This document shows, piece by piece, positions 1 through 64,000 of a DNA stretch of 64,000 nucleotides (positions within the stretch are counted from its first letter, which is position 1; each line of letters begins with the position of its first letter). Source of the DNA: Streptomyces sp. NBC_00286. GTDB lineage: Bacteria; Actinomycetota; Actinomycetes; Streptomycetales; Streptomycetaceae. The notes under the pieces were generated by a model that saw nothing but the letters and a program-made list of their open reading frames with translations, ran no database searches and had not been told where the DNA came from. The stretch spans positions 4,402,001 through 4,466,000 of the forward strand of contig NZ_CP108054.1 of the NCBI RefSeq assembly GCF_036173125.1, written 5' to 3'. The translations under genes and the position numbers were made by a program.

Positions 1-898
1 CGTCCTGGATCACGTCCCAGTGCTCGACGATCTTTCCGTGTCGCACGCGGAACAGGTCGATGATCGCCTGGCCCCGCTCCCCCGGTGTGTTCACGTAGTG
101 GCTGTGGACCGCCACAAGGTCACCCTCGGCGACGACCCGCTTCGGGGACACCTTCAGCTGGGGGAACGCGTCGAAGTACGCGCCCAGGCCCGCCTTCACG
201 CCATCCACGCCGTCGGCGATGTTCGGGTTGTGCTGGTGGTATTCAGGACCCACGTACTTGTCGACGGCGGACAGGTCCTTCTTGACCAGGAGCTGGTCGA
301 CGTACGCCGTGACCAGCTTCTTGTTGTACGCGGTGAGCCAGCGCGGGCCCGGCTTGTTCGTACGGGGCCAACTCTCCGTGGAGAACATGTCGTTGCCGTT
401 CACCGTGGTCGCCGGCACCTCCTGCGCCGTGTCCCAGTGCTCGGCGATCTTCCCGCCCTGGAAGCGGAAGATGTCGAAGACGGCGCTGCCGCGCGTACCC
501 GGCGTCAGGACGACGTTGGAGTGCACGAGCACGAGGTCGCCCTCGGAGATGACCCGCTTGATGCCGTACTCGGCGTCCGGGAACTGCTGGCTGAGGGCGG
601 TGCCGAGGTTCTTGAGGGCCTCGGAGCCGTCGGGAGCGAGCGGGTTGTGCTGGATGTAGTCGGGCCGGACGTAACGGTCGACGACCGACGTATCGCCTCG
701 CTCGAACACGCCCTTGAGCACCTTGACGGCGACGGACTTCTGGTAGCCGAGGCGGGCGGAGTCGCCGTAGCCGACCTGGTGCACGGCGGCGACCGAAGCA
801 GGAGCCGCGGCGGCGGGCACGACGGCCACGGCGGTGAGAGCTGCGGCGGCCATGAGCGCGGTGGCGAGGGTACGGCGGGCGGGTGCGGTGGTGGTCAT
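1..898 (-). CDS. Exported double SnoaL/NTF2-like protein (3' end outside window)
   Basis: The ATG at 898 opens a frame that runs off the left edge, so the C-terminus is missing. Residues 1-33 form an export signal (MTTTAPARRTLATALMAA, then AVVPAAAA). Two homologous NTF2/SnoaL-type halves follow. Each has a DRYVRPDYIQHNP or DKYVGPEYHQHNP motif, a VISEGDLV or VVAEGDLV strand, and an F(R)xxxGKIxEHWD motif. The family folds as a cone-shaped ligand pocket, but the substrate here is unknown. No partner gene is visible upstream. A perfect inverted repeat overlapping a TTGACA box lies 100 bp upstream, so a TetR-type repressor encoded elsewhere probably controls it. The tandem duplication of the domain is clear; the function is not. 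Confidence 0.85.
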   Translation of the reverse strand, partial: MTTTAPARRTLATALMAAAALTAVAVVPAAAAPASVAAVHQVGYGDSARLGYQKSVAVKVLKGVFERGDTSVVDRYVRPDYIQHNPLAPDGSEALKNLGTALSQQFPDAEYGIKRVISEGDLVLVHSNVVLTPGTRGSAVFDIFRFQGGKIAEHWDTAQEVPATTVNGNDMFSTESWPRTNKPGPRWLTAYNKKLVTAYVDQLLVKKDLSAVDKYVGPEYHQHNPNIADGVDGVKAGLGAYFDAFPQLKVSPKRVVAEGDLVAVHSHYVNTPGERGQAIIDLFRVRHGKIVEHWDVIQD

Positions 899-997
899 GG
901 GGTGCTGATCTCCGGTCCTGTGGGGAGGAAGGCGGTAAGCATGACCTTCAGGGCCTCTAAGTATTGAAAGTTCAAGCTCACACGGGCCAAAGGAAAG

Positions 998-1016
998 CAC
1001 TAACCATCAGTTAGTG
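998..1016 (-). promoter_or_regulatory. TetR-type operator overlapping a -35 box
   Basis: CACTAAC at 998-1004, five bases, then GTTAGTG at 1010-1016 is a perfect 7-bp inverted repeat. On the minus strand it begins inside a TTGACA hexamer (1020-1015), which could be the -35 of the promoter for the exported SnoaL-like gene. This symmetry and placement are typical of TetR-family operators. No tetR gene is next to it in the window. Confidence 0.6.
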
Positions 1017-1083
1017 TCAAGATCGGCGTCCCGCGCGAAGACCCGCCCAACCGGTGCAGCGTGCGCTGGGGGCCGCCCCGTCA

Positions 1084-1470
1084 GGGTGCGCCCGCCACAG
1101 GGGCGCCCCGATAGGGGCGCGGGGCTGTATCAATTTGCGGCTCCGCCGCGATGGGGGTCCCCCGCTCATGGGGGTCCCCCCGCTCATGGGGGTCCCCCCG
1201 CTCGAGCGAAGCCGAGAGTGGGGGGAGGAGCCGAGAGTGGGGGAGGAGCCGAGAGTGGGGGAGGAGCCGAGAGTGGGGGAGGAGCCGAGAGTGGGGGAGC
1301 GACAAGCCACAACGAGCCCGCAGCCGCACACGATTCCCGACGCCCCACCCCGGTAGGCGCCCCACCCAGCCACGAACCCACCCGCCCGCGGTAGGCGCCC
1401 CACCCGCCGGAGGCAGCGGGGCCTGGGGGCGCAGCCCTCAGTTTCGGGAAGGGGCGGGGCTGGGGAGAAG
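1084..1470. repeat. Composite dispersed intergenic repeat with 18-bp tandem units
   Basis: The gap from 1017 to 1535 holds no gene. It contains the window-wide repeat modules: a GGGGCGCGGGGCTGTATCAA block, GCGGCTCCGCCGCGATGGGG, and three copies of CTCATGGGGGTCCCCC. About five tandem copies of an 18-bp unit based on GAGCCGAGAGTGGGGGAG follow (about 1207-1300). Near 1440 a TTTCGGGAAGGGGCGGGGCT module closes the block. Open frames here are by-products of the repeats and the GC bias. Confidence 0.8.
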
Positions 1471-1535
1471 TGACCACCGCGCACCGGCCACCGGCCGAGG
1501 TAGCGGCGGCCACCCCTGGCCCCCGACCTACCCCG

Positions 1536-2531
1536 TCACCAAGCGAACGCCTCCGGAGAAGGCCCCGGCCCCGGGAAGATCTCATCCAGCCCGGCCAGCA
1601 GTTCCTCGCCGAGCTCCAACTCGACGGCCCGCAGCGCGGACTCGAGCTGTTCGGCGGTACGCGGCCCGACGATCGGCCCCGTCACCCCCGGCCGCGTGAG
1701 CAACCAGGCCAGCCCCGCCTCCCCCGGCTCCACACCGTGCTTGTCGAGCAGATCCTCGTACGCCTGGATCTGCGCCCGCATCGCGGTGTTGGCGAGGGCG
1801 TCGGCGGCCCGGCCGCTCGCCCGTCGGCCTCCCTCGACCTCCTTCTTGATGACGCCGCCGAGCAGACCGCCGTGCAGCGGAGACCAGGGGATGACCCCCA
1901 GCCCGTACTCCTGCGCGGCGGGGATGACCTCCATCTCGGCCCGCCGCTCGGCGAGGTTGTAGAGGCACTGCTCGCTGACGAGGCCGATCGTGCCGTGGCG
2001 GCGGGCGGCGATCTCGTTGGCCTGGGCGATCTTGTAGCCGGGGAAGTTGGAGGACCCGACGTACAAGATCTTCCCCTGCTGGATGAGGGTGTCGATCGCC
2101 TGCCAGATCTCCTCGAAGGGAGTGCGGCGGTCGATGTGATGGAACTGGTAGAGGTCGATGTAGTCGGTCTGCAGCCGCTTGAGCGAAGCGTCCACCGCGC
2201 GCCGGATGTTGAGCGCGGAGAGCTTGTCGTGGTTGGGCCAGGGGCTGGCGCCGTCCGCGGCCATGTTGCCGTAGACCTTGGTGGCCAGGACCACCTTGTC
2301 GCGGCGGTCACCGCCCTTGGCGAACCAGTTTCCGATGATCGTTTCCGTACGGCCCTTGTTCTCGCCCCACCCGTAGACATTGGCCGTGTCGAAGAAGTTC
2401 AGGCCCGCGTCGAGTGCGGCGTCCATGATGGCGTGGCTGTCGGGTTCGTCGGTCTGCGGGCCGAAGTTCATGGTGCCGAGGACGAGTCGGCTGACCTTGA
2501 GTCCGGTACGTCCGAGCTGCGTGTACTTCAT
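1536..2531 (-). CDS. Aldo/keto reductase
   Basis: A 331-residue NADPH-dependent aldo/keto reductase of the YajO/Tas-like group, probably cytosolic, with unknown substrate. The start is ATG 2531, because MKYTQLGRTGLKVSRLVLGT is the conserved family N-terminus even though the open frame continues upstream. The catalytic tetrad is visible: D in FFDTANVYG, Y in the same motif, K in VLATKVYG and H in YQFHHID. The nucleotide-binding tail is present (YVGSSNF, GVIPWSPLHGGLLGG and IVGPRTAEQLE). It stands alone: a secreted protein gene diverges upstream and a repeat block lies downstream. Confidence 0.92.
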   Translation of the reverse strand: MKYTQLGRTGLKVSRLVLGTMNFGPQTDEPDSHAIMDAALDAGLNFFDTANVYGWGENKGRTETIIGNWFAKGGDRRDKVVLATKVYGNMAADGASPWPNHDKLSALNIRRAVDASLKRLQTDYIDLYQFHHIDRRTPFEEIWQAIDTLIQQGKILYVGSSNFPGYKIAQANEIAARRHGTIGLVSEQCLYNLAERRAEMEVIPAAQEYGLGVIPWSPLHGGLLGGVIKKEVEGGRRASGRAADALANTAMRAQIQAYEDLLDKHGVEPGEAGLAWLLTRPGVTGPIVGPRTAEQLESALRAVELELGEELLAGLDEIFPGPGPSPEAFAW

Positions 2532-2813
2532 GAGGCAACAGCCAACGCCTTGGAGTCCGCTCAAGGCAAGGGCGTCCCGCCCGACTGTGCATCTCTGCGG
2601 CCCGGCGGCCACCGACTGTGCATCAACTCCTCGGCGGACTTGGCCGATTGTGCACGCGTGATCGTCACTCGGCAGACCTGTGCAGGCCCGCCGTGGCCGA
2701 AGATCAACCGACCCCGTACCATGATCGCCGCTCCTGGAAGCGCGTGATCCACCCCCGTCTTCGCCGGTCGCGGCGCTCCGGAGCGCTCCGACAACAACAG
2801 ACTGAGGACTTAC

Positions 2814-3383
2814 GTGCCCAAGCGCATCGCATCCCCCCACAACCGCCGCGCCGCCCGCCGGGGCTCGGCACTCACCGCCCTGGCCCTGACCACCGCCCTC
2901 ACCGGCGCCGCCGTGACGGCGGCCCCGGCGGCCTCGGCGCTGTCCTGGAAGTGCAAGACCAGCACCAAGAGCATCGACCAGGCCAACTACGACGGCCCGT
3001 GGGCCGACCAGTGGGACGTCAAGGTCAAGACCTGCGCCGCCCGCTCCGGCTCGACGGTCTACGCCAAGGCCTCCGTCAGCTGGGACGGTCCGGCCGGCGG
3101 CGTCGACGCCGACATCTTCGACGGGGCCTACCTCCGCCTCGTGATCAAGAAGCAGCAGTCCGGTTCGGACCCGGTGAAGAAGGCCAAGAACGGCCACGGC
3201 ATCCAGGCCAAGCTGGAGGACAGCGACAGCAACGGCAACTACAACAACAGCTACGGCACCGGCACGATCAGCTACCGCATGGGCTCCGCCAAGGGCTACG
3301 CGGACAGCACGCTGTACCTGGACTGGAACGACGACGGCGACGGCTACCACCGGCACGACTTCGCGGCCTCGCCGGCTCGCTGA
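2814..3383 (+). CDS. Secreted protein of unknown function
   Basis: A 189-residue protein starting at GTG 2814, preceded by a GAGGA ribosome site. Residues 1-43 are a typical Streptomyces signal peptide: a twin-arginine-like basic stretch (NRRAARRGS), then an Ala-rich hydrophobic core ending TAAPAASALS. The mature part begins with WKCKTSTKSIDQ and carries only two cysteines (in KCK and KTCAA), which may pair. It is rich in Asp, Asn, Gly and Tyr (DSDSNGNYNNSYG, DWNDDGDGY), which would suit an extracellular beta-rich protein. I do not recognise the family. A strong terminator follows at 3569. Confidence 0.85.
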   Translation: MPKRIASPHNRRAARRGSALTALALTTALTGAAVTAAPAASALSWKCKTSTKSIDQANYDGPWADQWDVKVKTCAARSGSTVYAKASVSWDGPAGGVDADIFDGAYLRLVIKKQQSGSDPVKKAKNGHGIQAKLEDSDSNGNYNNSYGTGTISYRMGSAKGYADSTLYLDWNDDGDGYHRHDFAASPAR

Positions 3384-3477
3384 GTCCCGCCTCAGCGGCT
3401 CGACCGCGCGGTTGCCGCCGAGGCTACGATCGCGCGGCACCGCCAGCCGTGCGTCCGGTCGGCCACCTGCGGGTCCG

Positions 3478-3545
3478 TTGTGGCTGGTCGCGCCCACGCG
3501 GCGGAGCCGCAAATTGATACAGCCCCGCGCCCCTAAAGGGGCGCT
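3478..3545. repeat. Dispersed intergenic repeat copy
   Basis: Contains TGGCTGGTCGCGCCCACG, CGGCGGAGCCGCAAATTGAT and ACAGCCCCGCGCCCCTAAAG in the standard order. It lies just past the 3' end of the secreted protein gene. Confidence 0.8.
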
Positions 3546-3568
3546 GCCGGTCCGCAGCGGTCCGCAAA

Positions 3569-3604
3569 GGGGCCTTGGCCACATCAGTTCGCCAAGGCCC
3601 CCTT
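3569..3604. terminator. Bidirectional terminator
   Basis: GGGGCCTTGGC (3569-3579) and GCCAAGGCCCC (3591-3601) form an 11-bp perfect stem with an 11-base loop. AAA lies before it and TTT after it, so it can act for both converging genes (2814-3383 and 3616-3711). Confidence 0.8.
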
Positions 3605-3615
3605 TGCCCAGGCCG

Positions 3616-3711
3616 CTACTGCCCGCTACCCAGCGCCGACGCCAGTGCCACCACCACGAACATCAGCACCAGTACGCCGGCCATGATCCGGTTACGTGTC
3701 TTCGGGTCCAC
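3616..3711 (-). CDS. Small single-span membrane protein
   Basis: A 31-residue frame starting at GTG 3711: MDPKTRNRIMAGVLVLMFVV, then a second half ending LASALGSGQ. A basic N-terminus followed by about 20 hydrophobic residues predicts one membrane helix. It begins 25 bp after the stop of the thpR-like gene in the same orientation, so it is probably co-transcribed. No clear ribosome site is seen. Its position next to a dedicated terminator supports reality, but a frame this short could be fortuitous. Confidence 0.5.
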   Translation of the reverse strand: MDPKTRNRIMAGVLVLMFVVVALASALGSGQ

Positions 3712-3735
3712 GTGGTCGAGCGTAACCGGAGGGTC

Positions 3736-4305
3736 TCAGGTGCCCGAGCCGAGGGCCCAGCGGGCGAGGGTCTCGTAGCGGGGGCGTTCGCCGGGTACGC
3801 CCGACCTGGGGAGATTGCTGCGGACCAGGCACAGCTCGGACACGGTCCACGGGCGCCCGGTGAAGCCGTCCAGCAGGGCGGTGTACGGCGCGAAGTCCGC
3901 CGGGCCCCGGCTCCGGGCGACGGTGAGATGCGGACGGTAGTGGCGGTGCTCCTCCATCGGTACGCCCGCCTTACGCGCCGCCGCCTCCGAACGCTCGGCC
4001 AGCAGCCGCATCGTACGCACGTCGCCACTCGCGCCGATCCACAGCGCCCGGCGCCCGAAGTGACCCCCGCCCCGCAGCTCCAGCCCGAACGGTTCCGTCC
4101 GCCGCGCCGCCCGCTCCAGCCGCGCCGACAGCTCCGGCACGACCTCGTCGTCGACCTCTCCGTAGAACGCGAGCGTGAAGTGCCAGCCGGGCCGCCCCGT
4201 CCAGCGCAGGCCACCGGCACCCGGCAGCTTCCCCAACTCATCGACAACCGGCGCGAGTTCAGCGATCACATCCTCCGGCGGCACCACAGCGGCGAAGAGT
4301 CTCAT
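3736..4305 (-). CDS. thpR: RNA 2',3'-cyclic phosphodiesterase (LigT/ThpR)
   Basis: A 189-residue member of the 2H phosphoesterase superfamily, the usual length for ThpR. Both catalytic HxT motifs are present: WHFTLAFYG near residue 43 and RPHLTVARS near residue 125. Family members hydrolyse 2',3'-cyclic phosphate ends of RNA and can ligate tRNA halves in vitro. The N-terminus MRLFAAVVPPEDV matches the family, fixing the ATG at 4305. A Uma2 gene diverges upstream and a 31-residue membrane peptide follows. Confidence 0.92.
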   Translation of the reverse strand: MRLFAAVVPPEDVIAELAPVVDELGKLPGAGGLRWTGRPGWHFTLAFYGEVDDEVVPELSARLERAARRTEPFGLELRGGGHFGRRALWIGASGDVRTMRLLAERSEAAARKAGVPMEEHRHYRPHLTVARSRGPADFAPYTALLDGFTGRPWTVSELCLVRSNLPRSGVPGERPRYETLARWALGSGT

Positions 4306-4420
4306 GGATCCAGTCTCCCCGGCTGTGCGCCTTCGCGCCGGAGCGTGACCCGGTCACCGTGCGTATCGTTGTACTGCGCGGCTGGACTCGAACGAGTCGC
4401 AGCCGGGGAGGAGCGCCACG

Positions 4421-5008
4421 ATGACCGTCCTTGAAGACAGGATCGCGATGGCTGAAGACAGCGGCGAACTCACGCTCGACGCGATGTTCGAGTGGCTGGA
4501 GAAGATGCCCGTCCCCGAGGGATACAAGGTTGAGATCGTCGGGGGGAACGTCTTCATGTCACCGCAGCGGCAGACCCATTTTGAGATCATCTTCGACATC
4601 CTGGAGCAGCTGCGCGCCCGGTACCCCCGCAAGCGGCTGACGTCGGACGTGCGGATCGACTTTCCCGGACACCTGAACGGCTACGCCTGTGACGTAGCGG
4701 CACTGGCCGAGCGATCGGTGAAGGACAGCAAGGGCCGCTGGCGCTATCAGGACGTCGAGTTCATCGCCGAAGTCATCTCCAAGGACACCGCCACCAACGA
4801 CTACGAGCCGAAGCTGGCCACGTACGCCGCAGCCGAGGTGCCGGTGTACTTGATCGTGGACCCGTACACCGGCAAGTGGCACCTGCACACGCTGCCGAAG
4901 GACGGCGAGTACCGGGGGCACCAGAGCCTCGACTTCGGCTACGAGATCGACCTGACGGGGACCGTGGTCGGCCTCGTCCTCAAGACCGACGAGTTCCCCC
5001 GCGACTGA
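4421..5008 (+). CDS. Uma2-family putative endonuclease
   Basis: A 195-residue protein of the Uma2/DUF820 family, which has a PD-(D/E)XK nuclease fold and is expanded in streptomycetes and cyanobacteria. The active-site elements are YACDVAAL near residue 88, then FIAEVISKDTATNDYEPKLA near 112-131, followed by the VPVYLIVDPYTG strand. The ATG at 4421 follows a GGGGAGGAG ribosome site. The biological role of the family is unsettled. The gene is converging with the MFS gene, whose stop is 13 bp away. Confidence 0.88.
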   Translation: MTVLEDRIAMAEDSGELTLDAMFEWLEKMPVPEGYKVEIVGGNVFMSPQRQTHFEIIFDILEQLRARYPRKRLTSDVRIDFPGHLNGYACDVAALAERSVKDSKGRWRYQDVEFIAEVISKDTATNDYEPKLATYAAAEVPVYLIVDPYTGKWHLHTLPKDGEYRGHQSLDFGYEIDLTGTVVGLVLKTDEFPRD

Positions 5009-5021
5009 GTACAGACCCGCC

Positions 5022-6401
5022 CTACACCACCGTCGCCAACTCCCGCTCCCGCGCCCCCTCCCGTGGCACGAAGCGGACCCGCGGATGACCGTGGTGCCAG
5101 CCCACCGACAGGCGCAGGCCGCCGACGCGGGCGAGGATCAGGCCCACCGTTGCCGCCGCCAGCAGTGAGATCAGGCCGCCGAACGCGAAGCCGATTCGGG
5201 CGCCGAAGGTGTCGGTGATCCAGCCGACTATGGGCGCCCCCAGGGGCGTACCGCCTACGAAGACCATCATGAACAGGCTCATGACGCGGCCGCGCATGGC
5301 GGGGTCGGTGGCCATCTGGACGCTGGCGTTGGCGGTGGTGTTGACCGTCAGGGCCGCCATGCCGGTGGGGATCATGAGCAGGGCGAAGAGCCAGTACGAC
5401 GGGGAGAACGCCGCCGCGATCTCCAGTGCGCCGAACAGCACGGCCGCGCCCACCAGGAGCCGCAGCCGTACCGAGCCGCGGCGGGCGGTGAGCAGGGCTC
5501 CGGCGACCGAGCCGACCGCCATGAGGGTGTTGAGGAAGCCGTACGTGCCGGCGCCCGCGTGGTAGACCTCGTCGGCGAACGCGGTGAGCCAGATGGGGAA
5601 GTTGAAGCCGAAGGTGCCGACGAAACCGATGAGCACGATCGGCCAGATCAGTTCGGGCCGGGAGGCCACATAGTGCAGACCCTCGCGCAACTGGCCCTTG
5701 CCGCGCGGCACCCGTTCCACCTTGTGCAGCTCGCCCGTACGCATCAGGAGCAGGCCGGTGATGGGGGCGAGGAAGGCGAGTCCGTTGATCAGGAAGGCCC
5801 AGCCGCTGCCGACCGTCGAGATCAGGACGCCCGCGACGGCGGGGCCGATGAGGCGGGCGGAGTGGAAGTTGGCCGAGTTGAGGCTGACGGCGTTGCGTAC
5901 CTGGTCGGGGCCGACCATCTCGGAGACGAAGGTCTGCCGGGTCGGGTTGTCGACGACGGTGACCATGCCGAGCAGGAACGCGATCAGATACACGTGCCAG
6001 ACCTGCACCTGGCCGCTGAGCGTGAGCGCGGCGAGCGCGAGACCGCACAGGCCGAGCGCGCCCTGGGTGAAGAACAGCATGCGGCGCTTGGGGTAGCGGT
6101 CGGCGATGACTCCGCCGTACAGGCCGAAGAGCAGCATCGGCAGGAACTGCAGCGCGGTCGTGATGCCGACCGCGGCCGAGGAGCCGGTCAGGCTCAGCAC
6201 CAGCCAGTCCTGGGTGATGCGGGACATCCAGGTACCGGTGTTGGAGACGATGGCTCCGCCGGCGAAGAGCCGGTAGTTCCGGATGCGGAGTGAGCTGAAG
6301 GTCGACGACTTGGCCGGCTGGGTCGTCGTCGTGGTGGTGGCGGTGGGGGAATCGGGGGTGTTCGGTCCGGGGGCGGAGGGTGCTCCGGGTCCCGTACTCA
6401 A
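5022..6401 (-). CDS. MFS transporter
   Basis: A 459-residue major facilitator with about 12 predicted helices and a hydrophilic, Thr-rich N-terminal tail of about 35 residues. It belongs to the enterobactin-exporter/EntS-like group, judging by SSLRIRNYRLFAGGAIVSNT, GLYGGVIADRYPKRRML and the paired MRGRVMSLFMMVFVGGTPLG. The start is TTG 6401 with GGAGG eight bases upstream. The marR gene lies 71 bp upstream in the same direction, so the pair is probably an auto-regulated efflux operon. The substrate is unknown. Confidence 0.9.
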   Translation of the reverse strand: MSTGPGAPSAPGPNTPDSPTATTTTTTQPAKSSTFSSLRIRNYRLFAGGAIVSNTGTWMSRITQDWLVLSLTGSSAAVGITTALQFLPMLLFGLYGGVIADRYPKRRMLFFTQGALGLCGLALAALTLSGQVQVWHVYLIAFLLGMVTVVDNPTRQTFVSEMVGPDQVRNAVSLNSANFHSARLIGPAVAGVLISTVGSGWAFLINGLAFLAPITGLLLMRTGELHKVERVPRGKGQLREGLHYVASRPELIWPIVLIGFVGTFGFNFPIWLTAFADEVYHAGAGTYGFLNTLMAVGSVAGALLTARRGSVRLRLLVGAAVLFGALEIAAAFSPSYWLFALLMIPTGMAALTVNTTANASVQMATDPAMRGRVMSLFMMVFVGGTPLGAPIVGWITDTFGARIGFAFGGLISLLAAATVGLILARVGGLRLSVGWHHGHPRVRFVPREGARERELATVV

Positions 6402-6471
6402 CAGGGTTCGCCTCCTTTGGCAAACGGCGACAGGGACGACGTACAGCTATGTGACGTACGGCTATGTACGG

Positions 6472-6909
6472 CTACAGATGCGCCAGCTTCTCCAGGACGG
6501 GCGCCGCCTCGCGGAGCTTGGCCCACTCGTCCTCGTCGAGGCCGTCGACCAGTCCGGCCAGCCACACGTTCCGCTTGCGGCGGCTCTCCTCGAGCATCGC
6601 CTCGGCGCGCTCGGTCTGCGTGACGACCTTCTGGCGCCGGTCCTCGGGATGCGGCTCCAGCCTGACCAGGCTCTTGGCTTCGAGCAGGGCGACGATGCGG
6701 GTCATCGAGGGCGGCTGCACATGTTCCTTGCGGGCGAGCTCGCCCGGTGTGGCGGAACCGCAGCGGGCGAGGGTGCCGAGTACCGACATCTCGGTCGGGC
6801 TCAGCGACTCGTCGACCCGCTGGTGCTTGAGTCGGCGCGACAGGCGCATCACGGCGGATCGCAGAGAGTTCACGGCGGCAGCGTCGTCGCCATGGGTCAG
6901 GTCAGGCAT
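6472..6909 (-). CDS. MarR-family transcriptional regulator
   Basis: A 145-residue MarR protein. The winged-helix region spans about residues 38-100 (LSPTEMSVLGTLARCGSATP, then PPSMTRIVALLEAKSLV and the wing HPEDRRQKVVTQT). The dimerising helices lie at both ends. The start is ATG 6909, close to the AT-rich operator candidates upstream. The MFS gene follows, so the likely role is ligand-relieved repression of efflux. Confidence 0.92.
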   Translation of the reverse strand: MPDLTHGDDAAAVNSLRSAVMRLSRRLKHQRVDESLSPTEMSVLGTLARCGSATPGELARKEHVQPPSMTRIVALLEAKSLVRLEPHPEDRRQKVVTQTERAEAMLEESRRKRNVWLAGLVDGLDEDEWAKLREAAPVLEKLAHL

Positions 6910-6913
6910 GTTG

Positions 6914-6941
6914 TTTAGGGTAACTCATTACTCTCGCTAAA
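6914..6941. promoter_or_regulatory. Candidate MarR operator region
   Basis: An AT-rich island just upstream of marR. GTAA-CTCA-TTAC (6920-6931) is an inverted repeat, and TTTAG (6914-6918) pairs with CTAAA (6937-6941). These stand out against very GC-rich surroundings and lie five bases from the marR start, as expected for auto-regulation. Confidence 0.45.
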
Positions 6942-7064
6942 TACCACCCGGAAGGTCGACCCTTGCCCGTGACCCCGGCCACCAAACCCTGCCATCACCC
7001 ATATGAGTGAGCTCGGGCCCAAAAATGACGCGTGGTACGGCCGACGGCGGCAACCCTCGTACCC

Positions 7065-7247
7065 ATGGGGACCAGTGTGCTCAGTCTGCGGATGGACAAG
7101 GAGCTTCTCGAACGGCTCCGGGACCGTGCGGCGAAACGGGGAATGAGCGTCCAGGACTACGTCGTCCAGATGCTCGTCCGGGATGACTTCGACGAGCGGT
7201 TCCAGACCGCGGTCGAGGAGACGGAGCGGTTTTACGGGGTGACGTGA
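7065..7247 (+). CDS. Ribbon-helix-helix (CopG/Arc-like) protein
   Basis: A 60-residue protein from ATG 7065 (MGTSVLSLRMDKELLERLRD). The order is a short beta strand (SVLSLRM), helix A (DKELLERLRDRAAKRG) and helix B (MSVQDYVVQMLVRDD), the ribbon-helix-helix layout of small DNA-binding proteins. It has a C-terminal acidic tail. No toxin partner is next to it. It overlaps the DUF2530 gene tail-to-tail by 16 bp. It may be a regulator or an orphan antitoxin; an upstream GTG at 7032 is a less likely start. Confidence 0.75.
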   Translation: MGTSVLSLRMDKELLERLRDRAAKRGMSVQDYVVQMLVRDDFDERFQTAVEETERFYGVT

Positions 7248-7615
7248 CGGTTCTCGGTCGTGGCGGCGGTGGAGTCGTGGCCCGCTTCGGGACCGGCATC
7301 GGCATCGGTCTCGGTGACCGCGTCGGCGTCGGCGTCGGCTTCCGTACGGGCGTCCGCCTCGGCCTCAGCCTCGGTCGCGGCGCGCTTGAGCGCCGCCTCC
7401 CACCTGCGTACGTACCAGATGCCGATGAACCCGAGTCCCCCACCGGCCAGGCAGGTCCACAGCCACCACAGATACCCGTGGTCGTCGAACCAGCCGTAGA
7501 ACGGGAGCTGCGCCAGGAAGAGGACGAACCAGAGGATCGTGCCACCCGTGACGGTGGCGACAACGGGCCCTTCAAGGGGTTCCGGTGCCTCATGCCTAGG
7601 TGTCCACTTCGCCAT
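7232..7615 (-). CDS. DUF2530 membrane protein
   Basis: A 127-residue protein with two membrane helices (about residues 20-38 and 47-68: ILWFVLFLAQLPFYG and YLWWLWTCLAGGGLGFIGIW). A strongly repetitive acidic tail of alternating Glu/Asp-Ala follows (TEAEAEADARTEADADADA). The N-terminal half matches actinobacterial DUF2530. The low-complexity tail is unusually long. The function of the family is unknown. Confidence 0.85.
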   Translation of the reverse strand: MAKWTPRHEAPEPLEGPVVATVTGGTILWFVLFLAQLPFYGWFDDHGYLWWLWTCLAGGGLGFIGIWYVRRWEAALKRAATEAEAEADARTEADADADAVTETDADAGPEAGHDSTAATTENRHVTP

Positions 7616-7787
7616 GGGAACAGCTTACGGGGGTGTACGGGGGCGGTCCCCGTGCCCTGGACGCCCCGCACATCCCGTAGACCCCGTACAACTGCGGCAC
7701 CATTTCCGCCCGTTCCCGTCCTCCCATGGTCGGATCTTTGCCACGCGTGGCGTGTGGGGCCTCAAATCCCCCCGTAACGTCTTCTCC

Positions 7788-10184
7788 ATGACGCACATTG
7801 ACGCGGGCGCGGAACTCGATCCCGTGCATCCTGTGGCCAGCCCCCTCACCCGGGCGAGAGGCCTGACCACCGCCGAAGTCGCCGAGCGGGTGGCCCGGGG
7901 CGAGGTCAACGACGTACCGGTGCGCAGCAGCCGCTCCACGGTCGACATCATCCGCGCGAACGTCTTCACCCGCTTCAACGCGATCATCGGCGTGCTGTGG
8001 GTGATCATGCTGTCCGTGGCGCCGATCCAGGACAGCCTGTTCGGCTTCGTCATCCTGGCGAACACGGGCATCGGCATCATCCAGGAGTGGCGCGCGAAGA
8101 AGACCCTGGACTCGCTCGCGGTGATCGGCGAGGCACGGCCGACCGTACGCAGGGACGGGGCCGCGGCCGAGATCGGCACCTCCGAGATCGTGCTCGGGGA
8201 TCTGATCGAGATCGGGCCCGGCGACAAGATCGTGGTGGACGGCGAGTGCGTCGAGACCGACAGCCTGGAGATCGACGAGTCGCTGCTCACCGGTGAGGCG
8301 GACCCGGTCGTCAAGCAGCCCGGCGACCAGGTCATGTCGGGCAGCTTCGTGGTGGCGGGCGGCGGCGCGTTCACCGCCACGAAGGTGGGGCGCGAGGCGT
8401 ACGCGGCGCAGCTCGCCGAGGAGGCGAGCCGGTTCACGCTGGTCCACTCCGAGCTGCGTTCCGGTATCTCCACGATCCTCAAGTACGTGACATGGATGAT
8501 GGTCCCGACCGCGATCGGCCTCATCATCAGCCAGCTCGTCGTCAAGGACAACGACTTCAAGGACTCGGTCGCGCGGACCGTCGGCGGCATCGTCCCGATG
8601 GTCCCCGAAGGTCTTGTGCTGCTGACGTCGGTGGCCTTCGCGATCGGCGTCATCCGGCTCGGCCGCAAGCAGTGCCTCGTGCAGGAACTCCCCGCCATCG
8701 AGGGTCTCGCCCGCGTCGACACCGTCTGCCTCGACAAGACGGGCACGCTGACCGAGGGCGGCATGGACGTCCGCGAGCTGCGTGCGCTGGACGGCAACGA
8801 CGAGGCGTACGTACGCACCGTCCTCGGCGCCCTCGGGGACTCGGACCCGCGGCCGAACGCGTCCTTGCAGGCGATCATCGACACCTACCCGAACGGCTCG
8901 GGCTGGCGCTGCCTTCAGTCGCTGCCCTTCTCCTCCGCCCGCAAATACAGCGGGGCGTCCTTCAGCGAGAGCGACGGCGACTCGAGTACGTGGCTGCTCG
9001 GGGCGCCCGACGTACTGCTGCCCGACGGGGACCCGGCGCTCACCGAGACCGAGCGGCTCAACGAGGAGGGACTGCGGGTGCTGCTGCTGGCCCGGGCCGC
9101 GCGCGAGCTGGACGATCCCTCGGTCGCCGAGGGCGCCTCGCCCACCGCTCTCGTTGTCCTGGAGCAGCGGCTGCGCCCCGACGCCGCGGACACGCTGCGC
9201 TACTTCGACGAGCAGAACGTGCAGGCCAAGGTCATCTCCGGCGACAACGCCGTGTCCGTGGGCGCGGTCGCCGGAAAGCTGGGGCTCACCGGGAACGTCG
9301 TGGACGCGCGCCGGCTACCCGCCGAGCAGGACGAGATGGCCGAGGCGCTGGACTCGGGCACGGTGTTCGGGCGGGTCACCCCGCAGCAGAAGCGGGACAT
9401 GGTGGGCGCGCTCCAGTCGCGCGGGCACACCGTCGCGATGACCGGCGACGGCGTGAACGACGTGCTGGCCCTCAAGGACGCCGACATCGGCGTCTCGATG
9501 GGGTCCGGTTCTGAGGCCACGCGGGCCGTGGCGCAGATCGTGCTGCTCAACAACAGTTTCGCGACGCTGCCTTCGGTGGTCGCGGAGGGGCGGCGGGTGA
9601 TCGGGAACATCACCCGGGTCGCGACGTTGTTCCTCGTCAAGACGGTGTACTCCGTGCTGCTGGCGATCATGGTGGTGATCTCGCAGGTCGAGTATCCGTT
9701 CCTGCCCCGGCATCTGACCTTGCTGTCAACTCTGACGATCGGGGTGCCGGCGTTCTTCCTCGCGCTGGCGCCCAACAAGGAGCGGGCTCGGCCGCACTTT
9801 GTGCGGCGGGTTATGCGGTATGCGATTCCGGGGGGTGCGGTTGCTGCCGTCGCCACCTTTGCTACGTATCTGGTGGCGCGGGAGTACTACAGCGGGCCGG
9901 GGTCCTTGGCTGCGGAAACCAGTGCGGCGACGTTGACGCTGTTTCTGATCTCCATGTGGGTGCTGGCGATCATTGCCCGGCCGTACACGTGGTGGCGGGT
10001 GGGGCTGGTTGCCGCTATGGGGCTTGGGTTTGTGGTGGTGCTTGTTGTGCCGTGGCTGCAGGAGTTTTTCGCTTTGAAGTTGGTGGGGGCGACTATGCCG
10101 TGGACTGCGGTGGGGGTTGCGGTGGTGGCGGCGGGGACGCTGGAGGGGTTGTGGCGGTGGGTGGATCGGCGGTTTCCCGCGTAG
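7788..10184 (+). CDS. CtpE-like P-type ATPase
   Basis: A 798-residue cation-transporting P-type ATPase. The phosphorylated Asp is D316 in CLDKTGTLTEGG. The actuator motif is LLTGEADPV near residue 167, the hinge is MTGDGVNDVLALKDADIG, and the ion-site helix is GGIVPMVPEGLVLLTS. The layout fits the actinobacterial CtpE group, which is linked to calcium uptake in mycobacteria; the ion is inferred. ATG 7788 is chosen because earlier in-frame codons are not family-like. No clear ribosome site is seen. It stands alone between DUF2530 and a repeat block. Confidence 0.9.
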   Translation: MTHIDAGAELDPVHPVASPLTRARGLTTAEVAERVARGEVNDVPVRSSRSTVDIIRANVFTRFNAIIGVLWVIMLSVAPIQDSLFGFVILANTGIGIIQEWRAKKTLDSLAVIGEARPTVRRDGAAAEIGTSEIVLGDLIEIGPGDKIVVDGECVETDSLEIDESLLTGEADPVVKQPGDQVMSGSFVVAGGGAFTATKVGREAYAAQLAEEASRFTLVHSELRSGISTILKYVTWMMVPTAIGLIISQLVVKDNDFKDSVARTVGGIVPMVPEGLVLLTSVAFAIGVIRLGRKQCLVQELPAIEGLARVDTVCLDKTGTLTEGGMDVRELRALDGNDEAYVRTVLGALGDSDPRPNASLQAIIDTYPNGSGWRCLQSLPFSSARKYSGASFSESDGDSSTWLLGAPDVLLPDGDPALTETERLNEEGLRVLLLARAARELDDPSVAEGASPTALVVLEQRLRPDAADTLRYFDEQNVQAKVISGDNAVSVGAVAGKLGLTGNVVDARRLPAEQDEMAEALDSGTVFGRVTPQQKRDMVGALQSRGHTVAMTGDGVNDVLALKDADIGVSMGSGSEATRAVAQIVLLNNSFATLPSVVAEGRRVIGNITRVATLFLVKTVYSVLLAIMVVISQVEYPFLPRHLTLLSTLTIGVPAFFLALAPNKERARPHFVRRVMRYAIPGGAVAAVATFATYLVAREYYSGPGSLAAETSAATLTLFLISMWVLAIIARPYTWWRVGLVAAMGLGFVVVLVVPWLQEFFALKLVGATMPWTAVGVAVVAAGTLEGLWRWVDRRFPA

Positions 10185-10189
10185 GGGGT

Positions 10190-10377
10190 TTCTTTCCCCA
10201 GTCCCGCCCCTTCCCGGAACTGGGGGCTGCGCCCCCAGGCCCCCCTGCCTCCGGCGAGTGGGGCGCCTACCGGGGCGGGGGTGACGGTCATGTCGCGGCG
10301 GCGGGCGAGTCGTGGCTGGTCGCGCCCGCGCGGCGGAGCCGCAAATTGATACAGCCCCGCGCCCCTGTCGGGGCCCT
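10190..10377. repeat. Dispersed intergenic repeat copy
   Basis: Tail-to-tail gap between the P-type ATPase and the Hsp90-like gene. It holds the TTCCCCAGTCCCGCCCCTTC and GAACTGGGGGCTGCGCCCCC modules, then GGCTGGTCGCGCCCGCG, CGGCGGAGCCGCAAATTGAT and ACAGCCCCGCGCCCCTGTCG. Confidence 0.8.
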
Positions 10378-13300
10378 TCAGTCGAACCAGCGGTCCCTCG
10401 CCAGCTCATCCGTCCTGGACGGGTCCTCCAGTAGTGCCGCTACCTCGAAGCGGCGGGGCCACTGGCCTGTCGCCCAGGCCAGGCCTGCTGCTACGCCCTC
10501 CAAGGTGGACGCGTGAAGGACGCCGTCTCGTGTGCGGCGCCAGTCGAGTTCGATGCCGGCCACGAAGAGTTCCTCGTGTTCTACGTATGTCTCGGGGGTC
10601 GCGCGGCCCAGTAGGACTCGGACGGAGTCAGGGACCTCGCGTTCTACGCCCTCGGACGTCACCTCGCCCGTTACCGACTCGCTCAGGCGGCGGACCTGGA
10701 ACAGTTCGGCCAGGTCGGCGGCTTGGGACGGGCGTACGGGGAGCAGGGGGACGCCCGTTGTGAACGGGAGTAGGTCCGGGGAGTCCACTACCACCGCTTC
10801 GGAGGCGTCGACGACCACGATCTCGCCGTCCCGCACCGCCCGTAGCTCGTCGGGGAGCGTTACCTGCTCCGGGTCCAAGTCCGCCAACGCGCCGTACAGC
10901 GCGTGCAGTTGGGAGGACGAGACCTCTCGGTCCGGGTCGGCCAGGCGGTCCAGGAGTTCGGCTGCTCCGCCGGGTTCGGCCAGGAGGGCGGCTACTGAGG
11001 TGCGTACGCCTAGGGCCCGTAGTACCTGCTCGTCCTCGAAGCCCGTCGCGTCGGCTTCGTCGTACAGGCCGTGGAGGAGGGGGTCGCCGCCTGCCGCTCG
11101 CAAGCCCGCCGGGCGGCGGCCGTCCAGGACCGGGTGGCCCCGCAGCCACCACGCCGTGTACGGGCGGACGATCTCGTGGGTGCCGTCCGGGAGCAGGACG
11201 CGTACCGGCTGGGTGAGGGCGTCGCGCAGGGGTGGGCGGGAGAGCAGGGCGAGGGCCTGCGGCCAGCGGTCGTCGTCGACGAGGTCGAGATCCCGTACGG
11301 CGACGATCTCCGTGGCAACCGGCGGCACGGGCGTATCGGGCAGCCGGTCGAGGACGTCCTCGCACCACACGTCGACGGCGTCGAGCAGCCCGATGTCGTC
11401 AGGTTCGGCGAAGTCGCCCTCTCGGGGCTCCAGTTCGTCCGGGTCGAGGACGACATCGGTGGCGCGTACGAGGGCGAAGTTCGCCAGCACGCCGCAGGCG
11501 GCCAGCGGCTGCTCGCCCCAGCGTTCGGCCAACTCGGCGTCCACGGAGGCCAGTTCGTCCTCGCGCATGACCTGGGCGAAGGGGCTGCCGGGGAGGACGA
11601 GTTCACCGGCCGGGGCCAGTTCGCCCTCGTCGTCCGGGAGGGCGAGGGCGCCGAGCCAGGGTTCGTCGCCGGGTTCGAGGCCCGCGTCGCGTACCAGGGC
11701 GAGGACGGTGTCGGCGAGTTCCTCGGCGTCGGGGGCGTCCTCGTCCCAGCCGGCGTCGTCATCGAGGGATACGGCGACGGCGGCGCGTACCTGCGGGGTC
11801 GTGAGGACGGCGCGCGGGGTGGCGGGCAGGGCGCCGAGCTTCTCCAGGAGGGGGTGGGCGGCGTCCTGGTGGGCGACTTTGAGGCCGAGGCGGGCGAGGA
11901 TCTCCGAGGTGGCGGCCCAGGTGTCGTGGGGGGTGGGGCCGTCGGGGAGAGGCAGGAGGATGTGGCGGGGGCCGATCGTCGTACGTCCGTCGGCGAGCGG
12001 TACGGGCAGCCCCGAGAGCCGGTCCGGGTCGACCCCGGCGAGGCTGTCGTACAGCCGCCGCCACCAGCCGGGCTCCTTCTCCAGACCCGCGAGCCGGTCG
12101 ATCGCCTCAGTCAGCGGTACGCGCGCGACGCCCAGCGTGCGCAGCTCCACCCGGCGTTCGAGCCCGGCGGGGAGGAGGCTGGGCAGCACCTCGGCGAGGA
12201 CCCGTACGGTCTCGACGCCGGCCCCTTCCACCACCTCGGCGTCGCGGGGGCGGAGCGCTTCGGGCAGGTCGGTGTCCTCGGCACGTGGCGTGATGGCCGG
12301 GGGCAGGAAGGCGGTACGCGGCAGCCGGTCGAGGATCGCCTGACGCAGCGCGCCGTCCAGCGCGCCCTTGCCGAGCGGGCCCGGCACCAGGTCGATGATC
12401 CCGGTCGAGACCGGCCGCCAGTCGGCGAGCAGTTCGGCGTACGCGTCCGCCGCCCGCTGCACGAGGAAGTCCGTGAGGGGGCCGGGGGCGGCATGGCGGC
12501 GGGTCGTGTCGAGGGGGAAGGAGGCGATGAGCAGGGCGGGTACGCCGAGCGCTTCGTCGCTCGGCGTGGGCGCGTGGACTACGGGGCTGGTGCGGGGGCG
12601 GGCCGGGGAGCCGTCGGCGTCAAGGGGCACCGCCCAGGTGACGGACCACTGCGGGCGCAGCCGCTCCTCTACGGGGCGGTCGGCGAGCAGGGCCGCCTCC
12701 AGGGCGCCGTACGCGGAGACGGCGCGCCAGCGCGTCGTACCGTTCCGCGAGTCCTCGATCGTGACGACGCCGCCTTCGCTGTGTCGCCGCAGCGTGCGTA
12801 CGCCCTCTTCGCCCTCGCCTCCCTCGCCGGTCTCCACGATGACCTCTTCCAGGCCTGGCAGGGCGAGGAGCAGGGCGTCGTCGATGGAGTCGAGGAGGCG
12901 CTCGGTGAGGTCCTGGGCGGCGGGGTCGCGCAGCGGGAGGATCACGACGGTGTCGTACGGATCCGGGGCCGTGCCCTCCGCCGCGAACGGCAGCCTCAGC
13001 AGGGGCACATGGCCGTCTCGGCGGCGGATCTCGTCGCCCAGGCCCGGGCTGTGGCGGGCGGTGTCCGTGGCGAGTTCGCGGGCCTCGGCGAGGGACCAGC
13101 GGGCGCCGCCGTGGCGGCCGACGATGGCGGGCTCGTCGGTCACCGCGAGTACGGCGGCGAAGCCGACGCCGTAGCGGCCGACGGTGCCTTCGTGGTCCTC
13201 GCGTTTGGCGGAGGCGCGGAGGGTGGACAGCGACTCGACGCCGGCCGCGTCGAGGGGGGCGCCGGTGTTGGCGGCGACGAGGACGCCGCCGCGGAGGGTG

Positions 13301-13530
13301 AGCCGCAGGCGGCCCGGAACGCCGGCGCGGGCCGCGGCGTCGGCGGCGTTCTGCGCCAGCTCTACGACGAGGCGGTCGCGGTAGCCGCCGAGGGCCAGGT
13401 CCTCCTCGGCGTTCGCGTCCTCGCGGAACCGGGCCGGGCTGGCGGCCCAGGCGTCCAGCACCCCGCGTCGCAGCCGCCCCGTCCCGAACGGGTCCGCGCC
13501 CTCGGCCGCCGGCCGCACGAACTTGGTCAC
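10378..13530 (-). CDS. Hsp90/sacsin-type ATPase protein
   Basis: A 1050-residue protein with an N-terminal GHKL (Bergerat) ATPase domain. The ATP-binding motifs are VVELAQNAADAA (E57, N61, D64), the SLSTLRASAKREDHEGTVGR lid region and GRYGVGFAAVLAV near residues 116-129. The remaining 700 or more residues are acidic, Leu-rich and lack an Hsp90 middle domain, resembling sacsin-like proteins of actinobacteria annotated as molecular chaperone Hsp90. The client and role are unknown. It is a single gene with mqnD 137 bp upstream, where a degraded repeat fragment lies. Confidence 0.88.
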   Translation of the reverse strand: MTKFVRPAAEGADPFGTGRLRRGVLDAWAASPARFREDANAEEDLALGGYRDRLVVELAQNAADAAARAGVPGRLRLTLRGGVLVAANTGAPLDAAGVESLSTLRASAKREDHEGTVGRYGVGFAAVLAVTDEPAIVGRHGGARWSLAEARELATDTARHSPGLGDEIRRRDGHVPLLRLPFAAEGTAPDPYDTVVILPLRDPAAQDLTERLLDSIDDALLLALPGLEEVIVETGEGGEGEEGVRTLRRHSEGGVVTIEDSRNGTTRWRAVSAYGALEAALLADRPVEERLRPQWSVTWAVPLDADGSPARPRTSPVVHAPTPSDEALGVPALLIASFPLDTTRRHAAPGPLTDFLVQRAADAYAELLADWRPVSTGIIDLVPGPLGKGALDGALRQAILDRLPRTAFLPPAITPRAEDTDLPEALRPRDAEVVEGAGVETVRVLAEVLPSLLPAGLERRVELRTLGVARVPLTEAIDRLAGLEKEPGWWRRLYDSLAGVDPDRLSGLPVPLADGRTTIGPRHILLPLPDGPTPHDTWAATSEILARLGLKVAHQDAAHPLLEKLGALPATPRAVLTTPQVRAAVAVSLDDDAGWDEDAPDAEELADTVLALVRDAGLEPGDEPWLGALALPDDEGELAPAGELVLPGSPFAQVMREDELASVDAELAERWGEQPLAACGVLANFALVRATDVVLDPDELEPREGDFAEPDDIGLLDAVDVWCEDVLDRLPDTPVPPVATEIVAVRDLDLVDDDRWPQALALLSRPPLRDALTQPVRVLLPDGTHEIVRPYTAWWLRGHPVLDGRRPAGLRAAGGDPLLHGLYDEADATGFEDEQVLRALGVRTSVAALLAEPGGAAELLDRLADPDREVSSSQLHALYGALADLDPEQVTLPDELRAVRDGEIVVVDASEAVVVDSPDLLPFTTGVPLLPVRPSQAADLAELFQVRRLSESVTGEVTSEGVEREVPDSVRVLLGRATPETYVEHEELFVAGIELDWRRTRDGVLHASTLEGVAAGLAWATGQWPRRFEVAALLEDPSRTDELARDRWFD

Positions 13531-13586
13531 GGTTCTGTCTCCTTCTTCGGGGGTGCGGCCGTACTTGCCGCACGAAGGTACCGCGC

Positions 13587-13650
13587 CCCGTCACTCTCGG
13601 CTTCGCTCGAGTGGGGAGCTCCCATCGTTGCCGCGCCCCTGCAGAAACCG
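13587..13650. repeat. Partial dispersed repeat
   Basis: CACTCTCGGCTTCGCTCGAG followed by TGGGGAGCTCCCATCG and CGCGCCCCTGCAG is a shortened copy of the intergenic repeat, between the Hsp90-like gene and the end of mqnD. Confidence 0.65.
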
Positions 13651-13667
13651 CAGCGCGCGGCACCCGG

Positions 13668-14519
13668 TCAGGGAAACGCCAGTGCGTCCGGCCCGAGCGG
13701 CGGGACCAGTCCTTCGGCCGCCGCCCGCGTGAGCAGTCCACGGACTGCGGCGTAGCCGTCCTCGCCGAGGTCTGCCGTGAACTCGTTGACGTACAGGCCG
13801 ATGTGCTGGTCCGCGACCGACGGGTCCATCTCCTGGGCGTGTTCCAGGACGTACGGGCGGGAGGCCTCCGGGTCGTCCCAGGCGGCGCGGACGGACGTAC
13901 GGATCGAGTCGGCGAGCAGTCCCAGCGCGTCCGCGCCCAGCGACCGTTTGGCGATGATCGCGCCCAGCGGGATCGGCAGCCCGGTGGTGTCCTCCCAGTG
14001 CTCGCCCATGTCCGCGAGCTTGTGCAGCCCGTACTTCTGGTACGTGAACCGCGCCTCGTGGATGACGAGCCCCGCGTCGACCCGCCCGTCCCGCACGGCG
14101 GGCATGATCTCGTGGAACGGCATGACCACGATCTCGCCGACACCCTCCGCAAGCGTGTCCGCCGCCCACAGGCGGAACAGCAGATAGGCCGTCGACCTCT
14201 CGCTCGGCACCGCGACCGTACGGCCCGTGAGGTCCACGCCCGGCTCCCGCGTGAGCACCAGCGGCCCGCAGCCCCGCCCCAGCGCGCCCCCGCAGGGCAG
14301 CAGGGCGTACTCGTCGAGGACGTACGGCAGCACGGCGTACGACACCTTCAGCACATCCAGCTCGGCGCGCTCGGCCATGCCGTTGGTGATGTCGATGTCC
14401 GCGAACGTCACCTCGAGCGCGGGCGCTCCGGGGATGCGTCCATGGGCCCAGGCGTCGAAGACGAAGGTGTCGTTGGGGCAGGGGGAGTAGGCGATCCGCA
14501 CGGGCTGCTCAGTGGTCAT
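13668..14519 (-). CDS. mqnD: 1,4-dihydroxy-6-naphthoate synthase MqnD
   Basis: A 283-residue MqnA/MqnD-family protein with a periplasmic-binding-protein type II fold. It acts late in the futalosine route to menaquinone, converting cyclic de-hypoxanthine futalosine to 1,4-dihydroxy-6-naphthoate. Diagnostic regions are IAYSPCPNDTFVFDAWAHG near residue 9, DITNGMAERAELDVLKVSY, and DAGLVIHEARFTYQKYGL. Its start (ATG 14519) overlaps the mqnB stop by 11 bp, so the two are translationally coupled. S. coelicolor has the same pair (SCO4326-SCO4327). Confidence 0.95.
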   Translation of the reverse strand: MTTEQPVRIAYSPCPNDTFVFDAWAHGRIPGAPALEVTFADIDITNGMAERAELDVLKVSYAVLPYVLDEYALLPCGGALGRGCGPLVLTREPGVDLTGRTVAVPSERSTAYLLFRLWAADTLAEGVGEIVVMPFHEIMPAVRDGRVDAGLVIHEARFTYQKYGLHKLADMGEHWEDTTGLPIPLGAIIAKRSLGADALGLLADSIRTSVRAAWDDPEASRPYVLEHAQEMDPSVADQHIGLYVNEFTADLGEDGYAAVRGLLTRAAAEGLVPPLGPDALAFP

Positions 14520-15177
14520 GTGGCTTCCAACTCTCCAGTACGGGCGGGAGCTTCCCGAACGCCTCCGTGAGCGCCGCGAGCGCGTCGCCGATGCGCCAGG
14601 CGGCGCGGTCGCGGGGGCCGACGGGGTTGGACACGGCGCGCAGCTCCAGCACGGGCACACCGTGCGCGGCGGCCGCCTCCGCCACCCCGAACCCCTCCAT
14701 CGCCTCGGCCAGCGCTCCCGGATGACGGTGCCGCAACTCGGCGGCACGCTCGGCGCTTCCGGTCACGGTGTTGACGGTGAGGACGGTGCCGGTACGGGCT
14801 CCCGTGACGGCCGCGACTTCTCGTACGAGTGATTCCGGCGGCCGGTGGCTGACGGACCCGAAGCCGAGTTCGGTGACCGGCACGAAGCCGTCCGGGGTCT
14901 CGGCGCCGAGGTCCGCGACGGTGATCTCGTCGGCGAGGACGAGGGACCCCAGGGGGGCCTCGGGCTGGAAGCCGCCGGCGATACCGGCCGAGACGACGAG
15001 GTCGTACGAGGTCCCGGTGAGCGCGGCAGTAGTGAGCGCGGTCGCGGTCGACGCGGCGGCCGCCGCCGAGCCCACGCCCGCGACGAGCAGGTCTACGGCG
15101 ACGGGACCGCTGCCGCTGAACGCCGAAGCCACCGCGTCCCGTTCGGCGGGGACCGCGGTGGCTACGAGGATGTGCAT
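14509..15177 (-). CDS. mqnB: Futalosine hydrolase MqnB
   Basis: A 222-residue nucleoside phosphorylase-like hydrolase that cleaves hypoxanthine from futalosine. Family signatures are MHILVATAVPAERDAVASAF, VVSAGIAGGF near residue 68, the TVLTVNTVTGS strand, and AEAMEGFGVAEAAAAHGVP, whose acidic residues bind the ribose and base. It sits between a DUF2771 lipoprotein gene (19 bp upstream) and mqnD (overlapping), so the three probably form one transcript. Confidence 0.95.
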   Translation of the reverse strand: MHILVATAVPAERDAVASAFSGSGPVAVDLLVAGVGSAAAAASTATALTTAALTGTSYDLVVSAGIAGGFQPEAPLGSLVLADEITVADLGAETPDGFVPVTELGFGSVSHRPPESLVREVAAVTGARTGTVLTVNTVTGSAERAAELRHRHPGALAEAMEGFGVAEAAAAHGVPVLELRAVSNPVGPRDRAAWRIGDALAALTEAFGKLPPVLESWKPHDH

Positions 15178-15196
15178 GGGCGGCGGACCGGGCGGC

Positions 15197-15703
15197 TCAG
15201 GCGTCGTCGTTCTCGAGCTTGAAGTTCCACACGCCCTGGATGGCGTCACCGGACTGCTGGACGACGCTGACCCTCAGCTCCTTGGGGGCCTGCTGGCCCT
15301 GCTGGGGGGCGAAGAGGTCGACGCCCTGGAAGGAGTAGTACGACTTCTTGAGCGGCGCGATGACCTGCTGACCGTCGATCCACAGGGACCAGCCCTCGTC
15401 CGCGATGTCCGGGTCCACGCCGATGCGCAGCGTCTCGCCCTGCGGCACCCGGATCGTGTTCTCGGCCTTCTTCTGAGTGCACTTGGTGGCTTCGTCACGG
15501 GAGATGGCCTTGCCGTCCTCGTAGCACTCGGCCTCGGTGCTCTTCGTGGTCTTGCCGACCGTGACGGTCGCCATCGGCGTCGGCTTGTCACAGGCGGCCA
15601 GGACGAGGAGTCCGGCGGAAACAGCGCCGACGGCAGCGACGGCGCGACGACGGCGAACGTGGCCGTGTCCAGGAGCGGCACTGCCGCGGGGCAGGGAGGT
15701 CAT
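15197..15703 (-). CDS. DUF2771 lipoprotein
   Basis: A 168-residue protein with a basic N-region, a hydrophobic segment and a lipobox (LLVLAAC, Cys at about residue 38), so a membrane-anchored exported lipoprotein. The mature part has paired cysteines (AECYEDGK and TKCTQK) and a beta-rich end with VPQGETLRIGVDP and GVWNFKLEND, matching DUF2771. It leads the mqnB-mqnD transcript and follows an MFS gene by 43 bp. A link to menaquinone is only suggested by position. Confidence 0.88.
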   Translation of the reverse strand: MTSLPRGSAAPGHGHVRRRRAVAAVGAVSAGLLVLAACDKPTPMATVTVGKTTKSTEAECYEDGKAISRDEATKCTQKKAENTIRVPQGETLRIGVDPDIADEGWSLWIDGQQVIAPLKKSYYSFQGVDLFAPQQGQQAPKELRVSVVQQSGDAIQGVWNFKLENDDA

Positions 15704-15746
15704 GGGGGCAGGCTATCTGGCCTGGGGGGTGTCCCGGCCAACCGGG

Positions 15747-17111
15747 TCAGGCCACGCGGGCTCGCGGGCGGTCCCCGCGGTGCCGGGCCGCGCTCAGCAG
15801 TCCGCGGACCGTGGTGAGCCAGCCGGCGGCGACGATGGCGGTGGCCATTGCCATGCCGAGGGTGCCGTTGAGGGGCAGGGCGATACCGATCGCACCGCCG
15901 ACCACCCAGGACATCTGCAGCAGGGTTTCCGAGCGCGCGAAGGCCGATGTACGGACCAGCTCGGGCACGTCGCGTTGGATCAGGGCGTCCAGCGACAGCT
16001 TGGACAGGGCCTGCGCGAAGCCGGCGAACGCGGCCAGTATGGCCACCAGGATCACCCCGAAGAACACCGCCGTCGTGATCGCGACCCCCAGTACCGCCGC
16101 GATCACCGTCACGATGATCAGCTCTGGAGCCCGCGATCTCAGCGCCGCTCCGACCGCCGTGCCCAGCGCGTTGCCTGCCCCCGCCGCGACGCCCACTATG
16201 CCCAGCGAGACCGCCGCGCTCACGCCCGCCAGGGGATGCTCGCGCAGCAGGAACGCCAGGAAGAAGATCAGGAACCCGGACAGTCCGCGCAAGGCCGCGT
16301 TCGCCGCGAGCGCGTGGGTGACAGCGGGTCCGACCGTACGCAGCCCGGGACGCTGTGGCGGCTTCAGGTGCGGCCCGTGCAGATGCTGCTCGTCCGCCGC
16401 CAGCAGCGCCTTGCCCTCGCCCTTCGCGGAGTCGACCTTGGACGGCAGCGTGAACGACAGGAACGTACCCGCCACGAAGATCACAAACGCCCCGTACAGC
16501 GGATAACGCGGCCCCAGCGCCTGAAGCCCCGCCCCGATCGGCGCCGCCACACCCGTGGCGAGCAGCCCGCCCAGCGTGACCCGCGAGTTCGCCTTCACCA
16601 GCGAGAAGTTGGGCGGCAGCAGCCGTGGCACGACCGCGCTTCTGACGACGCCGTACGCCTTCGACGCCACCAGGACGCCGAGGGCGGCCGGATACAGCTC
16701 GATGCTGCCTGTGACGACGGCGCCCGAGAGCAGCAGGGCCATGAACGCGCGCGCCATGAACGCGCCCGCCATCGCGGCGCGTCGGCCGTGCGGGAGGCGG
16801 TCCAGAAGGGGGCCGATGACGGGGGCGAGCAGCGTGAACGGAGCCATCGTGATCGCGAGGTACAGGGCCACTCGGCCACGGGCCTCGTCCGTCGGGACCG
16901 AGAAGAAGACCGTCGAGGCGAGCGCGACGGTGATCATCATGTCCCCGGCGCCGTTCACCCCGTGCAGCTCGATCAGCTTGCCGAGCCCGGATTCGCCCGC
17001 TCCATGCGCATGTGTCGCTTTACGGATGCCCCGCGCCGTCCCCGTGAACGGCAGATGCAGGGCACGCCCGACGGAACGGAGAGCCCCGCGCACTGGGCCT
17101 GCTCCGCTCAT
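15747..17111 (-). CDS. MFS transporter
   Basis: A 454-residue major facilitator with about 12 helices and a soluble N-terminus of about 50 residues (MSGAGPVRGALRSVGRALHL). Visible elements are LAPVIGPLLDRLPHGRRAAM (the loop 2-3 motif) and VVPRLLPPNFSLVKANSRVT. ATG 17111 is preferred because the region upstream does not look coding. The gene may head the DUF2771-mqnB-mqnD transcript (43-bp gap). The substrate is unknown. Confidence 0.88.
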   Translation of the reverse strand: MSGAGPVRGALRSVGRALHLPFTGTARGIRKATHAHGAGESGLGKLIELHGVNGAGDMMITVALASTVFFSVPTDEARGRVALYLAITMAPFTLLAPVIGPLLDRLPHGRRAAMAGAFMARAFMALLLSGAVVTGSIELYPAALGVLVASKAYGVVRSAVVPRLLPPNFSLVKANSRVTLGGLLATGVAAPIGAGLQALGPRYPLYGAFVIFVAGTFLSFTLPSKVDSAKGEGKALLAADEQHLHGPHLKPPQRPGLRTVGPAVTHALAANAALRGLSGFLIFFLAFLLREHPLAGVSAAVSLGIVGVAAGAGNALGTAVGAALRSRAPELIIVTVIAAVLGVAITTAVFFGVILVAILAAFAGFAQALSKLSLDALIQRDVPELVRTSAFARSETLLQMSWVVGGAIGIALPLNGTLGMAMATAIVAAGWLTTVRGLLSAARHRGDRPRARVA

Positions 17112-17527
17112 CCGACCACTTCCCTCGGCACCGACTCCGTCGAATCCGGCGGCACCTTGGGACGACCTCGCGGTTGCCACTCCGCAATAGTGCCCCTTGT
17201 TGGGGGGAGATAGTGCCTTACCCGCGCGTATGAGGGTCGAGTGGACCGTCGGGTCCGTGTAAAGGGCTGCGGACTCGGTGTGTGCCCGGCGGCGGCGAGA
17301 GGGTAGCGTGCGTAGCGCGCCCCCGCGACGGTGGTTCTCGGCCGCGCGCCTGACGGCCATCCCGCAGAATGGATGGTGTAGGTGCGCCCGAGTGCGATCG
17401 GGCGCGGACGTCGACGCGGCCCTCCCCCGGTGTCTCAACTGCCCGGGAGATGCCCCCAGCCGCTCCGTCCGCCCCTCCGACGAGGGATGGCGCACCCGTG
17501 AGACGGCGTAGGAGAGAAGCGATACCT
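17112..17527. promoter_or_regulatory. Divergent intergenic region between MFS and DUF3027 genes
   Basis: A 416-bp gap between two divergent genes, so it must hold both promoters. A short inverted repeat, GGACC-GTC-GGGTCC, lies near 17238. I could not identify convincing -35/-10 pairs. The open frame running into DUF3027 from 17369 looks like compositional read-through rather than coding. Confidence 0.4.
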
Positions 17528-18451
17528 GTGAGCGCGACAACGCGAAGCCGCACCCCCGACCGCCTGTGCGCCGAGGCGGTCGATCTCGCCAGGGCCGCCG
17601 CCGAGGAGGCCGCCGCGCCCGGCGTCGTCGGGGAGCACTCCGGGCTCGTCTCCGAAGGGGACCGCGTCGTCACGCACTTCTTCGAGTGCAAGGAGCCCGG
17701 CTATCGCGGCTGGCGCTGGGCGGTGACCGTCGCGCGCGCCTCGCGGGCGAAGCTCGTGACCCTCGACGAAACGGTGCTGCTGCCCGGGCCCGACGCGTTG
17801 CTCGCGCCCGAGTGGGTGCCGTGGAGCGAGCGGCTTCGGCCCGGGGACATGGGGCCGGGGGATCTGCTCCCCACGGACGCGGAGGATCTCCGGCTGGAGC
17901 CCGGGTTCACCGGCGAGGACGAGCCCGCGCCGAACTCGCCCGTCTCCGAGGAGATGGCCGAGCTCGTCGAGGCGGAGGATGTCGAGGTGACGGCCGGGGC
18001 GCCTGCGACGCTGCCCGTCGTACCGAGGCGTGGCTCGATCGCCGCGGTCGCGGAGGAACTGGGGCTTCGGCGGGCGCGGGTGCTGTCCCGGTACGGCCTC
18101 CATACCGCGGCCGATCGCTGGGAGGACACGCACGGTCCCAAGACCGCGATGGCTCAGGCGGCGCCGGCCTCGTGCGTGAGCTGCGGTTTCCTGTATCCGA
18201 TCGGGGGGTCGCTGGGGCAGGCCTTCGGGGTCTGCGGCAACGAGTTCTCGCCGGCGGATGGTCGGGTGGTCTCGCTGGCGTACGGCTGCGGCGGGCACTC
18301 GGAGGCGGCGGTCATGCCGGCGCCTCCGCGGCCGGCCCCACCGGTCATCGACGAGACCCGCGTCGACCCGTTCCCCCTCCGCCCGTCCCCGGACTCGGGC
18401 TCCGTCCCACCGGCCCCGGACGAATCGTCGGCGGAACTGGGCCACTCCTGA
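17528..18451 (+). CDS. DUF3027 protein
   Basis: A 307-residue actinobacterial DUF3027 protein starting at GTG 17528, preceded by GGAGAGAAG. The N-terminal half carries HFFECKEPGYRGWRWAVTVA and LVTLDETVLLPGPDALLAPE. The middle has an acidic linker and EELGLRRARVLSRYGLHTAA. The C-terminal part has a cysteine cluster (SCVSCGFL, GVCGNE and YGCGGHSE) that looks like a metal or zinc site. A Pro-rich tail ends the protein. The function is unknown. The cold-shock-domain gene is the next gene, on the other strand. Confidence 0.88.
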   Translation: MSATTRSRTPDRLCAEAVDLARAAAEEAAAPGVVGEHSGLVSEGDRVVTHFFECKEPGYRGWRWAVTVARASRAKLVTLDETVLLPGPDALLAPEWVPWSERLRPGDMGPGDLLPTDAEDLRLEPGFTGEDEPAPNSPVSEEMAELVEAEDVEVTAGAPATLPVVPRRGSIAAVAEELGLRRARVLSRYGLHTAADRWEDTHGPKTAMAQAAPASCVSCGFLYPIGGSLGQAFGVCGNEFSPADGRVVSLAYGCGGHSEAAVMPAPPRPAPPVIDETRVDPFPLRPSPDSGSVPPAPDESSAELGHS

Positions 18452-18474
18452 ACCACCGGGTTCAGTTGGCGGTT

Positions 18475-18520
18475 CCTTTTCCCCAGCCCCGCCCCTTCCC
18501 GGCTGTATCAATGCACAGCT
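18475..18520. repeat. Short dispersed repeat fragment
   Basis: TTCCCCAGCCCCGCCCCTTC, then CGGCTGTATCAATGCACAGC: end modules of the intergenic repeat family placed just after the DUF3027 stop. Confidence 0.55.
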
Positions 18521-18562
18521 ACGCCCCTGGGCCCCACAATCAGATCCAGGTCGCGTCTCACT

Positions 18563-18606
18563 CTGAGCCCAAGCCTCCGCCGAGAGGGGCAAGGGCTCGG
18601 GCTCAG
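18563..18606 (-). terminator. Terminator hairpin of the cold-shock-domain gene
   Basis: CTGAGCCCAAGCC (18563-18575) and GGCTCGGGCTCAG (18594-18606) pair over 13 bp with one mismatch. The hairpin starts 7 bp beyond the stop of the cold-shock-domain gene. Confidence 0.65.
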
Positions 18607-18612
18607 GGCGAC

Positions 18613-18996
18613 CTACACGTCCAGCTGGTCCGCCACCGCCCGCAGCAGGCCCGCGATCTTCTTGCCGGAGGCCTTGTCCGGGTAGCGGCCCTTTTCGAGC
18701 ATGGGCGTGATGTTCTCGAGCAGGGTGGTCAGGTCCTGGACGATCGACGCGAGTTCGTCCGGCTTGCGGCGCTGGGCGGCCGCCACGGAGGGGGTCGGGT
18801 CCAAGAGGACCACCGAGAGCGCCTGGTCGCCGCGCTGGCCTGCCACGACACCGAACTCCACGCGCTGCCCCGGCTTAAGAGCATCGACTCCGGCGGGCAG
18901 GACCGAGGAATGGACGAAGACATCGCCGCCGTCGTCGCGGGAGAGAAAGCCGAAGCCCTTCTCACTGTTGAACCACTTGACCTTGCCAGTCGGCAA
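18613..18996 (-). CDS. Cold-shock-domain protein with C-terminal extension
   Basis: A 127-residue protein. Residues 1-66 form a cold-shock nucleic-acid-binding barrel: TGKVKWFNSEKGFGFLSRDD contains RNP1, and DVFVHSSV contains RNP2. Residues 70-127 are a predicted helical extension (DELASIVQDLTTLLENITPM, then KKIAGLLRAVADQLDV), which ordinary 67-residue Csp proteins lack. The start is TTG 18996, placed after a GAGGGAG ribosome site and giving the canonical N-terminus. Probably a single-stranded RNA or DNA binder with a partner-binding tail. Confidence 0.88.
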   Translation of the reverse strand: MPTGKVKWFNSEKGFGFLSRDDGGDVFVHSSVLPAGVDALKPGQRVEFGVVAGQRGDQALSVVLLDPTPSVAAAQRRKPDELASIVQDLTTLLENITPMLEKGRYPDKASGKKIAGLLRAVADQLDV

Positions 18997-19345
18997 AGCA
19001 CACACTCCCTCGATCAGTCCCGAATCACCGCTGAACCACCTTACCGGGGCTCTCCCCAACGGCACACACCCTTAATCACGCATGGAAACGAGACTGGGTC
19101 CCCACTCGTGCCCACCGAGTCTCAGAGAGGCTCAGCGGTCCCGTCGAAGCACGACCCACGTGCCGGTTGGGAGTCGTCCCAATGTCAACCAGTGCGCCCT
19201 GCGCCTTGGCCGCCCCAGAATCCGGCACAGGTGCGCAAACGACGATGCCTCGCTCACGCTCAGCGAATGCCATCATGACCGCAAAGAAAAACCCCCAGAT
19301 ACAAAACTGCCTTCAACTTTGACAGTCGGGGCATATCAGGTGCAG
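18997..19345. other. Left flank of the recombinase region
   Basis: A gap with noticeably lower GC from about 19080 onward. It includes a weak 66-codon frame (19076-19276) and, near 19136-19144, CGGTCCCGT, which also occurs at 21097-21105 beyond the recombinase. This could be the edge of an inserted element, but nothing proves the boundary. Confidence 0.35.
19076..19276 (-). CDS. Small hypothetical protein beside the recombinase
   Basis: A 66-residue frame (MMAFAERERGIVVCAPVPDS at the start, ending ARVGTQSRFHA) directly downstream of the recombinase gene and in the same direction. No ribosome site, no recognised family and no membrane segment. Its base composition matches the lower-GC recombinase stretch, so it may belong to the same acquired segment. 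It may equally be non-coding. Confidence 0.25.
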   Translation of the reverse strand: MMAFAERERGIVVCAPVPDSGAAKAQGALVDIGTTPNRHVGRASTGPLSLSETRWARVGTQSRFHA

Positions 19346-21028
19346 TTACCGAGCCCCTGCCGTCTTCTCAGACAACCGCGCACGCCTTCTCACGCCCCTC
19401 AGACACTTGGGCACCGGCTCTGCAGTGAACTCCCTAAACTCGGGGTCAGTCCAATGAACTGGCACGTTGTGACCCACCAAAAGCCGGTCCGCCTCACCTT
19501 CTTTACTCAAGCTAAGCTCTTGGGCCATGGTCTGAATATCTCCCAGATCCATGACCATTCCCGCACCCGACTCGGGAATCGCGTCACTCCAGACCCATAC
19601 CTTTACCTGGTACTTCCTCAAGAACTCTCTACGGTCTTCCTGGCATTTGGCTCCCCAGACCTCACTGTATTTCTTACCCGTAGCCCGCAGGGCAGGACTC
19701 ATTCGTTCACATTCCTGCTTTTCTAGGAGAGCGACTTTCCCCGATAGACTCTTGTGCATGCGCTTGTAAGAGGCTTCCTGCCCCTCTCCGTCGTACTCCC
19801 CTGCGAGGAATTCAGCTTCCAGCTTTTCCAGCCGCGCCTTTGCGGACTGGAGCTCCCTTGCCTGAGACGGACCCGTACCGGCTCGCTCATACATGTCCCA
19901 CTGGCCGATAGAGTCGCGGATAGCCTGATCAACCCAGGCATCAAGGATCTCCGCACGGACATAGGGACCACTCGTGCACGCCCCGCCCTTAAACTTGTTG
20001 GAGCACCGGTAGTACCTGTGCCCAGGAACCCTCGTACCATCTTTCCTCTTATGTCCGGAGTTCAGGAGAGAGGTAAACGGTGCACCGCACGCGCCACAGT
20101 GCGCGATACCGGCAAGCAAGCTCTTGGCGCCGGTACGGCTTTCCGCCTTCTCTGCCCTGGGAGCGGGCTTGATCTGATCCACGAGGTATTCCCATTGCTC
20201 CACGGTAGCCAACGGCTCCTCGGGGAGGATTACCGGCTCTCCCCCGTCATCCAAGAGAGCCTCGCCCTTGTACGTGTAGATACCGGGAACCCAAGGGGAA
20301 CGGATGAACTTGTTGATGATGGTGGACTGCCACTGAGTTCCCCTAGTGGCCTCCCCCTTCAATTTTCTGAGGTGATCCGACCATGTGAGTACACCGCGAG
20401 CGTTGAAGTCGCGGGCGATTCGGTGCGTGGACTGCCCCTCACTGATGCGAGAGAAGATCTCTGTCACGTAGGGGTGGAAGTCCCGGTCGATCTCCAGAAC
20501 CTTGCGCTTTCCTCCTTCAACGGCTTTGATCCGGTAGCCCGTAGGAGGAGCGCCCGTAAGCCACGAACGGTTCCCCAAGCGCGCCTGTACGCCGTTGACG
20601 ATGCGCGCCTGGATCGCGTCCCACTCGGCCTCGGCGAAGACGGCCGTCATGCGTGCCATCATTTTCCCTTGAGGGGTGGAGAGGTCGAACCCTTCCTCTA
20701 CGCAGACGATGAACTTGCCGTTCTGCTGCGCCCACTCCAACAGTTCGTTGAAGTGCATCGAGCGCCGGGTCAGCCGGTCCATCTTGGCCGCAATGATCAC
20801 GTCGAACTCATCGACTCTGTCACTGAGCCAGCGTCCGAGCTTGGGCCGCTTGAAGGGGCTCATGGAGCCAGATATGTCGGTGTCCTCAGCCTCCCCGACC
20901 AAGACGCCGGACAAGTGCGGAGCGCTGACGTGGTGGCGGATCAGACCACGCTGCCACCCGATAGAGGTGGAGCCGTCAGAGTCAGCGGACAGGCGCAGGC
21001 ATGCCAGGTATCGGAGACCAGGTGTCAT
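19346..21028 (-). CDS. Large serine recombinase (phage-type integrase)
   Basis: A 560-residue large serine recombinase. The catalytic domain occupies about residues 1-155: YLACLRLSAD gives nucleophile S14, and IIAAKMDRLTRRSMHFNELL carries the DRLxR motif. The recombinase domain follows, then a zinc ribbon (HCGACGAPF near 312 and YYRCSNKFKGGAC) and a coiled-coil stretch around 390-440. Such enzymes integrate phages or conjugative elements at specific att sites. Its GC content is clearly below that of its neighbours, which supports acquisition. No other phage genes accompany it, so it looks like a solitary remnant or a minimal element. Confidence 0.93.
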   Translation of the reverse strand: MTPGLRYLACLRLSADSDGSTSIGWQRGLIRHHVSAPHLSGVLVGEAEDTDISGSMSPFKRPKLGRWLSDRVDEFDVIIAAKMDRLTRRSMHFNELLEWAQQNGKFIVCVEEGFDLSTPQGKMMARMTAVFAEAEWDAIQARIVNGVQARLGNRSWLTGAPPTGYRIKAVEGGKRKVLEIDRDFHPYVTEIFSRISEGQSTHRIARDFNARGVLTWSDHLRKLKGEATRGTQWQSTIINKFIRSPWVPGIYTYKGEALLDDGGEPVILPEEPLATVEQWEYLVDQIKPAPRAEKAESRTGAKSLLAGIAHCGACGAPFTSLLNSGHKRKDGTRVPGHRYYRCSNKFKGGACTSGPYVRAEILDAWVDQAIRDSIGQWDMYERAGTGPSQARELQSAKARLEKLEAEFLAGEYDGEGQEASYKRMHKSLSGKVALLEKQECERMSPALRATGKKYSEVWGAKCQEDRREFLRKYQVKVWVWSDAIPESGAGMVMDLGDIQTMAQELSLSKEGEADRLLVGHNVPVHWTDPEFREFTAEPVPKCLRGVRRRARLSEKTAGAR

Positions 21029-21077
21029 GGGAGGAGACTAGCGGATTCTGTGTGCCTAGTTGACCGACTTACATTTA

Positions 21078-21105
21078 CTGGTGGGCACACCAGACCCGGT
21101 CCCGT
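21078..21105. promoter_or_regulatory. Inverted repeat upstream of recombinase, possible att site or promoter
   Basis: CTGGTG-GGCA-CACCAG (21078-21093) is a perfect 6-bp inverted repeat 50 bp upstream of the recombinase start, followed by CGGTCCCGT (21097-21105). Serine integrase att sites are imperfect palindromes next to the int gene, so this is a candidate. It could instead be an operator. Confidence 0.35.
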
Positions 21106-21197
21106 ACTCGTCGGCTGGCGCTCTGGCCGAATAGTGAACGACTTGGGAAAACTACGCCCCCGGATTGTTCCTTCGGGCAGGGAACTACCCTGGTCGA

Positions 21198-21446
21198 GTG
21201 CGTGACAAAACCCAAGCGAATTCCGCCGAACCCGGTGACCGACTGGTCCGTACCGGCGGCATCGTCTTCTTCGTAGGGGCCGTGGCCACTCTGGTCACCG
21301 TGGCCCCCCTGCTGCTCGGCAAGTCGCCCTTCCCTGCGTACATGTTCGGCCTGAGCATGCTGATGGGCGTGGGCTTCCTGATCGCGGGAGCGGGCGTCCT
21401 GCGGACAGTGGCGGCACAGCGACGCCGGGCGCGCTCCGTGCAGTAA
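21198..21446 (+). CDS. Small two-helix membrane protein
   Basis: An 82-residue protein with two hydrophobic helices (GGIVFFVGAVATLVTVAPLL and MFGLSMLMGVGFLIAGAGVL) and a basic C-terminus. GTG 21198 is preferred over an ATG at 21165, because the longer form adds a non-conserved segment; an AGGGA element lies about 14 bases upstream. The function is unknown. It is convergent with the HAD phosphatase gene (12-bp gap). Confidence 0.75.
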   Translation: MRDKTQANSAEPGDRLVRTGGIVFFVGAVATLVTVAPLLLGKSPFPAYMFGLSMLMGVGFLIAGAGVLRTVAAQRRRARSVQ

Positions 21447-21458
21447 GGGGTCGGGGGT

Positions 21459-22076
21459 CTACGAGCGGTACCGGTCCAGCCAGTCGGGGAACGCCGTCAG
21501 GTCCGGGAGTACGACATCCGCACCCGCCGTACGCAGTTCCTCCGCGTCGCACGGCCCGGTCGCCACCGCGACGGACAGCGCCTCGGCGATCCGCGCACCG
21601 CGTACGTCACCGGTGTGGTCGCCGACGTAGACACCCGCCCCGTACTCGCGCAGGGCCTCCGCCTTGCGCTCGGCCCACAGGTTGCCGACGACGGCGTCGG
21701 CGGCGATGCCGAGGTGCTTCAGGTGCAGCTTGGCGTTGGGTTCGTACTTGGCGGTGACGACGACCGCGCGCCCGCCCGCGTCCTGTACGGCCGCGATCGC
21801 CTCGTGGGCGCCCGCCATCGCGGGCGTCGCGGCGATGGCGTGTGTGGGGTACATCTCACGACGGTAGACGTCGGCCATGGCGGCGACCTGGTCGGCCGGG
21901 AACCAGTTGACCAGCTCGTCCTCCAGCGGTGGCCCGAGCCGGGTGATGGCCAGATCGGCGTCGATGTACGTCCCCGTCCGCTCGGAGAGCGCCAGGTAGC
22001 AGGCGTGGATGCCGGGGCGGGAGTCGATGAGGGTCATATCGAGGTCGAAGCCGACGGTCAGCACCGGGGAAGTCAT
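21459..22076 (-). CDS. HAD-family phosphatase (phosphoglycolate phosphatase-like)
   Basis: A 205-residue haloacid dehalogenase-type hydrolase. Motif I is GFDLDMTLIDS (nucleophile D near 10, acid D near 12), motif II is VVVTAKYE, the motif III Lys is in AERKAEAL, and motif IV is VYVGDHTGDV. A helical cap lies between about residues 20 and 85. It probably dephosphorylates a small phosphometabolite. ATG 22076 is used; an in-frame ATG at 22085 would add MAH. Confidence 0.88.
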   Translation of the reverse strand: MTSPVLTVGFDLDMTLIDSRPGIHACYLALSERTGTYIDADLAITRLGPPLEDELVNWFPADQVAAMADVYRREMYPTHAIAATPAMAGAHEAIAAVQDAGGRAVVVTAKYEPNAKLHLKHLGIAADAVVGNLWAERKAEALREYGAGVYVGDHTGDVRGARIAEALSVAVATGPCDAEELRTAGADVVLPDLTAFPDWLDRYRS

Positions 22077-22158
22077 ATGGGCCATTGTGCCCAGGGGGTT
22101 GTACGGGCCATGCGTCCGTCCGTGTCCACGGGTGGGGGCGGGCCCTTTGGACGTACGC

Positions 22159-23220
22159 CTACGACCGTTGCCGCTGCGCTCTCCACACCAGGTAGATCGC
22201 CGAGGCAACGGCCGCGCCCTTGAGGACCCAGGGCCAGGTCTCGGCGATCGCGTCGCTCATCTGGCCCTTGGCGATCTCGTCGCCCCAGCGCCCCTCCGTA
22301 CGTCCCCACAGCCAGGTGATGCCCGCGGCGGCGACCAGACCGGGCACGCCCAGCACCGCGAACTTCGACTCGGCCGGAGTCAGCCGCCGCGACAGGTAGG
22401 CGATGAGCCAGCCGAGGCCGAGGACGACGAGGTTGCCGATGAAGGCACCGGCGACGAGGAGGGCGGCGGCGAGCAGGAGGAGGGGGCTGGGGGTGCCGCC
22501 TCCTCCTCCGGTACGGGGGCGGGGGCGGGCCGAGGGGAGGAAACGGCGCCGCTTCTTCGTCGTACCGGCCGTCTCGGCGGGCTCGGCCGCCTCGACGGGT
22601 ACGGGTTCCTTGACCAGCTTCTTGGGCTGGGCAGGTACTTTCTGCGCGGGTTCGTCGGTGTCCTCGGTGTCCGTCGGCGGGGGCTTGAGGAGTTCGGGGA
22701 TCTCCACGCCTCCCACGAATCCGGGCACGCTGTCCGTCAGCCCGAACGAACTCCGGTCCACCCGCCACCAGTCGGGTTCCCCGGAACCGAGCTCGTCCGT
22801 ACCCGCAAGGTGCGGCGGAGAGGGTCCGTCACCGGGAAACGTCGGTACGTCACTTACTGCGGACGGCTCCCCGGACCGCGGCCGCGGGACGACGCGCCGC
22901 AGTCCCTTGGGGCGCTCTTCGGCTTCTTCGGTGCGCTGGGCGGGGACGGCGGGAGTGGGTTCCCTCCCGCTTCCCTCGCCTCCGTCGCTTGCCTCGCTGC
23001 CCGCCGCGGCGACGACGTCCTCCGGGGTGCCGAGGCGCGCGAGGATGCGCCGCACGGAGGCCGGGCTGTCGCCGCCCGCCCTGGCCCGGCGCCGGTCGAT
23101 CTCGCCACGCAACTCGGTGACGAGCCGCATGCGCGCTCCTGACGGCAGCTGCCGGCTCTGAGCCAGGTCGCCGACGCGGCTCAGGTAGTCGAACACGAGC
23201 TTGTCGCTCTCAATCCCCAC
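22159..23220 (-). CDS. Multi-domain integral membrane protein, HAAS-like N-terminus
   Basis: A 353-residue protein. Residues 1-70 form a compact helical segment (VFDYLSRVGDLAQSRQLPSG, VTELRGEIDRRR and RILARLGTPEDVV) resembling HAAS-type intracellular domains. A long, charged Pro/Glu-rich linker follows. Then come about four membrane helices from residue 240 (LLLLAAALLVAGAFIGNLVV, LGLGWLIAYLS and VLGVPGLVAAAGITWLW). It may sense envelope state or tether a cytoplasmic partner, but its function is unknown. A 1-kb repeat field lies upstream. Confidence 0.8.
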   Translation of the reverse strand: MGIESDKLVFDYLSRVGDLAQSRQLPSGARMRLVTELRGEIDRRRARAGGDSPASVRRILARLGTPEDVVAAAGSEASDGGEGSGREPTPAVPAQRTEEAEERPKGLRRVVPRPRSGEPSAVSDVPTFPGDGPSPPHLAGTDELGSGEPDWWRVDRSSFGLTDSVPGFVGGVEIPELLKPPPTDTEDTDEPAQKVPAQPKKLVKEPVPVEAAEPAETAGTTKKRRRFLPSARPRPRTGGGGGTPSPLLLLAAALLVAGAFIGNLVVLGLGWLIAYLSRRLTPAESKFAVLGVPGLVAAAGITWLWGRTEGRWGDEIAKGQMSDAIAETWPWVLKGAAVASAIYLVWRAQRQRS

Positions 23221-23281
23221 GAAGTCCCTCCGGGGGTGGCGGTATTGGTGTCGTCCTCAGCCCCCCTCGATGACCGTACCC

Positions 23282-23637
23282 GTGCCTCCGGCGGTTGTGC
23301 GGGTGCGGGTGCGTGGTGGTTGCTCGCGCAGTTCCCCGCGGGGTGCCTCCGGCGGTTGGGCGGGTGCGGGTTGTGTGTGGCTGGTCGCGCCCACGCGGCG
23401 GAGCCGCAAATTGACACAGCCCCGCGGGGTGCCTCCGGCGGTTGGGCGGGTGCGGGTTGAGTGTGGCTGGTCGCGCCCACGCGGCGGAGCCGCAAATTGA
23501 CACAGCCCCGCGGGGTGCCTCCGGCGGTTGGGCGGGTGCGGGTTGAGTGTGGCTGCTCGCGCAGTTCCCCGCGGGGTGCCTCCGGCGGTTGGGCGGGTGC
23601 GGGTTGAGTGTGGCTGGTCGCGCAGTTCCCCGCGCCC
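23282..23637. repeat. Five-copy tandem array of repeat modules
   Basis: The motif GTGCCTCCGGCGGTTG starts at 23282, 23343, 23429, 23514 and 23576. Units alternate between about 61 bp (carrying CTCGCGCAGTTCCCCGCGGG) and about 85 bp (carrying CGGCGGAGCCGCAAATTGAC and ACAGCCCCGCGGG). They look like successive duplications of the dispersed repeat, and the last unit supplies the left end of the MITE-like element. Confidence 0.85.
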
Positions 23638-23901
23638 CTGGGGTGCGTGGTGGGTGCGGGGCCGCGGTCCGGTGCGTCAGCCCGTCGCCAACAGGGCATA
23701 CGACCCCGTGCTGACACAGGGCGCAGCAGTGCCCAGACCGAAGCTAAGCGACGGACATACGACGCACCGGCCCACGTCCCCTCCCACCGGCGGGAAGCTG
23801 CCGGTTTCGTGCGGGGCGCGGGCTTGTCGGCTCGCTTGCTCTTCGAGGGTGCGGCCAGTCGCAGGCTGTTTAGGGGCGCGGGGAACTGCGCGACCAGCCA
23901 C
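23610..23901. repeat. MITE-like structured element, copy A
   Basis: 292 bp bounded by perfect 30-bp inverted repeats: 23610-23639 (starting GTGGCTGGTCGCGCAGTTCC) and 23872-23901 (starting AGGGGCGCGGGGAACTGCGC). The interior has four nested stems: 23669-23678 with 23761-23770 (CCGGTGCGTC/GACGCACCGG), 23682-23688 with 23748-23754, 23694-23698 with 23730-23734, and 23704-23710 with 23715-23721 (one mismatch). A second copy lies at 34626-34915. No transposase is present and no target duplication is evident. It may be a non-autonomous mobile element, a structured RNA or both. Confidence 0.8.
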
Positions 23902-24250
23902 GACGCACCCGCAGCCGCGACACGCAGTGTCACCACCACCCCCTGGCGGGGGCCTGGGGCGGAGCCCCAGTTTCGGGAAGGGGCGGGGCTGGGGAACAGT
24001 GCGAAGCCACGACGCACCCGCAGTCGCCCACGCACCGAACCCACCCACCCGATAGGCACCCCACCCACCCGCGGAAGGGCCCCACCCACCCCACGAACCC
24101 ACCCGCCGGAGGCGCCCCTACCCCGCCGGAGGCAGCGGGGCCTGGGGGCGCAGCCTCCCCACGCGGCGGAGCCGCACATTGATACAGCCGGGAAGGGGCG
24201 GGGCTGGGGAAAAGAAACCCTCCGCCAGCGGACCCCGGCGGTCAGGGGTG
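23902..24250. repeat. Further repeat modules in the 1-kb intergenic field
   Basis: GGCGGAGCCCCAGTTTCGGG, AAGGGGCGGGGCTGGGGAA (twice), several GGCGCCCCACC-like blocks and CGGCGGAGCCGCACATTGAT before the helicase-like gene at 24312. No gene is supported between 23221 and 24311. Confidence 0.75.
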
Positions 24251-24311
24251 AGCCAACCCCCGCGAACCCAACCCGCCCAACCGCCGGAGGCAACCCGCTA
24301 CCGTGGGCAGG

Positions 24312-26810
24312 ATGAGCGTCAACCACCGGCCCCCCGAGGACCCCGCACCCGCGAGCGCGACCCCCCGCTCACTCGCCGAGCAACTGCGGGCCCGCGACGA
24401 CGCTTCCCTCGCCGCCCTCCTCCAGGCCCGCCCCGACCTCATCACCCCCGTCCCCACCGACCTCACCCAGCTGGCCACCCGCGCAGGCACCCGCGCATCA
24501 GTGGTCCGCGCCCTGGAACGCCTGGACCGTTTCGCCCTGCAGACGGCAGAGGCCCTGGCCGTGGCCCCGGACCCGGCAACGTACGACGTGCTCCTGGCAC
24601 TGCTGGCAGGCGACGAGCGCGACCCGGAGGTCACCGCCGCCCTCCGCCGCGCGCTCACGACCCTGCGCGAGCAGGCGCTGGTGTGGGGCGCGGACGACCG
24701 CCTGCGCCTGGTGCGTACGGCCCGCGAACTGCTCGCGCCCTCCCCCCAGCACCCGTCCCCGACCGGCCTCGGCCCCACGGTCGCGGAGGCGACGGCGGGC
24801 ATGTCGCCGGGCCGTATCCAGGAGATCCTCGCGGCGGCCGGACTGCCCACCACGCATGACGCGGTGTCAGCGGTGGCGTCGCTGACCGAGCTGTTCACCG
24901 ACCGCCCCCGGATGCGGGCCCTGCTCGACGGAGCCCCGGCCGAGTCGTTGGAGGTGCTGTCGCGGCTGGTGTGGGGCCCGCCGTACGGGCAGGTCACGGC
25001 CGACCCGGCGCCCCGCCTGCGCTGGCTCCTCGACCGCGGACTGCTGCTGCCGACGGCGCCCGGCACGGTCGTACTCCCCCGCGAGGTCGCCCTGCATCTG
25101 AGGGCGGGCCGCGCGCATCAGAAGACGGAGCCGCTCCCGCCGGCCGTGGAGCCCGCCGTCACGCATCGTCCACAGGTTGTGGACGCGGCGGCGGCAAGCC
25201 AGGCGTACACCGCGCTCGCGACCGTCGAGGAGCTGCTCAAGGACTGGGACGAGGGCGGCCCGTCCGTGCTGCGTGCGGGCGGCCTGAGCGTACGGGACCT
25301 CAAGCGCACCGCGGTGGCCCTGGACGTGTCCGAGCCGATCGCGGCCTTCTGGGTCGAACTCGCTTACGCGGCGGGCCTGTTGGCCTCGGACGGCGAGGCC
25401 GACGAGCGGTACGCCGCGACCCCCGAGTACGACGTCTGGCGGGAGCTGCCCGCGGCCGAGCGCTGGACGCGGCTCGCCACCGTCTGGCTGACCGCGACCC
25501 GCACGCCGGGCCTGGTCGGCGGCCGGGACTCCAAGGACCGTACGCTCTCGGCGCTGGGCCCCGGCCTCGACCGCTCCGCCGCGCCCGAGGTCCGCCACCG
25601 CGTACTGGCCCTGCTCGCCGCGCTCCCCGAGGGCGCCGCGGCCTCCGCCGACTCCCTGATCGCCCGCCTCCACTGGGAACGTCCGCTGCGCGGCCCCCAG
25701 TCCCCGACCGGGCCCGACGATCTGCGTACGCGGCTCGCCCGATGGGCCCTGTCCGAGGCGGAGTTGCTCGGGATCACCGGTCGGGGCGCCCTGTCCACGC
25801 ACGGCCGGGCTCTGCTCGCGACGCCGCCCGACGCACCCCTCGCGGGAGCCGAACTCGCCGCGGCCGCCTCCCGCGCCGGCCGCCTCCTCGCCCCCCACCT
25901 GCCCACGCCCCTCGACCACGTCCTGCTCCAGGCCGACCTCACCGCGGTCGCGCCGGGCCCGCTGGAGCGGCCGCTGGCGGACATGCTCGGGGTGCTCGCG
26001 GACGTGGAGTCGAAGGGCGGGGCGACGGTGTACCGGTTCACGCCGGGGTCCGTACGGCGGGCCCTTGACGCGGGCCAATCCGCCTCCGACCTGCACGCTT
26101 TCCTCGCCGCGCACTCGAGTACGCCGGTGCCGCAGCCCCTCACGTACCTGATCGACGATGTCGCCCGCAGGCACGGCCATCTGCGGATCGGCGCCGCGTC
26201 GGCGTACGTCCGCTGCGACGACGACGCCCTGCTGAACGAGATCCTCGCCGACAAGCGCTCCGCCGACCTGCGGCTGCGCCGGCTCGCGCCCACCGTGCTG
26301 GCCGCGCAGGCCGACCCGGCCACGCTCCTCGACGGTCTGCGCGCGATGGGCTTCGCGCCCGCCGCCGAGTCGGCGGAGGGCGACGTACTGATCGCGCGCG
26401 CCCATGCGCACCGGACGCCGCCGCGTACCGCCCCCGAGCCCGTACCCGACGGCCCGCCGGTTCCCGACGCCACCCTGCTGACCGCCGCGATCCGCGCCAT
26501 CCGCGCGGGCGACCTGGCGTCCACGGCTCCCCGCAAGGCCGCCGCCGCCCCGGCGCCTAACGGCTCCCTGCCGCGCACCACCTCCGCCGAGACCCTCGCG
26601 ACCATGCAGGCCGCGGTCCTCACCGGCGAGCCGCTGTGGATCGGCTACGTCAACGCGGAGGGCTCCGCCAGCCAGCGCGTCATCGCTCCGATTCGCGTCG
26701 AGGGCGGGTTCGTTACGGCTTACGACCACACCGCGGACGAAGTCCGTACGTATCCGCTGCACAGGATCACGGGTGTCGCGGAGCTGGCGGACGGCAGCGA
26801 CAGCGCGTAG
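24312..26810 (+). CDS. Helicase-associated WYL-type protein (Helicase_C_3 family)
   Basis: An 832-residue actinobacterial protein of the XPB/Ssl2-like N-terminal family (Helicase_C_3). It lacks its own Walker A motif. N-terminal winged-helix repeats (SLAEQLRARDDASLAALLQA and LTQLATRAGTRASVVRALER) are followed by the Helicase_C_3 core near 560-690 (VLLQADLTAVAPGPLERPLA, then YLIDDVARRHGHLRIGAASA). A WYL-like end includes PLWIGYVNAEGSASQRVIAP and YPLHRITGVAELA. It is usually found close to the XPB helicase, as here (29263), and is plausibly its partner in DNA repair or unwinding. ATG 24312 is chosen over GTG 24303. Confidence 0.88.
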   Translation: MSVNHRPPEDPAPASATPRSLAEQLRARDDASLAALLQARPDLITPVPTDLTQLATRAGTRASVVRALERLDRFALQTAEALAVAPDPATYDVLLALLAGDERDPEVTAALRRALTTLREQALVWGADDRLRLVRTARELLAPSPQHPSPTGLGPTVAEATAGMSPGRIQEILAAAGLPTTHDAVSAVASLTELFTDRPRMRALLDGAPAESLEVLSRLVWGPPYGQVTADPAPRLRWLLDRGLLLPTAPGTVVLPREVALHLRAGRAHQKTEPLPPAVEPAVTHRPQVVDAAAASQAYTALATVEELLKDWDEGGPSVLRAGGLSVRDLKRTAVALDVSEPIAAFWVELAYAAGLLASDGEADERYAATPEYDVWRELPAAERWTRLATVWLTATRTPGLVGGRDSKDRTLSALGPGLDRSAAPEVRHRVLALLAALPEGAAASADSLIARLHWERPLRGPQSPTGPDDLRTRLARWALSEAELLGITGRGALSTHGRALLATPPDAPLAGAELAAAASRAGRLLAPHLPTPLDHVLLQADLTAVAPGPLERPLADMLGVLADVESKGGATVYRFTPGSVRRALDAGQSASDLHAFLAAHSSTPVPQPLTYLIDDVARRHGHLRIGAASAYVRCDDDALLNEILADKRSADLRLRRLAPTVLAAQADPATLLDGLRAMGFAPAAESAEGDVLIARAHAHRTPPRTAPEPVPDGPPVPDATLLTAAIRAIRAGDLASTAPRKAAAAPAPNGSLPRTTSAETLATMQAAVLTGEPLWIGYVNAEGSASQRVIAPIRVEGGFVTAYDHTADEVRTYPLHRITGVAELADGSDSA

Positions 26811-26854
26811 GCGCTCCGCTGGAGGTGCAGTTTTGAACCTGCAGGTCGGTGGGG

Positions 26855-26950
26855 GCTGGTCGCTCCCCCACTCTCGGCTTCGCTCGAGCGGGGGCACCCC
26901 CATCGCGGCGGAGCCGCAAATGTCACAGCCCCGCGCCCCTAACGGGGCGC
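26855..26950. repeat. Dispersed intergenic repeat copy
   Basis: TGGTCGCTCCCCCACTCTCG, GCTTCGCTCGAGCGGGGGCA, CGGCGGAGCCGCAAATGTCA and CAGCCCCGCGCCCCTAACGG just after the helicase-associated gene. The rest of the 26811-27152 gap shows nothing recognisable and must contain the promoter of the secreted peptide gene at 27153. Confidence 0.8.
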
Positions 26951-27152
26951 AATGCACCCGGAGTTCATCTGTCACCCGTACGGGCGTACGCGGTGGATCA
27001 TGCGCGCCACGCCGTGAGCTTCGCTCCCTTGAGGGACATCCAGACCCATCTCGCATCGCGGCGCGAGTCCGCGGGCAGCCACGGGTTGTCCTGATCAAGA
27101 GCGCACCGCCCGGCTGGAGTTCGGGCTGGTGCAGCAGAAAGAAAGTCCGTAC

Positions 27153-27278
27153 ATGCGCGTTGCCCGTCGTATCGCCACCGTTCTGACCGCCTCCGCCGTG
27201 ATGGTCGGTGCCTTCGCCACCCAGGCCGCCGCCATCGCCATCGAAGCCGGCGGGGCCATGATCGAGGTCCCGATCTGA
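27153..27278 (+). CDS. Tiny secreted peptide 1
   Basis: A 41-residue frame starting MRVARRIATVLTASAVMVGA. It is a complete signal peptide (basic start, hydrophobic core, FATQAAA cleavage region) with only about 15 residues left after cleavage (IAIEAGGAMIEVPI). A GAAAGAAAG purine run lies about 8 bases upstream and a perfect terminator hairpin follows 20 bp after the stop. The C-terminal GAMIEVPI resembles GATIEGPLI of the next peptide, so the two are probably diverged duplicates. The family is not recognised; the mature product could be a signal or surface peptide. Confidence 0.6.
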   Translation: MRVARRIATVLTASAVMVGAFATQAAAIAIEAGGAMIEVPI

Positions 27279-27298
27279 CCCGACCCCGCATACCCCGC

Positions 27299-27328
27299 GG
27301 GCCGGACTCGGGATCCCGAGTCCGGCCC
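27299..27328 (+). terminator. Perfect palindromic terminator between the two peptide genes
   Basis: GGGCCGGACTCGGG (27299-27312), AT, CCCGAGTCCGGCCC (27315-27328): a 14-bp perfect stem 20 bp after the stop of peptide 1. It lacks a U-tract, as is usual in Streptomyces. Confidence 0.8.
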
Positions 27329-27389
27329 GTCCCCGCCTGAGTTGCCTGCTGAGCTTCCGACCGTGTTTCCGAAAGGCCTGAAACCCGTC

Positions 27390-27584
27390 ATGCGTTCTCG
27401 TGCTGTCGCCACCACCACCCTGCTCGCCGCGGTCGCCCTCGTCGGCGCCCTCGCCTCTCAGGCCCAGGCCGCGCCCCCGTTGCCGCTGCCTCTGCCGGGC
27501 CCCGCGGCCGAGTCCCTCATCACGGAGGGCGCAACGATCGAGGGGCCGCTGATCAACAACATCAGTCTGCCCACGATGAAATAG
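27390..27584 (+). CDS. Tiny secreted peptide 2
   Basis: A 64-residue frame starting MRSRAVATTTLLAAVALVGA with a clear signal peptide ending ASQAQA. The mature part is about 38 residues: a Pro/Leu-rich run (PPLPLPLPGPAAES), then LITEGATIEGPLINNISLPT. GAAAGG lies 12 bases upstream. It shares the N-terminal pattern and the IEGP/IEVP ending with peptide 1. It overlaps the 3' end of the YqhA-IstB fusion gene tail-to-tail by 23 bp. No homologous function is known to me. Confidence 0.6.
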   Translation: MRSRAVATTTLLAAVALVGALASQAQAAPPLPLPLPGPAAESLITEGATIEGPLINNISLPTMK

Positions 27585-29094
27585 CCCGCCGCATGCGGTA
27601 GCTGTCCCCGTCGAGCCGGACGATCTCCGCGTGGTGCGCGAGACGGTCGACCAGGGCGGGCGCGGCACCGCCGAAGATCTCCTCCCAGCGGCCGAGGGGA
27701 CGGTCGCTGGTCACGATCAGCGAGGCCCGCTCGTAGCGGTGCGCGACGAGTTGGAAGAGGAGGTGGGAGGTGGCCGCGTCGAAGGGGGCGTAGCCGACCT
27801 CGTCGATGATCAGCAGGGGGTACGAGTCGAGGACGGCCAGTTCCTCGGCGAGCCGCCCCCTGTCCCGCGCCTCGATGAGCCGGTACGCCCACTCCGCGGC
27901 GGTCGCGAACAGCACCCCGTACCCCGCCTGGCAGGCCCGCACGCCGAGGCCGACGGCGAGATGCGTCTTGCCGGTGCCGGGCGGTCCGACGAACACCACG
28001 TTCCCGCAGGCGGCGACGAAGTCCAGCTTGCCGAGGCGGGCGACGGTCTCCCGGTCGAAGGAACGGGGGTGACTGTCGTCGAACTCCTCCAGCAGTTTCT
28101 GAGAGGGCAAACCAGCTTCCCGGATACGGGTCTCGGTCCCGGCGAGGGTCATCGAGCTGGTCACGGGGCTGGTGACAGGGCGTGCGTACGGCGCGGGAGG
28201 CTCGGTGGTGGAGGGGAACGCCGAGTGGACCGCCGGGCGGGTGGCCGACGTGGACGTGGACGGGGCGGCCGACTGAGCCGGAAGCGAGACCGCCGGAACC
28301 AGGACAGTCGGAACCGAGACGCCGGAAGCCGGGACGGCAGGGGCCGACACGGGCGTGGGCATCGGATGAGGCGCGGGCCCCGGCTCCGGCTTGGGCTTGG
28401 GCTTCGGCTCCGGCTCCTGTGACGCGTGGGCCTGGGCAGCCGCGTGGTCCTGGCCGGCAGGGTCCGTGGGCGTCGCATCATGCCCCCCATGCCCGGCCAC
28501 CGCCCCAGCCGCTCCTCCCGCCCCGGACATGTACCAGAGGATCGCCGCCGAGAGGATGAACGCCATGTGGATCACCGTCCCCCACATCAGCGAGTGGCGT
28601 GAGGTGTGGTGGACGTCCACGAACATCTGGAGCAGGTGGACGGAGGAGATGCCCACGATGGCGGTGGCGAGCTTCACCTTCAGCACGTTGGCGTTGACGT
28701 GCGAGAGCCACTCGGGCTGGTCGCGGTGGCCCTCTAGTCCGATACGCGAGACAAAGGTCTCGTAGCCGCCGATGATCACCATGATCAGCAGGTTGGCGAT
28801 CATCACGACATCGACGAGCTTGAGCACGGCGAGCATGACGTACGTCTCGGTCGCGTGCCCGCTCAGGATCCGGAGGATTAAGCTCCACAGCTCGTTGAAG
28901 AACTTGTAGACGTACACGGCCTGGGCGGCCACCAGGCCGAAGTACAACGGCGCTTGAAGCCATCTGGTGGCGAACAGGGCGTAGCCGAGCGTCGTGGTGG
29001 GCGGGGATGCGTTGGGCCTCAGCGGCCGCCTGCGAGTTACCTGCACGGTCCGCCATTGTTCGGAACCGAAGCCGCAAATAAGAATTCCCACCAC
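27562..29094 (-). CDS. Fusion of a YqhA/UPF0114 membrane domain with an IstB-type ATPase
   Basis: A 510-residue continuous frame. Residues about 36-200 match the UPF0114/YqhA membrane family (ALFATRWLQAPLYFGLVAAQ, then LLIMVIIGGYETFVSRIGLE, ISSVHLLQMFVD and MWGTVIHMAFILSAAILWYM) with 3-4 helices. Residues 205-325 are a Pro/Ala/Ser linker. Residues 330-510 are the ATPase core of IstB, the IS21 helper: Walker A GPPGTGKTHLA (about 370), Walker B LLIIDEVGY (about 427), then VTSDRPLGRW and DRLAHHAEIVRLDGDSYRMR. The IstB N-terminal domain is absent and no IstA transposase is nearby, so the ATPase looks domesticated and membrane-tethered. The start is uncertain (GTG 29094, or a GTG about 50 bp downstream). 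Confidence 0.85.
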   Translation of the reverse strand: MVGILICGFGSEQWRTVQVTRRRPLRPNASPPTTTLGYALFATRWLQAPLYFGLVAAQAVYVYKFFNELWSLILRILSGHATETYVMLAVLKLVDVVMIANLLIMVIIGGYETFVSRIGLEGHRDQPEWLSHVNANVLKVKLATAIVGISSVHLLQMFVDVHHTSRHSLMWGTVIHMAFILSAAILWYMSGAGGAAGAVAGHGGHDATPTDPAGQDHAAAQAHASQEPEPKPKPKPEPGPAPHPMPTPVSAPAVPASGVSVPTVLVPAVSLPAQSAAPSTSTSATRPAVHSAFPSTTEPPAPYARPVTSPVTSSMTLAGTETRIREAGLPSQKLLEEFDDSHPRSFDRETVARLGKLDFVAACGNVVFVGPPGTGKTHLAVGLGVRACQAGYGVLFATAAEWAYRLIEARDRGRLAEELAVLDSYPLLIIDEVGYAPFDAATSHLLFQLVAHRYERASLIVTSDRPLGRWEEIFGGAAPALVDRLAHHAEIVRLDGDSYRMRRAISSWAD

Positions 29095-29262
29095 TCATTG
29101 GAATGAAAAGACATCCAATAGGACGGGACACGGTGCGCTCCGCTGACGTCCGCGGCCAGACGCGGCCAGGGAGCACGGGGACGAATGCGCCCACCCCGTC
29201 CACGACCGCACACGCCGATGATCAGGCACACTGGACGTTTGACCGACCGAAAGGGTCCTCGT

Positions 29263-30906
29263 GTGAATGGTCCACTGATTGTCCAGAGTGACAAGACTCT
29301 GCTGCTCGAGGTCGATCATGAGCAGGCGGACGACTGTCGTCGGGCCATCGCACCGTTCGCGGAGCTGGAGCGGGCGCCCGAGCACATCCACACGTATCGG
29401 GTGACGCCGCTGGGGCTGTGGAACGCGCGGGCCGCCGGGCATGACGCCGAGCAGGTCGTGGACGCGTTGGTGCAGTTCAGCCGGTATCCGGTGCCGCATG
29501 CGCTGCTGGTCGACATCGCGGAGACGATGGACCGGTACGGGCGGCTGACCCTGTCCAAGCACCCGGCCCACGGTCTGGTGCTGACGACCACCGACCGGCC
29601 CGTACTCGAGGAGATCCTGCGCTCGAAGCGGATCATGCCGCTCGTGGGCGCCCGGATCGACCCGGACACCGTGGCCGTGCACCCTTCCGAGCGCGGGCAG
29701 ATCAAGCAGACGCTGCTGAAGCTGGGCTGGCCGGCCGAGGACCTCGCCGGATACGTCGACGGTGAGGCCCATCCGATCGAGCTCGCCGAGGACGGCTGGG
29801 CGCTGCGGCCGTACCAGAAGCAAGCCGTGGAGAACTTCTGGCATGGCGGGTCAGGGGTTGTCGTACTCCCCTGTGGGGCCGGGAAGACGCTGGTCGGTGC
29901 CGGTTCGATGGCTCAAGCCAAGGCCACCACCCTGATCCTCGTCACCAACACCGTCTCCGCCCGGCAGTGGAAGCACGAGCTGGTGCGGCGTACGTCGCTG
30001 ACGGAGGACGAGATCGGGGAGTACAGCGGTACGCGGAAGGAGATCCGGCCGGTCACCATCGCCACGTACCAGGTGCTGACGACGAGGCGGAAGGGCGTCT
30101 ATCCGCACCTCGAGCTGTTCGACTCCCGTGACTGGGGGCTGATCATCTACGACGAGGTGCACCTGCTGCCGGCTCCGGTCTTCAAGTTCACGGCGGATCT
30201 GCAGGCGCGTCGGCGGCTCGGCCTGACGGCGACGCTCGTACGGGAGGACGGCCGCGAGTCGGACGTGTTCTCGCTCATCGGCCCGAAGCGTTTCGACGCA
30301 CCCTGGAAGGAGATCGAGGCGCAGGGCTATATCGCGCCCGCGGACTGCGTCGAGGTCCGGGTGAATCTGACGGACGCCGAGCGGCTGGCGTACGCGACGG
30401 CCGAGACCGAGGAGAAGTACCGCTTCTGCGCGACCACCGAGACCAAGCGGAAGGTCACGGAGGCGCTGGTGCGGCGCTTCAAGGGGCAGCAGACGCTCGT
30501 CATCGGCCAGTACATCGACCAGCTCGACGAATTGGGCGAGCATCTGGACGCACCGGTCATCAAGGGCGAGACCAGCAACGCTCAGCGGGAGAAGCTCTTC
30601 GAGGCGTTCCGGCAGGGCGAGATCGGCGTGCTGGTCGTGTCGAAGGTCGCGAACTTCTCGATCGACCTGCCGGAGGCGACGGTCGCGATCCAGGTCTCGG
30701 GGACCTTCGGCTCCCGTCAGGAGGAGGCGCAGCGCCTCGGTCGCGTACTGCGTCCGAAGGCGGACGGTCATCAGGCGCACTTCTACTCGGTGGTCGCCCG
30801 CGACACCCTTGACCAGGACTTCGCGGCTCATCGGCAGCGGTTCCTGGCGGAGCAGGGATATGCGTACCGGATCGTGGACGCGGACGAGCTGCTGACGGAG
30901 AGCTGA
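29263..30906 (+). CDS. XPB-type DNA repair helicase
   Basis: A 547-residue superfamily 2 helicase of the bacterial XPB group, which unwinds DNA 3' to 5'. An N-terminal damage-recognition-like domain covers residues 1-170. Walker A is LPCGAGKT at 202-209, the DEVH box starts at residue 297 (IIYDEVHLLPAP), motif III is LGLTATLVREDGRESD, and motif VI is QEEAQRLGRVLRPK. GTG 29263 follows AAAGGG. It is divergent from the YqhA-IstB gene. Together with the helicase-associated protein at 24312 it probably forms a repair unit. Confidence 0.94.
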   Translation: MNGPLIVQSDKTLLLEVDHEQADDCRRAIAPFAELERAPEHIHTYRVTPLGLWNARAAGHDAEQVVDALVQFSRYPVPHALLVDIAETMDRYGRLTLSKHPAHGLVLTTTDRPVLEEILRSKRIMPLVGARIDPDTVAVHPSERGQIKQTLLKLGWPAEDLAGYVDGEAHPIELAEDGWALRPYQKQAVENFWHGGSGVVVLPCGAGKTLVGAGSMAQAKATTLILVTNTVSARQWKHELVRRTSLTEDEIGEYSGTRKEIRPVTIATYQVLTTRRKGVYPHLELFDSRDWGLIIYDEVHLLPAPVFKFTADLQARRRLGLTATLVREDGRESDVFSLIGPKRFDAPWKEIEAQGYIAPADCVEVRVNLTDAERLAYATAETEEKYRFCATTETKRKVTEALVRRFKGQQTLVIGQYIDQLDELGEHLDAPVIKGETSNAQREKLFEAFRQGEIGVLVVSKVANFSIDLPEATVAIQVSGTFGSRQEEAQRLGRVLRPKADGHQAHFYSVVARDTLDQDFAAHRQRFLAEQGYAYRIVDADELLTES

Positions 30907-30931
30907 GCGCGGGGGGTGCCCGCGGAGCGGC

Positions 30932-31135
30932 TCAGCGTCGGCGGCGTACGACGCCCGCTTCCTCGCCGTACTCCCCGAGCACGATCACATCGAAGGCGGC
31001 GGTCGCGAAGACCTTGACGGCGCGCAGGGCGTCGCCGAGGAGATGGCGGTGGTGACGGTCGTCGAGGGCGGTCGCACCGGCCGGCGGACCGTGCCGGGCG
31101 GACCCGGAAGCTGGGGTGAAGGTCGCTGCGCTCAT
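30932..31135 (-). CDS. Small hypothetical protein
   Basis: A 67-residue frame from ATG 31135 (MSAATFTPASGSARHGPPAG), preceded by GGAAA. The central part (DRHHRHLLGDALRAVKVFAT then AAFDVIVLGEYGEEA) looks like a folded helix-strand-helix unit with a basic tail VVRRRR. It lies convergent with the XPB gene and divergent from the HelD gene. The family is not recognised; it is probably a streptomycete-specific conserved protein. Confidence 0.6.
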   Translation of the reverse strand: MSAATFTPASGSARHGPPAGATALDDRHHRHLLGDALRAVKVFATAAFDVIVLGEYGEEAGVVRRRR

Positions 31136-31225
31136 GTTTCCATGATGCGATTCAGCCATCCGGGTGACATCGGTCTACGGGTCCAAACTCCGCGACCTCC
31201 GCATACGCCTCTGGGCTTACCCCTC

Positions 31226-31383
31226 CCCCTAAGGACCCACTAGGGGCATACCCGCCAGGGCGTACCTCAGGAGGAGAGGCCGCGCAATAAATGGTTGGCC
31301 CCGGCCTCCGCCCCTGTCCTAAAATCCCCGCTCTTGCCCGCCTCCCCCGTGGAGAGCCGCCGACCGGACGGAAACCGGTCGGC
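31226..31383 (+). promoter_or_regulatory. Two hairpins in the leader of the HelD-type gene
   Basis: CCCCTA (31226-31231) pairs with TAGGGG (31241-31246). GCCGACCGG (31359-31367) pairs with CCGGTCGGC (31375-31383), a 9-bp stem with a 7-base loop. Both lie in the approximately 370-bp gap upstream of GTG 31510 and could form attenuator-like structures if the transcript starts early. I did not see the 19-bp rifamycin-associated element (GGGGCTTGC-N-GCAAGGCCC type) described for helR genes. Confidence 0.4.
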
Positions 31384-31509
31384 TACAGCCCCGCCGTACG
31401 ACACGTACAGACACGTACGCAGGCACATACGGCGACGAGGCACACCCACGTAGCAGGACTCCACGCAGCAGGCCCCACGCTGCATGACCACGCCCCGGAG
31501 GCAGCCGCC

Positions 31510-33579
31510 GTGTCCACCCCGCCCGTCGACGACCCCCTCGATTCCCTCGACCCACTCGACCCGCTCTCCCGCGAGCGCGCCCACCTCGCCCGTTCCCGCG
31601 CGGCCCTCCGCGCCATGCGCGAGGACGTCGAGTCCCTCGACATCCGAGACGTCACCGCGAACTGGGTCAACAAGGAAGCCCTCACCCACCAGATCGACGA
31701 GCGCATCAGAGCCCTCGCGGACCTCGCCCACACTCCGCTGTTCTTCGGCCGCCTCGACTACCTGCACGAACCGGGCGCCGAGCAGGCGGAAGGCGCAGAC
31801 GGTGAACGCTTCTACATCGGGCGCCGTCACGTGCACGACTCCGACGGCGACCCCATGGTCATCGACTGGCGCGCCCCCGTGTCCCAGCCCTTCTACCGGG
31901 CCTCCAAGAAGGACCCGATGGACATGGCGCTGCGCCGCCGGTTCGGATACACGGGCGGCGACCTCACCGCGTACGAGGACGAGCACCTCTCCGACCCCAC
32001 AGAGGTTGCCGCGACCAGCAAGTTGCTCCAGCAGGAGATCGAGCGCCCGCGCGTCGGGCCGATGCGCGACATCGTGGCGACGATCCAGCCGGAGCAGGAC
32101 GAGATCGTACGGTCCGGTCTGGGCGGAACGGTATGCGTGCAGGGTGGTCCGGGCACCGGTAAGACGGCCGTCGGTCTCCACCGGGTCGCGTATCTCCTCT
32201 ACGCCCACCGCGAGCGGCTCGCCCGCACCGGCACCCTCGTCATCGGCCCGAACACCTCCTTCCTCCACTACATCGAGCAAGTGCTGCCCGCGCTGGGCGA
32301 GTTGGAGGTCAAGCAGGCGACGGTGGACGACCTGGTCGCGCATGTGGAGATGCGGGGCACGGACGAGGCGGCGGCCGCGATCATCAAGGGCGACGCACGG
32401 ATGGCCGAGGTGCTGCGCCGGGCCGTCCGCTCGCATGTGACCATGCCGACCGAGCCCGTCGTGGTGGTCCGCGGCTCACGACGCTGGCGCGTCCCGGCGT
32501 ACGAACTGGAGGAGATCGTCCAGGAGTTGCTCGACCGCGACATCCGCTACGGCGCCGCCCGCGAGGCCCTGCCGCAGCGCATCGCGCACGCCGTGCTCGT
32601 ACAGATGGAGCGGTCCGGGGAGGCCCCCGACGATCGCGTACAGGACGCGGTCGCCCGCAACGCCGCCGTGAAGGCGGCGGTGAAGGCGATCTGGCCGCCG
32701 GTCGACCCCGCGAAGCTCGTGCTGCGGCTGCTCTCCGACGCCGACTTCCTCGCCGCACACGCGGACGGGATCCTCAGCGGGGACGAGCAGAAGACCATCC
32801 TGTGGGCCAAGCCCGCACGGTCGACGAAGTCCGCCAAGTGGTCGGCCGCGGACGCCGTACTGATCGACGAGGCGACGGATCTCGTCCAGCGCACGCACTC
32901 GCTCGGGCATGTGGTGCTCGACGAGGCGCAGGACCTGTCCCCCATGCAGTACCGGGCGGTGGGCCGACGCTGCACGACGGGTTCGGCGACCGTGCTCGGC
33001 GATCTGGCGCAGGGCACCACGCCCTGGGCGACGCGGAGTTGGGACGAGGCCCTCGCCCACCTGGGCAAGCGGGACGCCGTCGTCGAGGAGCTGACGGCCG
33101 GCTTCCGCGTCCCGACGGACGTCATCACGTACGCGTCACGGCTCCTCCCACACATCGCGCCCGGGCTCGCTCCGGTGACGTCGGTCCGCGAGAATCCGGG
33201 TTTCTTCGAGGTACGTACGACTGCGGGCGACACCGAAGTGGTGGGCGCCTGCGGGGAGTTGCTGCGCCAGGAAGGTTCGGTCGGGCTGATCGCGGCCGAT
33301 GCCCGGATCCCGGCGCTGGCCGGGGCGCTGACGGCGGCGGGCATCACGTATCTCGGCCCGGGCGAGGAGACGACGCACGAGACCCGCCTCACGCTGGTCC
33401 CGGCCTCGCTCGCCAAGGGCCTGGAGTACGACTACGTGGTCCTGGACGAGCCCCGGGCCGTCGTCGACGCCGAGCCGGACGAACGCACCGGGCTGCGGCG
33501 CCTGTACGTCAGCCTGACACGAGCCGTGTCGGGGCTGATCGTGACGCATGCGGCGCCGTTGCCGCACCAACTGACTTGA
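31510..33579 (+). CDS. HelD/HelR-type RNA polymerase motor ATPase
   Basis: A 689-residue superfamily 1 UvrD-like ATPase of the HelD group, which binds RNA polymerase and recycles stalled or rifampicin-bound enzyme. A coiled-coil N-terminal arm is seen at residues 18-60 (RERAHLARSRAALRAMREDV). The segment FYIGRRHVHDSDGDPMVIDW is characteristic. Walker A GGPGTGKT spans 212-219, Walker B is VVLDEAQDLSP, and motif VI is RRLYVSLTRAVSGLIV. GTG 31510 follows GGAGG. Whether it confers rifampicin tolerance cannot be told from sequence. Confidence 0.92.
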   Translation: MSTPPVDDPLDSLDPLDPLSRERAHLARSRAALRAMREDVESLDIRDVTANWVNKEALTHQIDERIRALADLAHTPLFFGRLDYLHEPGAEQAEGADGERFYIGRRHVHDSDGDPMVIDWRAPVSQPFYRASKKDPMDMALRRRFGYTGGDLTAYEDEHLSDPTEVAATSKLLQQEIERPRVGPMRDIVATIQPEQDEIVRSGLGGTVCVQGGPGTGKTAVGLHRVAYLLYAHRERLARTGTLVIGPNTSFLHYIEQVLPALGELEVKQATVDDLVAHVEMRGTDEAAAAIIKGDARMAEVLRRAVRSHVTMPTEPVVVVRGSRRWRVPAYELEEIVQELLDRDIRYGAAREALPQRIAHAVLVQMERSGEAPDDRVQDAVARNAAVKAAVKAIWPPVDPAKLVLRLLSDADFLAAHADGILSGDEQKTILWAKPARSTKSAKWSAADAVLIDEATDLVQRTHSLGHVVLDEAQDLSPMQYRAVGRRCTTGSATVLGDLAQGTTPWATRSWDEALAHLGKRDAVVEELTAGFRVPTDVITYASRLLPHIAPGLAPVTSVRENPGFFEVRTTAGDTEVVGACGELLRQEGSVGLIAADARIPALAGALTAAGITYLGPGEETTHETRLTLVPASLAKGLEYDYVVLDEPRAVVDAEPDERTGLRRLYVSLTRAVSGLIVTHAAPLPHQLT

Positions 33580-33592
33580 TCCATACGTTGGT

Positions 33593-34318
33593 TCACTGGG
33601 ACGGCAGTCGCCAGTACTGCCGCTTGTCCTTCTCGCGGACGACGACGCCGAGCCGTGCCAGTTCCTTGCGCAGCTCCCGGGCGTCCTCGGCGTCGTCCTG
33701 CTTCTTGAGCGCCTTCTCGCGGGCCTTGAACAGGGCGTTCGCCCCCTCGGGGAGGCCCGGAGTGTCCGGGACCCAGCGTCGGAACTCGGCCGCGTACGGG
33801 TCGGCGTCCGCCCACGGGTAGCCGTGCTCGGTGAAGGCCTCGGCGAGGCGTCGCTTGGGCAGGCCGCAGTCCTCGCGGGCGAGTTCCTCGCTGTGGTGGC
33901 CGAGCAGTACGAGCTGTTTGCCGTCCGGGAAGACGAGGCGGATCTTGTCTCGCGCGAACTCCTCGGACTCGTCGCGGATGGTGAGCTCCACGTGGCTGCC
34001 GGAGACGCGGACGGCCAGCGACTCGTGCAGCAGGATGAGAGCCGCGAAGAGGCCCAGCAGCGCGCCTACGGTCACCGCGCCGATGGTCACCCACGGCTCG
34101 GGGGCCGAGTCCAACAGCTCCGCCGGCCCCTTGAACGGCGCCCACCGCAGGGTGACGAACCACCCCGCGAGCAGCCTGACCAGCTCGCCGACCACGGCTC
34201 CGGCCGCGACGCAGAGGGCCACGACGCCCCAGGTCGACTCGGCGAGCACGGTGGGCTCGCCGGGCCGACCCTCCTGGCCTGCCCGTGCGTCCGGCTCCTT
34301 CTGCATGTCCACACTCAT
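33593..34318 (-). CDS. Two-helix membrane protein, YqeB-like
   Basis: A 241-residue protein from ATG 34318 with GGAGG upstream. Two membrane helices lie near 28-52 (WGVVALCVAAGAVVGELVRL) and 75-97 (VTIGAVTVGALLGLFAALIL). A cytoplasmic domain begins VRVSGSHVELTIRDESEEFA and ends with a basic helical tail (KAREKALKKQDDAEDAREL). It resembles proteins annotated YqeB in streptomycetes; this is from memory and moderate in certainty. It converges with the HelD gene with a 13-bp gap. Confidence 0.75.
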   Translation of the reverse strand: MSVDMQKEPDARAGQEGRPGEPTVLAESTWGVVALCVAAGAVVGELVRLLAGWFVTLRWAPFKGPAELLDSAPEPWVTIGAVTVGALLGLFAALILLHESLAVRVSGSHVELTIRDESEEFARDKIRLVFPDGKQLVLLGHHSEELAREDCGLPKRRLAEAFTEHGYPWADADPYAAEFRRWVPDTPGLPEGANALFKAREKALKKQDDAEDARELRKELARLGVVVREKDKRQYWRLPSQ

Positions 34319-34479
34319 GCGCCCTCCACCCGTTTTCTGCTGCGCAGCCCTCAGTGTGGCGAGCGACGGACCTCCGGTCATCAGCCGATGGTCTATGGCG
34401 ATGCCACTTTGGTATGTGGTGCCGTGGGGCATGCGGGGCCAAGGGCGCCACCAGGAGGGTGGGTTCGGTGCGTGGGCGG

Positions 34480-34625
34480 CTGCGGGTGCATCGCGCAATT
34501 CCCCAGCCCCGCCCCTTCCCGAAACTGGGGCTCCGCTCGAGCGGGGGGACCCCCATCGCGGCGGATCTGCAAATTGACACCGCCCCGCGGGGTGCCTCCG
34601 GCGGTTGGGCGGGTGCGGGTTGTGT
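34480..34625. repeat. Dispersed repeat modules left of element B
   Basis: TCCCCAGCCCCGCCCCTTCC, GAAACTGGGGCTCCGCTCGA, a CGGCGGATCTGCAAATTGAC variant and GGGGTGCCTCCGGCGGTTGG, in the same order as in the 23-kb field. Confidence 0.8.
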
Positions 34626-34915
34626 GTGGCTGGTCGCGCAGTTCCCCGCGCCCCTTGGGTGGTCGGTGGTGCGGGGCCGCGGTCCGGTGCGTCAGCCCGT
34701 CGCCAACAGGGCATACGGCCCCGTGCTTCCACAGGGCGCAGCAGTGCCCAGACCGAAGCTAAGCGACGGGCATAGGACGCACCGGCCCACGTCCCCTCCC
34801 ACCGGAGGGAGGGTGCCGGTTTCGTCGGGGTGCGGGCGTGTCGGTTCGCTTGCTCGTCGGGGGTGCGGGCAGTCGCAGGCTGTTTAGGGGCGCGGGGAAC
34901 TGCGCGAGCAGCCAC
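34626..34915. repeat. MITE-like structured element, copy B
   Basis: 290 bp with 30-bp terminal inverted repeats (34626-34655 and 34886-34915, one mismatch at 34907). The core 34684-34785 has the same 102-bp length as copy A. The outer stem CCGGTGCGTC/GACGCACCGG is at 34684-34693 and 34776-34785. It differs from copy A at five core positions, all outside the predicted stems; one of the changes adds a base pair to the second stem. Confidence 0.8.
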
Positions 34916-35110
34916 GACGGGCCTGTAGTCGCGACACAACATGTCCCCCCTCCCCCTTCCCGAAACTGGGGCGAGTCGAGAGTGGGGGAGCGACCAGCCA
35001 CAACGGCGCCGCAGCCGCGACACTAGGTGTCCCCCACCACCCCCTGGCGGGGGGCTGGGGGCGCAGCCCACAGTTTCGGGAAGGGGCGGGCCTGGGGAAA
35101 GGAACCACCA
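34916..35110. repeat. Dispersed repeat modules right of element B
   Basis: Two inverted halves: CCTTCCCGAAACTGGGGCGA near 34960 and CCCACAGTTTCGGGAAGGGG near 35067, with CGAGAGTGGGGGAGCGACCA between them. No gene is supported in 34319-35130. Confidence 0.75.
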
Positions 35111-35130
35111 GCCACAACTCACCCGCAGAT

Positions 35131-35835
35131 TCAAACCGCACCCAGCGGAGCGCCAAGCGCCGCCCGCCACTCGCGCACAGCGGCGGCGCACACGGGCTCC
35201 GCCCACCCACCAGGCCGCGCCGCCCCGCCGATATGGAACGCGTCCACTCCAGCCGCCCGCAGTCGCGGCACATGCTCGAGGCGAAGCCCGCCGCCCACCA
35301 TGAGCCGCTGCTCATACCCCGGCTCCCCACCCCGCGCCGCCTCGACGAGCAGCGTGGGGAGCCCGGCGTCCACACCTCCCGCCGAGCCCGCCGAGAGATA
35401 CGTATCGAGCCCGGGCAGATCCGCGAGCTGCTTACGCAGGGCATCGCGATCCGCCGCCCGGTCGATCGCACGGTGGAACGTCCACCGGCAGCCGTCCAGT
35501 TCAGCGACGACCCGCTCCACCGCGGCCACGTCCACGCCCCCACCCTCGTCCAGAAACCCGAGCACGAACTCATCGGCGCCCGCGCCCCGCAACTCCCGTG
35601 CGCGGCGCACCAGTTCACCAATATCACCGGCGGCGAACCCGTCCCCCAGCCGCAGCATCACGCGCAGCGAGATATCAACGGCGGCCCGGATCTCCGCGAA
35701 CGTCCCGACCGACGGGGTGAGCCCGTCGGCCGCCATGTCGGAGACGACTTCGAGGCGATCCGCACCCCCGGCCCGGGCGGCGACCGCGTCCTCGGCATCC
35801 AGGGCGATCACCTCCAGGACTGCACGCTTGCTCAT
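35131..35835 (-). CDS. cutC: CutC-family protein
   Basis: A 234-residue TIM-barrel protein of the CutC family, historically tied to copper homeostasis, although its biochemical role is disputed. Signatures are VLEVIALDAEDAVAARAGGA at the N-terminus, DRLEVVSDMAADGLTPSVGT, the HRAID motif near residue 121, and MVGGGLRLEHVPRLRAAGVD. ATG 35835 follows GGGAGAGG. A DasR-like site lies in the short gap to the divergent HD gene. Confidence 0.92.
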   Translation of the reverse strand: MSKRAVLEVIALDAEDAVAARAGGADRLEVVSDMAADGLTPSVGTFAEIRAAVDISLRVMLRLGDGFAAGDIGELVRRARELRGAGADEFVLGFLDEGGGVDVAAVERVVAELDGCRWTFHRAIDRAADRDALRKQLADLPGLDTYLSAGSAGGVDAGLPTLLVEAARGGEPGYEQRLMVGGGLRLEHVPRLRAAGVDAFHIGGAARPGGWAEPVCAAAVREWRAALGAPLGAV

Positions 35836-35876
35836 AGGACCTCTCCCCTTGGACGACGTGGACGGCTCGGACGACG

Positions 35877-35892
35877 ATAGGTCTAGTCCAAT
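35877..35892. promoter_or_regulatory. Candidate DasR (dre-like) site between cutC and HD gene
   Basis: ATAGGTCTAGTCCAAT matches the dre consensus AGTGGTCTAGACCACT at 12 of 16 positions, including the GGTCTAG core. It lies in the 91-bp divergent gap, 42 bp upstream of cutC and 34 bp upstream of the HD gene. Confidence 0.45.
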
Positions 35893-35926
35893 CCAAGGGT
35901 ACGCGGCGAAGGGGAACAATGCCCCC

Positions 35927-36574
35927 ATGGCCGACCCCCAAGCGCTACGCACCCGCTGGCTCCACACCCTGCAACGGACCCGCACCACCTCCGCCCCCGA
36001 CCCCGCCCCGTACGCCGACGACCTCCTAGCCCGCTGGTCCGAACCCCAACGCCGCTACCACACCCTCGACCACCTCACCGCGGTCCTGGACCACATCGAC
36101 GTACTCGAGAAGTACGCGGACGACCCGGACCTGGTCCGCCTCGCCGCCTGGTTCCACGACGCCGTCTACCTCCCCGACCGCTCCGAGAACGAGGAACGCT
36201 CGGCCCGCCTGGCCGAACGCGCCCTGCCCGAAGCCGGTCTGCCACCAGAAGGGACGGCCGAGGTCGCCCGCCTGGTCCGCCTCACGGTCACCCACGACCC
36301 GTCCCCCGACGACCCCAACGGCCAGGTCCTCTGCGACGCCGACCTGGCGATCCTGGCGGCGCCCCCGAAGACGTACGCCGTCTACACGGCAGCCATCCGC
36401 GAGGAGTACGCCTTCGTCCCCTCCGAGGCCTTCCGCGAGGGCCGCGCCACGGTCCTGCGCCAACTCCTCGCCCTCCCCCACCTGTTCCGCACGCCGTACG
36501 GATCAAAAGAATGGGAGGCGACGGCGCGCTACAACATCGGCGCCGAGCTGGAGCTGCTCAACGCCGCTCAGTGA
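35927..36574 (+). CDS. HD-domain protein
   Basis: A 215-residue HD phosphohydrolase-like protein. Putative metal ligands are the His residues of RRYHTLDHL near 45, the HD pair in AAWFHDAVYLPD near 75, VTHDPSPDD near 121, and the Asp of CDADLAIL. Proteins of this type are annotated as predicted metal-dependent HD hydrolases; the substrate is unknown. ATG 35927 gives the family-like MADPQALRTRW start. Tandem 18-bp repeats begin at its stop codon. Confidence 0.88.
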   Translation: MADPQALRTRWLHTLQRTRTTSAPDPAPYADDLLARWSEPQRRYHTLDHLTAVLDHIDVLEKYADDPDLVRLAAWFHDAVYLPDRSENEERSARLAERALPEAGLPPEGTAEVARLVRLTVTHDPSPDDPNGQVLCDADLAILAAPPKTYAVYTAAIREEYAFVPSEAFREGRATVLRQLLALPHLFRTPYGSKEWEATARYNIGAELELLNAAQ

Positions 36575-36658
36575 CCACGTCCGGGCCATTGACCGCGTGC
36601 GGGTCTGTGACCACGTCCGGGCCAGTGACCGCATCCGGATCAGCGACCGTGTCCGGGA
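36571..36658. repeat. Degenerate 18-bp tandem repeat upstream of the efflux gene
   Basis: About five copies of a GTGACCACGTCCGGGCCA-like unit (period 17-19 bp) run from the HD gene stop codon to the efflux gene leader. Variants read TTGACCGCGTGCGGGTC and AGCGACCGTGTCCGGGA. They could be reiterated regulator sites. Confidence 0.65.
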
Positions 36659-36691
36659 ATGCCACTCCATCCCCCTCGGTTGTCCCTGAAG

Positions 36692-37933
36692 ATGCCCTCC
36701 GCCGCCCGCGCTCCCGCCCGCATGCCCCTCGCCGTCTACATCCTCGGGCTCTCCGTCTTCGCCCTGGGCACCAGCGAGTTCATGCTGTCCGGCCTCCTGC
36801 CGGCCATCGCGGACGACATGAGCGTGTCGATTCCCCGTGCGGGCCTGCTGATATCGGCCTTCGCGATCGGGATGGTCGTCGGGGCGCCCCTCCTCGCCGT
36901 GGCAACCATCCGCCTCCCCCGCCGTACGACCCTGATCACCCTCATCACGGTCTTCGGGCTTGGCCAGATCGCGGGTGCCCTCGCGCCGAACTACGCCGTG
37001 CTGTTCGCGTCCCGGGTGATCAGTGCGCTGGCGTGTGCCGGGTTCTGGGCGGTCGGTGCCGCGGTCGCCGTCGCGATGGTGCCGGCGAACGCCCGTGCCC
37101 GCGCGCTCGCCGTGATGATCGGCGGTCTGTCGATCGCGAACGTTCTCGGTGTCCCGGCGGGTGCCTTCCTCGGTGATCACCTCGGCTGGCGCTCCGCCTT
37201 CTGGGCGGTCGCCGCCGCGTCCGCGATCGCCCTCGTCGGGGTCGTCACCCTCATCCCGGCCATTCCCCTCCCGGCCGAGAAACCCCGGCTCAAGCGTGAG
37301 CTGCGGATCTACCGGGACCGCCAGACCTGGCTCACCATCTCGATCGTCGCCCTCGCCGCGGGCGGCGTCTTCTGCACGTTCAGCTATCTCGCGCCGCTGC
37401 TGACGGACATGGCGGGCCTGGCGGAAGGCTGGGTGCCCACCGTTCTCGCACTCTTCGGGATCGGCGCGCTCGTCGGCACGACGATCGGCGGCCGGATCGC
37501 GGACGCGCACCTCTTCGGGGTACTGCTGTCCGGCATCGCGGCCTCGACGGTTCTTCTCATCGCTCTGGCCCTCCTCGGCCAGTACGCGTTCGCCGCCGTC
37601 ACCCTCTCCTTCCTCCTAGGCGTCTCGGCCTTCTATACGGCTCCCGCGCTGAACGCCCGTATGTTCAATGTCGCGGGCGCCGCCCCGACCCTCGCCGGTG
37701 CCACCACCACGGCCGCCTTCAACCTCGGCAACACCGGCGGTCCCTGGCTCGGCGGCGTGGTCATCGACGCGGGGTTCGGGTACGCCTCGACAGCGTGGGC
37801 CGGTGCGGCCATGACGGTCACGGCGGGGGCGGCGAGCGCCGTCTCGCTGCGGCTTCATCGGCGTCCGGCTTCCCGAGTGGTCATCAAAGCCGCACCCGCC
37901 GACACCGATGAGGCGGTTATCCGGCACCGATGA
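36692..37933 (+). CDS. Cmx/CmrA-type efflux MFS transporter
   Basis: A 413-residue 12-helix major facilitator closely resembling the Cmx/CmrA/CmlR chloramphenicol exporters of actinomycetes: YILGLSVFALGTSEFMLSGL, IPRAGLLISAFAIGMVVGAP, NVLGVPAGAFLGDHLGWRSA and TTTAAFNLGNTGGPWLGG. ATG 36692 is chosen; a frame from 36659 would add 11 residues. Substrate assignment is by family only. The tandem repeats just upstream may be regulatory. The 3' end carries an 18-bp direct repeat. Confidence 0.88.
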   Translation: MPSAARAPARMPLAVYILGLSVFALGTSEFMLSGLLPAIADDMSVSIPRAGLLISAFAIGMVVGAPLLAVATIRLPRRTTLITLITVFGLGQIAGALAPNYAVLFASRVISALACAGFWAVGAAVAVAMVPANARARALAVMIGGLSIANVLGVPAGAFLGDHLGWRSAFWAVAAASAIALVGVVTLIPAIPLPAEKPRLKRELRIYRDRQTWLTISIVALAAGGVFCTFSYLAPLLTDMAGLAEGWVPTVLALFGIGALVGTTIGGRIADAHLFGVLLSGIAASTVLLIALALLGQYAFAAVTLSFLLGVSAFYTAPALNARMFNVAGAAPTLAGATTTAAFNLGNTGGPWLGGVVIDAGFGYASTAWAGAAMTVTAGAASAVSLRLHRRPASRVVIKAAPADTDEAVIRHR

Positions 37934-37982
37934 GGCGGTTATTCAGTCCCGTTCCGCGAACTGACCACCTATCGTCGCCCCC

Positions 37983-39062
37983 ATGCGAGACATGGGCGGG
38001 GATCAGATACAGGAAGCCGTCGCGGGTGCCGTGGCGGCGCTGCGGACAGCGGCCGGCGAGCGGGACTGGAGCGTCAAGGCAGGCCGCCTCGACTGGAGTT
38101 GCCGCAGAACAGCGGAGCACATCGCGTCGGATCTCATCGCGTACGCGGGCCAGATAGCGGGCCGCCCCACCGACCGGTACGTACCGTTCCGCATCGACTG
38201 CGCCCTGTGCGAGGGCCCCGACGACCTCCTGGAGGTCATCGAGGCGACCGGCGCCCTGCTCGCCGCAGCCGTCCGCACCGCGCCGCGCGAGGCGCGGGGC
38301 TTCCACCCGTACCCCTTCCGCAGCGCGAACCGCGAGGGCTTCGCCGCGATGGGCATCGCCGAGGTGCTCCTGCACACGCATGACATCGCCGAAGGACTGG
38401 GCATCGCGTACGAGCCCCCGGCCCAGCTCTGCGAGGACGTACTCACCCGGATCTTCCCGCACGTCCAGCCAGGACCCGACCACTGGCGCACCCTCCTGTG
38501 GGCCACCGGCCGCGGCGAGCTGCCCGGCCGCGCGCCGGTCACCGAGTGGCGCTGGATGAACAACCTCGTCATCCCCACCGAGCGGCTCACCCTGCAAGGG
38601 GTCACGCCCGCTGCCGCCACCGATCTGCGCATCGGCGGCACGGGCGGCTTCGAGTGGATCGAGGGCAAGCCTCAAGGGGGTACGGACGTGTCCTCCGGGC
38701 TGGTCGTGAAGGCGTACGAGAGGGGGAGACATCGCCCGGAGTGGGGCGTGTTCGTCCTGGTGCGCAGGTCGGACGGCCTCGCCATCGGAGGCATGGGTTT
38801 CCACGGCGTCCCCGACGACGAGGGCCGCGTCGAGGTCGGCTACGACCTGTCGGAACCGGCCCGCGGCAACGGCTACGCCACGGAGGCGCTGCGCGCGCTG
38901 TCCGCCTGGGCGCTGGCACGCGACGACGTGAAGCTGCTGTGCGCGAAGGTCGACCGCGCCAACACCCCTTCCCAGGGCGTGGTGTCGCGTGCGGGCTTCA
39001 CGCGGGTGCGGGAGGACGAGGAGGAGTACGTATACGAGTTGCGCGCCGGCGAGCTGACCTGA
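37983..39062 (+). CDS. Fusion of a maleylpyruvate isomerase-type domain and a GNAT acetyltransferase
   Basis: A 359-residue two-domain protein. Residues 1-165 resemble the MDMPI/DinB-like helical bundle (DWSCRRTAEHIASDLIAYAG, AAMGIAEVLLHTHDIAEGLG), whose His residues would bind metal. Residues about 185-355 are a GNAT N-acetyltransferase of the RimJ type (PTERLTLQGVTPAAATDLRI, VEVGYDLSEPARGNGYATEA and RANTPSQGVVSRAGF), with acetyl-CoA bound at the RGNGYAT loop. The combination suggests thiol-linked detoxification plus acetylation; the substrates are unknown. Confidence 0.85.
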   Translation: MRDMGGDQIQEAVAGAVAALRTAAGERDWSVKAGRLDWSCRRTAEHIASDLIAYAGQIAGRPTDRYVPFRIDCALCEGPDDLLEVIEATGALLAAAVRTAPREARGFHPYPFRSANREGFAAMGIAEVLLHTHDIAEGLGIAYEPPAQLCEDVLTRIFPHVQPGPDHWRTLLWATGRGELPGRAPVTEWRWMNNLVIPTERLTLQGVTPAAATDLRIGGTGGFEWIEGKPQGGTDVSSGLVVKAYERGRHRPEWGVFVLVRRSDGLAIGGMGFHGVPDDEGRVEVGYDLSEPARGNGYATEALRALSAWALARDDVKLLCAKVDRANTPSQGVVSRAGFTRVREDEEEYVYELRAGELT

Positions 39063-39068
39063 GGGGCC

Positions 39069-39344
39069 CTACGTACGTGGCTGCGTACGTCCCTTGGGTC
39101 TGCGCAGCCCCGACTCGTGGAGCAGCCGCACCACCTCGCGGCTGCTGACCTCGACCGCTCCGGCGCGCACGCATTCCGCGTAACGATGCGACGGAATGTC
39201 GTAGTGATCCCGCTCGAAGGCCCGGCCCGGGACGCCCAACTCCGCGGCGAACAGGTGCAGTTCGTCGAACGACACGTCGCTGATCAGATGCGACCAGAGG
39301 TGCCCGTGGCCCGGCCAGACGGGCGGATCGATGTAGACCGTCAC
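39069..39344 (-). CDS. DUF4031 protein
   Basis: A 91-residue DUF4031 protein starting at GTG 39344 (MTVYIDPPVWPGHGHLWSHL). Characteristic parts are ISDVSFDELHLFAAELGVP and FERDHYDIPSHRYAECVRAG. The start codon overlaps the upstream stop (GTGA), so it is translationally coupled to the preceding Cys-containing protein. The function is unknown. Confidence 0.88.
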   Translation of the reverse strand: MTVYIDPPVWPGHGHLWSHLISDVSFDELHLFAAELGVPGRAFERDHYDIPSHRYAECVRAGAVEVSSREVVRLLHESGLRRPKGRTQPRT

Positions 39345-39799
39345 GAGGAGGCCGCTCCGCCGGAACCGCCAGAGCCACCGGGACCGCCGCCGGGCCCTCC
39401 CGTCGCCGAGCCGAGCGAGCCCACCGCCGAGACCTTCACGCCCGCCTTGTGGCACACCCAGTGCGGATCGGCCCCGAGTTCCGGTTCGACATCGAGGGCG
39501 TGGGGGTCACCGGCGCCGCAGACGGGGCACAGCGGCCAGCGCCCGTACCGCTCGAGCAACGCGTCCTGCACGTCCTGGGCGACCAGCCCCGCCACGTACT
39601 CCACCCCCTCCGGCCACTGCTCCACCCACCATCGCCGCTGCACCACCGACGCCTCGACGAGGGAGACGACATCGGCCTCGGCGACATCGCCCGCGACGAG
39701 ATCGGCGATCACGAGCGCACGGGCGGCGTGCAGCGCCTGTTCCAGGGGGCTGATGGGGTGTGGGAAAGCGGGCTGTTCGGGCGGTTCGGGCTGTTCCAT
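39341..39799 (-). CDS. Hypothetical protein with CxxC and Gly-rich tail
   Basis: A 152-residue acidic helical protein (EQALHAARALVIADLVAGDV, then VAQDVQDALLERYGRWPLCP). It has a CPVCGAGDPHALDV motif and a later WVCHKAG that could bind zinc, and ends in a Gly/Ser-rich tail (GGPGGGPGGSGGSGGA). It is translationally coupled to the DUF4031 gene. The family is not recognised. Confidence 0.75.
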   Translation of the reverse strand: MEQPEPPEQPAFPHPISPLEQALHAARALVIADLVAGDVAEADVVSLVEASVVQRRWWVEQWPEGVEYVAGLVAQDVQDALLERYGRWPLCPVCGAGDPHALDVEPELGADPHWVCHKAGVKVSAVGSLGSATGGPGGGPGGSGGSGGAASS

Positions 39800-39870
39800 A
39801 CGCCCATTGTGCGCCTACGGCCCAAGCGGCAGCGCGCCGTGAGGACGGCGCGGGCGTGAGGACGGCGCGG

Positions 39871-40070
39871 CCGTCAGGCACGCGGCCGTCAGGCACGCGG
39901 CCGTCAGGCACGCGGCCGTCAGGCACGCGGCCGTCAGGCACGCGGCCGTCAGAACTGCGCCCCCGTAAGGGGGCGCGGGGCTGTGTCGATATGCGGCTCC
40001 GCCGCGATGGGGGTCCCCCCGCTCGAGCGCAGCCGAGAGTGGGGGAGGGACCAGCCACGACGGACCCGCA
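39871..40070. repeat. 15-bp tandem repeat plus dispersed intergenic repeat
   Basis: Five perfect copies of CCGTCAGGCACGCGG run from 39871 to 39945 and a sixth partial copy follows. The standard dispersed repeat then starts (GGGGGCGCGGGGCTGTGTCG, GGCTCCGCCGCGATGGGGG, CGAGCGCAGCCGAGAGTGGG). The tandem lies immediately beyond the start of the Cys-containing gene and upstream of rpiR. Confidence 0.9.
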
Positions 40071-40095
40071 GACGAGAACCCCTCCGAGCCACCCC

Positions 40096-40131
40096 TTGAC
40101 CCTCCCGTCCGCCGAAAATACCTTTCAAAGG
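40096..40131 (+). promoter_or_regulatory. Leaderless promoter of rpiR-like gene
   Basis: TTGACC (40096-40101), 17 bases, TACCTT (40119-40124), then GTG at 40131. The spacing from the -10 box puts the transcription start at or within a base of the GTG, and no ribosome site is present, so a leaderless mRNA is likely. Confidence 0.65.
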
Positions 40132-41051
40132 TGACCCCCAACGTGAAGGAAATTTTCGCAGGCGAGGCGCCGCCCGCCCCGGCGGCCCTCGCCGCCAAGG
40201 TCCGGACCCTCGCCCCGTCGATGACCCGCTCCATGCAGCGGGTCGCCGAGACCGTGGCCGGCGACCCCGCAGGCTGCGCGGCCCTCACGGTCACCGGCCT
40301 CGCGGAGCGAACCGGCACCAGCGAGGCCACGGTCGTCCGCACCGCCCGCCTCCTCGGCTACCCCGGCTACCGCGACCTGCGCCTGGCCCTCGCCGGCCTC
40401 GCCGCCCACCAGCAGTCGGGCCGTGCGCCCGCCGTCACGGCCGACATCGCGGTCGACGACCCGATCGCGGACGTCGTGGCGAAACTGGCGTACGACGAGC
40501 AGCAGACCCTCGCCGACACCGCGGCCGGCCTGGACACGGTCCAGCTCGGCGCGGCCGTCTCCGCGCTCGCGGCAGCCGGCCGTATCGACGTCTACGGCGT
40601 CGGCGCCTCCGGCCTGGTCGCCCAGGACCTCCACCAGAAGCTCCTGCGGATCGGGCTCATAGCCCACGCGTTCAGCGACCCGCACCTCGCGGTCACCAAC
40701 GCCGTGCAGCTGCGCGCCAAGGACGTGGCTATAGCGATCACGCACTCCGGTTCGACCGGCGACGTCATCGAGCCGCTACGGGTCGCCTTCGAGCGGGGCG
40801 CCACGACGGTCGCGATCACCGGCCGACCGGATGGCCCGGTCTCGCAGTACGCCGACCACGTGCTCACCACGTCGACGGCCCGCGAGAGCGAGTTGCGGCC
40901 GGCCGCCATGTCGTCCCGTACGAGCCAACTGCTGGTGGTGGACTGCCTGTTCATAGGGGTGGCCCAGCGGACGTACGAGACGGCGGCGCCGGCGCTGTCC
41001 GCGTCTTACGAGGCGCTGGCGCACCGGCACGCTCCGCGGGGGGCGCGGTAG
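40131..41051 (+). CDS. RpiR/MurR-family regulator
   Basis: A 306-residue protein. An N-terminal helix-turn-helix of the RpiR type (TRSMQRVAETVAGDPAGCAA, then LAERTGTSEATVVRTARLLG) covers about residues 30-85. A SIS sugar-phosphate domain follows at about 135-270 (IDVYGVGASGLVAQDLHQKL, IAITHSGSTGDVIEPLRVAF). The neighbouring murQ, 193 bp downstream, suggests N-acetylmuramate-6-phosphate or a related sugar phosphate as effector. The promoter appears leaderless. Confidence 0.92.
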   Translation: MTPNVKEIFAGEAPPAPAALAAKVRTLAPSMTRSMQRVAETVAGDPAGCAALTVTGLAERTGTSEATVVRTARLLGYPGYRDLRLALAGLAAHQQSGRAPAVTADIAVDDPIADVVAKLAYDEQQTLADTAAGLDTVQLGAAVSALAAAGRIDVYGVGASGLVAQDLHQKLLRIGLIAHAFSDPHLAVTNAVQLRAKDVAIAITHSGSTGDVIEPLRVAFERGATTVAITGRPDGPVSQYADHVLTTSTARESELRPAAMSSRTSQLLVVDCLFIGVAQRTYETAAPALSASYEALAHRHAPRGAR

Positions 41052-41083
41052 CCACAGGCCGTCTGTACGCTGCGGGCCGTACG

Positions 41084-41180
41084 TGGCTGGTCGCTCCCCC
41101 ACTCTCGGCTGCGCTCGAGCGGGGGGGACCCCCATCGCGGCGGAGCCGCAAATCGATACAGCCCCGCGCCCCTTAGGGGC
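41084..41180. repeat. Dispersed intergenic repeat between rpiR and murQ
   Basis: TGGTCGCTCCCCCACTCTCG, GCTGCGCTCGAGCGGGGGGG, CGGCGGAGCCGCAAATCGAT and ACAGCCCCGCGCCCCTTAGG. It separates two genes that otherwise look like an operon. Confidence 0.8.
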
Positions 41181-41244
41181 GCTCCCCTGCACCGGAGAAT
41201 CAGATAGCAAGCCCCGGAACCACCCCCGGAAAGAGCCGCCCCAC

Positions 41245-42198
41245 ATGACCTCCCCCGCCGACGCCTCCTCCCCCTTCCGTGATGTACGGGACGAGTTGGA
41301 GACCCTGACCACCGAGGCGTTCCGTCCCGAGCTCGCTCGGATCGACCAACTGCCCACCCTTGAGATCGCGAAGATCATGAACGGGGAGGACGCGACCGTA
41401 CCCACCGCCGTCGCCGCGCAGCTCCCGCGGATCGCCGCCGCGATCGACGCCATCGCGGACCGTATGGCGCACGGCGGACGTCTGGTCTACGCGGGCGCGG
41501 GCACTGCGGGCCGGCTCGGCGTGCTCGACGCGTCCGAGTGCCCGCCCACGTTCAACACGGATCCCTCCGAGGTCGTCGGCCTGATCGCAGGCGGCCCGGA
41601 CGCCACGGTCAACTCGATCGAGGGCGCCGAGGACTCCAAGGAGCTGGCGGCCGAGGACCTGGACGCGCTGGGCATCACCGCCGCGGACACGGTGGTCGGT
41701 GTCTCGGCCTCGGGCCGGACGCCGTACGCGATCGGCGCGGTGGAACACGCGCGCGCCCTCGGCGCCCTGACCGTCGGCCTGTCCTGCAACGCGGACAGCG
41801 CACTCGCGGCAGCGGCCGACCACGGCATCGAGGTCGTCGTGGGCCCCGAGCTGCTGACCGGCTCGACGCGCCTGAAGGCGGGCACGGCCCAGAAGCTGGT
41901 CCTCAACATGCTCTCTACGATCACGATGATCCGCCTGGGCAAGACGTACGGGAACCTGATGGTCGACGTACGGGCCTCGAACGACAAGCTCCGGGCCCGT
42001 TCGCGCCGTATCGTCGCGCTGGCCACGGGGGCGCCGGACGACCAGATCGAGGCGGCCCTGAGCGCGGCCGACGGCGAGACGAAGAACGCGATCCTCGTCA
42101 TCCTCGCCGACGTCGACGCCACGACCGCCGCCCGCCTGCTCACCGAGGCGAACGGTCACCTCCGGGCCGCTCTGCAGGCGGCCCTGGCGAGCGGCTGA
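41245..42198 (+). CDS. murQ: N-acetylmuramic acid 6-phosphate etherase
   Basis: A 317-residue SIS-domain enzyme that cleaves the lactyl ether of MurNAc-6-phosphate to give GlcNAc-6-phosphate plus D-lactate, in cell-wall recycling. The signature YAGAGTAGRLGVLDASECPP carries the catalytic Glu (E98). NSIEGAEDS, VVGVSASGRTPYAIGAVEHA and VGPELLTGSTRLKAGTAQKL follow. ATG 41245 follows GGAAAGAG. Its product is the substrate of NagA encoded at 57.9 kb. Confidence 0.95.
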   Translation: MTSPADASSPFRDVRDELETLTTEAFRPELARIDQLPTLEIAKIMNGEDATVPTAVAAQLPRIAAAIDAIADRMAHGGRLVYAGAGTAGRLGVLDASECPPTFNTDPSEVVGLIAGGPDATVNSIEGAEDSKELAAEDLDALGITAADTVVGVSASGRTPYAIGAVEHARALGALTVGLSCNADSALAAAADHGIEVVVGPELLTGSTRLKAGTAQKLVLNMLSTITMIRLGKTYGNLMVDVRASNDKLRARSRRIVALATGAPDDQIEAALSAADGETKNAILVILADVDATTAARLLTEANGHLRAALQAALASG

Positions 42199-42350
42199 GC
42201 AGGACCCGAGGAGCGCTCCGAGCAGCGGCCCGAGCCGACTCCCGGGGGCGACAGTCCCGCTCGAGTCCGGGCTTCCGGGGCGGACTGTCAGTGGCGCATG
42301 TGATTCTTGGGGACGTCGGCAGCAAGGCTCCCGGGAGGGGACGACCAACC

Positions 42351-42938
42351 ATGAACCACGCACAGCTGACCGCCCTGGGCCGCGCCCTGCGGCTGCTCGG
42401 CGAGCACGGCGAGGCCCTGGGTGCGGACACACCCGACGCGAAGCTGCACGAGGTCAAGGCGGACCTGAAGCGGGCGCTGGACCTCCTGGAGGACACGGTC
42501 ACCACGGCGGCCCCCACCACGCGCTGCGCCGAGCACCCCACAGGCCCGGTCGACGAGGACGCCCCCGACCTCTGCCTGCTCTGCGAGACCCGCCGCAGAA
42601 TCGCCCGCCGCTCGAAGGTCAACGACTCGTTCACCCAGGGCCGTACGACCGCCCCGGACGAGACGCTCGAGCGCACGAAGTCCCGTTACGGCGTACGGGG
42701 CGACCGTCCCCAGCCCCAGCAGCGCTGGCTCCCCGAGATGTGGACCGGCCAGGTCTGGCAACTCTGCGGCACCCCCCGCCGCGACAAACAGGAAGCCGAG
42801 CTGTTCCTCGCCGCCCAGCGACGCAGCCCCCACCCCGGCATGGCCTACCGCCTGGTCCACGAGTTCACCGACTACGAGGTCCTACGCATCTGGGGCGAAC
42901 CCCGCAAGATCGACATCGAACCGATGGGCAACCTGTAG
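42351..42938 (+). CDS. Conserved hypothetical protein with Cys/His motif
   Basis: A 195-residue protein from ATG 42351 with GGGAGGGG upstream. The N-terminal helices (MNHAQLTALGRALRLLGEHG and KADLKRALDLLEDTV) precede a possible metal knuckle (CAEHPTG, then LCLLCETRRR). The C-terminal half has WLPEMWTGQVWQLCGTPRRD and VHEFTDYEVLRIWGEPRKID. No family is recognised. It marks the end of the core region before the accessory island. Confidence 0.75.
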   Translation: MNHAQLTALGRALRLLGEHGEALGADTPDAKLHEVKADLKRALDLLEDTVTTAAPTTRCAEHPTGPVDEDAPDLCLLCETRRRIARRSKVNDSFTQGRTTAPDETLERTKSRYGVRGDRPQPQQRWLPEMWTGQVWQLCGTPRRDKQEAELFLAAQRRSPHPGMAYRLVHEFTDYEVLRIWGEPRKIDIEPMGNL

Positions 42939-42947
42939 CCGCGCGGC

Positions 42948-43367
42948 TTACGGCACGGAGCCGCGCTCCACGACCCACTCGGTGGGTTGCCCCGTGATCT
43001 GGGCAATGGCGTCGAAGTCCGCGTCGTAGTGCATCACGGTCACGCCGTGCCGCTCGGCCGTAGCGGCGATCAGTAAGTCCTGAACAGAGGCACACGTATG
43101 GTGTCCCTTTTCTGCCAGCAGTGCCTGGACCTCAGTGGCACGCTGACCGATGTCATCGGTCAGCGGCAGCAACTCGAACCCTTGACGGACCGAGCGCCCC
43201 TCGGCGTGGCTCTCGGCATCTCGGGCGCTGTACAGAATCTCCAGGTCGACCACAGCGCATGTGGCGACGAGCCCTCTGTCGACAAGGGGCCCGAGGACAG
43301 CCCGGACCGCGGGTTGCTTGGCCCGGGCCCATACGCTCTTGTCGACCAGGTATTTCGCTACCGCCAC
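42948..43367 (-). CDS. vapC: VapC-type PIN-domain toxin
   Basis: A 139-residue PIN ribonuclease. Acidic residues likely to bind metal are D9 (YLVDKSVWARA), D/E in VVDLEILYSARD, D in VQDLLIAATAERHG, and the Asp residues of HYDADFDAIA. It overlaps the upstream vapB by 10 bp, the usual antitoxin-first arrangement. VapC toxins cleave tRNA or rRNA; the target is unknown here. All acidic positions appear intact. Confidence 0.92.
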   Translation of the reverse strand: MAVAKYLVDKSVWARAKQPAVRAVLGPLVDRGLVATCAVVDLEILYSARDAESHAEGRSVRQGFELLPLTDDIGQRATEVQALLAEKGHHTCASVQDLLIAATAERHGVTVMHYDADFDAIAQITGQPTEWVVERGSVP

Positions 43368-43552
43368 GCGCCCGCCATCACTTCCGGGTCGGCGAGGTCG
43401 TCAAAGATCCCCTCGTCCAGCATCTCCATGAACCGCCGCCGCTTGGCCACCGCCACGAGTTCGGCCGGCGCCGCGTTGACCGTGGCCCGCTCGGTCGTCG
43501 TGCCCAGTATCTCGGCGGCTTCAGCGACGAGTACGTCATCGATGTCGATCAT
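43358..43552 (-). CDS. vapB: VapB-type antitoxin
   Basis: A 64-residue antitoxin from ATG 43552 (MIDIDDVLVAEAAEILGTTT) with a ribbon-helix-helix N-terminus (ERATVNAAPAELVAVAKRRR) and an acidic, PIN-neutralising tail (EMLDEGIFDDLADPEV). It overlaps vapC, and the complex probably represses the promoter upstream. Confidence 0.9.
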   Translation of the reverse strand: MIDIDDVLVAEAAEILGTTTERATVNAAPAELVAVAKRRRFMEMLDEGIFDDLADPEVMAGAWR

Positions 43553-43633
43553 GATCTGCAACAGGCACCTCCGGGCATGCGACTCTCCGATCATGTTTGC
43601 ACCGACTTACCCGACTTGGGCACGGAAACCAAC

Positions 43634-43843
43634 TCAGGGCAACCGCCCTTCCCAGTTGATCCGCCGCACCCGCGCCCGCAACACCTCCCCCGGATCCGCC
43701 TCCCCCAAGGCCTCCGGCGGGCAGTCCCACTCCCGCCCGCCACTCACCGGCCGCAGCTGTACGTAGCCGCCCTCGCGCCCCATCACCTGGCCGAGCCGCC
43801 CGTCCCGTACGTCGATGGCGTACTTCCCGTTCTCCGTGCTCAC
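43634..43843 (-). CDS. Small hypothetical protein
   Basis: A 69-residue protein from GTG 43843 (MSTENGKYAIDVRDGRLGQV) with beta-strand character (GYVQLRPVSGGREWDCPPEA). Its start overlaps the upstream stop (GTGA), so it is translated as a pair with the 66-residue protein. Similar pairs occur in streptomycete accessory regions. The function is unknown. Confidence 0.75.
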   Translation of the reverse strand: MSTENGKYAIDVRDGRLGQVMGREGGYVQLRPVSGGREWDCPPEALGEADPGEVLRARVRRINWEGRLP

Positions 43844-44040
43844 TGGCGGGCCTCGTGCAACGCGTCGGCCAGTCGCTTCGCTGTGTTCAGGTTGCAGCGG
43901 CCGAGTTCGACGAGCGGGTACGGCTCCCTGGTCGCGGCCGTCACCGGGTCCACACGGAGGGACGGCAACACGACGCCCAACTCGCTCAGCTCGTCCCGCA
44001 GTCGGCCCACGATCTCCTCGGCCTCCCGCAGCCACTCCAT
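43840..44040 (-). CDS. Small helical hypothetical protein
   Basis: A 66-residue protein from ATG 44040 (MEWLREAEEIVGRLRDELSE). It is an amphipathic helix, then VLPSLRVDPVTAATREPYPL, then a second helix (NLNTAKRLADALHEAR). It is coupled to the 69-residue downstream gene. Its start codon lies against the start of an antisense DUF5753 remnant, so the upstream junction may be the edge of a deletion. Confidence 0.7.
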   Translation of the reverse strand: MEWLREAEEIVGRLRDELSELGVVLPSLRVDPVTAATREPYPLVELGRCNLNTAKRLADALHEARQ

Positions 44041-44250
44041 GGACGGCCCCCTGAAACTCATGGAGTTCGACGACGCGCCCCCGCTCTCCTTCGTGGAAGC
44101 ACCGGACATGGGCAAGCTGCTGGACGACCCCGCCACGGTCGCCCGCCACACGCTGATGTTCAACCTCCTCGTCACGCCTCGCCCGCACGACAGGTCGGCT
44201 CAATGGCAGACAGCCGGTGGGCGGGGTAGGTGGGATGCAGAAATGTGACA
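44039..44250 (+). pseudogene. C-terminal remnant of a DUF5753 (Scr1-type) XRE regulator
   Basis: MDGPLKLMEFDDAPPLSFVE followed by APDMGKLLDDPATVARHTLM matches the C-terminal part of DUF5753 regulators. The N-terminal helix-turn-helix and most of the domain are missing, and the homologous sequence stops near 44170. The upstream DNA is occupied by genes on the other strand, so this is a truncated leftover. Confidence 0.6.
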
Positions 44251-44274
44251 CTTCCGGGGTCGAGTGTCACATTT
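44241..44274. terminator. Perfect 12-bp inverted repeat, terminator or operator
   Basis: AAATGTGACACT (44241-44252) and AGTGTCACATTT (44263-44274) with a 10-base loop. The A and T runs at the ends make it a plausible bidirectional terminator; the symmetry would also suit a dimeric regulator. Confidence 0.6.
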
Positions 44275-44653
44275 TCCCGCGATCGGCACTGAGGCGCGGG
44301 GCGACTGGACGCACCGGTGCAACTCCGAAGCGATCAAGACGAGTGAGGGCTGGCGAGAGCTGAGCCGGGGCCGTCCGCAGCGACCGCCCGGCCCAAGGCA
44401 CGCCCACCCACCGGTTCATCGAGCCACCGGCCCGCAGCCTGCCCGAAGCTCAAGCGTCGAGCTCCGAGCCCTGCTTCTGAGGATTGGGAGGCGGGCTTCA
44501 ACCCGCCCACCCTCCCCGCGAGTTGACCTGACGCGACCGACTTGCCACGGACAGTCACATGGGCTTAGCGTGCCCGCATAACGAACAACCCCCGCTAGGT
44601 GCGGCAAACACCTGCGGGGGCCTGACCTACGAGATCGAAAGCGACTCGATCCC
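44275..44653. other. Intergenic leader with two hairpins before the winged-helix gene
   Basis: No gene is supported in this 379-bp gap. CCCCCGC-T-AGGTG (44589-44601) pairs with CACCTGCGGGGG (44609-44620) with one bulge. GATCGA (44633-44638) pairs with TCGATC (44646-44651), ending two bases before ATG 44654. The second stem could cover the start codon region. No ribosome site is seen. Confidence 0.5.
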
Positions 44654-45538
44654 ATGGCTGAAGCCAACCTTAGTGGCACCTTCCTGCCCGCGCACGCCTC
44701 CCCGCACCCGATGGCCAACCCGGGTTACGGAAAACGCAGCGCCCCGGACCAACTCCCCCGCACGGCTCACGACTTCGCCCACCTCCCGCCCCGCGAAGCA
44801 GCCGTCGCCGCGTACATCGACCGGCTCCCGACCGGCGCCGACATCTCCGTAAAGACGCTGGCCAAGACGCTCCCGTACGGCCAGTGCGCCCTCCGCACGG
44901 CCCTCAACAACCTTCAGCGGACAGGCCACTTGCGCCGGGGCCGCGAACACCTGGCCGACTCGGGAAGCCCACGCTGGATCACCCGAACGTGGTTCTCACG
45001 GACGGCACGGGACGACGACTGGTGGGCGGCGTTCACGCGGGGGGACGTACCGAAGGAGTCACCGGAACCCCCTGACAGGCAGGGCGGCCCCACCCGCTCT
45101 CGCGCGTACATCCTCCTCGCGGCCCTCGGCCGTGCGACCCCGGCCCTGTCCCTGTCGGCCAAGGCCTGCGCAGACCTCGCCCCGCTGCTCACGGAGTGGT
45201 TCGCGAGGGGCGCCACCGACGAGCACGTACTCCAGGCCCTGACCGCAGGCCTCCCGACCCCGGTCCACAGCCCGGCCGCCCTCGTCCGCAACCGCCTGAC
45301 CAGCAAGCTCCCACCCGAGCCCGCACCGGCCGCCACCCGCCCACCCCTTCGCGTACTGGAGTGCGCGAAGTGCGGCGCCCCGGGCCGCCCGGAGGCCCTG
45401 CCGGGCGGCGTTTGCGGCCCGTGCCGGGGCGAGGCCGAGCCCACCCGCCCCGCCACGCCCTTGTCACCCTCAGCGGTCCACGCCCGCGTCGCCGAACTCC
45501 GCGCGGCGTGCCGCTCCCGCGAAAGGACCACCACATGA
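44654..45538 (+). CDS. Winged-helix DNA-binding protein with zinc-ribbon-like end
   Basis: A 294-residue protein of a type frequent in streptomycete accessory DNA. The winged-helix region spans about residues 35-105 (LPPREAAVAAYIDRLPTGAD, VKTLAKTLPYGQCALRTALN, LQRTGHLRRGREHL). A middle segment follows (YILLAALGRATPALSLSAKA). Near residue 235 a CAKCGAPGRPEALPGGVCGP run gives two CxxC pairs, a probable zinc ribbon. The start is ATG 44654 behind two hairpins. Its stop overlaps the next start (ATGA). The regulated genes are unknown. Confidence 0.8.
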   Translation: MAEANLSGTFLPAHASPHPMANPGYGKRSAPDQLPRTAHDFAHLPPREAAVAAYIDRLPTGADISVKTLAKTLPYGQCALRTALNNLQRTGHLRRGREHLADSGSPRWITRTWFSRTARDDDWWAAFTRGDVPKESPEPPDRQGGPTRSRAYILLAALGRATPALSLSAKACADLAPLLTEWFARGATDEHVLQALTAGLPTPVHSPAALVRNRLTSKLPPEPAPAATRPPLRVLECAKCGAPGRPEALPGGVCGPCRGEAEPTRPATPLSPSAVHARVAELRAACRSRERTTT

Positions 45539-45726
45539 ACCCAAAGCACGCAGTCGCAGATGCGCATAGCTCTCCCGGCGAACTCGAAGAACTGCAGCGA
45601 CTGCACGACGAGGCGGACATCGCGCAGGCTCGGGAGCGCGAGGCCTCCCCCACAGGACCGGCGCTCACCCATGACGCCTTCATGGCGCGGCTGGAGGCCG
45701 AGGAGCGCGGCGAGGCAGCGTCATGA
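45535..45726 (+). CDS. Small antitoxin-like protein
   Basis: A 63-residue acidic helical protein (SSPGELEELQRLHDEADIAQ, then ALTHDAFMARLEAEERGEAA). It overlaps the upstream gene by four bases and its stop overlaps a following ATGA. The length, acidity and end sequence suggest a Phd/RelB-like antitoxin. The coupled frame that follows begins like a RelE-type toxin but degenerates. Confidence 0.6.
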   Translation: MNPKHAVADAHSSPGELEELQRLHDEADIAQAREREASPTGPALTHDAFMARLEAEERGEAAS

Positions 45727-45863
45727 CCCACGCCGTTGCGTGGGAGCATCCGGCCACGTACCGGAGAGCCCCGGTCTGCTCCGCAGGGGCATACGACCCC
45801 TCCTCTCCACGTCTTGCCGCCCGGTACCGTGGCGTACCTGGAGACCGATCCGAGGAGATCCGC
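45723..45863 (+). pseudogene. Possible 5' remnant of a RelE-like toxin
   Basis: ATG 45723 overlaps the upstream stop as in toxin-antitoxin pairs and encodes MTHAVAWEHPATYRR, which looks like the first strand of a RelE-like toxin. After about 12 codons the likeness ends. The frame then runs on into the next antitoxin gene without its own stop, suggesting a deletion joined the two modules. Confidence 0.35.
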
Positions 45864-46139
45864 ATGACCGCACAGCCTGCAGAGCCGGTACCGTCGGCGC
45901 CTCTCCAGGTACCACGTACCGTCGACGGCATCATGGCTGCCCTGCCCTCGGCTTCAGCCCGCATGGAGTTCCGAACCGCTTTCGGGCAGGCCGCGACAAG
46001 CCAGGAGCGGGAAGACATCATCGACGCGTGGTGGGCCGTTGCCATGACCCCGGACTGGGATGACCGTCTCGCCGACTCGGAAGCCGGGCGCAACCTTGTC
46101 TCGCTCGACGACATTGCGAAGAGGGCCGAAGCACCGTGA
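45864..46139 (+). CDS. Antitoxin-like protein
   Basis: A 91-residue protein from ATG 45864, which has GAGGAG seven bases upstream and is therefore preferred over the longer in-frame form. The sequence is largely helical (VDGIMAALPSASARMEFRTA, then EREDIIDAWWAVAMTPDWDD) with an acidic end. Its stop overlaps the GTG of the next frame (GTGA), typical of a two-gene toxin-antitoxin module. The family is not recognised with certainty. Confidence 0.7.
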   Translation: MTAQPAEPVPSAPLQVPRTVDGIMAALPSASARMEFRTAFGQAATSQEREDIIDAWWAVAMTPDWDDRLADSEAGRNLVSLDDIAKRAEAP

Positions 46140-46426
46140 CCCCACCGAAGTAGATCTTGTTCTTCGGGCAGCATGCGGACGAAAGCCTCGAACAGCTTCG
46201 GGGGCGTGATCCCGAACGTCACGCGGTCGCCATCAAACGGTTCCTCGATCTCGCCACCGACGCCGGCCAGGCGATCGACACAGGGTGGCCTCCGCCAGGA
46301 CGCCTCGCCAGAGGCGCGTACGTCACGATGTGGCGGGACATCGGCCTCACTGTCACCTACCTGCCGCACCCGGATCGGAGGGAAGTGCACGTCGTCGGAG
46401 TCCTCGACAGTGGGCCCATGGTCTGA
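46136..46426 (+). pseudogene. Toxin-like gene with premature stop at codon 6
   Basis: The coupled start is GTG 46136 (GTG ACC CCA CCG AAG TAG): the sixth codon, 46151-46153, is TAG. The same frame continues without interruption for another 90 codons: FFGQHADESLEQLRGRDPER, AIKRFLDLATDAGQAIDTGW, YVTMWRDIGLTVTYLPHPDR and VHVVGVLDSG, which look like an intact small toxin fold. Restart at TTG 46157 is possible but has no ribosome site. Either the toxin was silenced by a nonsense mutation or it is made at a low level from TTG. Confidence 0.6.
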
Positions 46427-46521
46427 AGTCGGCCATTTCCACAACCAAATGCCCACTGTGATCCAGGCACGCCCGAGGGCGGCACCCCCACGAACAGGGA
46501 TGCCGCCCTCGGTACTGGACT

Positions 46522-46575
46522 GGGGGTCCCCCCTTCTCGAACGAAGCCGAGAGCTTGGGGGAGGGTCCGACCCGG
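46522..46575. repeat. Partial dispersed repeat before groEL2 end
   Basis: TGGGGGTCCCCCCTTCTCGA, then CGAAGCCGAGAGCTTGGGGG: the central part of the dispersed repeat, between the toxin remnant and the 3' end of groEL2. Confidence 0.7.
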
Positions 46576-46588
46576 TGGAAGAACCGGA

Positions 46589-48517
<1,929 letters not shown>

Positions 48518-48573
48518 CTATCGGGGAGTGAGAGGCCTGCCCCGGGGGTGTCCGGGAGGGGCCCGCAGGCATG

Positions 48574-48611
48574 CCGAAGGGCCCGTACCCCTTGAGGTAC
48601 GAGCCCTTCGG
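48574..48611 (-). terminator. Terminator of the cold-shock gene
   Basis: CCGAAGGGCCCGTACC (48574-48589) and GGTACGAGCCCTTCGG (48596-48611): 16-base arms with one mismatch and a 6-base loop, 39 bp beyond the scoF4 stop. Confidence 0.85.
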
Positions 48612-48649
48612 AAGAAGAACGTGTCGCTGCAGATCAGTCGGCGCGTGCT

Positions 48650-48853
48650 TCAGCCGGCCACGCGGACCATGTCCGCCTGCGGCCCCTTCTGGCCCTGCGA
48701 GATTTCGAACTCAACTCGCTGACCTTCCTCCAGGGTGCGGTAGCCGTCCATCTGAATCGCGCTGTAGTGGACGAATACATCCGCACCACCGTCGACCGCG
48801 ATGAAGCCGTACCCCTTCTCCGCGTTGAACCACTTGACGGTGCCCTGAGCCAT
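48650..48853 (-). CDS. scoF4: Cold-shock protein (ScoF4-like)
   Basis: A 67-residue single-domain cold-shock protein: [20 protein letters not shown] contains RNP1 and DVFVHYSAI contains RNP2. ATG 48853 follows GGGGAG. It binds single-stranded RNA or DNA. The position next to groEL2 matches scoF4 (SCO4295) of S. coelicolor. It is preceded by a long structured gap, consistent with a long regulatory 5' leader as in other cold-shock genes. Confidence 0.95.
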
Positions 48854-49206
48854 GCCTAACTCCCCTATTACTGGCCCTTGCACAGATCCGCACTTCGCGG
48901 ATCCGGGTCAGACCTCACCCCCCAACGGTTGGGGGTGTGCGCCGGAACGCGTCGACCGCGGCTGAATGTATCTGCCCAACTGCCGTCTGCAACAGGTCAG
49001 TCGGAGGAGAAATCTTGGCCATCGCCGATCCGGAATGTACGGAGAATTCACCCTAGAGGGGGGCAAGTCGGGCTCCATAAAAGGAGCGAATGACGCAAAA
49101 GACCTGCACACTTTGGCTACTTCTTATCGGGGGCCAATCAGGAATGCACATGCATTCGGCCCCGAGGAGCACCACGTTCCCCAACTGTACCGTGCTCAAC
49201 CATATA
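48854..49206. promoter_or_regulatory. Long lower-GC region upstream of scoF4
   Basis: About 350 bp without a convincing gene and with clearly lower GC than its surroundings. At 49142-49157 GAATGCA-CA-TGCATTC is a perfect inverted repeat extended outwards by GGGGCC (49130-49135 area) and GGCCCC (49158-49163 area). It may hold the scoF4 promoter and a structured 5' leader. Short frames on both strands lack ribosome sites. Confidence 0.5.
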
Positions 49207-49245
49207 GAATTGCCCCCTCCGTTTAACTCACGGAGGGGGCAATTC
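49207..49245 (-). terminator. Terminator of the thrC-MoaD/ThiS region
   Basis: GAATTGCCCCCTCCG (49207-49221) and CGGAGGGGGCAATTC (49231-49245): 15-bp perfect stem with a 9-base loop, 39 bp past the stop of the MoaD/ThiS gene. Confidence 0.88.
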
Positions 49246-49283
49246 GATGAACCCTGAGTTACCTGCATTACCGAAGGTAACGA

Positions 49284-49559
49284 TCAGCCTCCGGCAACGG
49301 CCGGAATGATCGAGACGCCGGCCCCGTCGGGCGTCGCCGTCTCCAGCCCCTGCTCGAACCGCACATCGTCATCGTTCACGTACACGTTGACGAACCGCCG
49401 CAGCTTGCCCTGGTCGTCCAGGACGCGCGCCGCGATACCGGTGTGGTTCTTCTCCAGGTCGGCGATGACCTCGGCGAGGGTCGACCCTTCGGCGGCGACC
49501 TCGGCCTTGCCGCCGGTGTAGGTGCGAAGGATGGTGGGGATGCGAACGTTGACGCTCAT
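49284..49559 (-). CDS. MoaD/ThiS-family sulfur carrier protein
   Basis: A 91-residue beta-grasp protein ending in the diagnostic Gly-Gly (IIPAVAGG), whose C-terminus is adenylated and thiocarboxylated to deliver sulfur. Strands VNVRIPTILRTYTGGKAEV, the helix LAEVIADLEKNHTG, and RFVNVYVNDDDVRFEQGLET are typical. ATG 49559 follows GGAGG. It sits downstream of thrC with a repeat in between, an arrangement also seen in other actinobacteria. It resembles CysO-type carriers for cysteine synthesis, but the pathway is not determined here. Confidence 0.92.
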   Translation of the reverse strand: MSVNVRIPTILRTYTGGKAEVAAEGSTLAEVIADLEKNHTGIAARVLDDQGKLRRFVNVYVNDDDVRFEQGLETATPDGAGVSIIPAVAGG

Positions 49560-49589
49560 GGGGTTATGACCTCCGGTCGAGTAGAGCGC

Positions 49590-49700
49590 CCCTTCAGGGG
49601 CGCGGGGCGGTGACATTTGCGGCTCCGCCGCGATGGGGGTCCCCCCGCTCATGGGGTCCCCCCGCTCGAGCGAAGCCGAGAGCGGGGGAGCGACCAGCCC
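49590..49700. repeat. Dispersed intergenic repeat between MoaD/ThiS and thrC
   Basis: CCCTTCAGGGGCGCGGGGCG, TGACATTTGCGGCTCCGCCG, two GGGGTCCCCCCGCTC blocks and CGAAGCCGAGAGCGGGGGAG. Confidence 0.8.
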
Positions 49701-49740
49701 CACCGGCCCGCAGCGTGAATACAGCCCTTCCCGCGAAGCG

Positions 49741-51069
49741 CTACGCGAGGCCGGCCTCTCGGAACGAGTCGAGGCTGGGCCGGATCGTCGCGGTAAGACC
49801 CGTGCCGGCCACGGCGTCGAGGGTCTTCAGACCGTCACCCGTGTTCAGGACGACCGTGGTCAGCGCCGGATCCAGCACACCGTTCTCGATCAGCTTGCGC
49901 GCAACCCCCACCGTCACACCACCGGCGGTCTCCGCGAAGATCCCCTCGGTCCGCGCCAGCAGCTTGATCGCGTCCACGATCTGCTCGTCGTTGACGTCCT
50001 CGACGGCACCCCCGGTACGACGCGCGATGTCCAGCACGTACGGACCATCGGCAGGGTTACCGATCGCGAGCGACTTCGCGATCGTGTCCGGCTTCTGGGG
50101 CCGTACGACCTCATGGCCCGCCTTGTAGGCGACGGACACCGGCGAGCACCCTTCGGCCTGGGCGCCGAAGATCTTGTACGGCTTGTCCTCGACGAGCCCG
50201 AGCTTGATCAGCTCCTGCAGACCCTTGTCGATCTTCGTGAGCTGCGAGCCGGAGGCGATGGGCACCACCAGCTGGTCGGGGAGCTGCCAGCCGAGCTGCT
50301 CGCAGATCTCGTACGCGAGGGTCTTGGAGCCCTCGGCGTAGTACGGGCGCAGGTTGACGTTGACGAAGCCCCAGCCCTCGCCGGCCGGGTCGCCGATCAG
50401 CTCGGAGCAGAAGCGGTTCACGTCGTCGTAGTTGCCCTCGATGCCGACGAGTTCGCCGCCGTAGACCGCGGCCATGACGACCTTGCCCTGCTCCAGGTCG
50501 TGCGGGATGAACACGCAGGAGCGGAAGCCGGCGCGGGCGGCGGCGGCGCCGACGGCCCCGGCGAGGTTGCCCGTGGAGGAGCAGGAGAGGGTCGTGAAGT
50601 TGAAGGCACGGGCGGCCTCGATGGCCTGGGCGACGACGCGGTCCTTGAAGGAGTGCGTCGGGTTGCCGGAGTCGTCCTTCACGAAGAGCTTGCCGGGGTC
50701 GACGCCCAGTTCGCGCGCGAGGTTGTCGGCCTTGACGAGCTTGGTCCAGCCGGGGTTGATGTTCGGCTTCGTGGCCACGTCCGCGGGGACGGGCAGGAGA
50801 GGCGCGTACCGCCAGATGTTCGCGGGGCCCGCTTCGATGCGCTTACGGAGTTCCTCGGTGTCGTATGCCGAGAAGTCGTACGCGATCTCCAGCGGGCCGA
50901 AACACTCCTCGCAGGCGAAGACGGGGCCGAGCGGGACGCGGTGCCCGCATTCGCGGCAGGAGAGCGCGGCGGCGGGGCCGAGGTCTACAGAGTCCGTGGA
51001 GGCCGTGGAGTTCGCCGAGTCGGCGGAGGTGTCAGCGTTCGTGGTGCTTGCAACTGTCTGCGCAGCCAT
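49741..51069 (-). CDS. thrC: Threonine synthase
   Basis: A 442-residue PLP enzyme converting O-phosphohomoserine to threonine. It has the extra N-terminal four-cysteine zinc motif (SCRECGHRV and FACEECFGP). The PLP lysine is in NPTHSFKDRVVAQAIE near residue 130, and the phosphate-binding SCSSTGNLAGAVGAAAARAG follows. ATG 51069 gives a Thr/Ser-rich leader of about 30 residues. A MoaD/ThiS gene lies downstream. Confidence 0.96.
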   Translation of the reverse strand: MAAQTVASTTNADTSADSANSTASTDSVDLGPAAALSCRECGHRVPLGPVFACEECFGPLEIAYDFSAYDTEELRKRIEAGPANIWRYAPLLPVPADVATKPNINPGWTKLVKADNLARELGVDPGKLFVKDDSGNPTHSFKDRVVAQAIEAARAFNFTTLSCSSTGNLAGAVGAAAARAGFRSCVFIPHDLEQGKVVMAAVYGGELVGIEGNYDDVNRFCSELIGDPAGEGWGFVNVNLRPYYAEGSKTLAYEICEQLGWQLPDQLVVPIASGSQLTKIDKGLQELIKLGLVEDKPYKIFGAQAEGCSPVSVAYKAGHEVVRPQKPDTIAKSLAIGNPADGPYVLDIARRTGGAVEDVNDEQIVDAIKLLARTEGIFAETAGGVTVGVARKLIENGVLDPALTTVVLNTGDGLKTLDAVAGTGLTATIRPSLDSFREAGLA

Positions 51070-51435
51070 GTGAGGCGAGGCCCTTTCTCCTCATCTTCCT
51101 CACGACGCATCTCGCCGTGAGACGGATTTGGCACCTTCACTAGCCGGGAGCCTCGCGGAATCGATCATCTTCGATCGGTACGAGACCGGCTGGAGGGTTG
51201 CCGGGGCTTCAACGGGCCGTATCCCTCTGCCCCTCTGGATGAGCGCTATTCGGTTGTGAGTATGTGGTTGTCGGCTGGACGACCCGCGACATGCGATGGT
51301 CATCAGCGTTGTTCAAGACTGTAACCGAAGGCCTGGATCGTGGAGAGACCAGTCCGAACCGCGAGATGACAGTCACATCAGCCTTCTGCCGCAGTGGGCA
51401 CTCGCGACCCGGTCCAATGCAAGGGAGAGCCGCAC
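51070..51435. promoter_or_regulatory. Divergent region between thrC and gpgS
   Basis: A 366-bp gap that must carry promoters for both genes. I see no repeat copy and no clear -35/-10 pair. Moderate-GC stretches lie near 51140-51180 and 51300-51360. Confidence 0.35.
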
Positions 51436-52410
51436 GTGCTGGAAGACGTCGAGCGCTGGCTGAACACGCGCTCCTGGTCCGTTGGCGACCGCCCGCTGAA
51501 GAAGCTCATCGCCGCGAAACGCGCGGCCAACTCCACGGTGAGCGTCGTACTGCCCGCGCTCAACGAGGAGGAGACCGTCGGCGAGATCGTCGCCGTGATC
51601 CGCCGCGAGCTGATGACCAAGAAGGTGCCCCTCGTCGACGAGATCGTGGTGATCGACTCGGGCTCGACGGACCGTACCTCCGAGGTCGCCGCCGACGCGG
51701 GCGCCCGCGTCGTACACCGCGACGACATACTCCCGCGGATGCCGGCCGTCCCCGGCAAGGGCGAGGTCCTGTGGCGCTCGCTGCTGGTCACGAGCGGGGA
51801 CATCATCGCCTTCATCGACGCGGACCTGAAGGAGTTCTCCGCGGACTTCGTCTCGGGAATCGTCGGCCCGCTGCTCACCGATCCGGGCGTGGACCTCGTC
51901 AAGGCGATGTACGACCGCCCGCTGAACCTGCCGGGCGACCCCACCTCCGGCAGGACCGCCGCAGGCCAGGGCGGCCGCGTTACGGAACTCATGGCCCGCC
52001 CGCTGCTGAACATGCACTGGCCGCAGCTCGCCGGCTTCGTACAGCCGCTCGGCGGCGAGTACGCGGCCCGCCGCTCGCTGCTGGAGCAGTTGCCGTTCCC
52101 GGTCGGGTACGGGGTCGAGCTGGGCATGCTGATCGACGCCCTGCACTTGGTGGGCCTCGACGCCCTCGCCCAGGTCGACGTGGGCGTCCGCAAACACCGC
52201 CACCAGGACGGCCAGGCCCTCGGCCGCATGGCCGCCGCGATCTACCGCACGGCCCAGCTGCGACTGGCCCGCGGCCATCTCGTACGGCCGCGGATCACGC
52301 AGTTCGAGCGGGTGGATGCGGGATTCGCACCGCGTACGTATTCGGTGGACACGGAGGAACGGCCGCCTATGGCGGAGATCGAGGAGTACGCGGAGCGGAA
52401 GGCGGCGTAG
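51436..52410 (+). CDS. gpgS: Glucosyl-3-phosphoglycerate synthase-like glycosyltransferase
   Basis: A 324-residue GT-A family glycosyltransferase of the GpgS type, which transfers glucose from a nucleotide sugar to 3-phosphoglycerate. Key parts are VSVVLPALNEEETVGEIVAV, IVVIDSGSTDRTSEVAADAG, the metal motif in IAFIDADLKEFSADFV, and HWPQLAGFVQPLGGEYAARR. GTG 51436 follows GGGAGAG. The neighbouring otsA is another glucosyl-compatible-solute gene. The product in Streptomyces is inferred from the family. Confidence 0.9.
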   Translation: MLEDVERWLNTRSWSVGDRPLKKLIAAKRAANSTVSVVLPALNEEETVGEIVAVIRRELMTKKVPLVDEIVVIDSGSTDRTSEVAADAGARVVHRDDILPRMPAVPGKGEVLWRSLLVTSGDIIAFIDADLKEFSADFVSGIVGPLLTDPGVDLVKAMYDRPLNLPGDPTSGRTAAGQGGRVTELMARPLLNMHWPQLAGFVQPLGGEYAARRSLLEQLPFPVGYGVELGMLIDALHLVGLDALAQVDVGVRKHRHQDGQALGRMAAAIYRTAQLRLARGHLVRPRITQFERVDAGFAPRTYSVDTEERPPMAEIEEYAERKAA

Positions 52411-52418
52411 GTAGCGAC

Positions 52419-52500
52419 CGCGCCCCTGAACAGAGGGCCGACAGGCCCCTGTTCAGGGGCGCGGGGAACTGCGCGACCAGCCACAACGCACCGGCAGCCG
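52419..52500 (+). terminator. Terminator built from a dispersed repeat end
   Basis: CGCGCCCCTGAACAG (52419-52433) and CTGTTCAGGGGCGCG (52449-52463) form a 15-bp perfect stem just past the gpgS stop. They continue into GGGAACTGCGCGACCAGCCA, the right end of the MITE-like element. Confidence 0.75.
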
Positions 52501-52599
52501 CCACACGACAGCCCGCCTCGAGCTAATAGGCACCCTGCGGAACCCAGCGGCGCGGAAGCGTACGTTTGAGCGAAGCCACCCTGGGCTAAGTTGAGCCCT

Positions 52600-53994
52600 A
52601 TGGCATCAACGCAAGCCCAGATTCTCGTCGCCTCCAACAGGGGCCCGATCTCGTACGCCCTGGACGAGATCGGCACGCTCAAAGCCAAGCGCGGCGGCGG
52701 CGGCCTGGTCTCCGGCCTGTCCGCGATCGGCCCGGAGGCCGGCGCGCTGTGGGTCTGCTCGGCCCTGGGCGACGGCGACCGCGAGGCCGTACGCCGCGGC
52801 GTAGGCGAAGAGGGCGTACGGATGCTGGACATCCCGGCGGACGTACACGAGGACGCGTACAACGGCGTAGCCAACTCCGTGCTGTGGTTCGTGAACCACA
52901 TGCTCTACCAGACGCCACTGGAGCCGGCCTTCGACGCCGAATTCCGCAGGCAATGGGCGTCCTTCGAGACGTACAACCGGGCCTTCGCCGAGGCCCTGGC
53001 CGAGGAGGCGGCCCCGGGCGCCGCCGTACTCGTGCAGGACTACCACCTGACGCTGGCCCCCCGCATGCTGCGCGAGCTGCGCCCCGACCTGCGGATCGGG
53101 CACTTCTCGCATACGCCGTGGGCGCCGCCGGAGTACTTCCGGATGCTGCCCGACGACATCGCCGCGCAGTTGCTCGACGGAATCCTCGGCGCCGACCGGG
53201 CGGCGTTCCTGACCCAGCGGTGGGCGGACGCGTTCACCGACTGCTGCCATGCCGTGCTGGGGCCCGCCATTCCGTCGGGTACGCGCATCGGCGTGCACGG
53301 GCTCGGCGCGGACGCGGACTTTCTGCGGAAGCGGTCGCACGAGGCCGACGTGAACGAGCGGATCGTCGCGCTGCGGGAGCAGATCGGCGAGGGTCGTAAG
53401 GCGATCGTGCGGGTGGACCGGACGGAACTGTCCAAGAACATCGTGCGCGGGCTGCTGGCGTACCGGCAGCTCCTCGAGGACCAGCCGTCGTGGCGTGAGC
53501 GGGTCGTGCACGTGGCACTCGCGTATCCCTCGCGGCAGGACCTGGCCGTGTACCGCGACTACATGGCCGAGGTGCGACGGCTCGCGGACGAGATCAACTC
53601 CCAGTACGGGACGCCTGGTTGGACCCCGGTCGTGCTGCACCTGAAGGACGACTTCGCCCGCTCGCTCGCCGCGTACCGGCTGGCCGACGTGGCCCTCGTC
53701 AACCCCATCCGCGACGGGATGAACCTCGTCGCCAAGGAGGTGCCGGTCGTCTCCGACGAGGGGTGCGCGCTGGTGCTTTCGCGGGAGGCGGGGGCGTACG
53801 AGGAGTTGGGCGAGGATGCGATTGTGGTGAACCCGTACGACGTTGTGGGCACCGCCCGCGCCCTTCACTCGGCGCTGACGATGCCGCGTGATGAGCGGGC
53901 GGAGCGCACCAAGCGGCTGGCCGCCTCGGCTACTGCGCTTCCTCCGGCCCAGTGGTTTCTGGACCAGCTTGAAGCGCTTCGCTCCGCGGGTTAG
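52600..53994 (+). CDS. otsA: Trehalose-6-phosphate synthase
   Basis: A 464-residue GT20 retaining glycosyltransferase that joins UDP- or GDP-glucose to glucose-6-phosphate. Recognisable parts are [20 protein letters not shown], the glycine loop [63 protein letters not shown], and [20 protein letters not shown] 52600 is preferred over TTG 52591. It converges with otsB, its partner in trehalose synthesis. Confidence 0.95.
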
Positions 53995-54055
53995 CTCCGC
54001 TGGTTTGCGGGGTGCCTAATGGCTCGGGGCTTGATGTCGGTTGGCGGGTGCCGGT

Positions 54056-54140
54056 TCGTTGTGGCTGGTCGCTCCCCCACTCTCGACTCCGCTCGAGCGG
54101 GGGGACCCCCATCGCGGCGGAGCCGCAAATTGATACAGCC
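54056..54140. repeat. Dispersed intergenic repeat between otsA and otsB
   Basis: TGTGGCTGGTCGCTCCCCCA, CTCTCGACTCCGCTCGAGCG, GGGGGACCCCCATCGCGGCG and GAGCCGCAAATTGATACAGC. It runs directly into the terminator stem at 54141. Confidence 0.8.
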
Positions 54141-54186
54141 CCGCGCCCCTAAATGAAGGGCCTCCGGCCCCCATTTAGGGGCGCGG
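54141..54186. terminator. Shared terminator of otsA and otsB
   Basis: CCGCGCCCCTAAATG (54141-54155) and CATTTAGGGGCGCGG (54172-54186): a 15-bp perfect stem with an inner GGGCC/GGCCC pairing, between two converging genes. The CCCCGCGCCCCT arm belongs to the dispersed repeat. Confidence 0.85.
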
Positions 54187-54187
54187 T

Positions 54188-55033
54188 TTAGTTCAGCCTC
54201 GTTGTCAGCGCCCTCAGTAGGCGTACGACGCCTGCCGGGCCCTCCACCACCAGGTCCGCGCGCTTCTCCAGCTCCGTCACCTCGTTGCTGCCGCTGCAGA
54301 TCAGTAGGCCGGGGACGCCGTTCGCGCGGAGTTCCTCTACTGCCGCGAACGCCGGGAGGTCGCCCAAGTCGTCGCCGGCGTAGGCCACCGCACCGGCGTC
54401 GATCTCGCGTACGTACTCGCGGAGTGCTACGCCCTTGTCCATGCCCGGGGGGCGGAGTTCCAGGACCATGCGCCCCGGCTCCACCACCAGGCCGTGGCGG
54501 GTGGCGAGGTCCGTCAGGGGGTCGCGTAGGGCCTCGAAGGCGGCCTGTGGGTCCTCGGCGCGGCGGGTGTGGACCGCGACGGCTCGGCCCTTTTCCTCGA
54601 TCCAGGTGCCCTGCCGGGCGCCGGACCGGTCGAGGATGCCGGGCAGTTCGGCCCGGACGGCGGCGACGCCGGGGTGGGGCGGGGGTGCCGTGACGGTTCC
54701 GGTGAGCGCGTCCCAGCGTTCGGCGCCGTAGTGGCCTAGGACGACGAGGTGTTCCAGGCCGGGTACGTCCGCGAAGCCGCCGTGGCGTACCGCGACCTCG
54801 GCCGGGCGGCCGGTGACGACGGCGACGGAGGCGACCTTCGGGGCGAGGGCGGCGAGCGCCGGTACCGCTTCGGGGTGGGCGCGTGCCTGCTCGGGGTCGG
54901 GGACGATCGGCGCGAGGGTGCCGTCGAAGTCGAAGGCGAGTACGGCCCGGCCGGGCCGCGCGAGGATGGCGTCGAGTCCGTCACGTCCCGCCGGGGTCGC
55001 GGGAGTCGGCAATGAGTCCGGTTGGCTGCCCAT
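54188..55033 (-). CDS. otsB: Trehalose-6-phosphate phosphatase
   Basis: A 281-residue HAD-family phosphatase of the OtsB type. Motif I is VLAFDFDGTLAPI (nucleophile near residue 34), motif II is VAVVTGRPAEVA, the cap includes GHYGAERWDALTG and WIEEKGRAVAVHTRRA, and motif IV is AYAGDDLGDLPAF. It dephosphorylates trehalose-6-phosphate from OtsA. A short DUF3263 gene lies 25 bp upstream and is co-directional. Confidence 0.94.
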   Translation of the reverse strand: MGSQPDSLPTPATPAGRDGLDAILARPGRAVLAFDFDGTLAPIVPDPEQARAHPEAVPALAALAPKVASVAVVTGRPAEVAVRHGGFADVPGLEHLVVLGHYGAERWDALTGTVTAPPPHPGVAAVRAELPGILDRSGARQGTWIEEKGRAVAVHTRRAEDPQAAFEALRDPLTDLATRHGLVVEPGRMVLELRPPGMDKGVALREYVREIDAGAVAYAGDDLGDLPAFAAVEELRANGVPGLLICSGSNEVTELEKRADLVVEGPAGVVRLLRALTTRLN

Positions 55034-55058
55034 ACGGCGACCCTATCCGCCCGGTCCG

Positions 55059-55289
55059 TCAGCGCTCGGCCCGGCGGGCGTCCCGTATTCGACGCAGCCG
55101 GTTCACGGTCACCGGGTCATGGGCCAGGGCCCGCGGCGCGTCGAGCAGGGCGTTCAGCAACTGGTAATACCGAACCGGCACCATCCCCAACTCCTCCCGT
55201 ATGGCCCGCTCCTTGGCCCCGGGCGACTCCCAGCCACGCCGCTCCAGGGCCAGTACGTCGCGCTCCAGCGGAGTCAGTTCCTCTCCCAT
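55059..55289 (-). CDS. DUF3263 protein
   Basis: A 76-residue all-helical actinobacterial DUF3263 protein (MGEELTPLERDVLALERRGW, KERAIREELGMVPVRYYQLL, PVTVNRLRRIRDARR). The helix-turn-helix-like centre and basic end suggest DNA binding. It precedes otsB in the same direction. Confidence 0.9.
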   Translation of the reverse strand: MGEELTPLERDVLALERRGWESPGAKERAIREELGMVPVRYYQLLNALLDAPRALAHDPVTVNRLRRIRDARRAER

Positions 55290-55324
55290 GCCCGCACGGT
55301 ACCCGTGCCCCGGTGGAGGTCGCA

Positions 55325-55460
55325 GGCCTCCTCGGGGCGCGGGGCTCCTCGGGGCGCGGGGCTCCTCGGGGCGCGGGGCTGTATCGATTTGCGGCTCCGC
55401 CGCGATGGGGGTCCCCCCGCTCGAGCGGAGTCGAGAGTGGGGGAGCGACCAGCCACAACA
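55325..55460. repeat. Dispersed repeat with triple GGGGCGCGGGGCTCCTC
   Basis: Three tandem copies of GGGGCGCGGGGCTCCTC-like units, then TGTATCGATTTGCGGCTCCG, CCGCGATGGGGGTCCCCCCG and CGAGCGGAGTCGAGAGTGGG. The rest of the 55290-55535 gap is featureless. Confidence 0.8.
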
Positions 55461-55535
55461 AACCCGCAGCCGCCATACGACTCGCGCCCCAGCTAATAGG
55501 CACCCTGCGCGACCAGCGGAGCTACCCCGTAGGAA

Positions 55536-56819
55536 CTACTCCGAGGTCTCTGCGGTGAAAGCCGACCGCTGCAGCGACCCCAGAACCGCGGCAGGCCGCG
55601 CATTGGGCCCCACCGCCTTCCCGATCTGCTGCTTGATGTCCGCGCTGACCTGCGCCCAGGACGTCTTGGCGACGGGATACAGCTCGGCGTTCTCGAGCTC
55701 TGACAGGAACGGGTCGAGATCCTTGTCGTTCTTGTCCTCGGCCATCGCATCGGAGGCGGACATGGTCACGGGCAGCAGATTGTACTCGTGGGAGAACTCG
55801 AGCACGTTCTTCTCGCTGTAGACGAAGTCGAGGAACTCGCCGATCTCCTCGCCGTTGCCGTTCTCCTTGAACGCCATCATCCAGTCGGCGACGCCCATCG
55901 TGGCCCTGGCCCTGCCGTCGACGCCGGGCATCGGCACCATGCCGTACTCCACGCCCTTCTTGTCGGCGGCCTGCATCAGCGAGGGGTGACCGTTCAGCAT
56001 GCCGACCTCGCCGCGGGTGAACGCCTCGAAGGCGTCGGCGCGGTTGAGTTTGCCGGGCGGCGTCGGGCCGGTGAGGCCCTTGCCCACCAAGTCGTTCTTG
56101 AGCCAGTTGAAGGTCGCGATGTTCTGGTCGGAGTCGATGCCGTACGAGCCGACCGTGCCGGTGTAGCCGTCGCCGCCGCTGAGCAGCCACATCATGGTCT
56201 CGGCCTGGGCCTCCTCGGGGCCGAGGGGGAGCGCGTACGGGGTCTCGACGCCGCGGGACTTCAGGGTCTGGGCGGCGTCGGCCAGTTCGTCCCAGCTGCG
56301 CGGCGGGGTGAGGCCGGCCTCGTCGAAGAGCTCCTTGTTGTAGAACAGCAGCCGCGTGGAGGCGGCGAACGGCATGCCGTACGGCACCAGGCCCACCTCG
56401 CCCGCCTCGGCGAGTCTCGGGACGAAGTCGGCCTGGACGGGTATGGAGAGCAGCTCGTCGACCTCGTACAGCTGGCCCTTCGCGGCGTAGTCGGCGTACG
56501 CGCCGATCTGCGCCATGTCGGGTGCCTCCCCGTCGGCGACCATCTGTTTGACCTTGGCGTCGACCTCGTTCCACGAGTAAACGCTGACGTCGACCTCGAT
56601 GCCGGGGTTCTTCTTCTCGTACTCCTTGACCAGCTTGTCCCAGTACTTCTGGGAGCTGTTCGCCTCGGAGTTGCCGTAGTCGGCGGCCACCAGCCTGAGC
56701 GTGGCGTTCTGGGGGGTGGAGGAGTCGGCGGAGCAGCCGCCGAGTGCCGCCGTCACGCCCATTGCGGACACCATCGAGATGAAACCTGTCACTCGTCGCC
56801 GCACCGTTGATTTCCCCAT
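55536..56819 (-). CDS. Extracellular sugar-binding lipoprotein
   Basis: A 427-residue type 1 solute-binding protein. A signal peptide ends in a lipobox (ALGGC, Cys near residue 29). The mature fold includes LRLVAADYGNSEANSSQKYW, MADGEA-type loop PDMAQIGAYADYAAKGQLYE, and YGMPFAASTRLLFYNKELFD. Such proteins feed ABC importers, but no permease or ATPase gene is nearby, so it must share a transporter encoded elsewhere. It diverges from nagK across a gap with a DasR-type site, suggesting an amino-sugar or related ligand; this is inference. Confidence 0.9.
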   Translation of the reverse strand: MGKSTVRRRVTGFISMVSAMGVTAALGGCSADSSTPQNATLRLVAADYGNSEANSSQKYWDKLVKEYEKKNPGIEVDVSVYSWNEVDAKVKQMVADGEAPDMAQIGAYADYAAKGQLYEVDELLSIPVQADFVPRLAEAGEVGLVPYGMPFAASTRLLFYNKELFDEAGLTPPRSWDELADAAQTLKSRGVETPYALPLGPEEAQAETMMWLLSGGDGYTGTVGSYGIDSDQNIATFNWLKNDLVGKGLTGPTPPGKLNRADAFEAFTRGEVGMLNGHPSLMQAADKKGVEYGMVPMPGVDGRARATMGVADWMMAFKENGNGEEIGEFLDFVYSEKNVLEFSHEYNLLPVTMSASDAMAEDKNDKDLDPFLSELENAELYPVAKTSWAQVSADIKQQIGKAVGPNARPAAVLGSLQRSAFTAETSE

Positions 56820-56881
56820 CTGTCGTACTCGTCACGGTAGTTGAAGTCCGGACAACCGGAATGCAAGGTCTACAGTACGCG

Positions 56882-56897
56882 AGTGGACTAGACCTCT
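56882..56897. promoter_or_regulatory. DasR operator (dre) upstream of nagK
   Basis: AGTGGACTAGACCTCT matches the dre consensus AGTGGTCTAGACCACT at 14 of 16 positions. It ends 28 bp before nagK GTG 56926 and 62 bp from the start of the divergent sugar-binding lipoprotein. DasR represses amino-sugar genes and is released by glucosamine-6-phosphate in S. coelicolor. Confidence 0.75.
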
Positions 56898-56925
56898 CAT
56901 GGGGTGAGGGGCGAGACTGTATCCC

Positions 56926-59214
56926 GTGAAACACGTCATCGCCCTCGATGTGGGCGGCACCGGGATGAAAGCCGCCCTCCTGGGGGCGGACGGCGCCATG
57001 CCCTCCGGGAGCCGAACCGGGACACGCAGCGATCAACGGCTACCGCTGCGGGACCCCGGCCTCTCCGTGCTGCACCGGGCCCGCCGCGCCACGAACCGGG
57101 ACCGCGGTCCGGACGCCGTCGTGGAGGCGATCCTCGCCTTCGCCGCCGAGCTGCGCGACCACGGCGAGCGCCACTTCGGCGAGCCCGCGTCCGCCGCCGG
57201 CATCGCCGTCCCCGGCATCGTGGACGCCGAGCGCGGCCTCGCGGTGTACGCGGCCAACCTCGGCTGGCGGAACGTACCCCTGCGGGATCTGCTCGGCGAG
57301 CGCCTGTACGGCGTCCCGGTCGCCCTCGGCCACGATGTGCGCACCGGCGGCCTCGCCGAGGGACGGCTCGGGGCGGGGCAGGGAGCCGACCGCTTCCTGT
57401 TCGTGCCGCTCGGCACCGGGATCGCGGGCGCGATCGGCATCGACGGCCGGGTGGAGGCGGGCGCGCACGGCTTCGCGGGTGAGATCGGCCACGTCGTCGT
57501 ACGACCCGGGGGCACCCCATGTCCATGCGGGCAGCGCGGTTGTCTGGAGCGGTACGCGTCCGCGTCGGCGGTGAGCGCGGCCTGGGCCGAGGCGTCCGGT
57601 GATCCGAAGGCGGACGCGGCGGACTGCGCGCAGGCCGTGCGGACCGGGGACCCCCGGGCGCTCGCGGTCTGGCAGGAGGCGGTGGACGCCCTCGCGGACG
57701 GCCTCGTCGCGGCCCTCACCCTGCTGGACCCCCGCACGCTGATCATCGGTGGCGGCCTGGCCGAGGCCGGGGAAACCTTGTTCACACCGCTACGGGCGGC
57801 GGTCGAGCGCCGGGTGACCTTCCAGAAGCTGCCCGCCATCGTCCCGGCGGCGCTCGGGGATACGGCCGGATGCCTGGGCGCGGGGCTACTGGCCTGGGAT
57901 TTGCTCGACACCACACCTACGAAGCCGGAGGAACCCAGGGTGACGGCAACCCACCTAGGGGCGCGGGACGAGACATCATGCGGCTCCGCCGCGATGGGGG
58001 TCCCCCCGCTCGAGCGAAAGCCGAGAGTGGGGGAGCGACCAGCCACGCACGGCCCGCAGCCCGCAACCGGCAAAGCGCCCATCGTCCTGTCCGGCGCCCA
58101 AGTGGTCCTCCCCACCGGAATCGTGGACGGCGGCCGCGTAATCGTCGAGGGCACCCGGATCGCCGGGAGCGCACCCGATGATGCGCGCATGATCGACCTG
58201 CGAGGCCACTGGCTGGTGCCCGGCTTCGTCGATGTCCACAACCACGGCGGCGGAGGCGCCTCCTTCACCTCCGGCACGGTCGAGGACATCCTCAAGGGCG
58301 TCCACACGCACCGCCTCCACGGCACCACGACGACCGTCGCGTCGACCGTCACCGGCGATATGGACGTGCTCGCCCAACGCGCCGGGCTGCTCTCCGAGCT
58401 GGCCGAGCAGGGCGACATCGTGGGCATCCACTTCGAGGGACCGTTCATCTCGCCGTGCCGCAAGGGCGCGCACTCCGAGGAACTGCTGCGCCACCCGGAC
58501 CCGGCCGAGGTGCGCAAGCTGATCGACGCGGCGCGCGGCCAGGCCACGATGGTGACGCTCGCCACGGAACTGCCGGGCGGCATCGACTCCGTACGCCTCC
58601 TCGCGGAGCACGGGGTGATCGCGGCGATCGGGCACACGGACGCTACGTACGAGCAGACGGTGGAGGCCATCGAGGCGGGCGCCACCGTGGCCACGCACCT
58701 CTACAACGCGATGCCCGTCCTCGGTCACCGCGCTCCCGGCCCGATCGCCGCGCTCCTGGAGGACGAGCGGATCACGGTCGAGTTGATCAACGACGGTACG
58801 CATCTGCATCCGGCGTCGCTCCAGCTGGCGTTCCGTCACGCGGGCGCAAGGCGGGTGGCGTTCATCACGGACGCGATGGACGCGGCGGGCTTCGGCGACG
58901 GCCGTTACATGCTCGGCCCGCTGGAGGTCGAGGTCAGCGAGGGCGTGGCGCGGCTGGTGGAGGGCGGCTCCATCGCGGGCTCGACCTTGACCCTGGACCG
59001 GGCCTTCAAGCGGGCCGTCACCGTGGACGGACTGGCCGTCGAGGACGTGGTCGCCGCCATCTCCGCCACCCCGGCCCGGCTGCTGGGCCTGTACGACCGG
59101 GTGGGTTCGCTGGAACCGGGCAAGGACGCGGACCTGGTGATCCTGGACGCCGACTTCGCTTTGAAGGGCGTGATGCGCCGCGGAGAATGGGTGGTTGAGC
59201 CCCAACTGGGCTGA
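56926..59214 (+). CDS. nagKA: In-frame NagK-NagA fusion (GlcNAc kinase + GlcNAc-6-phosphate deacetylase)
   Basis: One 762-residue frame covers two normally separate genes. Residues 1-338 are a ROK kinase: VIALDVGGTGMKAALLGADG, VPLGTGIAGAIGIDGRVEAG and the zinc site GEIGHVVVRPGGTPCPCGQRGC. Residues about 385-762 are NagA: MIDLRGHWLVPGFVDVHNHG, IHFEGPFISPCRKGAH, GHTDATYEQTVEAI and FITDAMDAAGFGDG. In between, residues about 339-384 are a dispersed intergenic repeat read as protein. A GGAGGA site (57927-57932) and GTG 57940, in the same frame, mark the original nagA start, so NagA may also be made alone. The kinase makes GlcNAc-6-phosphate and the deacetylase makes glucosamine-6-phosphate. Confidence 0.9.
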   Translation: MKHVIALDVGGTGMKAALLGADGAMPSGSRTGTRSDQRLPLRDPGLSVLHRARRATNRDRGPDAVVEAILAFAAELRDHGERHFGEPASAAGIAVPGIVDAERGLAVYAANLGWRNVPLRDLLGERLYGVPVALGHDVRTGGLAEGRLGAGQGADRFLFVPLGTGIAGAIGIDGRVEAGAHGFAGEIGHVVVRPGGTPCPCGQRGCLERYASASAVSAAWAEASGDPKADAADCAQAVRTGDPRALAVWQEAVDALADGLVAALTLLDPRTLIIGGGLAEAGETLFTPLRAAVERRVTFQKLPAIVPAALGDTAGCLGAGLLAWDLLDTTPTKPEEPRVTATHLGARDETSCGSAAMGVPPLERKPRVGERPATHGPQPATGKAPIVLSGAQVVLPTGIVDGGRVIVEGTRIAGSAPDDARMIDLRGHWLVPGFVDVHNHGGGGASFTSGTVEDILKGVHTHRLHGTTTTVASTVTGDMDVLAQRAGLLSELAEQGDIVGIHFEGPFISPCRKGAHSEELLRHPDPAEVRKLIDAARGQATMVTLATELPGGIDSVRLLAEHGVIAAIGHTDATYEQTVEAIEAGATVATHLYNAMPVLGHRAPGPIAALLEDERITVELINDGTHLHPASLQLAFRHAGARRVAFITDAMDAAGFGDGRYMLGPLEVEVSEGVARLVEGGSIAGSTLTLDRAFKRAVTVDGLAVEDVVAAISATPARLLGLYDRVGSLEPGKDADLVILDADFALKGVMRRGEWVVEPQLG
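57955..58060. repeat. Dispersed intergenic repeat inside the nagK-nagA frame
   Basis: AGGGGCGCGGGACGAGACAT, CATGCGGCTCCGCCGCGATG, GGGGTCCCCCCGCTCGAGCG, then AAAGCCGAGAGTGGGGGAGC and GACCAGCCACGCACGGCCCG. The AAAGCC run has one more A than the matching AAGCC of the other copies in the window. The repeat begins five codons after the nagA GTG. Confidence 0.9.
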
Positions 59215-59339
59215 TTCTGCCGTTTGTTGAGCCGGGCGGCTGGCCTGCGGAACTGGGCCGACCGCCGTCCGGCTGGCATGATCGGTCATCCGGACAAGGC
59301 CGGACAAGGTAAGCGCGCACTCGGGGGAGGTCGGCCCGG

Positions 59340-60269
59340 ATGATCCTCACGGTCACGCTGAACACCGCTCTCGACATCACGTACTACGTACCGTCCCTGC
59401 GCCCGCACGCCTCGCACCGCGTGACGGAGGTCACCGAACGCCCCGGCGGCAAGGGCCTGAACGTGGCCCGGGTGCTGGCGGCGCTCGGCCACGAGGTGAC
59501 CGTGACGGGTTTCGTGGGCGGGGCGACCGGGCGCGCCCTCCAGGACCAACTCGCGTCCACCGAGGGCGTCGTGGACGCGCTGGTCCCGGTGACGGGTCCG
59601 ACCCGCCGCACCATCGCGGTGGTCGACACGACGACCGGTGACACGACTCAGCTCAACGAGCCGGGCCCGCTCGTCTCCCCCGCCGAGTGGCGGGCGTTCC
59701 AGGACGCGTACGAGGAACTGCTGCCCGCGGCCTCCGCGGTGGCCCTGTGCGGCAGCCTCCCACCCGGCGTCCCGGTAGGCGCGTACGCCCAACTCGTCCG
59801 CACGGCCCGCTCCGCGTCGGTCCCGGTCCTCCTCGACACCAGCGGCGAACCCCTCCGCCGAGGCGTAGCCGCCCGCCCCGACCTCGTCAAACCGAACACC
59901 GACGAGCTGGCCGAACTCACCGGCTCCCACGAGCCGTTGCAGGCCACGCGGGACGCCCGCCGCCGCGGCGCCCACGCGGTGGTCGCCTCCCTGGGCCCGG
60001 AGGGCCTGCTGGCCCTGAACGCGGAGGGCCACTGGCGAGCGACACCGCCGGCCCCGGTCGAGGGCAACCCGACGGGGGCAGGCGACTCGGTCGTCGCGGG
60101 CCTGCTGTCGGGCCTGGTGGAGGGTCTGCCTTGGCCGGAGAGGCTGGCCCGCGCGGTCGCGTTGTCGACGGCGACGGTACTGGCGCCGGCGGCGGGCGAG
60201 TTCGACGGGCGGGCGTACGAGGAGTTGCTGGAGCAGGTAACGGTGACGGGCGAGTCCAGCGCGGCCTGA
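59340..60269 (+). CDS. PfkB-family hexose-phosphate kinase (1-phosphofructokinase type)
   Basis: A 309-residue ribokinase-fold kinase. The N-terminal signature is RPGGKGLNVARVLAALGHEV and the catalytic motif is NPTGAGDSVVAGLLSGLVEG, with Asp as the base near residue 248. The N-terminus MILTVTLNTALDITYYV fits the tagatose-6-phosphate/1-phosphofructokinase group. ATG 59340 follows GGGGGAGG. It lies 125 bp after nagA in the same direction and may serve a related sugar phosphate. Confidence 0.9.
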   Translation: MILTVTLNTALDITYYVPSLRPHASHRVTEVTERPGGKGLNVARVLAALGHEVTVTGFVGGATGRALQDQLASTEGVVDALVPVTGPTRRTIAVVDTTTGDTTQLNEPGPLVSPAEWRAFQDAYEELLPAASAVALCGSLPPGVPVGAYAQLVRTARSASVPVLLDTSGEPLRRGVAARPDLVKPNTDELAELTGSHEPLQATRDARRRGAHAVVASLGPEGLLALNAEGHWRATPPAPVEGNPTGAGDSVVAGLLSGLVEGLPWPERLARAVALSTATVLAPAAGEFDGRAYEELLEQVTVTGESSAA

Positions 60270-60288
60270 GAAGCCCTCGAGCCTGCTG

Positions 60289-61272
60289 CTAGCCCTTGCT
60301 CAGCGACAGCTGGTCGAGCACCGCGTCACACTGGTTGCCCTCGGCGCAGGCGATCTCGATGAGGTTGGCGCCCTTGGTCAGGTTGACCGGGGCCCAGGTC
60401 GTCTGCCAGCCCTTCTCCCAGTCGCCCTTCGGGGCCTGCTTCTCACCGATGAAGTTCTTCATGTTCAGCGGCGAGGTGTTCGGCTTGCCGTTGACCACGA
60501 CGGTCGCGTTGGCGTCGACACCGGGGATGCCGTAGCGGACGTCCAGCCGGTAGGTGCCGGCCTTCTCGATGCCCTTGACGGCCCACACGACCTTGGCACC
60601 GACCTTGTTGAAGCCCGTCACATAGACACCGCCGCCCGCCTCGGCGCCCTTGAACTGGGTGTCGACGGTCGTGCCGCCCTCCAGACGCAGGGTTTTCGCG
60701 TCGATCTTCGGCAGCTCGGCCTCGTCCTTCGCCGGCTTCGAAGCCGGCGCGCTCGGCTCGGTGTTCTGCCCCGCCGTCGGCGTCGAACCCCCCGCCTCGT
60801 TCCCCCCGGGATCTTCGTCGCCGCCCATCATCGCGACCCCGATGCCGATCACGACGGCCGCGACCACGGCGATCGCGCCGATCAGGAGGCCCTTGGTGTT
60901 GGGACCACGGCCACGGCCACCACCGCCGCCGCCCATACCGCTGCTCGGCAGGGGCGTGCGCGTCGTGGGCGTGCCGCCGCCGAACGTCTCCGGGGCCTGG
61001 TAGTGCGACTGCCCGTACGTGTCCTGACCCTGCGGCGCCGGAGCCTGCGCGTACTGCGCGGTCGGCGCCGTCTGGGAAGCCTGCTGCGACTGCTGGGCCT
61101 GCTGGCCGTACTGGCGCTCGCCGACCGCCCGCACCCGGTTGACCGAACCGGGGTAGCCGTAGCCCACGCCTCCGTCTGGCGGCGTGGCTCCGGCGGCCTG
61201 ACCGTCGGCGTAGAGATAGCCGAACGGGTCGTCGTCCTCGGGCGTGCTCGCGCCGTTGTTGCCGGGCGTCAT
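60289..61272 (-). CDS. Membrane-anchored carbohydrate-binding-module protein
   Basis: A 327-residue protein. Residues 1-125 are a cytoplasmic, Gln/Ala/Pro-rich low-complexity region (QYGQQAQQSQQASQTAPTAQ). One membrane helix follows at about 126-147 (GLLIGAIAVVAAVVIGIGVA). A Pro/Ser spacer leads to a C-terminal CBM6/CBM35-like beta-sandwich at about 195-327 (LRLEGGTTVDTQFKGAEAGG, AGTYRLDVRYGIPGVDANAT, NLIEIACAEGNQCDAV). Two cysteines near the end may pair. It probably binds glycans at the cell surface. Confidence 0.85.
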   Translation of the reverse strand: MTPGNNGASTPEDDDPFGYLYADGQAAGATPPDGGVGYGYPGSVNRVRAVGERQYGQQAQQSQQASQTAPTAQYAQAPAPQGQDTYGQSHYQAPETFGGGTPTTRTPLPSSGMGGGGGGRGRGPNTKGLLIGAIAVVAAVVIGIGVAMMGGDEDPGGNEAGGSTPTAGQNTEPSAPASKPAKDEAELPKIDAKTLRLEGGTTVDTQFKGAEAGGGVYVTGFNKVGAKVVWAVKGIEKAGTYRLDVRYGIPGVDANATVVVNGKPNTSPLNMKNFIGEKQAPKGDWEKGWQTTWAPVNLTKGANLIEIACAEGNQCDAVLDQLSLSKG

Positions 61273-61390
61273 CCCTAGGTCTCCTCAGCGGGTTTGGTGC
61301 AGATGCGATGGGTGGGTAGAGGGGCGAGCCTACCCGCTCTACAGGCCCCAAACGGGTGACTCAGCTCGCACAACACCTCTGACCTGCGCT

Positions 61391-63091
61391 TCAGCCCGCA
61401 CGTCGATGTGCTTTGGGACGAGACCGTTTCTCTACGTACATCCGCTCGTCAGCGGACTTCAACACTTCGTCCGCAGTCATGCCGCAATGTGCCCATCCGA
61501 TGCCGAAGCTCGCGCCGACCCGCATCGCGCGGCCGTCGACCCGGATCGGCTGGATGATCTCGTTACGCAGCCGGACCGCGAGGTCCTGTGCGTCGGCCCG
61601 GCCGAGCCCGTCGGCGAGGACCACGAACTCGTCGCCACCGAGCCGCGCGACCGTGTCCCCGTCCCGTACGCCGCTGCTCAATCGGCGCGCGACCTCGATC
61701 AGCACGGCGTCGCCGGCGTTGTGCCCGAAACGGTCGTTGATCGACTTGAAGCCGTCGAGGTCGCAGAAGAGCACCGCGAGCCCCTTCGTACCGTCGTCCG
61801 TCTCGCCCTGCGGCGCGATGGTGTGCACATGGTGGTCGTACGCGTCGAAGGCCTCGAGGGCCGGCCGGAAGTCGAACCCGTGCCCGTCCGCGTCGTACGC
61901 GGGCGCCCCGCCGTGCTCCCCTTGATCCCCGCCGTACTCGCCGTGCTGCGCATAGGCCGCGTCCAGCGTGTCCACCGGTCCCGGTGCCACGGCTGCGGGG
62001 CGGCTGCACAGCCGGGCGGAGAGCCGGGCGCGCAGTTCGGCGGAGTTCGGCAGTCCGGTGAGCGAGTCGTGCGAGGCGCGGTGGGCGAGCTGGAGCTCGC
62101 GGCGCTTGCGCTCCTCGATGTCCTCGACGTGGGTGAGCAGGAAGCGCGGCCCGTCGGCGGCGTCCGCGACCACGCTGTTGCGCAGGGAGACCCAGACATA
62201 CGTCCCGTCGCGGCGCCCGAGCCGCAGCTCGGCGCGCCCGCCTTCCGCGGACGTACGCAGCAGGGTGCCGATGTCCTCGGGGTGGACCAGGTCGGAGAAG
62301 GAGTAGCGGCGCATCGCGGAGGCGGGGCGGCCGAGGAGGCGGCACAGCGCGTCGTTGGTCCGCAGGATGCGTCCGTGCTGGTCGCCGCCCATCTCGGCGA
62401 TGGCCATGCCGGAAGGGGCGTACTCGAAGGCCTGGCGGAAGCTTTCCTCGCTGGCGCGCAGAGCCTGCTGCTCCCGCTCCAGGCGGACGAGGGCGCGCTG
62501 CATGTTGGCCCTGAGCCGGGCGTTGCTGATCGCGATGGCCGCCTGGAACGCGTACATCTGCAGTGCCTCGCGCCCCCAGGCGCCGGGAATCCGTCCGTTG
62601 CGCGGGCGGTCGACGGAGAGCACGCCGATCAGCTCGCCACAGGCGCCGCCGGGCACACCTGGCGTGTACATGGGCGCGAAGAGGCGGTCGGAGGGGTGCC
62701 ACTCGTCCTCGAAGCGGGGCGGGGGGCCGTCGGTGTACCACTGCGGGACGTCGTCCTCGTCGAGGACCCAGCCCTCGGTGTGGGGTATGAAACGCAGGTC
62801 GCCCCAGGCCTCGCCCATGTTCAGCCGGCGCTCCCAGGAGGCGCGGGAGCCGACACGGCCGGTGATGAGCGCCTCGGCGGCGGAGTTCCCGGCGAAGGCG
62901 GCGACGACGAGGTCCCCGTCGGGGCGTACGAGATTCACGGCGGCGATTTCGTAGCCCAGACCCGTCACGACTCCGTCGGCGACGGTCTGCAGCGTGTCGG
63001 CCAGGCTGCGTGCCGTGTTCATGTCGGCCATGACCTGATGCAGCTGCCGCAGGGTCGCAAGACGGACGTACGGCTCCGACTCGGTCTCCAT
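61391..63091 (-). CDS. cdgB: Diguanylate cyclase CdgB (GAF-PAS-GGDEF)
   Basis: A 566-residue cytosolic enzyme making cyclic di-GMP. The GAF domain is at about residues 25-190 (SLADTLQTVADGVVTGLGYE), PAS at about 210-335 (SFRQAFEYAPSGMAIAEMGG) and GGDEF at about 345-560. The catalytic signature ARLGGDEFVVLADGL is intact, and RDGD five residues before GGDEF is an RxxD inhibitory site. About 80 Ala/Gly/Asp/His-rich residues are inserted between the first GGDEF helix (SHDSLTGLPNSAELRARLSA) and the VLFCDLDGFKSINDRFGHNA strand. In S. coelicolor cdgB is SCO4281 and a direct BldD target. Confidence 0.94.
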   Translation of the reverse strand: METESEPYVRLATLRQLHQVMADMNTARSLADTLQTVADGVVTGLGYEIAAVNLVRPDGDLVVAAFAGNSAAEALITGRVGSRASWERRLNMGEAWGDLRFIPHTEGWVLDEDDVPQWYTDGPPPRFEDEWHPSDRLFAPMYTPGVPGGACGELIGVLSVDRPRNGRIPGAWGREALQMYAFQAAIAISNARLRANMQRALVRLEREQQALRASEESFRQAFEYAPSGMAIAEMGGDQHGRILRTNDALCRLLGRPASAMRRYSFSDLVHPEDIGTLLRTSAEGGRAELRLGRRDGTYVWVSLRNSVVADAADGPRFLLTHVEDIEERKRRELQLAHRASHDSLTGLPNSAELRARLSARLCSRPAAVAPGPVDTLDAAYAQHGEYGGDQGEHGGAPAYDADGHGFDFRPALEAFDAYDHHVHTIAPQGETDDGTKGLAVLFCDLDGFKSINDRFGHNAGDAVLIEVARRLSSGVRDGDTVARLGGDEFVVLADGLGRADAQDLAVRLRNEIIQPIRVDGRAMRVGASFGIGWAHCGMTADEVLKSADERMYVEKRSRPKAHRRAG

Positions 63092-63559
63092 GCTCGCTCT
63101 CCCCGAGACCTCGACAGCAACTCCAGAGTTGTCCGGGCTTCTCGCCTGTCTTCTCGTTCTGTACTGATCGACTACCGATTGTGGACTGGTCGCTTACCGA
63201 TCGCCTGGCCGATCCCCGGATCTCTTCTGGATCGCCTATCGATTGCAGCGTTCCCCGCCACTGAATCACAGCGCGCTCCCCACTCGGTACACAGGGTCAA
63301 CAAAATATGGCCCTTGTGACTCAAGTCACAGCTAAAGATGAGCAGTTGAGTGGAGTTTCTGCGTTTTCACCGTGCGTTTACTGAACGCGAATATGTGGAG
63401 CCTGTGAGGTTACCGGACACAGAGCGATCGCCGGCCGGACGCCGGTGACCGGACGGGGACAGACAGGCCGGCAGGGCCGCGGTCGGGCGTCGGTCCTAGG
63501 ACCCGTCTCGGGCGCTGGTCCGATGCGCGGACCGGAGCGGGGAGACTAGCGTCCGGTAC
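63092..63559. promoter_or_regulatory. cdgB upstream region with BldD-like and Crp-like sites
   Basis: A 468-bp divergent gap. GGTACACAGGGTCAA (63286-63300) matches the BldD consensus nTnACnC(A/T)GnGTnAn except at its second position. TGTGACTCAAGTCACA (63315-63330) is a perfect TGTGA-N6-TCACA palindrome that also satisfies the Streptomyces Crp pattern GTG-N6-GNCAC. Several short CGATTG or CGATC repeats lie between 63165 and 63245. Confidence 0.65.
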
Positions 63560-64000
63560 GTGCTGACGACTCCTCCTGCCCCACGCGCGCCCCTCAACCC
63601 CACCGCTGACGGGCATGCTGATGGGGTGAGTGACGACGAGTTCCGCGCCGCCATGTCCCGGCTGGCCGCGGGCGTGGTGCTGGTGACCGCGCACGAGCCC
63701 GCGCTGGATCCCGAAGGGCCGGGAGGTGAGGACGTCGGAATGACGGCGACCGCCTTCATGTCCGTGTCCCTGGACCCGCCCCTGGTCCTGGTCAGCCTGC
63801 GCGAGGGTTCCCGCATGGACGACCTGCTCGACGAGCAGCCCCTGTGGGCGGTCTCGGTCCTCTCCGAGAGCCAGCGCCACATCGCGGGCCGCTTCGCCAT
63901 GAAGGGCCGTATCTCCGACCGCCTCCTCTTCGAGGACATTCCGTACGTACGCGGAGAGGCCTCCGGGGCGCTGCTCGTACGCGGCGCCCTGGCGACCCTG
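63560..64000 (+). CDS. Flavin reductase family protein (3' end outside window)
   Basis: The frame runs off the right edge. MSRLAAGVVLVTAHEPALDP, GMTATAFMSVSLDPPLVLVS and LLDEQPLWAVSVLSESQRHI match the FMN-binding split-barrel reductases that supply reduced flavin to monooxygenases. GTG 63560 gives the longer form (MLTTPPAPRAPLN start); GTG 63626 is the alternative. Above 63560, TAGCGT (63548-63553) sits about six bases before the GTG, so a leaderless start is possible. The S. coelicolor neighbour of cdgB is of the same type. Confidence 0.88.
   Translation, partial: MLTTPPAPRAPLNPTADGHADGVSDDEFRAAMSRLAAGVVLVTAHEPALDPEGPGGEDVGMTATAFMSVSLDPPLVLVSLREGSRMDDLLDEQPLWAVSVLSESQRHIAGRFAMKGRISDRLLFEDIPYVRGEASGALLVRGALATL

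What the first reader, a model, noticed from the sequence alone, without database searches (positions are those of the whole stretch)
57900..58070. nagK and nagA fused through an intergenic repeat held in frame by one extra A
The repeat sits five codons into nagA, and the kinase has no stop before the nagA GTG at 57940. Read through, the repeat adds about 46 residues and joins two sequential enzymes into a 762-residue protein. Other copies in the window read CGAAGCC or close variants at the equivalent point, while this copy reads CGAAAGCC. Without that A, the nagA frame would be lost, so the base change looks selected. If translated, the fusion would couple GlcNAc phosphorylation to deacetylation.
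Basis: partly seen in the sequence, partly recalled or inferred. Interest (0 to 1): 0.8.

Follow-up and report, generated by a model that had tools for sequence, protein, structure and literature searches.

The report
Fused sugar enzymes with repeat linker
In a Streptomyces and one sister species, two neighbouring genes for using the cell-wall sugar N-acetylglucosamine have lost the stop signal between them and read as one protein, joined by a linker encoded by a repeat that is scattered through the genome and sits, in frame, at the start of the second gene in many relatives.

Summary
One open frame (56926-59214, 762 aa) joins a ROK-family sugar kinase (NagK) to GlcNAc-6-P deacetylase (NagA), with a dispersed repeat between them. 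Of 71 exact pattern matches to the long form in the genome, only this one has the extra A.

The explanation needs correcting. Neither the repeat nor the A caused the fusion. Unfused relatives carry the repeat as an in-frame start of nagA: 111 of 111 unfused loci are in frame and 72 contain repeat words. The A keeps NagA in frame, fused or not. The fusion needed a separate +1 base at the overlapping nagK stop/nagA start, shared with the nearest relative found (G377), so sequencing error is unlikely. dN/dS is about 0.2 in both halves.

The junction looks mosaic: the flanking genes match S. flaveus, which has no repeat there; the junction matches other species, probably through recombination.

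A ribosome binding site and GTG remain before nagA, so free NagA is probably made too, but no free NagK. A fused frame was found in 3 of 359 same-genus genomes. There is no protein evidence.

The parts
56882..56897 (+). DasR-type operator (AGTGGACTAGACCTCT) upstream of nagK
   Evidence: Sequence read and checked; it is the reverse complement of the S. coelicolor nagKA site agaggtctagtccact listed in PMC4398421 (passage). A scan with one symmetric consensus spelling found nothing at 3 mismatches.
56926..57939 (+). NagK part of the fused frame (ROK-family sugar kinase), no stop codon of its own
   Evidence: ORF; Pfam ROK PF00480 E=5e-56; solved-structure relatives
57001..57069 (+). 23-residue in-frame insertion in the kinase N-terminal region, absent from G377 (L112)
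   Evidence: alignment; S. bluensis has a different insertion near the same place
57903..58085 (+). approximate extent of the junction segment that does not match the locus of the nearest unfused relative compared (L048, S. flaveus) and resembles L113/L116/L096/L025
   Evidence: limits judged by eye
57927..57931 (+). Shine-Dalgarno-like GGAGG, 8 nt before the nagA GTG
   Evidence: also present in L112
57938..57940 (+). GGG run holding the +1 base that removes the nagK stop (L113 and L116 ACGTGACGG, G377 ACGGTGACGG, window AGGGTGACGG)
57940..57942 (+). retained nagA start codon GTG, in frame with nagK; would give a 424-aa, 44.2-kDa NagA
57957..58059 (+). dispersed Streptomyces repeat, long form, read in frame as the linker (limits from the best other match)
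58017..58019 (+). AAA containing the extra A that keeps the nagA frame (1 of 71 pattern matches)
58027..58029 (+). in-frame GTG inside the repeat, after the extra A; possible but unsupported late start
58081..59214 (+). NagA catalytic part (GlcNAc-6-phosphate deacetylase) with stop
   Evidence: PDB relatives 6fv3 E=9e-88, 2vhl, 1ymy; Pfam Amidohydro_1; H438, H440, E504, H570, H591, D649 invariant in 22 rows

Best explanation
In this Streptomyces the DasR-type nagKA operon encodes one NagK-NagA polypeptide. Steps: (1) Shown: in the Streptomyces loci read here nagK usually ends in a stop that overlaps the nagA start, and nagA often begins with an in-frame stretch of a dispersed repeat that must in most such loci be translated as a low-complexity tail. 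(2) Inferred from a mosaic: the common ancestor of this species and G377, whose locus resembled the repeat-free S. flaveus locus, took up a junction segment (nagK tail, nagA start, repeat) from another Streptomyces lineage by recombination. (3) Shown: a single added base at the overlapping stop/start put nagK into the nagA frame, and no stop remains. (4) Shown by comparison with L113: in the window species the repeat is 36 nt longer, a multiple of three only because of the extra A. (5) Inferred: every ribosome finishing nagK goes on into nagA, so NagK exists only as the 79-kDa fusion; the retained ribosome binding site and GTG probably also make free 44-kDa NagA. The repeat-coded stretch acts as a flexible tether and the two sequential enzymes (GlcNAc to GlcNAc-6-P to GlcN-6-P) work as joined domains, with no demonstrated channelling.
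For: Fused frame. Same fusion in G377 with 94% protein identity. dN/dS window vs G377: kinase 0.031/0.139, NagA 0.026/0.133, linker 0.158/0.132 over 44 codons. Relatives' junctions: 111 of 111 unfused loci in frame, 72 of 111 with repeat words, 48 of those 72 without any in-frame ATG/GTG/TTG after the overlap start; 60 more loci. Extra A 1 of 71. Mosaic: among 114 loci L048 (S. flaveus, no repeat) ranks 3rd, after the window itself and G377, for both flanks, while L113 ranks 96 and 87; in the junction segment, with 75 loci giving a hit, L116 ranks 3 and L113 6, and L048 gives none (block identities). Domains intact.
Against: No reads, RNA or protein data. An independent fused frame (S. bluensis) and kinase-tail frame changes (4 of 60 loci) suggest that the nagK tail drifts freely, so the fusion may be neutral. 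In the two junction blocks the window is closer to L113 (0.92, 0.84) than to its fused sister G377 (0.88, 0.78), which leaves room for more than one exchange, although the +1 base is shared. Part of the segment is repeat, which many genomes share; S. fulvoviolaceus (L046) ranks 4th there. No formal recombination test was run. The AlphaFold model was too weak to show two joined domains (mean pLDDT 58.5).
Confidence: 0.75

Rival explanations
1. Two separate activities in practice: NagA is made mainly from its own GTG, the read-through form is rare, unstable or cleaved in the linker, and the lost nagK stop is a neutral accident.
For: Ribosome binding site and GTG are retained in both fused species; linker dN/dS about 1.2 over 44 codons; nagK tail frame varies in other species (4 of 60).
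Against: There is no stop after nagK, so any NagK made is translated as part of the fusion unless cut afterwards; both halves look constrained.
Confidence: 0.4
2. Sequencing or assembly artefact: one or both single-base differences are homopolymer errors.
For: Both changed bases lie in short homopolymer runs (GGG at 57938-57940, AAA at 58017-58019); three other loci (L057, L080, L089) had broken kinase or nagA frames that look like assembly errors.
Against: The +1 at the stop is present in another genome, G377 (L112). The extra A leaves a working nagA frame, unlike a random indel. Single-contig genome, 99.98% complete.
Confidence: 0.05
3. The repeat in nagA is kept for its DNA or RNA (structure or binding site in the early nagA message), and being in frame is only a side condition.
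For: In 36 loci with the short form, third codon positions of the repeat core are almost invariant (mean entropy 0.13) against 0.71 in the NagA body; the lowest 7-codon window of the body is 0.21.
Against: The same core is dispersed through the genome (145 exact copies here), so uniformity can come from exchange among copies or between species; RNA folding is not exceptional (z -1.1 and -1.8); no Rfam match at gathering thresholds in 55000-60500.
Confidence: 0.2

Closest known systems
Rickettsia palindromic elements (RPEs; Ogata et al. 2000 and 2002, known here only through passages of the review PMC10969869)
   Same: A dispersed repeat inserted in frame in protein-coding genes, giving an extra peptide; relatives lacking the insert exist here.
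   Different: No sequence relation was tested; no constant peptide, since the repeat is read in different frames in nagA and in an alpha-mannosidase gene; here it sits at a gene junction and has become the linker of a fusion.
nagKA operon of Streptomyces coelicolor (SCO4284-SCO4285, DasR regulon; PMC4398421, passages)
   Same: Same pair of genes and an operator with the same sequence on the other strand; the divergent solute-binding-type neighbour is a label from recall.
   Different: There named as separate genes; here one continuous frame. S. violaceoruber NRRL S-981 (L096) has separate genes and only a short remnant of the repeat.
Other NagK-NagA fusions: P0001/P0002 (739 and 754 aa), S. 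bluensis L031/G353; order NagA-kinase in P0063 and P0071
   Same: One predicted polypeptide with both domains.
   Different: Different linkers: S. bluensis by a shift further up the kinase tail with a GACCGG-type tandem linker; P0001/P0002 with a His/Thr-rich linker, 86% identical to each other. P0065 (589 aa) also lists both domains but its Arg-rich middle looks frame-shifted and is not counted.
REP/MITE-type intergenic repeats of bacteria
   Same: High copy number, both orientations.
   Different: No transposase or terminal repeats were sought; membership not claimed.

Membership tests
NagA (GlcNAc-6-phosphate deacetylase) | amidohydrolase family with metal/catalytic His, Glu and Asp residues | tested here: met
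   PDB NagA hits 6fv3 (E=9e-88), 2vhl, 1ymy; Pfam PF01979; H438, H440, E504, H570, H591, D649 invariant in 22 rows (catalytic roles recalled)
ROK sugar kinase / NagK | ROK domain | tested here: met
   PF00480 E=5e-56; glucokinase 3vgk E=4e-34 and GlcNAc kinases 7p7i and 4db3 among PDB hits
ROK sugar kinase / NagK | specificity for GlcNAc | not testable with these tools
   inferred from gene order and the DasR-type site only
NagK-NagA fusion protein | one continuous reading frame over both domains | tested here: met
   same in G377
NagK-NagA fusion protein | one polypeptide in the cell | not testable with these tools
   no proteomic data
Protein-coding palindromic element (RPE-like behaviour) | dispersed multi-copy repeat | tested here: met
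   145 exact cores, 71 long-form pattern matches
Protein-coding palindromic element (RPE-like behaviour) | in-frame insertion with empty-site relatives | tested here: met
   (L048 has no repeat)
Protein-coding palindromic element (RPE-like behaviour) | stable palindromic structure | tested here: inconclusive
   9-bp stem predicted, but z-scores only -1.1 and -1.8
Protein-coding palindromic element (RPE-like behaviour) | conserved peptide from one fixed frame | tested here: not met
   read in different frames in nagA and in the GH38 gene at L141

The most novel reading that the evidence does not exclude
The nagK-nagA junction of Streptomyces is a recombination hot spot where dispersed palindromic repeats act as portable coding cassettes: lineages repeatedly swap junction segments, repeat included and in frame, and this traffic now and then produces a tethered NagK-NagA enzyme whose linker is made of the repeat.
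Probability: 0.3. Interest if true: 0.65.

Novelty: new variant of a known kind. Interest (0 to 1): 0.5.

Why it matters
It shows, with intermediate states preserved in living species (no repeat, repeat inside an unfused gene, fused gene), how a dispersed repeat becomes protein sequence and then an interdomain linker. GlcNAc use is tied through DasR to development and antibiotic production in Streptomyces (abstract and passages of PMC4398421; development recalled), so obligatory joining of NagK to NagA is a physiologically testable change. It also warns annotation pipelines that some copies of a Streptomyces repeat are coding.

Tried and rejected
Rejected: that the repeat created the fusion (G377 is fused with a different, shorter repeat form; unfused relatives carry the repeat). 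Rejected: sequencing error for the lost stop (shared with G377). Considered and not concluded: RNA-level function.

The S. ipomoeae long-form copy in nagA (L032) is also in frame, through a different extra base, and first looked like an independent frame rescue. In that genome the longer class is 6 of 16 pattern matches, nagA's copy included, so it is weak evidence. L128 has a third in-frame long form.

An early idea that every repeat swap stays in frame by selection on each swap was dropped once the mosaic suggested that whole working junctions can be imported.

AlphaFold on 22 sequences gave a poor model (mean pLDDT 58.5; much of the kinase half and the linker low); not used, and no fold search was made. 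The first alignment, A1 (33 rows), mixed kinases with NagA and was not used. A scan with one spelling of the dre consensus found nothing at 3 mismatches.

Rows dropped: of 140 loci, 24 were dropped before the 116 rows (23 duplicates, among them L111 = L001 and L133 = L031, and L080, whose nagA match starts late). Of the 116, five had no nagK stop before NagA: L001, L112 and L031 are the fusions; L057 and L089 have a kinase frame broken elsewhere and were left out of fusion counts and tree. L080 also reads nagK tail and nagA start in one frame but has breaks in both genes and is not counted. The loci were picked by similarity to the window, so 72 of 111 is not a population frequency; of 60 lower-ranked loci, 7 carry the repeat by eye. 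Fusion counts rest on the score-sorted lists, of which only the upper part is printed; a fused match would stand at the top. Genomes G279-G311 (33) were not searched for the fusion. In one search only the 7994 candidates sharing most words were scored; neither the window's nor G377's own fused protein is in its list.

Full report
OBSERVATION. The frame 56926-59214 is open over 762 codons and holds a ROK kinase and NagA. The nagA GTG at 57940 is in the nagK frame, and a GGAGG lies 8 nt before it. Upstream, at 56882-56897, stands a sequence that is the exact reverse complement of the S. coelicolor nagKA DasR site printed in PMC4398421 (passages read). The divergent neighbour is a solute-binding-type ORF (label from recall), so the locus probably corresponds to SCO4284-4286. 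Both halves have solved relatives, and the NagA catalytic positions are invariant in a 22-row alignment (their roles are recalled). That the genus is Streptomyces is inferred from the named matches.

THE REPEAT. The junction repeat belongs to a large dispersed family: 42 matches to the 125-nt query, itself included, with 40 of 503 candidates scored; 145 exact copies of a 27-nt core in this genome and at least one in 25 of 61 same-genus genomes; 71 exact long-form pattern matches. Of these 71, 70 have the 39-nt form and only this one the 40-nt form. Of 30 long-form copies fetched, 2 lie, by my reading, in a frame with coding-like base composition on both sides: this one, and L141, inside an alpha-mannosidase (GH38) gene, between the middle and C-terminal domains. 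The repeat is read there in another frame.

RELATIVES. Among 116 distinct junctions, 111 had a nagK stop. In all 111 the nagA start overlaps that stop and is in frame with NagA, although the stretch between takes 17 different lengths from 14 to 179 nt. 72 of the 111 contain repeat words, and 48 of those 72 have no ATG, GTG or TTG in frame after the overlap start, so there the repeat must be translated. Without the repeat, NagA begins MATSKVLAGA or similar. In 60 further loci of lower similarity the nagA starts are in frame, 7 carry the repeat (by eye), and in 4 the kinase ends 8 nt earlier at a TAA. Public protein records already contain the repeat-coded tail, for example the 443-residue S. 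ipomoeae NagA (P0003). Of the 61 genomes, 27 had a junction read here: the 10 whose nagA carries the repeat have more copies of the core (median 30.5) than the 17 whose nagA lacks it (median 0; one-sided Mann-Whitney p = 6e-5, not corrected for kinship, joined by hand). One genome without the repeat in nagA has 258 copies.

THE FUSION. The unfused loci with the most similar junction read CACGTGACGG (L113, L116). G377 reads CACGGTGACGG and the window CAGGGTGACGG: one base more, so the stop is lost and nagK runs into nagA. G377, the nearest of 392 genomes by the junction region (88% DNA identity), is 94% identical in protein, lacks the long repeat form, and is fused as well. Between the two, dN/dS is 0.22 for the kinase, 0.20 for NagA and about 1.2 for the 44 aligned linker codons (ratios). 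A single frame over both domains was found in 1 of 199 genomes (the window's own), 2 of 80 (G377 and G353; the one TGA reported for G353 is by position its final stop) and 0 of 80, together 3 of 359. With P0001 as query, 1 of 150 genomes of the family, again the window's own. G353 has the same junction as S. bluensis L031, where the shift lies further up in the kinase tail and the linker is a GACCGG-type tandem repeat. The protein search listed two further fused proteins, P0001 and P0002, 86% identical to each other with the large gaps in the linker, two with the order NagA-kinase (P0063, P0071), and P0065, which looks frame-shifted. On a FastTree tree of 174 loci the fused state needs 2 changes, an insert longer than 45 nt in front of NagA 9 (10 shuffles: 55-63), and the insert form 38 (5 shuffles: 73-83); 9 of the 174 inserts are of other kinds, not all of them this repeat.

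THE MOSAIC. Among the 114 loci compared, the nearest unfused relative by gene bodies is L048, Streptomyces flaveus, which has no repeat in nagA. It ranks third, after the window itself and G377, for both the kinase and the NagA bodies, while L113 ranks 96 and 87. In the junction segment 75 loci gave a hit: L116 ranks 3 and L113 6, L048 gives none. In 100-nt blocks the window is closer to L048 than to L113 in all 20 body blocks; in the two junction blocks L113 reaches 0.92 and 0.84 while L048 has too few aligned bases in the first and 0.64 in the second. The non-repeat flanks of the junction (nagK tail and the stretch after the repeat) share this pattern. The simplest reading is that an ancestor of the window species and G377 replaced its junction by recombination and then, or with it, gained the +1 base. 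Against a single simple event: in the junction blocks the window is slightly closer to L113 than to G377 (0.88, 0.78). No formal test was run, and whether the repeat promotes such exchange is not shown.

THE EXTRA A. Where L113 has 6 nt between GCCGCG and CGACCAGCC, the window has 42 nt, 36 more. A standard 41-nt copy would have broken the frame. This base therefore preserves NagA, fused or not. S. ipomoeae has an in-frame 42-nt version through a different base, but there that version is common (6 of 16 matches).

DNA-LEVEL UNIFORMITY. In 36 loci with the short form, the core codons are nearly frozen at third positions (mean entropy 0.13 against 0.71 in the NagA body, lowest 7-codon body window 0.21). 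This fits exchange among copies or between species, or a nucleic-acid function. Folding and Rfam give no support for a special RNA.

LITERATURE. A search for the core sequence in four spellings found no paper. A search for fusion, bifunctional, GlcNAc kinase and GlcNAc-6-P deacetylase gave three papers, none showing such a fusion in its title or start of abstract (listing only). Two searches for Streptomyces repeats (20 of 65 and 12 of 73 papers listed) showed no title on this family. In-frame palindromic repeats are known from Rickettsia (PMC10969869, passages).

VERDICT. Observation confirmed; cause corrected; the protein product remains to be shown.

Noticed in passing
57001-57069: The kinase has a 23-residue in-frame insertion near its N-terminus that G377 lacks; S. 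bluensis has a different insertion near the same place.
   Followed up: partly
L141 287-3037 (minus strand): Another long-form copy lies in frame inside a GH38 alpha-mannosidase gene, between domains.
   Followed up: partly
L128 and L032, nagA 5' end: Two other species carry in-frame long forms of the repeat in an unfused nagA.
   Followed up: partly
39851-39967: Tandem 15-nt units (CGCGGCCGTCAGGCA type) directly before another copy of the repeat family.
   Followed up: no
23282-23684 and 34531-34956: Two clusters of larger repeats 11 kb apart, up to 94% identical over 163 nt.
   Followed up: no
P0069, P0082, P0086: Other proteins whose listed domains join a ROK kinase to a different enzyme domain; PF01182 in P0086 is, from recall, the glucosamine-6-phosphate isomerase (NagB) family, the next step of the same pathway.
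   Followed up: no
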